IMG/VR virus record: IMGVR_UViG_3300032093_000684
Location: 1-27,379 of that record
Direction: 5' to 3' (one strand)
Source of the DNA: a virus
DNA length: 27,379 nt
The notes below the pieces were generated by a model. That model ran no database searches. It worked only from the letters and a program-made list of their open reading frames with translations, and was not told the DNA's origin. The position numbers were made by a program, and so were the translations under genes. Shown piece after piece: positions 1-27,379 of this stretch. The first letter of the stretch is position 1. Each line of letters begins with the position of its first letter.

Positions 1-2
1 CG

Positions 3-272
3 CGATGCTCTGCCCACAAACTTCCAAAGACAAACCCGATGCGAGCTAGTAGCACACAGCGTGGCTACGGATACCAATGGCAGAAGCTGTCAACGATGAT
101 GCGCGCACGCCAACCATGGTGTGAACTATGCGGCTCGCGAGATCGGAACCTGACGGTTGATCACATTATCCCGCAGAGCCTGGGTGGAACCAACGAGCTT
201 GGGAACCTACGAGTCGTCTGCACCGACTGTCACCTTCGCTATGGCGCCACACGCAAGAAAGCCAAGGCATAG
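3..272 (+). CDS. HNH endonuclease, 5' end cut by window edge
   Basis: Small HNH nuclease of the kind that sits beside phage terminase genes and, in HK97-like phages, helps terminase cut packaged DNA at cos. Visible motifs are CELC (first zinc pair), VDHIIPQSLGG (the HN part of the motif), an Asn in the loop (NELGNLRV), then CTDCH (second zinc pair and final His). An ATG lies at 39, but it has no ribosome site and the frame is open to the window edge. The upstream residues RCSAHKLPKTNP resemble the Cys/His N-terminus usual in these proteins, which runs into an STQRGYGYQW-type segment. I therefore think the true start lies outside the window; from position 39 the protein is 77 aa. Family call is firm, role in packaging is inferred from position. 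Confidence 0.85.
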   Translation, partial: RCSAHKLPKTNPMRASSTQRGYGYQWQKLSTMMRARQPWCELCGSRDRNLTVDHIIPQSLGGTNELGNLRVVCTDCHLRYGATRKKAKA

Positions 273-396
273 GGGGCGTCACAGGGGGTAGGGGGTCTTT
301 TCCTAAGAGCATGGGGTGCTCCAGACCCGCGCCGAAAAGTCGGCGTACGCTCAGACAGGTTTTTGAGTTTGGATTGTTACAAGAAACGGATGGTGC
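273..396 (+). other. HNH-terS gap with small inverted repeats; candidate packaging (cos) region
   Basis: No gene is seen here. The gap holds a G-rich block (two G5 runs at 285-297) followed by TCTTTTCCT, a 5-bp hairpin (GAGCA/TGCTC, 307-321), a 6-bp hairpin (CGCCGA/TCGGCG, 330-345) and the word ATTGTTACAA at 373-382, which recurs at 24503. Lying between an HNH gene and terS is where cos sites are found in HK97-like phages, so a terminase recognition site is a reasonable guess. No cut site can be read from sequence alone. Confidence 0.35.
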
Positions 397-888
397 ATGA
401 TGGGACAGCGCGGACCAGCTCCGACTCCCTCACGGTTGAAGCTGCTCAAAGGTGAGACGCGACCCAGCCGTGTGAATTACGAAGAGCCGCTTCCCAGGCG
501 CGCAGACTTCAGCCCTCCGCAAGATATTTCTCCGCAAGCCCGTGCAATCTGGGAAGAAGTCATTGAGGCGGTGGCGCACACGGGCATGCTCACGGCGGCT
601 GACCTACACACGCTGCGGCTTTATTGCGAAGCGGCGATTCGGTACAGACAAGCCGAACAAATGTACCTGGAGACTGGACCGCTGACGCGGGGTCAGAATG
701 GCGAGGTCGTAAAGTCACCGCTTCACCAGATCGTTCGGGATAACGCCGTGCTTATGCTCCAACTTGCGTCTAAGCTTGGACTGACGCCTGCGGCACGCAG
801 CGGCTTGAGAGGTGAATTGGATGGCGAAGCGAACACGGCGGCAGCAAAACTTGACGCGCTCATCAGCGCAGCAAAGCGAACACGCTAG
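397..888 (+). CDS. terS: Terminase small subunit (P27-like)
   Basis: DNA-recognition subunit of the packaging motor; it binds the packaging site and loads the large subunit. The N-terminus (GQRGPAPTPSRLKLLKGETRPSR) has the GPxPxPxxLKxLxG pattern typical of P27-family small terminases, followed by an acidic/proline segment and a mostly helical body. Length (163 aa) is normal. Two ATGs lie in tandem (397 and 400), with only a weak upstream GGA as ribosome site. It overlaps the large subunit gene by 68 bases from the ATG at 821, so the two are translationally linked. Confidence rests on the N-terminal motif plus position directly before terL. Confidence 0.88.
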   Translation: MMGQRGPAPTPSRLKLLKGETRPSRVNYEEPLPRRADFSPPQDISPQARAIWEEVIEAVAHTGMLTAADLHTLRLYCEAAIRYRQAEQMYLETGPLTRGQNGEVVKSPLHQIVRDNAVLMLQLASKLGLTPAARSGLRGELDGEANTAAAKLDALISAAKRTR

Positions 889-2320
889 TCAGGGCGATTC
901 CGTCATTGACTTCATTGAAAACTTCTGCCGCTTAACTAAGGGCGATCTTGCAGGGCAACTTATACAACTCCGCCCGTGGCAAAAAACGCTTTTGCGTGAA
1001 CTCTACGCGACCGACGAAAACGGTCTTCGCAAACACCGACGCGCACTCATAGGTCTACCTAGGAAGAATGGGAAGTCACTGCTAGGTGCAGGAATTGCAT
1101 TGCATGGCTTAATTCTTGATGAACCAGGTAGCGAGGTGTATGCGCTCGCTGGAGACCGCCAGCAAGGGCGAATTATCTTTTCGGAAGCTGCGCGCATGGT
1201 GCAGCTAGATCCAATCTTGAGCCAACGCTTGCGCGTAATGCGCGATGTCATTGAGTACCCAGCAAACGGATCAGTCTTCCGCGTATTATCAGCAGACGCC
1301 TCACGCGCCGAAGGGCTTAACCCGTCGCTCGCCGTGGTGGATGAGCTGCATGTGCAGCCAGACGATAGGCTATGGAACACCATCAACCTGGGATCTGGCA
1401 CACGAAAGCAGCCGCTGATCGTCGCGATCACAACTGCTGGTAGTCGCACCGACAGCCACGGGCAAGACACCATCTGCTACAAACTTTGGCAATATGGCAT
1501 GCGCGTGCAGTCTGGTGAGATTGACGATCCGACATTCTTCTTCCGATGGTGGGGCGCGCCAGATGGTGCAGACTATCGTGACCCTGCTGTCTGGGCTGCT
1601 GCAAATCCAGCGTATGGGGATTACCTAAACCCAGAAGATTTTGAGAGCGCCGTCAAGTCCATTAGCGAAATGGAGCTGCGTACGAAGCGGCTTAATCAAT
1701 GGACTACGACAAATACAGCATGGCTTCCGCAGGGGGCATGGGACCGACTCGCAGTTGAGCGAAAGCTTGAAAAAGGCGAGGAGGTTGTTTTAAGTTTTGA
1801 TGGATCTTTCCGAAATGACTGTTCCGCCATCCTTGCCTGCACGCTAGACGGGTTTGTGCAGACGCTCGCGATCTGGGAGCGACCACTAGAAGATCCGCAT
1901 TGGCAAGTGCCAATGGATGATGTGGAAGCAAAAATGTACGAGCTTTGCAAGACATACCAGGTGCGAGAAATTGCAGCTGACCCGTATCGCTGGGCTTCTG
2001 TCTTGCAGAAGTGGGAAAACGATGGACTGCCCGTAACCATATACAGTCAAAGCCCCGCAAGGATGGTACCCGCCTGTGCGGGATTCATGGATGCAATAAT
2101 GCAAGAAAAGCTCTCGCACAACGGCGATCCGATTCTTGCACGGCATCTAGACAATTGCACGGTAAAAATTGACCGATTTGGTCCACGAGTCGTTAAGGAA
2201 CACAAAGGCTCGTCCCGTCGCATAGATGCAGCGGTGTGCGCTATCATGGCTTGGGACCGCGCCAAATACCATTCGCAACATGTGGTAAAGACGCCTACAG
2301 CGGAGTTTATAAGCCTGTGA
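821..2320 (+). CDS. terL: Terminase large subunit
   Basis: ATPase/nuclease that pumps DNA into the prohead and cuts the concatemer. From the ATG at 821 the protein is 499 aa. Walker A is GLPRKNGKS at about residues 78-86 and Walker B LAVVDE at about 170-175. The C-terminal nuclease half has acidic residues in VVLSFDGS (Asp about 327), EIAADPYRW (Asp about 387) and a late RRIDAAVCAIMAW. This is the Terminase_1 type common in HK97-like phages. The frame is also open from a GTG at 812, but GAGAGG at 807-812 is spaced well for the ATG at 821, which I prefer. The gene begins inside terS and its TGA overlaps the GTG of the next gene. Confidence 0.95.
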   Translation: MAKRTRRQQNLTRSSAQQSEHASQGDSVIDFIENFCRLTKGDLAGQLIQLRPWQKTLLRELYATDENGLRKHRRALIGLPRKNGKSLLGAGIALHGLILDEPGSEVYALAGDRQQGRIIFSEAARMVQLDPILSQRLRVMRDVIEYPANGSVFRVLSADASRAEGLNPSLAVVDELHVQPDDRLWNTINLGSGTRKQPLIVAITTAGSRTDSHGQDTICYKLWQYGMRVQSGEIDDPTFFFRWWGAPDGADYRDPAVWAAANPAYGDYLNPEDFESAVKSISEMELRTKRLNQWTTTNTAWLPQGAWDRLAVERKLEKGEEVVLSFDGSFRNDCSAILACTLDGFVQTLAIWERPLEDPHWQVPMDDVEAKMYELCKTYQVREIAADPYRWASVLQKWENDGLPVTIYSQSPARMVPACAGFMDAIMQEKLSHNGDPILARHLDNCTVKIDRFGPRVVKEHKGSSRRIDAAVCAIMAWDRAKYHSQHVVKTPTAEFISL

Positions 2321-2451
2321 GCAAATCAACCGCACTTGAACTAATTGGGGCGACGCTTGTTATCGTCGGTCTCCTTCTTATCCAGCCACTCAGCCTCCTG
2401 GTTGCAGCTGGTATCAGCCTTGCCGCTATCGGCTATAAGCGAGGTAACTAG
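2317..2451 (+). CDS. Small membrane protein between terL and portal
   Basis: A 44-aa protein from a GTG that overlaps the terL stop (GTGA). After a short polar start (MSKSTALEL) nearly all of it is hydrophobic (IGATLVIVGLLLIQ, then LSLLVAAGISLAAIG), ending YKRGN. This suggests one long or two short membrane helices with a positive tail. The frame is open further upstream, but that part lies inside terL. The stop TAG overlaps the portal GTG. I do not recognise a family. Its place between two essential packaging genes and its coupling at both ends argue that it is translated. Confidence 0.6.
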   Translation: MSKSTALELIGATLVIVGLLLIQPLSLLVAAGISLAAIGYKRGN

Positions 2452-3773
2452 TGAGCCTTCTCCGTAGAATTCTTGGCGAACAGGATCAGCGTGCGATCAC
2501 AAACATTCAGGGCATGAAGTTTGATCGCGTGCCGTTTTCAAATGTCACGCTAGATAGCAAGGGCGCACTCGCGCTCACTGCTGCATGGGCATCGGTGCGG
2601 TTGCTGGCGGACGTGGTGTCAAGCTTCCCTGCTGACGCCTACATTCGCACGGGCGGCGTGCGTCGCCCCTATCGCCCAGGCGGAGACAAGCCGTCATGGA
2701 TGTTGATTCCGATTCCAGATGAGCCTGGTTACACGTTCAATCAACTCATTTCAGAAGCCATCGTAAGCCTGTATACAGACGGAAATACGTTCCTATACTG
2801 CCCACGCGCAGACAGCGGCGAAGTGTTGGAAGTCAGAGTCATTGATCCTCGCCGTGTGACGATCTTCCGCGAAGGCAGAGAAGTTAAGTATCGCGTTCAG
2901 CAGACTGACCGAAACGACTTTGTTGTTTACGGTCAAGATACAATCATTCACATTCCGCTGGTCACGCTGCCTGGAGACCTTCGCGGTATCAATCCGATTG
3001 AGCAGCTGCGCCGCACGTTCGGTCTTGGCGCGACGCTAGAAGAGAGCGCATCGTCGCTATTCGCCTCCGCAAGCATGCCAACAGGCATCATTGAAGTTCC
3101 TAACGAGCTGACAAAAGATCAGGCAGAGGCACTTAAAGCTGGATGGCTGCGACACCACACTGGCGCCAACATGCACACACCTGGTGTGTTGACTGGCGGT
3201 AGCACATGGAAACCGCTTTCGTTCAAGCCAGAAGACACACAGCTTCTTGCATCGCGCGGCTTTAGCACTGAAGAGGTTGCGCGAATCTTCCGCGTTCCAC
3301 CAGTTTTGATTGGCGTCACCACACCTGGTGCAATGTCATATTCAAGCGTGGAACAGCAAAACCTAGCTTTCGTGCAATACACACTACGCCCTCTAACAGA
3401 GGCGTTGGAACGTCAACTGTCTTCGTTGCTTCTTCCGCCAGATGCGTTTGTGCGATTTAACATGGACAGTATTCTTCGCGGCACTGCACAGGCACGAGCA
3501 GAAGTCCACCGTATCGCCATTCAAGAAGGCTGGAGTAGCGTTAATGACATTCGCAAGATGGAAGACATGACGCCAATTGAAGGCGGCGACGTCTACCGAA
3601 TGCCGTTGAACCAGGCTGCTGCTGAAGCCGCAGACCTACGACAGCGCGCCGACATTGCAGGAATCCTGGTGCGAGCTGGATATGATCCAGCAGACGCAGC
3701 AAGAATTTCTGGAATTAAGAGCCTTAAGCACACTGGCGCTGCACCAGTTACCGTACAGCCAGAGGGACTCTAA
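2451..3773 (+). CDS. Portal protein (HK97 family)
   Basis: Forms the dodecameric ring at one capsid vertex through which DNA enters and leaves and onto which the connector docks. At 440 aa it has the usual HK97-portal length. Recognisable segments are the early WASVRLLADVVSSFPADAY, the GDLRGINPIEQLRRTFGLG region, and the late SRGFSTEEVARIFRVPPVLIG followed by SYSSVEQQNLAFVQYTLRP, which is the most conserved stretch of this family. The C-terminus is Ala/Asp-rich. The GTG start overlaps the preceding stop (TAGTG), and the next gene begins in the stop (TAATG), so it is part of a tightly coupled chain. Confidence 0.95.
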   Translation: MSLLRRILGEQDQRAITNIQGMKFDRVPFSNVTLDSKGALALTAAWASVRLLADVVSSFPADAYIRTGGVRRPYRPGGDKPSWMLIPIPDEPGYTFNQLISEAIVSLYTDGNTFLYCPRADSGEVLEVRVIDPRRVTIFREGREVKYRVQQTDRNDFVVYGQDTIIHIPLVTLPGDLRGINPIEQLRRTFGLGATLEESASSLFASASMPTGIIEVPNELTKDQAEALKAGWLRHHTGANMHTPGVLTGGSTWKPLSFKPEDTQLLASRGFSTEEVARIFRVPPVLIGVTTPGAMSYSSVEQQNLAFVQYTLRPLTEALERQLSSLLLPPDAFVRFNMDSILRGTAQARAEVHRIAIQEGWSSVNDIRKMEDMTPIEGGDVYRMPLNQAAAEAADLRQRADIAGILVRAGYDPADAARISGIKSLKHTGAAPVTVQPEGL

Positions 3774-4036
3774 TGAGTATTGCTACCAACCAGGTTACGC
3801 TTGGAACAGCCGCGACTCTGATCTGCGCCGCAACAAACTCAGACAAGGCTGAACTGACGATCACCACGAAGACAAAGGATGTCTGGATTGGTGAGTCCGA
3901 TGTCACGATCACAAACGGTCTGCATCTCCAAGCTGGTCAGACGATCACTGTAAAGATTGGTCGCAACGATGACATTTATGGTGTTGTTGATAGCTCCACG
4001 CACACCGTGAGTTATCTTTTGTACCAGCCAAACTAA
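3773..4036 (+). CDS. Small beta-rich protein in head cluster
   Basis: An 87-aa protein starting in the portal stop (TAATG) and itself ending in a TAATG overlap with the protease gene. It is made of alternating hydrophobic and Thr/Val/Ile-rich strands (QVTLGTAATLICAA, AELTITTKTKDVWIG, GQTITVKIG, HTVSYLLYQ) without charged helices, so a compact beta sandwich is likely. No catalytic motif is seen. Position between portal and protease suggests a minor virion component such as a head decoration or fibre-base protein. That is an inference from context only, and I cannot name the family. Confidence 0.75.
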   Translation: MSIATNQVTLGTAATLICAATNSDKAELTITTKTKDVWIGESDVTITNGLHLQAGQTITVKIGRNDDIYGVVDSSTHTVSYLLYQPN

Positions 4037-5661
4037 TGACAAAGCGCGCACTGCCAGACAATTACCGACCAGCCCTATCGGACGATGTTCCAGAGGGGCG
4101 CGCGTGCGGGAACTGCCGATTCTATAACGAAGCAGATGTGCAGGGCGATAAGGCTTATTGCGAAAAGTGGGATGACTATGTGAGTGGCGCCTACTACTGC
4201 AACGCCTGGGAACCAGCGCAAGAAGAGCGCGCACCGATTGACCCAGATGGCTACACGCCAACAGATGCCATGAAGGAAGAAGCACAGCGCGGACTTGATT
4301 GGCGCAGTGAATTCGGACGTGGTGGCACGGAAGTTGGAATCGCTCGCGCACGAGATATCGTGAACGGGCGCAATCTTCCATTTGAAACGGTTCAACGCAT
4401 GGCGAGCTTCTTTGCGCGCCATGAAGTAGATAGTGAAGCAGAAGGTTTCCGACCTGGAGAAGAGGGCTACCCTAGCAACGGTAGGATTGCCCACGCTCTT
4501 TGGGGCGGGGATAATGGTAAGCGATGGGCGGACAACATCGTCCAAAACGCTGAGCGTAAGGAGCATAAACACATGACGATGGAATTCCGACAAGCGCAAA
4601 CTGAGATTCGCGCGGAAGGCGACGGCTACACGTTTGAGTCGTATGCCGCATTGTTCAACACGGAGTCTGAGGGTCTTGGATTCCGCGAGGTCATTAAGCC
4701 GAAGGCATTTAGCAAATCTGTTGCTGCTGCTGATCGCGGCGAGTGGGAAGTGAAGGCGCTCCAGGATCATGATCCTAAGCTCTTCCTTGGCTCCACTAGG
4801 ACTGGAACACTTGAGGTTTCAGAGGATGATCGCGGTCTTAAGGTCCGCGTCGCTTTGAATCCAGAGGTTTCGTTTGCACGAGATCTTGCAGCAATGATTA
4901 AGCGCGATGGCGCAAGCATGGGACTTTCGTTTGGCTTTAGTGTGCCGAATGGAGGAAGTAACTACAACGAAGAAGGTGTGCGCGAGCTGAAGTCAATCCG
5001 ACTTCACGAGATCTCGCTGCTCACTGGAAATGTTCCTGCATACCCAGCCACAATCGGCTTGGGCGCAGTGCGCGCGCTTGCGCAGCGCACAGATATTGCA
5101 GCGAACAAACTTACGCGAGCGATTGACGGATTGCTGAATGGCAACGTTAAAAGCGATGACGCGGAAGTTATTGATCTCGCAATCCGTAAGATCGCGCCTG
5201 AAGTCCGAAGCCCTTGGGTTATCGGCGCAGACCGTGAGCTGGAGATTGACGAAACGCGCGACTGGGACGGCGCAGCAGCCGCTGAAAGGGTTTTTTCCCT
5301 GGCTGGTTTTGATGGGGAGAATTCTGATCCCTCCGTCGCTCGTCGCGCGTTCCTCGTCTACGATGCCGCAGCTCCTGAGCTACGCGGCTCGTACAAACTT
5401 GGCTTCGCTGACGTAATCGGTGGCGAGCTTGTTGCAATTCGCGCTGGTCTAAACGCCGCCGCGTCGCGACTCTCGCAAACCGATATCCCGCAAGAAGTCA
5501 TGGACCGCGCTCGCGGCATTCTTGACTACTACGCCGAAGAGGAGTCCGAAACAGCAACCTATCAAGATGACGAGGAGATGGATGACACAAACCGTGCCAT
5601 CCCGCTCAGCGTCCGCGAGCGACAGCTGGCGCTTATGGCGCTAGATCCAAACCGAATTTGA
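4036..5661 (+). CDS. Multi-module prohead protease (S78-like core)
   Basis: Maturation protease that trims the capsid protein's scaffold domain; at 541 aa it is two to three times the length of a simple prohead protease. Four parts are visible. (1) Residues 24-56 are Cys-rich (CGNC, YCEKW, YYCNAW), like a small metal or FeS-binding module. (2) About 75-170, with RGLDWRSEFGRGG, ARARDIVNG and ALWGGDNGKRWA, is a helical module I recall from aquatic phage proteins. (3) About 183-345 is the protease core, with likely His245 (QDHDPK), Ser298 (GLSFGF) and Glu325 (LHEISL). (4) About 405-500, with DWDGAAAAERVF, RRAFLVYD and GSYKLGFADV, is a module often attached to phage proteases. Catalytic assignments are by motif only. 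Confidence 0.88.
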   Translation: MTKRALPDNYRPALSDDVPEGRACGNCRFYNEADVQGDKAYCEKWDDYVSGAYYCNAWEPAQEERAPIDPDGYTPTDAMKEEAQRGLDWRSEFGRGGTEVGIARARDIVNGRNLPFETVQRMASFFARHEVDSEAEGFRPGEEGYPSNGRIAHALWGGDNGKRWADNIVQNAERKEHKHMTMEFRQAQTEIRAEGDGYTFESYAALFNTESEGLGFREVIKPKAFSKSVAAADRGEWEVKALQDHDPKLFLGSTRTGTLEVSEDDRGLKVRVALNPEVSFARDLAAMIKRDGASMGLSFGFSVPNGGSNYNEEGVRELKSIRLHEISLLTGNVPAYPATIGLGAVRALAQRTDIAANKLTRAIDGLLNGNVKSDDAEVIDLAIRKIAPEVRSPWVIGADRELEIDETRDWDGAAAAERVFSLAGFDGENSDPSVARRAFLVYDAAAPELRGSYKLGFADVIGGELVAIRAGLNAAASRLSQTDIPQEVMDRARGILDYYAEEESETATYQDDEEMDDTNRAIPLSVRERQLALMALDPNRI

Positions 5662-5759
5662 TCCACGAGGGCGACGGCACGAGGGTCTTGACGGATACCA
5701 CTGCCAAAGCACCACTGGGTGAAAGAAATTAACTAAACGAAAGCAGAAAGGAACTCCAA
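5662..5759 (+). other. Leader of the capsid gene
   Basis: A 98-base gap between protease and capsid genes. It contains a TTGACG at 5688-5693 but no convincing -10 at the right distance, so I do not call a promoter. The AAAGGA at 5747-5752, shortly before the ATG at 5760, is the capsid ribosome site. Nothing else is seen. Confidence 0.4.
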
Positions 5760-6941
5760 ATGTCGGAGATTTCAAAGAAGCTTTTCGCTGGTTACCGAAA
5801 CGATTGGGAAGAGGCGAAAGCCCTTCTTGCGACGGCGACCGATGAGAAGCGAGAGTTCACACCAGAAGAGGAAGCTCGTTGGACTAAGCTGAACGATTCC
5901 ATGTCGGACAAGAAGTCCAAGATGGATTCCGTTGAGCAGGCTGAAGAGCGCGCAGCCAAGATTGATGCGCTCGCTGAGCGCGCACTCAAGGTTGAGAATG
6001 CAGTTAAGGCTGACAATGACGGAGATGTTCTCCGCGCCGTTGCAGCAGGCGAGAAGCGATCCGCGAAGTTTGATATTCGCGCGCTTTCTTCAGCCGCAGC
6101 TACTGTGCCCGTCTCGTTTGCGGATTTTGTTGTGGTCGCCTTGACCGCTGGAAATCCCGTGTACGAAGGTGCAACAAAGATCCGCACGTCTACTGGCGAG
6201 CAGATCACTGTGCCGCGCCTCACGGCTAATCAGTCTGCTGCCTTCATTGGCGAGGGAAGCCAGATCAGCCCAACCGATCCTACGATCAGCAGCATTACGC
6301 TGTATGCAAATAAGATCGCTGCGTTGACGCTTCTTAGCAACGAACTTATCCGCGATAACGCAGTGAACATTACTGCGCTTGTTGGTGAGTCCGCTGGTAA
6401 TCAGATTGCATTCCTTGCAGGATCTGCATGCACGCTTGGCACTGGCACGACGCAGCCGCTTGGCTTTGTCACCGCCGCTGGCAATCCGCAGCTTTCAACT
6501 GCAACGAAGGCAGGAACCGTCACGTCAACATTCTTTGATGCACTTGACGTAATTACGTTGGCTTACAGCCTCCAGCCTATGTATCGCAATGCGAATACAC
6601 AGTGGCAGGTTGCATCCACCGCGATGTCAAAGATTCGTAAGCTTACGGATACGACTGGTCAGCCAATCTGGACCCCTGGTCTTGTTGTTGGTCAGCCAGA
6701 CACACTCCTTGGCTATCGCGTCATTGAGAATGTTCACATGGCTGCTGTTGCATCGGCTTCCAAGTCGGTTGCAATCATGCATGCACCTTCGTACTACGTT
6801 CGCGAACTTCCGATTGAGGTGGCTTCAAGCACCGAATTTAGGTTTGATTATGCGCAAACCGCAGTACGAACACTGTACAGCGTTGACGGAAACATCCCAG
6901 ATGTGACCGCACTTCGCGTACTCGTTTCCGCTAACACCTGA
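5760..6941 (+). CDS. Major capsid protein (HK97 fold)
   Basis: Builds the icosahedral shell. The 393 aa split into a charged, Lys/Glu/Ala-rich coiled-coil N-terminus (residues 1 to about 105), which is the scaffold-like delta domain removed by the protease, and a shell domain. The junction FDIRALSSAAATVPVSF at about 104-120 is the likely cleavage zone. The shell part contains TSTGEQITVPRLT, the AAFIGEGSQISPTDPTISSITLYANKIAALTLLSNELIRD block and a late DGNIPDVTALRVL, all typical of the Phage_capsid family. AAAGGA precedes the ATG. A strong hairpin follows the gene at 6964-6997. Confidence 0.95.
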   Translation: MSEISKKLFAGYRNDWEEAKALLATATDEKREFTPEEEARWTKLNDSMSDKKSKMDSVEQAEERAAKIDALAERALKVENAVKADNDGDVLRAVAAGEKRSAKFDIRALSSAAATVPVSFADFVVVALTAGNPVYEGATKIRTSTGEQITVPRLTANQSAAFIGEGSQISPTDPTISSITLYANKIAALTLLSNELIRDNAVNITALVGESAGNQIAFLAGSACTLGTGTTQPLGFVTAAGNPQLSTATKAGTVTSTFFDALDVITLAYSLQPMYRNANTQWQVASTAMSKIRKLTDTTGQPIWTPGLVVGQPDTLLGYRVIENVHMAAVASASKSVAIMHAPSYYVRELPIEVASSTEFRFDYAQTAVRTLYSVDGNIPDVTALRVLVSANT

Positions 6942-6963
6942 TTCTAGGTTTTAGTTGAGACAA

Positions 6964-6997
6964 ACCCCGCTGGTTGGAGTAATCTGACCAGCGGGGT
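6964..6997 (+). terminator. Hairpin after capsid gene (terminator-like or RNA-processing site)
   Basis: Perfect 11-bp stem (ACCCCGCTGGT paired with ACCAGCGGGGT) around a 12-base loop, 23 bases after the capsid stop. It is followed by AAAACC, not by a T run, so it may attenuate, or protect the 3' end of capsid mRNA, rather than fully terminate. The next gene's own SD (AGGGGAGG) comes just downstream. Confidence 0.6.
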
Positions 6998-7029
6998 AAA
7001 ACCAAACTTTATAGGGGAGGCAAATCTGA

Positions 7030-8265
7030 ATGTCACTCAGGATCGGATTTACGACGAATGCTCCATGGAGCGCGACGGGCTATGGCGTCCAGGCGACAGA
7101 GCTGATTCCACAGCTCAAGCGCGACGGGCATCTTGTTGCGGTAATGGCGAATTACGGGCTAGCGGGAACGACCCTGGACTGGAACGGCGTTCCGATCATG
7201 GGTCAGGGCATGGACGCCTATTCCAATGATCTAACTCCAGCGCAAATTTTGTGGTGGGGTAATCAAGAGCCAAAACTTCCAGCCCTGGGTCTTAGTTTAT
7301 ATGACGTGTGGGTGTACAAATCCCCGCAATGGGATGAGATCCCAATGGCATCTTGGACGCCGATTGATCACAGCGTCGTACCGCCAGAAGTAAAAGCCTG
7401 GTTTGATCGTCGCGGAAAAGGCAAATGGGCAATTGCCATGAGCCAATTCGGAGAGCGAGAGTTGCTTGAAGCTGGCGTTGAGCGAGACCGTGTGTTTTAC
7501 GCTCCGCATAGTTTTAATCCAGCAGTGTTCAAGCCAACACCTTCTGACATTCGGAAAGATCTAAATATTCCAGACGATGCGCACTTGACAATGATCAATG
7601 CCGCGAACAAGGGCGTGAACCCACCTCGTAAATCGTGGGGGGAACAAATCCTTGCGTGGTCAACATGGGCGCGCGGTCGCAAAGATGCGTACCTGTATTT
7701 GCATACCGACATCTTCGGTCTTGCAAATGGCGTGAAGCTTGAGCCGCTTCTTGCGGCATGCAATGCACCGATGGATCGCGTGCGGGTTGTTCCACAGTTT
7801 GAATACCGCCAAGGACTATCGCAAGAAGTTTTAGCACGCCTATATAGTGCAAGTAATATTTTATTGCACTGTTCAAAAGGCGAGGGCTTCGGGGTCGGCA
7901 TCATTGAGAGTCAAGCATGTGGTCTGTTACCAGCGGTGACATCGTGGACCGCAATGCCAGAACTGATTGGCGCTGGCTGGAAAGTTGGCGGACAAGTTGA
8001 ATACGATCCGATGCAGGGCGGATGGTGGATGACACCAAACGTTAAAGAGATCATGGACGCGCTTGAGCAGTCATACGAATTGATGAGTAAGCCAACGGAA
8101 CTTGCAGAAGCTAAGGCAAAGGCTGCTGCGTTCATGAAGAATTACGAAACAAACTATGTATACGAAACGCACTGGCGACCAATTCTCAAGCAACTTGAGG
8201 ATGAGTTGACGAGTGCGCCTGCGGTAAATCGCGAGCAGCGACGCGCACAAAAAAAGCGCCGATAG
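7030..8265 (+). CDS. Glycosyltransferase (GT4-like, GT-B fold)
   Basis: Predicted to move a sugar from an activated donor onto a protein or glycan. At 411 aa it has the two-lobe GT-B layout. The N-terminus (MSLRIGFTTNAPWSATGYGVQ) is a Rossmann start with a Gly-rich acceptor-side loop; the C-terminal lobe has the retaining-enzyme signature CSKGEGFGVGIIESQACGLL (about 281-300), with the E-x7-E pair at Glu285 and Glu293, followed by VTSWTAMPELI. It ends in a basic tail (REQRRAQKKRR). AGGGGAGG lies nine bases before the ATG. It sits between capsid and connector genes in the same direction, which suggests it modifies virion proteins, though the target could be host envelope glycans. Family is firm, substrate unknown. 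Confidence 0.88.
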   Translation: MSLRIGFTTNAPWSATGYGVQATELIPQLKRDGHLVAVMANYGLAGTTLDWNGVPIMGQGMDAYSNDLTPAQILWWGNQEPKLPALGLSLYDVWVYKSPQWDEIPMASWTPIDHSVVPPEVKAWFDRRGKGKWAIAMSQFGERELLEAGVERDRVFYAPHSFNPAVFKPTPSDIRKDLNIPDDAHLTMINAANKGVNPPRKSWGEQILAWSTWARGRKDAYLYLHTDIFGLANGVKLEPLLAACNAPMDRVRVVPQFEYRQGLSQEVLARLYSASNILLHCSKGEGFGVGIIESQACGLLPAVTSWTAMPELIGAGWKVGGQVEYDPMQGGWWMTPNVKEIMDALEQSYELMSKPTELAEAKAKAAAFMKNYETNYVYETHWRPILKQLEDELTSAPAVNREQRRAQKKRR

Positions 8266-8273
8266 GAGACTGA

Positions 8274-8873
8274 ATGCCGATCACAAACGGGTACACCACG
8301 GGGAGCGCCGTGAAGGAAGCTCTGGGGATTATTGACGCCTCATCCGACACGGAAATTGATCTTGTCATTGAGACCGTCAGCCGCATGATTGACGATTACG
8401 CTGGTAGATTCTTCTACAGCGCGGGGACCGTCGTTTCCTTCTACACGCCAGACAAGGCGCTTAGCCTGGAGATTGATGACGTCTCTTCGGTCTCTATTCT
8501 GCAAACCGATGACGGTGGCGACGGCTCGTTTAGTACGACCTGGGGAACGGCAGACTATGTGTTGGAGCCGTTCAACGCTGCGCTCACGGGGCGACCGTAC
8601 ACGCTGATTCGCGTACCGACAAACGGGAATCGCAGCTTCCCAATTGACACGATCAAGGGCGTGAAGCTGACGGCGGTGCGAGGCTTTCCTTCTATTCCAA
8701 AACCAATCGTGACCGCAACACAGCTCCAGTGCGGTCGTATTTTTAACCGAAGGAATACCCCATTCGGAATTGCTGGGACGTTGGAGACTGGACAGATGAG
8801 ACTGTTAAGCCGTCTAGATCCAGATGTTGAGCAGCTCGTTCGCCCGTATCGCATTCCGTCACAGGCGGTTTAA
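8274..8873 (+). CDS. Head-tail connector protein (gp6-like)
   Basis: Adaptor ring expected to bind below the portal. The 199-aa protein starts with a helical segment (TTGSAVKEALGIIDASSDTEIDLVIETVSRMIDDYAGRFF) typical of the gp6/gp15 connector family, where two or three helices precede a beta-rich part. Then come VVSFYTPDKALSLEIDDVSSV and a segment with GRPYTLIRVP. AGGAG lies six bases before the ATG. Position right after the capsid block supports the call. Confidence 0.8.
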   Translation: MPITNGYTTGSAVKEALGIIDASSDTEIDLVIETVSRMIDDYAGRFFYSAGTVVSFYTPDKALSLEIDDVSSVSILQTDDGGDGSFSTTWGTADYVLEPFNAALTGRPYTLIRVPTNGNRSFPIDTIKGVKLTAVRGFPSIPKPIVTATQLQCGRIFNRRNTPFGIAGTLETGQMRLLSRLDPDVEQLVRPYRIPSQAV

Positions 8874-9320
8874 GTGGATACATACGCGGTAGGCACGGCA
8901 CTCGCTGCGCGTTTTGCAAACATTACGCCTCCGACTGGCTACGAAGCAATTAAGCTATCAACGGTATTTACTCCAGATAACATTTCTACCTACCCAGCGG
9001 TAATCATTTTGCCGCCAGACACTACGCTTTCATACTCCATGAACAGACAAGTGGACGAAACACATGTGTTCACTGTGCGATTTATTATCCCTCGTTCAAT
9101 GGGTACGGATCGCGGAATCAAAGCTCTTTACTCTTGGCGAGACGCTATTGTCAAAGGCGCTGTGGGCAATCAAGATCTTAACGTTGCAGGCGTGATATCA
9201 TGCCTGGTAACTAACGTGACGATGGGCGATGTGACCTACGGCGCAGACGAAGATCTGTTGGCAATTGACTGCCGAACCGAAGTGCGGTTTAGGTCAGTCG
9301 TAAGCGAAATTGGAGCCTAG
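8874..9320 (+). CDS. Tail terminator / completion-like protein
   Basis: A 148-aa protein starting at a GTG directly abutting the previous stop. Its pattern is an N-terminal helix (VGTALAARFANI), a PAVIILPP strand, a His/Phe/Val-rich strand (ETHVFTVRFII), a helix with ALYSWRDAIVKGA, and late strands ending in DLLAIDCRTEVRFR. This agrees with the small alpha/beta fold of tail terminator proteins that cap the tail tube. Gene order (connector, this gene, gp10-like, major tail) also fits a head-closure or tail-terminator role. No signature motif settles it. Confidence 0.6.
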   Translation: MDTYAVGTALAARFANITPPTGYEAIKLSTVFTPDNISTYPAVIILPPDTTLSYSMNRQVDETHVFTVRFIIPRSMGTDRGIKALYSWRDAIVKGAVGNQDLNVAGVISCLVTNVTMGDVTYGADEDLLAIDCRTEVRFRSVVSEIGA

Positions 9321-9829
9321 TGGCAAAAGAGATCGTTTCAATCAGCATCCAGCCGAACGACTTTGTGCAGAAGCTTGAGGATCAGCTTGGGCAGAAGCGA
9401 ATGGACGCCGTAGTGCTAGAGGGAACCCGCAAGGTGGCTGCTCAAACAGCCAACAGAATGCGCGTCAACTATCGCGCTGCTGGCATCCAGATCCACCATC
9501 CAGCGGACGGATTGTTCAAGTCTATTCGCTATAAGCGCATTCGCCGCCGCTATTCTGAGATTGGATATTGGGTCGGTCCAATGTCCCGAACAAGAAGCGT
9601 CAAGCGCGCGTTTGCACGAGATATTACCCAGGTCGTTGCGTGGGGAGCACATCGTCACCTGATTGAGTTCGGGCATAGGATCGTGAGCCACGCTGGTGTT
9701 GATAGCGGACGGCGGACAAAGGCGCGACCATTTATCGGTCCAGCCTTCAGTGGCGCTGTTGGCTCTATTGAAGCGACGGTTGGAGATTCATTGCAAAAGT
9801 ACATTGACTCCACACCGCCAATCACATGA
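9320..9829 (+). CDS. HK97 gp10-like head-tail joining protein
   Basis: A 169-aa protein with a GTG start inside the previous stop (TAGTG). It shows the features of the HK97 gp10 family: an N-terminal amphipathic region, a central stretch where a LFKSIRYKR segment replaces the usual TGxLxxSI, and near the end HLIEFGHRIVSH followed by KARPFIGPAF, matching the xxEFGT...xARPFLxPA pattern. The protein is rich in Arg and Lys. It probably acts at the neck, joining head to tail. Confidence 0.8.
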   Translation: MAKEIVSISIQPNDFVQKLEDQLGQKRMDAVVLEGTRKVAAQTANRMRVNYRAAGIQIHHPADGLFKSIRYKRIRRRYSEIGYWVGPMSRTRSVKRAFARDITQVVAWGAHRHLIEFGHRIVSHAGVDSGRRTKARPFIGPAFSGAVGSIEATVGDSLQKYIDSTPPIT

Positions 9830-9839
9830 GGGAGTAAAG

Positions 9840-10040
9840 ATGGCTGAGATTCTTAAGCCAGTTGTGAAGCTGGTAAGGGTTGAACCCGTACAGGGACGGT
9901 TTATCCCTGGCGTCGCCGCGCGCATTGCGGAAGTCACAGAGGATGAGGCGCGAGAGCTAATCGCAACTGGCGCCTTCGTGCTCGCAGCAAACAAGCCTGC
10001 CGAACCTACGGCGGCAAAGCAGTCGCCAGAAAAGGAGTAA
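9840..10040 (+). CDS. Small conserved-type protein before major tail gene
   Basis: A 66-aa protein. The frame is open further upstream, but the ATG at 9840 has a GGGAG ribosome site and begins after the gp10-like stop, so I take it as the start. The body EVTEDEARELIATGAF resembles the small phage domain in which a conserved Glu/Asp-rich helix follows a strand containing RFIPG. The tail (KPAEPTAAKQSPEKE) is disordered and charged. Role unknown; position suggests a minor neck or tail component. Confidence 0.7.
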   Translation: MAEILKPVVKLVRVEPVQGRFIPGVAARIAEVTEDEARELIATGAFVLAANKPAEPTAAKQSPEKE

Positions 10041-10044
10041 CTAG

Positions 10045-11034
10045 ATGGCTACACGAGTGCTTCAGAGGGTTCAGGGTGCGCTTGAGAGCACGGCTGGGAC
10101 CTTCGCAACAGCTACGCGCAAGCTCTACGGTACGGAGATTACGCACGAGCGCACGATTGCATCTATCCGACCAGACTACCTGGATGGAACTTACAATCAG
10201 TCGCGCGCAGTTTATGAAGGAATTGAGACCAACGCATTCAGCATTAGCGGACCGCTTGCATTTGATCAGTCGGTTTTCTGGCTGAGCGCAGGCGTTGGCT
10301 CCGCAACCGCGAGCGGCACGGCTGCTCCATACACCTGGACGTTCAATGCCGCTTCAACGGCTGACCTTACGCGATCATTCTCGCTTGAGTACGCATGGGC
10401 TGACGGCGGGACCGCAATCCCAGCATCGTTCCGTGTCCCTGGAAACAAGGTGGACTCGCTGACGATTACCTGGGCAAAGGATGACGTCGTTACGTTTGAA
10501 GCTGGTCTCGTCTCCTTCAAGGGGATGGCTCAGGGGACCGCGCTTAGCGCAACCCCGTCGGACACCGTTGAGAAGCACGCTGTTGGCGTGAACACCACGG
10601 TTTACATTGACGGCACCGCAAACCCAATCGGCACCACGGCAGATTCAAACGTCGCTGTTGCGGCTCTTGCTCTGACGAATGGTTTTACCACGCGCTTCGG
10701 TCTTGACGGAAGCTCTGTTGGCGCAGCCCTGGATCGTGTCGCAAAGACCGATGCCGTGCTTACTCTGACGCGTCACTTCCAGAATGACAATGAGCTGGAT
10801 GCCTGGGAGGATAAGAGCCTTCGCCGCGTCCGCATCGTCACCACTGGTCCGACGCTTGGAGCTGGTAACTATGAGATGACGGTTGACTTCTTCGGTGTGA
10901 TTGATGAGATCACGCAGACAGAGGTTGATGGAAACGTCGCTCAGGAGATCACGCTTCGCCCATTCGTTGACGGATCGGTTACGACCATTCCGTTCAGCGT
11001 TGTTGTAAAGAATAACGCAGCGACGATCAGCTGA
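10045..11034 (+). CDS. Major tail (tube) protein
   Basis: Likely stacks as rings to form the tail tube. The 329-aa protein is Thr/Ala/Gly/Val-rich and mostly beta. It starts MATRVLQRVQGALESTAGTF, a pattern common in major tail proteins, with NKVDSLTITWAKDDVVTFEAGLV midway and a late NYEMTVDFFGVIDE. It lies directly before the tail chaperone and tape measure genes, the standard place for the tube gene. AAGGAG at 10032-10037 precedes the ATG. A terminator-like hairpin follows it, as after the capsid gene, fitting a very highly expressed product. Confidence 0.87.
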   Translation: MATRVLQRVQGALESTAGTFATATRKLYGTEITHERTIASIRPDYLDGTYNQSRAVYEGIETNAFSISGPLAFDQSVFWLSAGVGSATASGTAAPYTWTFNAASTADLTRSFSLEYAWADGGTAIPASFRVPGNKVDSLTITWAKDDVVTFEAGLVSFKGMAQGTALSATPSDTVEKHAVGVNTTVYIDGTANPIGTTADSNVAVAALALTNGFTTRFGLDGSSVGAALDRVAKTDAVLTLTRHFQNDNELDAWEDKSLRRVRIVTTGPTLGAGNYEMTVDFFGVIDEITQTEVDGNVAQEITLRPFVDGSVTTIPFSVVVKNNAATIS

Positions 11035-11050
11035 TTCTTTTCGGGTATCT

Positions 11051-11088
11051 AGACACCAGGGGGCGCCGAAACGCGTCTCCTGGTGTCT
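11051..11088 (+). terminator. Hairpin after major tail gene (terminator-like)
   Basis: Ten-bp perfect stem (AGACACCAGG with CCTGGTGTCT) around an 18-base GC-rich loop, 16 bases past the major tail stop. No T run follows (TACAGACGGG). As with the hairpin after the capsid gene, this may lower read-through into the tail chaperone or protect the upstream mRNA. Confidence 0.55.
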
Positions 11089-11131
11089 TACAGACGGGCG
11101 TTTTAGTAACAAAAACGACAAAGGAGGCTAC

Positions 11132-11425
11132 ATGCGTACATTTGACGTAACCATTGGCGACCAGGTATTTGTCATGAAATCAATGTCTGCGCGCCAGTTT
11201 ATTTCTATCCAGCGCGGTGAGATTGACGAAGCGAAGCTCCTAGAGATTCTTGCGGCGTCAGCCGTAGAGCATCCATTCGGAAAGAGCGCCGATGACTTCT
11301 TGGATAACTGCGACGTGCAGACGGCGCTTGGACTTCTAAAGGCATGGGCTGCTGAGCAGACGGAAACGGCACTCCCAAAAGTGAACGCCAACGCCTTGCA
11401 AGAAGTCTCGCCGCAGCAGGATTAG
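11132..11425 (+). CDS. Tail assembly chaperone, short form (gpG-like)
   Basis: A 97-aa acidic, helical protein (FDVTIGDQVFVMKSMSARQFISIQRG..., then AKLLEILAASAVEHPFG) in the slot between major tail and tape measure, where siphophages carry the chaperone pair that coats the tape measure during tail assembly. AAAGGAGG at 11119-11126 precedes the ATG. Near its end the codons CCA AAA lie in the heptamer CCCAAAA (11374-11380), so a fraction of ribosomes should slip to the -1 frame and make the longer form. Function is inferred from gene order and the slip site, the hallmark of this gene pair. Confidence 0.85.
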   Translation: MRTFDVTIGDQVFVMKSMSARQFISIQRGEIDEAKLLEILAASAVEHPFGKSADDFLDNCDVQTALGLLKAWAAEQTETALPKVNANALQEVSPQQD

Positions 11426-11613
11426 GGGACGGAAAGCCAGTCACCGTTCCGCTTGATTACGCGTTGGACGCGTTAGCAAGACGTTGGCACATCGCTCCGT
11501 GGGAACTGGAGCACGCACCAAATGCAGACTGGATCATTCGGGGTCTGTACTTCCAGAAGGTAGAGTCACAAGCGCAGGCGTCTGCGTCAAGGGTAAGGAG
11601 TAAGCGTGGCTGA
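11132..11613 (+). CDS. Tail assembly chaperone, frameshift form (gpGT-like)
   Basis: Predicted product of -1 slippage at CCCAAAA (11374-11380). The first 83 aa are shared with the short form; reading then continues in the -1 frame for 77 codons to TGA at 11611-11613, giving about 160 aa. The extension (LGDGKPVTVPLDYALDALARRW, HIAPWELEHAPNADWI, IRGLYFQKVESQ) looks like real protein, with two aromatic-rich helices and a basic end, and has no good start of its own. The -1 frame is open from 11356 on, so slippage at this site is compatible. It overlaps the tape measure GTG by eight bases. In lambda the T part binds the tape measure and recruits tube subunits. Confidence 0.82.
11374..11380 (+). 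promoter_or_regulatory. Programmed -1 ribosomal frameshift site (CCCAAAA)
   Basis: The heptamer fits X XXY YYZ exactly in the reading frame (C CCA AAA), so P- and A-site tRNAs can re-pair on CCC AAA one base back. It lies 45 bases before the zero-frame stop, inside the tail chaperone gene, with an open -1 frame behind it. I did not identify a clear downstream pseudoknot or upstream stimulatory SD. Confidence 0.8.
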
Positions 11614-14077
11614 TAAGCGAGTTGGCATTGTCATTGAAGGTAAAGCCGCGATTGATCCTGCGTTTAGGCAGATCAAGCGTGAGTTCAATCTTCTTCGCGC
11701 AGCTGGTAAGCAGCTGAACAATGTCTTCACGGGTATCGGTCAGGGCATCGGTCAGCGTGTTGCAGGCGTTGCGTTTGATGCCTTCAGCCAGGTCACTGGG
11801 CTGTTCACACAGGCGGTGCCAAAAGCCCTCGCCTACGCACGATCTATTGATGAGATTGCCGATGCAACTGGAGCAAGCGCAGAGCAGTCATCAATTCTTG
11901 CTGGAACGCTCAATCTTCTTGGCGTTCCAACAGAGGGATTGTCAACGGCGTTCAAGTCGCTCTCCAGCGAAGTCGTTAAGAGCGAAAACAAGTTTGCCGC
12001 ATTAGGCGTTACTGTTCGCGATGGCGAAGGTAACTTGCTTGACATGGTTACCATCCTGGATAGCACCAGAAGCAAGCTGGGGCAGATGGAAGATGGTGCC
12101 GCAAAGACTGCAATTGCCGTTGACTTGTTTGGTAAGCAAGCACTTGCTCTCATTGATTATCTCAATCTTTCAGACGAAGCCGCAGCAGGAGCAGCGGATG
12201 AGCTAGAGAGAATGGGATTGGTGCTTGACTCCAAGACGATTACCGCAGCAGAGGATGCGGACAGAAGTATGAACCTTCTGGGTTTGACGGTCCAAGGACT
12301 GCAAATCACTCTTGCAAACCAGTTGCTCCCAGCGATCATCAACATCGTCAACGCGATTCGCAACTGGGTAATGGAGAATCGCGAGGGTCTTCTGAAGACT
12401 CTTGCAGCCGTTGCTGGTGCAATCGGCGGATTTATCTCTGGACTCCTTGGCGCAACTGACGCCGCGTCCTCATTCATCAACAGCCTTCGCGGTACCAGCT
12501 CCGCAATCAACACCAATAAGGCTGGACTCCAAGCGCAGATCGCTGCAATCAAGCAACAGATCGCGGCATATAAGGCGAGCGGCGGGGCTTCTGGGAGCGC
12601 ATCTGGCGGAGCGAGCAAAGTTACTGCCGCGCTCACGCGACAGATTCAGAAGCTTAAGGATCAGCGCGACGCGATTCGCGACGTCATGCGCGCCCAGGTT
12701 GAGCAGGCAAAGACTGCGTTTGACGCAATGCTCGCGGGACTTGACGCAACGGAGCGACAGTATCAACTAGATGAGCGTCGCAAGGAGTTGGCGCAGGATC
12801 TCGCGGACACAGAGCAGGAAGCTGCTGACGCAAAGATCAAGGCGCAGCGAGATCTTGCTAACCTTCGTGCGGAGCGCGACCTTGCGCTTGCAGCCGAATC
12901 AGATCTTGACAAACAATTCCAGGTAGCGATTGATTATGCAGAGCGCGAGCAGCGCATGGTTGAGCAGTATGCTGAAGACCAGACGCGCTACGAAAAGGCA
13001 GTTGCAGATGCCCGTGCCAACATTGCAAAGTTTGAGGCTGAGACAAAGCGACAGGCGGCAGTAGACGCTGCGCGCGGACAGATCCAAGCTGCGGTTGATC
13101 TATCCCAGAGGATTCAAGAGCTGGCGCTGTCCGATAAAGACTTTGCCAAGAATATTGCTGAGCTGCGACTTATTGAGCAGCAGCAAGAATCCGCGCTTAA
13201 GATCGCCATTGCAAACGGCGACTCTGCGGCGATTAAGCAAATTGAGATCAACCTTGCACTGGCTCGCGATGCGATCCGCGCGCAGCAAGAGACCAAAGAA
13301 ATTGCCGCACACCAGAAGCGCCTAGAACGAGAGAAGGAAAAGAAGGCGGCTGTAAAGAGCAGCAACGACGCCTTCTTGATTGCGCTTCAGGAGCAGCTCG
13401 CTGGTCTTGAAACGCAACTGGAAGCACAGAAGGATAACAACAAGGCTGTTCGGGATTCCGCCCACGATCACGGTCTGCTTATGGATCAGCTTGAGAGCGA
13501 TCAGCCCGTTGTTGATTCATTCGCTGACGCCTTCAAAGACGCGGCGAAGGCTGGTCAAGATTTTGCGAAGGCGCTGCGAGATATCAAGAGCGCCCTGGGA
13601 TTCCTAGGCTCAATCGGGGATATCTTTGGATTCCTCTCCGATCCATTCGGTTTGGGTAGCGACACTGGGCGACTAACAGATGATGAAGGCTTGTCTGGTC
13701 TATTTGGCGGCGGCAAAAAGGGCGGCGGCAAAGGCGGCGGCAAAGGCGGCGGAAAGGGCGGCGGAGGTGGCGGCGCTGGTAGAAGTGGTCCGATTCCGTT
13801 GCGCAGCCCAGCGTATGGAGCACGCGCGCTAGGTGGCGCAGTTGCAGCTGGTCAGGGCTACATGGTCGGAGAATTTGGACCAGAGCTATTCGTGCCTGGT
13901 ATGAACGGAAATGTTATTGGCGGAGGCGGCATCAATGTGACCGTCCAGGCTGGAGCATTCCTTGGATCAAGCTCCGACGCTCGCGAGTTTGCGCGACGCG
14001 TATACGGCGCGATTGAAGAAGAGAGCAAGAGGCGCTTCACGGTTCCACCAACGATTAGGAGAGGAGCAGCCGCGTGA
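11606..14077 (+). CDS. Tape measure protein
   Basis: Sets tail length and is ejected at infection. The 823 aa would fit a tail of roughly 120 nm by the usual 1.5 angstrom per residue rule. The N-terminus (IDPAFRQIKREFNLLRAAGKQL) leads to a helical region, a hydrophobic stretch at about 261-282 (GLLKTLAAVAGAIGGFISGLL), long Ala/Glu/Gln/Arg coiled coils at about 330-600, a Gly-Gly-Gly-Lys repeat at about 701-724, and a conserved-type C-terminus (GGAVAAGQGYMVGEFGPELFVPG). AAGGAG at 11595-11600 is spaced for the GTG at 11606. The stop overlaps the next GTG. No lysozyme or peptidase domain is evident. Confidence 0.93.
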   Translation: MADKRVGIVIEGKAAIDPAFRQIKREFNLLRAAGKQLNNVFTGIGQGIGQRVAGVAFDAFSQVTGLFTQAVPKALAYARSIDEIADATGASAEQSSILAGTLNLLGVPTEGLSTAFKSLSSEVVKSENKFAALGVTVRDGEGNLLDMVTILDSTRSKLGQMEDGAAKTAIAVDLFGKQALALIDYLNLSDEAAAGAADELERMGLVLDSKTITAAEDADRSMNLLGLTVQGLQITLANQLLPAIINIVNAIRNWVMENREGLLKTLAAVAGAIGGFISGLLGATDAASSFINSLRGTSSAINTNKAGLQAQIAAIKQQIAAYKASGGASGSASGGASKVTAALTRQIQKLKDQRDAIRDVMRAQVEQAKTAFDAMLAGLDATERQYQLDERRKELAQDLADTEQEAADAKIKAQRDLANLRAERDLALAAESDLDKQFQVAIDYAEREQRMVEQYAEDQTRYEKAVADARANIAKFEAETKRQAAVDAARGQIQAAVDLSQRIQELALSDKDFAKNIAELRLIEQQQESALKIAIANGDSAAIKQIEINLALARDAIRAQQETKEIAAHQKRLEREKEKKAAVKSSNDAFLIALQEQLAGLETQLEAQKDNNKAVRDSAHDHGLLMDQLESDQPVVDSFADAFKDAAKAGQDFAKALRDIKSALGFLGSIGDIFGFLSDPFGLGSDTGRLTDDEGLSGLFGGGKKGGGKGGGKGGGKGGGGGGAGRSGPIPLRSPAYGARALGGAVAAGQGYMVGEFGPELFVPGMNGNVIGGGGINVTVQAGAFLGSSSDAREFARRVYGAIEEESKRRFTVPPTIRRGAAA
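13706..13775 (+). repeat. Tandem GGCGGCGGCAAA-type repeat in tape measure gene
   Basis: About four to five imperfect 12-base units coding Gly-Gly-Gly-Lys, ending in a pure Gly run. This makes a flexible, positively charged hinge between the coiled-coil body and the C-terminal domain of the tape measure. Such a repeat can change copy number by slippage. Confidence 0.85.
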
Positions 14078-14478
14078 GCGTATCTCAACCGACACTAGTA
14101 TCTGGCGCAACGACGATCACGCTTCCATTTCCTGCAAGGTCTACGCAGACCCGTATCAGCTGGGAGACGGTGGGCGGGAGCCGCATGACGATCAACGGGT
14201 CTATCCGCACCTGGTCGGTGGGTTATCGCTATCGGTATGCCTTGGCGTTTGAATATGCAGATATCTCGCTGTGGAACTCTTTGGTAGATCTCTACTGGAA
14301 CAACGTCTCCAATCAAACGTCAGCGACGTTCACCTGGACGGGTGGACCGTGGACCGACGCGCAGCCTGGAGTCACCGTGCGCATTGATGAGATTGGCGAT
14401 CCTTCAAATACCTATCCGACTGTTGACAAAGCTGACTTCACCATCGTGCTCGTTGAGGTTGACGCGCGCACTAGCTAG
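14074..14478 (+). CDS. Tail tip protein, distal-tail position
   Basis: A 134-aa beta-rich protein starting at a GTG in the tape measure stop (GTGA), with AGGAGAGGAG upstream. Segments such as WETVGGSRMTINGSIRTWSVGYRYRYALAFEY, SATFTWTGGPW and ADFTIVLVEVDA are all strand-like, with several Trp and Tyr. Directly after the tape measure, this is the place of distal tail proteins, but it is shorter than usual for that family. I do not recognise it firmly. Confidence 0.75.
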   Translation: MSVSQPTLVSGATTITLPFPARSTQTRISWETVGGSRMTINGSIRTWSVGYRYRYALAFEYADISLWNSLVDLYWNNVSNQTSATFTWTGGPWTDAQPGVTVRIDEIGDPSNTYPTVDKADFTIVLVEVDARTS

Positions 14479-14486
14479 GAGGCGAC

Positions 14487-16283
14487 ATGACACTTAGTGC
14501 AAATCTAGTCGCCGCCATAGGAGACAAACAGCAGCGACCTATCCTTAAGCTTGAGATTGCATGGGACGGATCTGAGTACGTTGACGAAACGTCATATGTA
14601 CTAGAGGCTACAGGCATTGAGAGCATTGATCAGGATACTGGATCACTGCAACCAGCGGAAGCAAACTTCACGCTGGACAATCTTGACAATCGCTTTACCG
14701 CTGAGAATACGCAGTCGCCAATTTATCCCTACATTCAGGGCGCCTTCCTGGACGTGCGAGCCAAGGTCTCTCTTGGCTACTACTACGCTGGTCAGGAAAA
14801 CTTTAGACAGATCGGCGTCTTTGTGGTGCGCGAGCTTGAGCCGCTGGAGCAGGGACGCGTTGCGACGCTGCGCCTAACGGATATCTCCAGCCGCTTCGCA
14901 AACATTCCTACCTTCTACGGTCCGACTGCAAACACTGGCATGACGTCGGTGTTCGGAAGTCTCGCTGAGAAGGCTGGTCTTGGAACAGCCGCATATGCAA
15001 CCCAGGGGACGGCGTTCGGAACAGCGCAGTTTGCCGCTGCGGTTGGTGGGCGACTAGCGGATGAGCTTGGACTTCTTGCGCTTGCAGAGGGCGGACGCAT
15101 CTACGTCAACGATGGCGGCACGCTGGTATTCGTTGACAATGCGACACGAGAGGCTGAGCTTCAGACGCCGCTGATCACGCTCAATAAAGACACCTTCCCA
15201 TTTGATATCGCGATCACCAGGAATACTTCACAGGCAATCAATCGCGTCACGCTTGCATACGAGGATCGCGCGAGCGCAGTAAGCGATGAGACGGTTTGGC
15301 AAGTCACTACGCCTATCAAGATCCCAGCCGCAATTGAGGCGACTGGATCGGTAGGGACGTACTACATTCCTGGTCAGGTCACGATCTCTCTGAACGCACA
15401 GGATCAGACTCGCTGGGTTGAATACACGCCAGTAAGCTGGGCGAGCGGCACCGCTAACCCATCCAGTGCAGTGGCAAACGCCGCAAGCGATGGATCTGGA
15501 AGTGCGGTCACGATGGAGGCTGGAACACCAGCCGCACGTCTCACGCTTGATAACAAGCTTTACTACGACATGACCCTGGGCGGCACTGCGACGGGCGATG
15601 GGAACCGTGGCGAGATCACGTTCCGAAACATGAACAGCGTGCCAGTCTATGTGCGCACGTTCACGCTCGTTGGCAAACCAGCCCGTCTCTCCAGCCCCTA
15701 TGCGGTGCAGGCGGACGATGGCGACGGTCAGGATCTCCTTGGACAGATCCTAGAGCAGACGATCAGCGATCCGTATTTGCCAAGCGTAGACGAGGCATAC
15801 CAGCGCGCGCTTGATCTTCTGTACTTCAGAAGCGTGCGAAGAGTACGCGTGGCGATCCCGTCTGCTCCAGGCGTGCCTATCAAGGCTGGTGAAGTGTTTG
15901 CGGTGCTTGATTCGGAAAAGAATGCAACCTACCTACAGCAAGTCGCAACAATCAACTGGAGCTTCAACGCGCAAAACGGATACCAGTGCAGCATTGACGG
16001 TCTTCCGTCTTTGCCTGGTCCAACATCCGTGTTGGTCACAGATCTTATCGGCGGAGTCACCGACTCAATCACGCTGGGAGAGCCAGTTGGACCGTGGTAT
16101 TGGGCGCCAGCTGGAGTTGGCGAGTCAGAGCTTACCTGGGATAGCAACACCTTTTGGGGTCCACTGCCCGATCCCACAAGAATTGGAAACGAAGTTGGCG
16201 CAGTTTCAGATACAATTACAACAAGCGTAACTCAAGCCCTTGTCTGGGAAACTGGATATTGGGACCAGCAAGTGTGGGGATAG
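14487..16283 (+). CDS. Tail hub / baseplate-like minor tail protein
   Basis: A 598-aa protein with an AGGAGG ribosome site at the preceding stop. The N-terminus (QRPILKLEIAWDGSEYVDETSYV, SIDQDTGSLQPAEANFTLDN) and the segment GVFVVRELEPLEQGRVATLRLTDI resemble the tail-hub proteins that follow distal tail genes. The middle includes LADELGLLALAEGGRIYVNDGGTLVFVDN, a pattern common in hub domains. The C-terminus is Trp/Pro-rich (VGPWYWAPAGVGESELTWDSNTFW), suggesting a tip-exposed part. Likely forms the base on which adsorption proteins are mounted. Confidence 0.75.
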   Translation: MTLSANLVAAIGDKQQRPILKLEIAWDGSEYVDETSYVLEATGIESIDQDTGSLQPAEANFTLDNLDNRFTAENTQSPIYPYIQGAFLDVRAKVSLGYYYAGQENFRQIGVFVVRELEPLEQGRVATLRLTDISSRFANIPTFYGPTANTGMTSVFGSLAEKAGLGTAAYATQGTAFGTAQFAAAVGGRLADELGLLALAEGGRIYVNDGGTLVFVDNATREAELQTPLITLNKDTFPFDIAITRNTSQAINRVTLAYEDRASAVSDETVWQVTTPIKIPAAIEATGSVGTYYIPGQVTISLNAQDQTRWVEYTPVSWASGTANPSSAVANAASDGSGSAVTMEAGTPAARLTLDNKLYYDMTLGGTATGDGNRGEITFRNMNSVPVYVRTFTLVGKPARLSSPYAVQADDGDGQDLLGQILEQTISDPYLPSVDEAYQRALDLLYFRSVRRVRVAIPSAPGVPIKAGEVFAVLDSEKNATYLQQVATINWSFNAQNGYQCSIDGLPSLPGPTSVLVTDLIGGVTDSITLGEPVGPWYWAPAGVGESELTWDSNTFWGPLPDPTRIGNEVGAVSDTITTSVTQALVWETGYWDQQVWG

Positions 16284-16284
16284 A

Positions 16285-17214
16285 ATGTTTGAAAGCTATT
16301 TGACGAAGCCAACTGGTCTCGTAACAGCAACGCTGCACCGACCAGATGGCACGATCCTTCGCAGTCAACAGTCCAACACGTTCACGCTTGTTGGAGCTGA
16401 GCGGCTCGCAGCCGCGCTCGCTGGTGAGGCTGGGACTCTGACCGTTAGCAGCATTAAGAGCAGCAGCGGCGGCACCAGGATCTATGACTTTGACTCTACG
16501 ACGGGATTTACGGGAACCGCGACCGTTGACTCTGGCATCTACCGACAAGGGGTTGGCGCCTTCAAGATTGAGGCTGCACCTTCTGGCACGCAGTATGTCT
16601 ACGACGCGAGCACGATCAGCAGCTCTACCGTGGTAAGCGGCTCATCCATTGAGCTGTCACTGCGCTTTACGACGGTCAGCCGCGTGAACAAGAGCGCGTC
16701 CCAGCTGCGCATCTTCAGCGCAGGAAACGCATCCTCCTACTACGGCATCACCGTCGCGGACCTAGAGACCGCCGCAGGCGTCACATTCGCTGACGCAACC
16801 TGGGCAGTCTGCCGCGTGCCGATCAGCAGCTTCAACGTCACCGCTGGTGGACCATCGTGGAACGACACCACGGGGATCGGCTTCCAGCTCGTGGCTGGTA
16901 CCGCTGGTACCGCCACTGCCTACATTGACAATGCCTTCGTAGTGAACGGGAACCTGGATACGACCAGCGCGGCTACCAACGTGCCTGCAATCTACGACAC
17001 GAAGGCTACGACAAGCACGCGATCAACGCGCACGGTCACATCAACAAGCACATGGCAATTGGCAGACGCAATCGGCGAAACATTCTATGTGCTTGGACTA
17101 TTTGACGGATCTAGCAATCTACTCGCTATCACTGGATACGCAGCTGGTAGCGGCATCTATAAAGAGCCGAACAGCCTACTCACGGTAAGCTGGGCGCTCA
17201 CCACAACTGCATAG
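16285..17214 (+). CDS. Minor tail protein with carbohydrate-binding-like beta sandwich
   Basis: The frame is open from 16240, but that part overlaps the hub gene; the ATG at 16285, two bases past its stop and preceded by GTGGGGAT, is the better start (309 aa). After an N-terminal tail-like segment (ESYLTKPTGLVTATLHRPDGT) comes a domain of about 180 residues beginning YDFDSTTGFTGTATVDSG and ending TAYIDNAFVVNG, the layout of a jelly-roll lectin domain. A short C-terminal domain follows (WQLADAIGETFYVLGLFDGS to LLTVSWALTTTA). Probable adsorption accessory. Lectin fold is inferred, not proven. Confidence 0.7.
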   Translation: MFESYLTKPTGLVTATLHRPDGTILRSQQSNTFTLVGAERLAAALAGEAGTLTVSSIKSSSGGTRIYDFDSTTGFTGTATVDSGIYRQGVGAFKIEAAPSGTQYVYDASTISSSTVVSGSSIELSLRFTTVSRVNKSASQLRIFSAGNASSYYGITVADLETAAGVTFADATWAVCRVPISSFNVTAGGPSWNDTTGIGFQLVAGTAGTATAYIDNAFVVNGNLDTTSAATNVPAIYDTKATTSTRSTRTVTSTSTWQLADAIGETFYVLGLFDGSSNLLAITGYAAGSGIYKEPNSLLTVSWALTTTA

Positions 17215-17228
17215 GAGGATGAGGGAAC

Positions 17229-19022
17229 ATGCCTAATAGCGGTACCGTAACAGCTGGTAGCGTCGCACTTGCGTCGCAATACAATAATCTTCGCAGCGAT
17301 GTGCTTGATGCAACGACTTCGCATGTGCATAGCGGCAGCGCAGATGCTGGCGCGAAGATTGAAGGTTCATACCTTAAGTCCACAGGCGCAACCAATGGTC
17401 AGGTGCTCGCGGCAGACGGCGCTGGCGGCGCATCGTTTACGACGCTGGCAGGCGCAGGCGCGCTGAGCGGAACTGTCGTTGATGTTGTGTGGACGGCTGG
17501 CACAGTCACTCAAACGACTTACGCGGCTGCAGTCAGGGCTTCGTGGGGTGTAAGTGGTGGTGGCACCGAACTATACGCGGTCAGTTTTGTGGAATCTACT
17601 GGCGGTCGCGATATTTATAGATTCAATCTAGGCTCAAGTGCACTTGCCGCAAGTACAACGAATACACTCGCCGTTGGCGGAACTTTGCAGTTTGTTGAAA
17701 CAATGGGTTATGGTTTCGCTTCTGGTACCGCGATGCACTACTCGGAAGATGTTGCACTAACTACTTCTGGCAATCGCACGATCACCCTTAGAAAATACAA
17801 CAACACGCTTGCTTCCAATATGTGGAACGCGACGATTTGGAATGCCAAGACAGACGCATCAAGTTATAACACCAGACCGTTCTATCAAGGCAACTATGCC
17901 TATGTTTCTTCTATCGGGATTCACTACTCGTGGGATTCTTACAATGCCGATAGTGCTGGAACATCACTGGTCTATGTCGTAAACGATGTCAGCGGGTCTG
18001 TCTACACGGCTCCGTTCTTCGTTTCGTCAGCAACCAGCAGAGGCGGCGTAAACTTTGCTCTTTATGTTCCACCAGTTGCCGCAGGCAACGGCACGATTTA
18101 CGCTTGGGGAACGAGCGTTACGGCTACTGGTAGCACCGTGTCGTTCCACCGCATCGCCTACGAGGTAGGGAGCGCAAGCATTAGCGCAGTTTCAACCGCA
18201 ACAACTTCATACGGTTGGGCGGGATTCCAAAAGGGAAACACCACGACATCAGCCCCAATCCAGCCCATTTTCAATGGTTGGTGGGACTCTGCGTGCACCG
18301 CGATTGTGCTGAACACCAGAGTGTCTGTGCTAGACGGCTACACATCCGCTGCCAATATGATTTTGGGGCTTGATAGAACAGCAGGCACTGTGCTCTTCCA
18401 ATCACGACAAACTTCGGGAACGATTCTCGCTGGCGAGGAGCGTTTTTACAACAAGATGTATTGGGATCAGACCACGCGACTCTATGCCACTAGCAGTTCA
18501 GACACACAAAAGACTCAAGCAATCTTTCGTATGGGAACCGCTGGTGCATTCTATCAGCCTCGCGCGCATATGTTCCGCAGAGCGGGGGTTAGCAACGGAC
18601 AACCGCTTATGGGCTTTGCAGGCGATGGCTCTGCAACGCATCACCTTTATCAGTCTACCACACTCGGCTCGTCAATCGTCACAAACTCGTTTGCGAACAA
18701 CATTGTTGAAGCGACACTTCTGCCTGCGTATGCAAAAGGAAGGCTCGTATTCTTTGACGAAAACCAAAGCGACCGTTGGCGACCAGTGACACTTGTGACA
18801 GCCTCTGGCTTCCCGTTCTCGCAGTTCATCGGCTCGCCGTGGGTAAACAGTACAACGCCTCAGCAGTTCTTCACAGGAGGAGACTTCCCGCTATATGTTC
18901 CACCGAATGAACCACTGATTGGCGTGTTCAGTCGCAACGCGATCGCGACAAGTTATACAATTCCAGTTGACGGTGATGCTGGAACGGCGAAGTTCTCGTT
19001 GAAAATCATTGAGATGGCATAA
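17229..19022 (+). CDS. Tail fibre / receptor-binding candidate
   Basis: A 597-aa Ser/Thr/Gly/Ala/Tyr-rich protein with AGGAGGATGAGG before the ATG. The N-terminus (NSGTVTAGSVALASQYNNLRSDV, then THVHSG-like SHVHSGSADAGAKI) is a virion-attachment type I associate with phage fibres. It is followed by a short Gly/Ala linker and then long beta-structured regions full of Trp, Tyr and Asn. The end (YTIPVDGDAGTAKFSLKIIEMA) is also strand-like. It is the last large tail gene and so the best candidate for host recognition. No enzyme motif is visible. Confidence 0.72.
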   Translation: MPNSGTVTAGSVALASQYNNLRSDVLDATTSHVHSGSADAGAKIEGSYLKSTGATNGQVLAADGAGGASFTTLAGAGALSGTVVDVVWTAGTVTQTTYAAAVRASWGVSGGGTELYAVSFVESTGGRDIYRFNLGSSALAASTTNTLAVGGTLQFVETMGYGFASGTAMHYSEDVALTTSGNRTITLRKYNNTLASNMWNATIWNAKTDASSYNTRPFYQGNYAYVSSIGIHYSWDSYNADSAGTSLVYVVNDVSGSVYTAPFFVSSATSRGGVNFALYVPPVAAGNGTIYAWGTSVTATGSTVSFHRIAYEVGSASISAVSTATTSYGWAGFQKGNTTTSAPIQPIFNGWWDSACTAIVLNTRVSVLDGYTSAANMILGLDRTAGTVLFQSRQTSGTILAGEERFYNKMYWDQTTRLYATSSSDTQKTQAIFRMGTAGAFYQPRAHMFRRAGVSNGQPLMGFAGDGSATHHLYQSTTLGSSIVTNSFANNIVEATLLPAYAKGRLVFFDENQSDRWRPVTLVTASGFPFSQFIGSPWVNSTTPQQFFTGGDFPLYVPPNEPLIGVFSRNAIATSYTIPVDGDAGTAKFSLKIIEMA

Positions 19023-19031
19023 GGAGCGAAT

Positions 19032-19271
19032 ATGGCAAAACTACTTGTTGCACGAGACGAACACAACGAGATCACCACTTGGGGCGAGGAGTTCGCTGGC
19101 GGAACAGAGATTCCAGCGGCAGAGATTCCATCCGATTGGGAGATCTTCCGAACGGCGAAGTATCTCTTTGACGGCACCGCGCTTGTCGTGCGCGCAGGCT
19201 GGGTTGACCCTGTGATCTCCGAAGAGCCAGAAGTTCCAGCGGAGCCTGAAACTCCCGCTGATCCTGAATGA
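19032..19271 (+). CDS. Small acidic tail-cluster protein
   Basis: A 79-aa protein with AAGGAG seven bases before the ATG. It has a short folded part (MAKLLVARDEHNEITTWGEEF, then DWEIFRTAKYLFDGTALVVRAGWV) and a disordered Glu/Pro tail ([16 protein letters not shown]). It overlaps the next gene by ATGA. Position after the fibre gene suggests a tail-tip or chaperone partner. Family not recognised. Confidence 0.7.
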   Translation: MAKLLVARDEHNEITTWGEEFAGGTEIPAAEIPSDWEIFRTAKYLFDGTALVVRAGWVDPVISEEPEVPAEPETPADPE

Positions 19272-19450
19272 CTAAGAGTCAAGTTGACGCGATCCTAGAG
19301 CGGCTTGATCGGATTGAATCCGATCTTGCCTGCGTGCGCGTTGAGATGGCAGAGACCCGTGGCGCCTATCGTTTAGCTAAGTTTGTGATTGCGTTGCTTG
19401 GACTAAGTGGACTGGGAGGTCTAACCGCTTGGCTGTCTAACGGTAAGTGA
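19268..19450 (+). CDS. Coiled-coil plus transmembrane protein (lysis-accessory candidate)
   Basis: A 60-aa protein: an N-terminal coiled coil ([24 protein letters not shown]) and one membrane helix ([18 protein letters not shown]) ending SNGK. This is the layout of XhlA-like and other small phage membrane proteins near lysis genes. ATGA overlap at the start and GTGA overlap with the next gene. Lysis role is inferred from layout and position only. Confidence 0.65.
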
Positions 19451-20586
19451 GTCAACGCGCACTTGCGTTCCTGCTGACACTGGCAACTCTGTTGCCGTTC
19501 GCTGCGAGCGCCTACGCGCTTGACAGTGCCGATGCGTGGGATCAGCAGATTGATTCCAACGGCACGATTACGCTAAGCGATGGCACAATCCTGATTGAAG
19601 GTAGCAACAACGCTGGACCTGGGTACCCGTGGCAAAATACTGTGACGGGACTAACAACAGATTCATCCGTTGGCGAGACGGTATCTTTTGACTGGGCGTA
19701 TTGGACTACTGACGGTGCGTTCTACGACCGCGCGCAGATGCTTCTTGATGAGAGCTGGATTGATCTAGCGATCTGGGACCAGGCTGGGTACAACCCGCTG
19801 CAACAGAGCGGCAGTCAATCCGTCTACGTCACCGCAGGCGGGATCTTTGGATTCCGCGTCCTAAGCACTGACTCCTGCTGCGGATCGGGCTTCTTGCAAG
19901 TCAACAATACGACCTGGGTCGTAGGTAGCCCTACGCCGTCCCCTACGGCGTCTCCTGAGCCAACCGCGACTCCTACGCCAGATCCGACCCAGGAGCCGTC
20001 TCCGTCGCCTACAGAGCCTCCTACGCCTGAACCGACCGTGGAGCCTAGCCCAGAGCCTACTCCTAGCCCTGAGCCAACTCCAGAGCCTACGCCTACCCCT
20101 GAACTGACACCAGACCCCACGCCTCAGCCAACGCCAAGCCCAGAGGTGAGCATTGAACCAACGCCAACTCCTGGACCCACGAATTCTCCCGCCCCGTCTC
20201 CCGCTCCAACGGAGACGCCTGCACCAGAAACGCCTTCGCCATCTCCTTCCGTATCTCCTGATACCAGTCCTATTCCTACTCCTGAGCCAGAGCAGCCCGA
20301 TTTGCCGCCTGTAGCTGAAGCGATTGCTGAAGTTGCTGGAGCAGCCGTTGCAGCCGCAGCAGATTTTATTTCTGACATTGCTGCGATTACTGAGCTTGGC
20401 AAAGACCTTGACGAAACTGAACGTGAAGAAGCGCAACCCGTAGCAGTCGCAATTATCTCCAGTCAAGTTGCAAGTGTTGCAGCAGCGGCGGCAAACGCTG
20501 CGCGACAGCCAAGCAACAACAACGGTGGAGGTGGTGGCGCTGGAGGCGGCGAGATGGGTGCGCGTAGCAGAAAGGTGCGCCGCTAA
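19447..20586 (+). CDS. Secreted Pro/Thr/Ser-rich protein with N-terminal beta domain
   Basis: A 379-aa protein from a GTG in the previous stop. Residues 1-25 form a clear signal peptide ([21 protein letters not shown], cleavage near ASA or AYA). Residues about 30-158 form a Trp-rich beta domain resembling sandwich domains of bacterial secreted proteins ([35 protein letters not shown]). Residues 161-288 are an almost pure Pro with Thr, Ser and Glu linker. Residues about 289-354 are Ala-rich helices with a hydrophobic run ([21 protein letters not shown]), followed by a Gly run and a basic tail (GARSRKVRR). It could be a wall-spanning surface protein, possibly held by the C-terminal helix. It lies between tail and lysis genes. 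Function unknown. Confidence 0.82.
19927..20310 (+). repeat. Low-complexity CCnACn/GAGCC coding repeat (Pro-rich linker)
   Basis: About 384 bases of irregular CCT/CCA, ACT/ACG and GAG codons coding the Pro/Thr/Ser/Glu linker of the secreted protein. Codon choice varies within the repeat, which argues for protein-level selection. The opposite strand has long Arg- or Gly-rich open frames as a by-product. Confidence 0.85.
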
Positions 20587-20756
20587 TGTTAAAGAATATT
20601 ATTCTAGATCTGATCGGTGGAGCCTGGACCATTTTGGGGCTGGGCTTTGCAGTTATCGTGCTTCCCCCAGGGGGAACACAGGAAACAATGTCTGCGCTTT
20701 TTCTTGCGCTGACATTCGTCTGGCTAATTACTGGACCATTGAGATGGAGGGAATGA
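20586..20756 (+). CDS. Small two-helix membrane protein, holin candidate
   Basis: A 56-aa protein starting in the previous stop (TAATG). It has two hydrophobic segments, about residues 10-27 (IGGAWTILGLGFAVIVLP) and 35-50 (MSALFLALTFVWLITG), joined by a short PPGGTQET turn and ending in a basic PLRWRE. Two helices, small size and position just upstream of the lysin fit a class II holin. The central turn is coded by a 15-base palindrome (20662-20676). A second holin candidate lies at 21620. Confidence 0.65.
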   Translation: MLKNIILDLIGGAWTILGLGFAVIVLPPGGTQETMSALFLALTFVWLITGPLRWRE

Positions 20757-20758
20757 TC

Positions 20759-21016
20759 GTGACTACAGCGGATCACATTGAAGAGCTGCACCAGCAGGGC
20801 TGGACTCGCGTAGACACCGCCCCTGGTGAGTGGGTTGCGCTTGTTCCGAACGATAACAACAGCGCCTTCGGCGGCACACTCTGGCGTCTCGCGGACGATG
20901 GCAATTACTACGCAGAGGGCGTAACAGAGGGGCATCCGATTTCCGCTGCGCTTGGCTTTGAGCAGGCGGCACGTGCCCTTGCGGTCTTCATCAAGGAGGA
21001 GCTTGGGGATGCCTAA
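20759..21016 (+). CDS. Small soluble protein in lysis region
   Basis: An 85-aa protein. The frame is open upstream, but GGAGGG at 20746-20751 is spaced seven bases from the GTG at 20759; ATGs at 20744 and 20753 are alternatives. It starts TTADHIEELHQQGWTRVD and continues GEWVALVPNDNNSAFGGTLWRLADDGNYYAEGV, a small alpha/beta domain without known motif. It overlaps the lysin gene by eight bases and supplies that gene's SD within its own coding sequence. Function unknown. Confidence 0.68.
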   Translation: MTTADHIEELHQQGWTRVDTAPGEWVALVPNDNNSAFGGTLWRLADDGNYYAEGVTEGHPISAALGFEQAARALAVFIKEELGDA

Positions 21017-21617
21017 ACTCCAGATTAAGTCACAGCTAGATCACATTGAAAAAAATGGCGTGCTTGACGATTGCGGTCCATCATCCGCAGCATGCGCCTT
21101 GTCGTATGCGACGAAGTACACCAAACAGTTCAGCGCAGCAGACGGCATTGCCGCGAAGAAGGCTGCGACGGGACAAGTGGATCGCGACGGCGTGTCGGAT
21201 AACGGCAGCTCCCTTGGAGATCTGATCAAGACCGTCAAGCACATGGGCGGAAAGGCGCGCTACGCAGACTCATGGGATGACGTTGTTGAGTCAGCAAAGG
21301 CTGGCGCTGGTCTAATCGTGTGGGTCCAACAGGGTCCAGCCGCCTATCCCGCTGGAGTAGAGATCAGCAAGTGGCACGTCAACTGGGCTTCCTACTGGGC
21401 AAAGAAAGATAAGAAAGTGCTAGAGGCTGGATACGGTCACATGACCGCCGCAGCTTTCTGCCCCGTAGAGGGTTGGCAGTGGGCATGCCCCACGCGCACT
21501 GGCAAAGGCAAAGAGCAGTTCGGCGTCAAGCTGACCGAAGACCAGCTCAAACAAATCGCTGCGTCTAAGCCTGGACCAGCGTTCAAGCACGTCGTAATCG
21601 TCACGGCAAAGGAGTAG
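21009..21617 (+). CDS. C39-like cysteine peptidase, probable endolysin
   Basis: Likely cuts peptide bonds in the cell wall at lysis. The frame is open from 20952, but AAGGAGGA at 20993-21000 sets the start at the ATG at 21009 (202 aa). The motif DDCGPSSAACAL (catalytic Cys22) is the C39/papain-like start, and GYGHM (His144) is the likely catalytic His; His123 in KWHVNW is an alternative. The N-terminus (KLQIKSQLDHIEKNGVLDDCGP) is the usual lead-in. No separate wall-binding domain or signal peptide is seen, so release through a holin is expected. Such peptidase domains are known in actinophage lysins. It could also be an unrelated cysteine hydrolase. Confidence 0.78.
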   Translation: MPKLQIKSQLDHIEKNGVLDDCGPSSAACALSYATKYTKQFSAADGIAAKKAATGQVDRDGVSDNGSSLGDLIKTVKHMGGKARYADSWDDVVESAKAGAGLIVWVQQGPAAYPAGVEISKWHVNWASYWAKKDKKVLEAGYGHMTAAAFCPVEGWQWACPTRTGKGKEQFGVKLTEDQLKQIAASKPGPAFKHVVIVTAKE

Positions 21618-21619
21618 AC

Positions 21620-21880
21620 ATGACTTGGCTTAAAGATCTTTTCGCACGCACGTCGGTAGATGAGGCGCTGCTGGACGCAGGGCGCACGTTCCTCACGGTC
21701 TCCATCGCGGTGGCTTTGGGAATGGGCATCCCCCTGCTAGACCTGACTGGCGACGGATTCAAGGTAATCCTCTCCGCTGGACTAGCTTCGTTCCTCCAGA
21801 CCATTCAGCGGTACCTGGACCCAGCCAACACCGCCTACGGGGTGACCAGCAGCTCCACAGACAAGACGGCAAAGAAGTAA
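21620..21880 (+). CDS. Holin-like membrane protein (r1t-type pattern)
   Basis: An 86-aa protein with AAAGGAG before the ATG. It has an amphipathic start (TWLKDLFARTSVDEALLDAGR), a first hydrophobic helix at about 22-41 (RTFLTVSIAVALGMGIPLLD), a second at about 46-63 (GFKVILSAGLASFLQTIQ), and a polar, Lys-rich tail. This layout, with the RTF start of the first helix, resembles r1t-type holins. Directly after the lysin, it is the better holin candidate of the two. Confidence 0.75.
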   Translation: MTWLKDLFARTSVDEALLDAGRTFLTVSIAVALGMGIPLLDLTGDGFKVILSAGLASFLQTIQRYLDPANTAYGVTSSSTDKTAKK

Positions 21881-21937
21881 CGGCATACTTATGATCATGG
21901 TGCCTGCACTTGCAGGGAGTAAAAAGGGAGGCACACC
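21881..21937 (+). promoter_or_regulatory. Gap before HTH gene with inverted repeats
   Basis: A 57-base gap with a TATGAT at 21890-21895, the palindrome ATGATCAT (21891-21898) and the 6+2+6 repeat CCTGCA-CT-TGCAGG (21903-21916), followed by GGGAGG as ribosome site. TATGAT could be a -10, but no matching -35 is seen at 16-18 bases. The 6+2+6 repeat could be an operator or a weak hairpin. Confidence 0.35.
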
Positions 21938-22180
21938 ATGGCTAGATTGGACGATGCGCTTGGAACGCAAGGTAAGGTCCGCAAGGGACCGCCGTGTTCG
22001 GTTGGCTTACTGCTCGCCGCGCTGGATGACGAAGAGCGAAGTGCGCTCAATGTTGCGCTTGCAGACAAAACGCGTAGTAAGCGACAGCTAAGCGAGGCGA
22101 TTCGGGTCGCATACAAATACGAAGTGCAGGATCACACGCTGAATCGGCACCGCCGTCAGCAGTGCAAATGCCCACGATGA
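21938..22180 (+). CDS. Small HTH-like DNA-binding protein with Cys pair
   Basis: An 80-aa protein with GGGAGG before the ATG. The pattern is KGPPCSVGLLLAALDDEERSAL, then a helix-turn-helix-like stretch (TRSKRQLSEAIRVAYKYEVQDHTLNRHRR) and a final QQCKCPR, with Cys20, Cys76 and Cys78. I recall this layout from small actinophage proteins that precede nuclease- or phosphatase-like genes. Likely binds DNA, perhaps with a metal, but no target is known. It overlaps the next gene by ATGA. Confidence 0.72.
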   Translation: MARLDDALGTQGKVRKGPPCSVGLLLAALDDEERSALNVALADKTRSKRQLSEAIRVAYKYEVQDHTLNRHRRQQCKCPR

Positions 22181-23367
22181 GTCAATTAGATAAGGCGATG
22201 GAGGAAATCCTCGCCGTACAAAACGAGCTAGAAGAGCCAAAGTCTCCGTCGCGCACCCATTCGCAGGGATGGGAACCAGGCGTTGCTTGGAACGGCAAAG
22301 AGGGAACCATCGTTACGGGCGCACTCCCAGCGGAGAATGCGCCGAACTGGGACACGATCCTGAAGGTGTGGGGGCTAGACCCTGACAAGTTCCAGGTCGT
22401 TGAGCCAGTGTTGTTCAACGTGTGGGGCGATCCGCTAGGTCAGCTCAACCGACAGTGGAAGGGCAAAGTCGTTCAGCGCACCGTGTCGCAAGACGCGGAT
22501 CTGGAACGGCTCGTGCAAGAAATTAAGAAACATAAGTTTTCCAAGCCGTTGGTCCGCGAAGAGGGGCTGGCAATGCTGGTCGCAATCAGCGACCTACAGC
22601 TTGGAAAGGGCGAAGGCGGCGGGACCGCTGGGATTGTCGCCAGATTCTTGGCTGGGATCAACGAGGTGGAAGCCCGTTGGAAAGAGCTAGTGAAGACTGG
22701 GCGTCCGCTCTCTAGGCTCGTGGTGGTAGGGCTTGGAGACGTCGTAGAGAGCTGCGACGGTCACTACGACATGCAGGCATTTCAGACTGACCTGGATCGG
22801 CGCGAGCAGATCACGGTTGCACGGCGCCTGCTCGTAAAAGCGATCACGAGCTGGGCGCGATTTGCGCCACAGGTAATCGTCGCCGCCATTCCAGGCAATC
22901 ACGGAGAGAATCGCAGGGGCGGTAAAGCCTTCACCACGTTTGGCGACAATGATGACGTGGCGGTCTTTGAGCAGGCGGCTGAGGTCGTAGGGGCAAACCC
23001 TGATTACGACCATGTGAAGTTTGCGTTCCCAAAGAATGATCTCACCATGACCCTGGACGTTTGCGGCACCATCGTCGGACTGGCGCACGGTCATCAATTC
23101 CGTGGCAATCCGTTGACGTGGTGGGCGAAACAGGCACTTGGCTTGCAGCGCACTGGGGACAGCTCGCTGCTCTTGGCTGGGCATCTGCATCATCTCGTGG
23201 TGCAGCAGTCTGGCGCGCGCACATTTGTGCAGGCGCCGTCCCTGGACGGTGGGTCACAATGGTTTACGGAAACGCAGGGAGCTTCGGCTCCAGCGGGCAT
23301 CCTAACCATGACGGTCGGTGGCGGATTCTGGGATGACCTAAGAGTCCTACCGTGCCTTACGCAGTAA
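22177..23367 (+). CDS. Calcineurin-like metallophosphoesterase
   Basis: Predicted two-metal phosphoesterase or nuclease. The frame is open from a GTG at 22162, but the ATG at 22177 overlaps the previous stop (ATGA) and is my choice (396 aa). After an N-terminal part of about 130 residues come the family motifs in order: AISDLQLGKG (Asp about 139, with Gln where the classic motif has His), VVVGLGDVVES (Asp about 188), AAIPGNHGENR (Asn and His about 241-242), LAHGHQF (His about 304) and LAGHLHHL (His about 336 and 338). The His-to-Gln change at the first metal site resembles the Mre11-distant phage branch. Substrate could be DNA ends or a small phosphodiester. It follows an HTH gene. Confidence 0.85.
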   Translation: MSQLDKAMEEILAVQNELEEPKSPSRTHSQGWEPGVAWNGKEGTIVTGALPAENAPNWDTILKVWGLDPDKFQVVEPVLFNVWGDPLGQLNRQWKGKVVQRTVSQDADLERLVQEIKKHKFSKPLVREEGLAMLVAISDLQLGKGEGGGTAGIVARFLAGINEVEARWKELVKTGRPLSRLVVVGLGDVVESCDGHYDMQAFQTDLDRREQITVARRLLVKAITSWARFAPQVIVAAIPGNHGENRRGGKAFTTFGDNDDVAVFEQAAEVVGANPDYDHVKFAFPKNDLTMTLDVCGTIVGLAHGHQFRGNPLTWWAKQALGLQRTGDSSLLLAGHLHHLVVQQSGARTFVQAPSLDGGSQWFTETQGASAPAGILTMTVGGGFWDDLRVLPCLTQ

Positions 23368-23570
23368 CCGACAAGGGGGGCAATGGGATCTGCGACGTGT
23401 GCGAAGAGCGCGGTCGCGTCTTTTACTTTAACACCGTAGTTTTGGGTAGGGATCTAGCTACGGGCTTACAGCTGGTCGCGGAGCACGCGATTTGCAGCGA
23501 CTGCATTGGGGTCATTGTGGACCTAGCAGAGAATAACTCCCTACCCGATGACAATGCTGGTGAGCCGTAA
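23352..23570 (+). CDS. Small zinc-ribbon protein
   Basis: A 72-aa protein from a GTG inside the phosphoesterase end (16-base overlap). Two Cys pairs, ICDVCEERG (14 and 17) and ICSDCIG (48 and 51), make a treble-clef or zinc-ribbon knuckle, with a beta segment between them and an acidic tail (SLPDDNAGEP). Likely binds zinc; role unknown. No clear SD, so translation probably depends on the gene before it. Confidence 0.7.
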   Translation: MPYAVTDKGGNGICDVCEERGRVFYFNTVVLGRDLATGLQLVAEHAICSDCIGVIVDLAENNSLPDDNAGEP

Positions 23571-23584
23571 GGCGAGCCAGTCCA

Positions 23585-23640
23585 GCCCTGGACGCGTCGC
23601 GTGCCTCCCGCACCGCGTCCAGGGCGCCATTTCTATTTCT
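23585..23640. terminator. Bidirectional terminator between convergent genes
   Basis: Perfect 12-bp stem (GCCCTGGACGCG with CGCGTCCAGGGC, 23585-23596 and 23614-23625), with a 17-base loop that itself can form GTGC/GCAC. On the plus strand it is followed by CCATTTCTATTTCTT, a T-rich tail. It sits exactly between the rightward zinc-ribbon stop (23570) and the leftward operon stop (23633). On the minus strand the tail is weaker (TGGACTGG), so leftward termination is less sure. Confidence 0.82.
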
Positions 23641-23998
23641 TAAGATATTTCGGATCAACCCCGATTCCGTTACAGCGGAAGCATGTGCCGTGGTGACCGT
23701 ACACGCCAGAGCCGCCGCAGCGCGTGCAAGCCTTGGCAAGGCGCGCAGCTGCTGCTGATTGGCGCTGTTGCTCCAGCAGCTGATCCTGAAGATGCTGGGC
23801 ATACAACGTCTTTAGCCGCTGACCGTTGGCACAGTCGCACCAGACCGTGTAGCCGTGAGCATCCGACGCGTTCCACCAGGCTTCGCAGTTGACGCAGTTT
23901 TCTGTATCTCGCGTCGTAATCCTGCGCGCGTTGTGGGCAGCTTCCATCCTGCTGACCAGCTCGCGCTGAGCGTCGGTTAGGTTTGCTCGCCAGCTCAT
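23633..23998 (-). CDS. DnaJ-type zinc-finger protein, two Cys modules
   Basis: A 121-aa protein. The frame is open upstream to 24073, but AAAGGAGG lies seven bases before the ATG at 23998, which overlaps the previous stop (TAATG). An N-terminal helix (LTDAQRELVSRMEAAHNARR) precedes a first module (CVNC at 35-38 with CDC at 54-56), then a Gln-rich helix, then CTRCGGSGVYGHHGTCFRCNGIG (Cys 91, 94, 106, 109), a CxxCGGSG pair like one zinc site of DnaJ. Last gene of the leftward operon, ending at the bidirectional terminator. Probably a zinc-bound scaffold or regulator. Confidence 0.75.
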   Translation of the reverse strand: MSWRANLTDAQRELVSRMEAAHNARRITTRDTENCVNCEAWWNASDAHGYTVWCDCANGQRLKTLYAQHLQDQLLEQQRQSAAAARLAKACTRCGGSGVYGHHGTCFRCNGIGVDPKYLKK

Positions 23999-24123
23999 TA
24001 CATTGCCTCCTTTGCCATGCGGAGCGCATGAATTCGGCAGTAGTCGCTTCCCTTTGCAGCCCAGACCGTGCAAGGCTTGAAGCTAATTCTGTTGTATCCC
24101 TTGCATACTTTCTTGCTTGGCAT
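23998..24123 (-). CDS. 41-aa Cys/His mini-protein
   Basis: A short gene with AAGGAGG before the ATG at 24123. The 41 aa carry Cys7, Cys18, Cys29 and His32 with the spacing C-x10-C-x10-C-x2-H and a Lys-rich start (MPSKKVCKGYNRISFKPC), ending YCRIHALRMAKEAM. This looks like a complete zinc-binding fold. Stop and start overlap both neighbours by TAATG, so it is translated as part of the three-gene leftward operon. No family name can be given. Confidence 0.68.
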   Translation of the reverse strand: MPSKKVCKGYNRISFKPCTVWAAKGSDYCRIHALRMAKEAM

Positions 24124-24386
24124 TAGATTGCCTCCTTAGCGATCACAAACATTCCGCCTTCCCAGGCGCCATCGCGAATCTCAGCTGCGGTCTTCTTGCG
24201 GAACGCATCAAACTTTGTTGCGCCGTACACACCAGCCTCCAGGAGTGCTTCGCACACATCTGCAAGATTGTGCTCGCATGCAACAATGCGAATGTTTCGG
24301 CTACCAGCTGACATGTCTGTCAAGCCATTGCACAGCTCGCATCGCCCCGTCTTGATCAGTCCCTTAAGCTCCTGAAACTTTGTCAT
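24123..24386 (-). CDS. Small Cys-rich protein, first gene of leftward operon
   Basis: An 87-aa protein with GGAGGCAGAAAATG at its start. An N-terminal helix (TKFQELKGLIKTGRCELCNGL) carries Cys16 and Cys19; ACEHN gives Cys37 and His39, and VCEALLEAG gives Cys45. The rest is helical (ATKFDAFRKKTAAEIRDGAW) and ends GGMFVIAKEAI. It is transcribed from the leftward promoter at 24428-24456, about 42 bases upstream. As first gene of an operon facing the early operon it could be a regulator, but no HTH is visible. Confidence 0.7.
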   Translation of the reverse strand: MTKFQELKGLIKTGRCELCNGLTDMSAGSRNIRIVACEHNLADVCEALLEAGVYGATKFDAFRKKTAAEIRDGAWEGGMFVIAKEAI

Positions 24387-24403
24387 TTTCTGCCTCCTTC
24401 TGT

Positions 24404-24420
24404 TCGGGCTGTCTTCCCGA
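24404..24420 (-). ncRNA. 5' leader hairpin of leftward operon, AAGACAG loop
   Basis: On the minus strand TCGGG-AAGACAG-CCCGA forms a 5-bp stem with a 7-base loop, starting about one base from the predicted transcript start and lying before the SD. The same loop is in the rightward leader hairpin (24598-24616) and, on this strand, in the 27284 hairpin. It is a candidate 5' RNA element, such as a stabilising hairpin or protein-binding site. Not a known riboswitch. Confidence 0.55.
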
Positions 24421-24427
24421 TACCAGT

Positions 24428-24456
24428 AAGGTACGCCCGTACCAGGAGCTTGTCAA
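24428..24456 (-). promoter_or_regulatory. Leftward promoter
   Basis: On the minus strand a perfect TTGACA (complement of 24451-24456), a 17-base spacer, and TACCTT as -10 (complement of 24428-24433). Start expected near 24421, giving a leader of about 35 bases. The -10 and spacer are covered by the palindrome at 24430-24443. The -10 is only half-consensus. Confidence 0.7.
24430..24443. promoter_or_regulatory. Operator palindrome 1 (GGTACG-CC-CGTACC)
   Basis: Perfect 6+2+6 inverted repeat that overlaps the -10 and spacer of the leftward promoter. It shares 12 of 14 bases with the repeat in the rightward promoter. Position at the RNA polymerase contact site suggests a repressor operator. No other copy was noticed in the window by eye. 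Confidence 0.65.
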
Positions 24457-24475
24457 GCCCTGTTTCAAAAATCGC

Positions 24476-24524
24476 TGTAACAATCCAGGAGCTTCCCTGG
24501 CTATTGTTACAATCCAGACTGGAT
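24476..24524. repeat. Nested inverted repeats between divergent promoters
   Basis: TGTAACAAT (24476-24484) pairs with ATTGTTACA (24503-24511), and inside them CCAGG pairs with CCTGG, forming a 14-bp stem with a two-base bulge. The right arm is part of the palindrome ATTGT-T-ACAAT (24503-24513), followed by ATCCAG-A-CTGGAT (24512-24524) and an A6 run. TGTAACAATCCAG and TGTTACAATCCAG are also near-direct repeats. Candidate protein-binding cluster or replication origin. Confidence 0.6.
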
Positions 24525-24558
24525 AAAAAATATTCATGCCAGAAGGCTGGTTTAGGGG

Positions 24559-24588
24559 TTGACAGCCCAGGCGGTACGCCTGTACAGT
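24559..24588 (+). promoter_or_regulatory. Rightward early promoter
   Basis: TTGACA (24559-24564), an 18-base spacer and TACAGT (24583-24588). Start expected near 24595, leader of about 47 bases to the ATG at 24642. The spacer and -10 carry the second operator copy. It mirrors the leftward promoter in layout: -35, seven to eight bases, palindrome, -10, hairpin, AAGGAGG. Confidence 0.72.
24573..24586. promoter_or_regulatory. Operator palindrome 2 (GGTACG-CC-TGTACA)
   Basis: Imperfect copy of the 24430 palindrome, 12 of 14 bases the same, lying over the spacer and first bases of the -10 of the rightward promoter. The imperfect half-site suggests weaker binding than at the leftward promoter, if one protein binds both. 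Confidence 0.62.
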
Positions 24589-24597
24589 CTCCCTAGA

Positions 24598-24616
24598 GAC
24601 CAGAAGACAGCTGGTC
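24598..24616 (+). ncRNA. 5' leader hairpin of rightward operon, AAGACAG loop
   Basis: GACCAG-AAGACAG-CTGGTC: 6-bp stem, 7-base loop, within a few bases of the predicted start and before the AAGGAGG. Loop and closing G/C match the leftward leader hairpin, while the stems differ. This suggests the loop sequence itself is what is conserved. Confidence 0.55.
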
Positions 24617-24641
24617 CAAGAGGCAAAAGGAGGCACACAAA

Positions 24642-24890
24642 ATGGCGGGACGAAAGCCAAGCTTCAACACAGAGATCAACGAGAGCAACAGGGATAAGGT
24701 TGAGACAGCTAGTGAGAATCTCCGCGACGCCGCGTTGATGCTCTTTGATGCTGCGCGCAACCTGGAGGGTGCGGACCTTAAGCGAAGCGATCAGGCATGG
24801 AAAGATGCCAGGCGCCTCAACGCTCTTGCATTCTGGATGCAGGGCGCAGTGAATCGCTACGACGAAAAGAATGTGGAGGTGTCAGCATGA
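24642..24890 (+). CDS. Small helical protein, first gene of rightward early operon
   Basis: An 82-aa charged, helical protein with a strong AAAAGGAGG site. MAGRKPSFNTEINESNRDKV is followed by long helices (ASENLRDAALMLFDAARNLEGADL, then SDQAWKDARRLNALAFWMQGAVNRY). No known motif. It overlaps the next gene by ATGA. Being first in the operon under the operator-bearing promoter, it could be an early regulator or host-takeover protein; this is only context. Confidence 0.72.
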   Translation: MAGRKPSFNTEINESNRDKVETASENLRDAALMLFDAARNLEGADLKRSDQAWKDARRLNALAFWMQGAVNRYDEKNVEVSA

Positions 24891-25054
24891 AGGTCAAGAC
24901 CAACTGCTGGAAGTGTGACAAGGCTGTCACGGTTCCATCGGATAACAACAATATCTATACGCGGATTTGCAAGCCGTGCAAGGCGAGCATTCCAAATGAG
25001 ACCCCGAAGTTTTACTTTAGGGTTACTAAGTCAGGGAGGGCGGTAGACCTATGA
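24887..25054 (+). CDS. Small zinc-ribbon protein
   Basis: A 55-aa protein from the ATG at 24887 (ATGA overlap; the frame is open from 24797 but that part lies inside the previous gene). CWKCDKAVTV (Cys7, Cys10) and RICKPCKAS (Cys28, Cys31) form a zinc ribbon; the tail is KFYFRVTKSGRAVDL. GGAGGT at 24876-24881 lies five bases before the start. Role unknown. Confidence 0.7.
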   Translation: MKVKTNCWKCDKAVTVPSDNNNIYTRICKPCKASIPNETPKFYFRVTKSGRAVDL

Positions 25055-25134
25055 AAGTACTAGCTGAGATCGCAACCGTATTCATGGGCATTGCAGCCAT
25101 GGTATTGCTGCTCGCCCTGGGGTCCATGTCATGA
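25051..25134 (+). CDS. 27-aa single-helix membrane peptide
   Basis: Very short gene coupled at both ends by ATGA. After MKVLAE it is one hydrophobic helix (IATVFMGIAAMVLLLALGSM). GGGAGGG at 25034-25040 lies before the start. Too short for family assignment; kept because of its place in an unbroken chain of overlapping genes and its clear TM helix. Confidence 0.5.
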   Translation: MKVLAEIATVFMGIAAMVLLLALGSMS

Positions 25135-25301
25135 GCAAGAGCAGGCGCACGGTGCCGATTACATATCGCAACATGCCGATTCGCAAGACGGCATACCAGC
25201 GAGAGGCGGAGCTGATTGAGGCACATGCGCGGGATCGGTTTACCACAACCGTGCTCGCCATCGGGCTACTCTTTCTTTTCGTCTGGGTCGTTGGATTGTA
25301 A
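25131..25301 (+). CDS. Small basic protein with C-terminal membrane helix
   Basis: A 56-aa protein starting in the previous stop (ATGA) and ending in a TAATG overlap. The N-terminal 35 residues are basic (SKSRRTVPITYRNMPIRKTAYQ), then one membrane helix (TVLAIGLLFLFVWVVGL) reaches the C-terminus. A tail-anchored protein with a charged cytoplasmic part is likely. Function unknown; early membrane proteins of phages often act on the host envelope or exclude other phages. Confidence 0.6.
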   Translation: MSKSRRTVPITYRNMPIRKTAYQREAELIEAHARDRFTTTVLAIGLLFLFVWVVGL

Positions 25302-25489
25302 TGCCTATCTATCTTTATCTCTGCAAGGAGTGCGGTCACTCTGAAGAGGTATTGCAAGATATGACGGCGGAGCCAAAGCTTCGCTGTCCCGTCTGTCAGC
25401 ATTGGATGCCCCGCCAGATATCGGCTGCGTCGGTGCAATTTGTTGGTGACGGATGGGCAAAAACGGATCGCAAGAAGGAGGCAAAGTGA
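25301..25489 (+). CDS. FmdB-type zinc-ribbon protein
   Basis: A 62-aa protein beginning PIYLYLCKECGHSEEVLQ, the start pattern of FmdB putative regulatory proteins, with Cys8 and Cys11, then RCPVCQHWMPR (Cys29, Cys32). Basic tail. TAATG overlap at the start and GTGA overlap with the exonuclease gene, whose SD lies in its last codons. Binding to zinc is likely; the role of phage FmdB-like proteins is not known to me. Confidence 0.8.
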   Translation: MPIYLYLCKECGHSEEVLQDMTAEPKLRCPVCQHWMPRQISAASVQFVGDGWAKTDRKKEAK

Positions 25490-26433
25490 GGCAGTATGAA
25501 TTCGTTGCAGCCCCGCAAGGCTCAGAGCCTTGGCTAGAGCTGCGAAAGACTGGGATCACGGCGACAGACATGACGGCAATCATGGGCGTGTCTCCATGGA
25601 AGACGGCGTTTGCGCTTTACGCGGAGAAGACTGGGCAGTTCCAGCCAGAGCCAGTTGGCGAGGCGGCGCACCGTGGTCTGATCCTTGAAGACGCAGTAGC
25701 TACCTGGTGGGAGTCGCAGCATGAAGGCAAAAAGCTGCGCCGCAGCAATGGCGTGCTAAGGCTTAAAGATGTGCCGTGGGCGATGTGCTCCATTGACCGA
25801 ATGGTCCAGGGAGAGGATCACATTGTGGAAATTAAAACGTCTGCCAGTCCGCTATGGCGCATCGGAATCCCAGAATTCGTGAGTGTCCAATGTCAGTGGC
25901 AGCTCTTGATTTCTGGGTTTGAAGAGATGACCGTCGCGGCTTTGCTGGGCGGTCTGGTCTTCCGCGAAGAGACCGTGAAGGCTGACCGCAACTTGCAGAC
26001 AGAGATGTTCCGAAAGGCAGAGCTGTTCCGTAAGGCGGTTGAGACGCGCACGGCGCCAGCCCTGGATGGTCGCGACTCTGACGTGCTCGCCGCCGTCAAG
26101 CCGCATTCGTCAGAGGAGTGGGCGACCGCAGACACAGGCATTGATCGGGTAGCTGCGATGTACTCGCAGGCGCTGTACGAGTCTAGGCTGCTAGATGAGC
26201 AGATCAGCAATCTGGCGATCTCAATCAAGGAAGCCATTGGAGAGCGCCAAGGGATCGTGGGCAATACGGGATGGGTTGCGACATGGCGCGCAAACAAAAA
26301 CTCACAGCGCACCGACTGGAAGGCAGTGGCAGAAGAAGCTCGCGTCGGTCAAGAGATCATTGCGAAGCACACACGAGAGGTCCCAGGGGCGCGCGTCTTC
26401 AAATATAAGGAGGATCAACTTGACGGCGTATAG
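25486..26433 (+). CDS. YqaJ-type viral recombinase exonuclease
   Basis: 5'-3' exonuclease of the lambda-Exo-like PD-(D/E)XK fold that makes single strands for the annealing partner. The frame is open from 25453, but AAGGAGG at 25475-25481 and the GTGA overlap set the start at the GTG at 25486 (315 aa). Motifs: KTGITATDMTAIMGVSPWKT at about 21-40, GLILEDAVATWWE with Glu69, then SIDRM with Asp104 and VEIKTS with Glu115 and Lys117, the catalytic D-ExK. The C-terminus (GNTGWVATWRANKNSQRTDW) is typical of the family. It pairs with the Rad52-like gene at 26557. Confidence 0.88.
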   Translation: MRQYEFVAAPQGSEPWLELRKTGITATDMTAIMGVSPWKTAFALYAEKTGQFQPEPVGEAAHRGLILEDAVATWWESQHEGKKLRRSNGVLRLKDVPWAMCSIDRMVQGEDHIVEIKTSASPLWRIGIPEFVSVQCQWQLLISGFEEMTVAALLGGLVFREETVKADRNLQTEMFRKAELFRKAVETRTAPALDGRDSDVLAAVKPHSSEEWATADTGIDRVAAMYSQALYESRLLDEQISNLAISIKEAIGERQGIVGNTGWVATWRANKNSQRTDWKAVAEEARVGQEIIAKHTREVPGARVFKYKEDQLDGV

Positions 26434-26560
26434 GCACTTTCGGGCGAAGAGTTACAAAAATGACCGTGTAGGAACGACGGAGAGGCTCGCAAAAGAAAGT
26501 CCAGGTACTTGGACACCTGAATCTTCACAGGCACTTGAAGAAAGTTTGGAGGTAGCATGA
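26420..26560 (+). CDS. 46-aa basic protein, TTG start, between exonuclease and annealing genes
   Basis: A perfect AAGGAGG (26407-26413), six bases of spacing and a TTG at 26420 set the start, 14 bases inside the exonuclease end. No ATG or GTG fits that site. The protein has a basic N-terminus (TAYRHFRAKSYKNDRVGTTER) and an acidic Ser/Glu end (WTPESSQALEESLEVA). It overlaps the annealing gene by ATGA. May be a partner of the recombination pair; family not known. Confidence 0.62.
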   Translation: MTAYRHFRAKSYKNDRVGTTERLAKESPGTWTPESSQALEESLEVA

Positions 26561-27279
26561 AGGACGAAAATCAGATTGCGCGAGAGCTAGCTGCACCGTT
26601 TCCCGAAAGCCAACTCAAAAAGCGCCAGGGACCAGGGGGCATGGTGTTCACCTATGTTGATTCGCGCGCAGTGGCAGAGCGGCTGACCAGCGTGCTAGGC
26701 ATTGGGAGTTGGTCATTCAAAGTTAAGGTTGCGGATCTGTCTAAATCGGTTGTGAAGGGAAAGATCACTGCGAGGATCGGAGACAAGACCGTGACTCATT
26801 CAGATTACGGATATCCGAACAGTGACCGTGACCCAGAGTCTTTAAAGTCAGCAGCGTCAGACGCCTTGCGCCGCGCAGCTGTTCAGCTAGGTGTGGCACG
26901 AGACCTGTACTCTCCAGAAAGATCTAGCGCGCCAATCGTCCAGTCGGATGGACCGATTACGATGGAGCGTCGGATTGATGACATTGCGTCAGACTTTGCA
27001 AACCCCGATGCTGTTCGGACAATGATCTCCGCACTTAGTGGAGGGAACGGAGGCGCGTGTCCAGTGCATGGCACTGCTTGGAAGGTCCGCGATGCTGGTG
27101 TCAGTAAGGTTGGCAAGCCCTACGCAGCCTTCTACACATGCGGCACGAAAGACAGCTCTGGGTATTGCAATGAGAAGCCTGCGCTAGCCTGGGCGAAGGA
27201 GAATCCGATTCGCTCAGCTGCGGCTGCGCCACCGACACGGCTGGTCCCAGAGGACACTCTGGAAGATCTGCCGTTTTGA
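26557..27279 (+). CDS. Rad52-type single-strand annealing protein
   Basis: Anneals complementary single strands made by the YqaJ-type nuclease. The 240-aa protein starts by ATGA overlap, with GGAGG before the ATG. The N-terminal annealing domain has GGMVFTYVDSRAVAERL, then GSWSFKVKV and SLKSAASDALRRAAVQLGVARDLY (about 95-118), the helix signature of phage Rad52/22 proteins. A C-terminal Cys/His group (CPVH at 168-171, Cys195, Cys204) may bind metal. The last residues (PEDTLEDLPF) resemble the acidic tip of single-strand binding proteins. A strong hairpin follows at 27284. Confidence 0.86.
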   Translation: MKDENQIARELAAPFPESQLKKRQGPGGMVFTYVDSRAVAERLTSVLGIGSWSFKVKVADLSKSVVKGKITARIGDKTVTHSDYGYPNSDRDPESLKSAASDALRRAAVQLGVARDLYSPERSSAPIVQSDGPITMERRIDDIASDFANPDAVRTMISALSGGNGGACPVHGTAWKVRDAGVSKVGKPYAAFYTCGTKDSSGYCNEKPALAWAKENPIRSAAAAPPTRLVPEDTLEDLPF

Positions 27280-27283
27280 TTCA

Positions 27284-27316
27284 GTTGACGGTAGGGCTGT
27301 CTTCCCTACCGTCAAC
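27284..27316. terminator. 13-bp hairpin after annealing gene, CTGTCTT loop
   Basis: Perfect 13-bp stem (GTTGACGGTAGGG with CCCTACCGTCAAC) and 7-base loop CTGTCTT, five bases past the stop. Followed by GCCCC, so no T run directly after. GGGCTGTCTTCCC is shared exactly with 24406-24418. Could end the early operon or be a regulatory element read on the minus strand. Confidence 0.6.
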
Positions 27317-27379
27317 GCCCCATTTGGGAGTTGTGTTACAAAAAAGCCCGTCTACGCGCAACGCAGAGGCTTGAGAAAA
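27317..27379 (+). other. Window end, no gene seen
   Basis: Contains a short CCCA-TT-TGGG repeat and GTTACAAAAAA, then GC-rich sequence. No start codon with a good SD is visible before the window ends. Confidence 0.3.

Follow-up and report, generated by a model that had tools for sequence, protein, structure and literature searches.

Why should the two divergent early transcripts of a phage open with hairpins that have different stems and the same seven-base loop? The question is raised by a 27.4-kb virus contig (27,379 nucleotides, hereafter called the window), which carries terminase, capsid and tail genes at its left, a short leftward gene block at ~23.6-24.4 kb, and from 24.6 kb a rightward early operon that includes genes for a RecE-like exonuclease and an Erf-like annealing protein. 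Divergent sigma-70-like promoters are predicted between the two blocks. The features of this region are the following.

24123..24386, minus strand: first leftward gene (87 aa), with other genes at the same place in other relatives
24404..24420, minus strand: leader hairpin 1, TCGGG(AAGACAG)CCCGA, with a 5-bp stem, at the 5' end of the leftward early transcript (predicted +2)
24428..24456, minus strand: predicted leftward promoter (TTGACA at 24456-24451, TACCTT at 24433-24428, +1 at ~24421), conserved across relatives
24559..24588, plus strand: predicted rightward promoter, TTGACA-18-TACAGT (+1 at ~24595), containing GTACGCCTGTAC and conserved
24598..24616, plus strand: leader hairpin 2, GACCAG(AAGACAG)CTGGTC, with a 6-bp stem, at the 5' end of the rightward early transcript (predicted +4)
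24629..24644, plus strand: Shine-Dalgarno GGAGG and start codon of the first rightward gene, downstream of leader hairpin 2 and outside its stem-loop
26557..27279, plus strand: Erf/Rad52-type single-strand annealing protein (phrog_1097, E 1.1e-18), with the partner hairpin directly downstream
27284..27316, plus strand: partner hairpin, GTTGACGGTAGGG(CTGTCTT)CCCTACCGTCAAC, 4 nt past the erf stop codon and between rightward genes

The transcript starts are predictions from the promoter hexamers. The rightward promoter was found by a promoter scan with 10 of 12 matches, and the leftward promoter region contains GTACGGGCGTAC. Both sequence and fold place the Shine-Dalgarno sequences outside the two leader hairpins.

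Additional elements were observed around these promoters. At the AAGACAG leaders, a GTAC-N4-GTAC palindrome is situated between the promoter hexamers or overlaps them (24431-24442 and 24574-24585), and it is also found at a third leader present in relatives (GTACACTTGTAC); one sister phage has GTAC-N4-GTAT. Many promoters of another leader type, called type B below, harbour GTGACGTCAC-like palindromes instead, and the two kinds of palindrome are probably operators of different early repressors. TGTTACA/TGTAACA elements occur in the divergent promoter region at 24475-24489 and 24504-24537 (TTGTTACAATCCAG...) and recur past the erf hairpin at ~27333-27345 as GTGTTACRAAAAAG, where they are strongly conserved in relatives. 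In L290, L263 and L297, a strong hairpin, CCCCTATTTCG(TGCG)TGAAATAGGGG, adjoins the early -35 hexamer upstream and is apparently a terminator that insulates the early promoter. Among the PHROG families, a Q-like antitermination family (phrog_6060) is weakly matched by the product of the first leftward gene (E 0.00096).

Pontimonas phage phiPsal1 and Streptomyces phages are among the cultured phages with the most similar terminases, and the structural gene order is common to the window phage and phiPsal1; the host is therefore probably an aquatic actinobacterium. No annotated phage DNA similar to the region was found, and a RecE search of GTDB genomes for a host or prophage yielded none. Protein searches collected well over a hundred related contigs. 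The close relatives have RecE proteins with 90-100% identity, plus one lineage at ~70%, and in them the operon extends further right, with all recognisable genes of the extension running rightward. A sister group, found by its promoter pattern, is syntenic and shows 40-75% protein identity for most shared genes. Nearly every contig with a recovered early promoter has a hairpin at the 5' end, of differing types, in a tabulation whose later version required a stable fold for recovery. We refer to the AAGACAG hairpin as type A and to a two-tier hairpin with a purine-rich bulge as type B; two rarer forms also occur.

The initial annotation had reported a common AAGACAG loop on differing stems at both early 5' ends, and exact sites, shuffles and predicted starts bear this out. 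Exactly three copies of GAAGACAGC are present in the window (24408-24416 on the minus strand, 24603-24611 on the plus strand and 27296-27304 on the minus strand), with 0.36 copies expected from shuffles and none of 100 shuffles reaching three. All three sites form perfect hairpins, the third with the 13-bp stem GTTGACGGTAGGG/CCCTACCGTCAAC. When hairpins with 7-nt loops and five or more Watson-Crick pairs in the stem are compared, AAGACAG is the only loop used more than once in the window, and a loop used three times was found in 0/100 shuffles. The shared leader loop is thus not due to chance.

Comparisons with relatives revealed further leaders with the same loop. Leader hairpin 1 is conserved in relatives, and is destroyed in L007, which has no leftward genes. 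The third leader, GGAGAG(AAGACAG)CTCTCC, lies ~2.5 kb past the erf hairpin, beyond the window edge, behind a TTGACA-18-TACACT promoter. In the group of the window, a single loop is hence displayed by three leaders whose stems are unrelated. In the sister phages, the slot of leader hairpin 2 holds GGAGGG(AAGACAG)CCCTCC, a fourth stem at the same promoter slot, which amounts to complete turnover of the stem with the loop unchanged. The initial annotation had taken a constant loop on a changing stem as the mark of an RNA-level element and had named the absence of covariation in homologous leaders as grounds for refutation. Covariation is present: the four known leader stems have 23/24 cells paired, and 4/6 pairs are changed on both sides. 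The leader stays in place even where relatives have exchanged the first gene of each operon, and the orientation of the motif relative to the promoter is identical in all leaders. Because the z-scores of the leaders are weak when folded in their full context (-1.8, -0.4 and -0.2), the evidence for their stems comes from comparison and not from energy. No Rfam family matched at the gathering threshold in the window and 16 related loci.

The hairpin after erf was described in the initial annotation as a third AAGACAG copy. Our analyses revise this assignment, as it reads AAGACAG only on the minus strand, while the structured RNA is that of the plus strand, with the loop CUGUCUU. No other perfect hairpin in the window is as long; its stem is very stable (-22 to -27 kcal/mol) and it folds far better than shuffles (z -4.4). 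Its loop (27297-27303) complements that of the leaders exactly. Among six distinct partner stems, 78/78 cells are paired on the operon strand and 8 of the 13 pairs show double changes; pairing falls to 22-37 cells when the register of the stem is slid. These stems include seven G.U cells on the operon (plus) strand and none on the other (0 A.C), and therefore the functional RNA loop reads CUGUCUU or (A)CUGUC(U). The latter form is that of the sister group, which has GGCGGGTTGGGCGA(CTGTC)TCGCTCAGCCCGCC or variants after erf, with the (A)CUGUC(U) loop carried by another covarying stem. Complementarity to the leader loop extends over 7 nt in the group of the window (AAGACAG/CUGUCUU) and 6 nt in the sister group (AGACAG/CUGUCU). 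When the 2.7-kb operon was shuffled 300 times, just two of the shuffles contained any hairpin with a stem of 6 that held a 6-nt complement. Both the leader and the partner loops are thus constant while both stems turn over completely.

We then considered the distribution of the two elements. Among AAGACAG contigs readable at both places, 12/17 have a CTGTC hairpin after erf, compared with 0/48 contigs with other leaders, a count inflated by relatedness, for which the RecE tree is the sole correction. The group of the window is monophyletic in that tree, and the remaining AAGACAG genomes fall among lineages of type B, so that other leader types stand between the two AAGACAG lineages. The CTGTC loop was found only in contigs with an AAGACAG leader or without leader sequence; the latter is the case of L256, which has the hairpin after erf and for which there is no leader sequence. 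Six sister contigs (L353, L355, L259, L188, L212 and L359) have the AAGACAG leader and no CTGTC hairpin after erf, and in these six a different gene is found downstream of erf. L355 is not among the 17, being a longer stretch of one counted record or a near relative of it. A search for alternative partners in these contigs, all of which are incomplete, gave no convincing candidate, the only one being a CTGTTT loop in L188 whose pairing would include G.U.

We propose, with about even confidence, that the leader hairpins and the erf-3' hairpin may be the two halves of a kissing-loop RNA pair. As in kissing pairs generally, there are two stable hairpins with loops complementary over 6-7 nt, and gene orientation indicates that both would be transcribed. 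Each early mRNA would open with a short stem that displays AAGACAG, and the early rightward mRNA would also bear, just past erf, a long stem that displays CUGUCUU. The loops could form 6-7 consecutive base pairs without opening either stem, except in the sister group, where one closing A-U pair would have to be broken. By nearest-neighbour calculation, a duplex of the loops alone has an energy of -7.2 kcal/mol for 7 bp and -7.1 for 6 bp, compared with a median of -8.2 among random perfect 7-mers; the stability of kissing complexes often exceeds bare-duplex estimates of this kind.

In the group of the window, one partner would face three leaders. It could engage that of the main rightward transcript in cis or in trans, and those of the leftward and second rightward transcripts only in trans; as the transcripts of two of the three leaders need not contain the partner, the action would be at least partly in trans. 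Once the rightward operon is transcribed through erf, the partner would engage the 5' ends of early mRNAs and thereby change their stability, processing or translation. The most likely effect of such pairing would be a post-transcriptional coordination of the early operons. Since the Shine-Dalgarno sequence is outside the leader hairpin and the downstream genes are interchangeable, we favour an effect on stability, processing or early elongation over the occlusion of one ribosome site. That the leader and its loop outlast gene swaps fits an element that acts on the transcript and not on one gene. The initial annotation had suggested an RNA-binding target or a stabilising 5' element: its RNA-level nature stands, and the complementary loop points to RNA-RNA pairing and not only to a protein target or to stabilisation.

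A serious rival is that a phage or host protein, or RNA polymerase itself, binds the AAGACAG leader, much as at nut or put sites, for antitermination or translational control of all early transcripts. The erf-3' hairpin would then do something else, its complementarity being secondary, for instance as an antagonist of binding. What makes this rival serious is the existence of sister contigs that keep the loop without a partner, together with the lack of covariation between loops: both loop cores are invariant wherever the pair occurs, and no co-changed leader and partner loops were seen. It also accounts for the occurrence of an identical loop at the very 5' end of the transcripts from the two divergent early promoters and from the third one, and other leaders of the clade have purine-rich AGGACA or AGGAAC bulges of similar flavour. 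However, it leaves unexplained both the exact complement on the strongest hairpin of the operon and the restriction of the CUGUC loop to AAGACAG genomes, and no candidate binding protein was identified. We consider this explanation possible, if on the improbable side; kissing and recognition of AAGACAG by a protein or polymerase could both be true. The leaders might also be ordinary 5' hairpins that stabilise mRNAs against decay, with a loop kept by common descent and by copying among promoters. The 5' hairpins at early promoters of nearly every relative, with the varied stems and loops that one would predict were structure alone important there, and the free Shine-Dalgarno are in keeping with this. 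We nevertheless find it unlikely, as stabilisation does not require a loop that remains exact through at least four unrelated stems, nor a match between leader and partner loops.

Two further explanations appear very improbable. If the motif were a DNA site, such as an operator or a nicking site, the hairpins would be incidental palindromes; the conserved GTAC-N4-GTAC palindrome beside the leader does indicate that DNA-binding regulation is present at the early promoters. Nevertheless, copies within a single genome have wholly different stems, the stem of the partner accommodates G.U pairs that only RNA of the operon strand can form, and the motif has a single orientation relative to the promoter in all leaders. 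To an equally slight degree, we can credit that the erf-3' hairpin is an intrinsic terminator or a barrier to RNases and nothing more, as might be suggested by its very stable stem at a gene end and by the hairpins found at the erf 3' end in many relatives. Yet a barrier does not need a CUGUCU loop that stays constant across total stem turnover, and the hairpin is not an intrinsic terminator because no U-tract directly follows the stem on the operon strand in either group, GCCCCATTTGG or ACCACAGACGG being present there.

Other leader types and other erf-3' hairpins were also characterized. The type-B leader is found upstream of RecE in many freshwater phage contigs (L219, L248, L293, L339 and others), with a purine bulge of 7-9 nt and covarying stems, and it has no Rfam match. 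Its consensus is approximately TGTCAGGNAGGAACCAGCC-NNNN-GGCTGGACTGACA, present once in each of the 23 loci that match the model. The R1 covariance model caught only the inner stem of this leader, because the outer stem aligns in two registers; a search of phiPsal1 with the type-B model gave no match. No partners were found for the other leader types. Relatives with another leader type also have strong erf-3' hairpins: GCGGGTTA or GCTGAATA loops are conserved on changing stems of 12-14 bp in L233, L248, L281, L272 and L322, which makes these hairpins a further RNA element with a constant loop. We rejected general kissing across the clade, as the erf-3' loops GCGGGTTA, GCTGAATA and AATGTGTGC mismatch the leaders of their own genomes, and this mismatch, which also speaks against the kissing proposal, implies that the erf-3' slot has some function independent of kissing. 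A 7-nt match of GACCTCC to GGAGGTC Shine-Dalgarno sites in one lineage was discarded as nonspecific, as the same Shine-Dalgarno occurs beside other loops. In L004, a repeated TAGACACCT(G/A)AAACTT is found shortly upstream of two operon genes (~6950-6970 and 8070-8090).

The proposed kissing pair can be compared with known systems. The ColE1 RNA I and RNA II have fully complementary loops of ~7 nt on stable stems, are transcribed from opposite strands of the same DNA and proceed to a full duplex. The phage hairpins resemble them by their fully complementary ~7-nt loops on stable stems. Unlike an antisense RNA encoded opposite its target, the partner and leaders are at separate loci and have unrelated stems, so only the loops can pair. 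In phage P4, the CI RNA comes from the same leader as its targets, and its loop pairs with repeated complementary targets and causes premature termination. Our phage shares with P4 the (here predicted) pairing of an RNA loop with repeated complementary targets in early leaders, but its complementary loop is 2.7 kb downstream, after erf.

Among bacterial small RNAs, OxyS contacts fhlA through two kissing interactions (PMC2946933), and RNAIII hairpins engage the 5' UTR and RBS of rot in kissing complexes (PMC8383071). As in these cases, loop-loop pairing, here predicted, would join hairpins from different loci at a 5' leader. OxyS and RNAIII are dedicated small RNAs, whereas the phage partner is an intercistronic hairpin of an operon; its target hairpin is at the extreme 5' end and devoid of a Shine-Dalgarno, and one partner faces three leaders. 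With the putL and putR elements of HK022, leader hairpins 1 and 2 have in common the presence of an RNA element at both divergent early transcripts. HK022 put is ~70 nt long with two stem-loops, putL being located just downstream of PL and putR ~270 nt downstream of its start (PMC9378689). The phage leader differs in being a single hairpin of 17-19 nt at +2 to +4 with a complementary partner, and neither a two-stem structure of ~70 nt nor a match to a curated RNA family was found for it.

More tentatively, and with some doubt, we suggest that the partner might serve as an RNA hub. One intercistronic hairpin, made only after transcription through erf, would kiss the 5' hairpin of its own early mRNA, which would thereby be closed into a 5'-3' loop, and, in trans, those of two other early mRNAs; it could in this manner set early timing without a regulator protein. 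Control by kissing loops is known mostly from plasmids and bacterial small RNAs, and with the leader and partner pair a phage may coordinate its early genes by a means not described before. The pair is a compact candidate of two parts, whose loops, strand and partners are defined, in a common clade of uncultured lake phages. If the proposal is true, these phages would time several early operons through one RNA loop.
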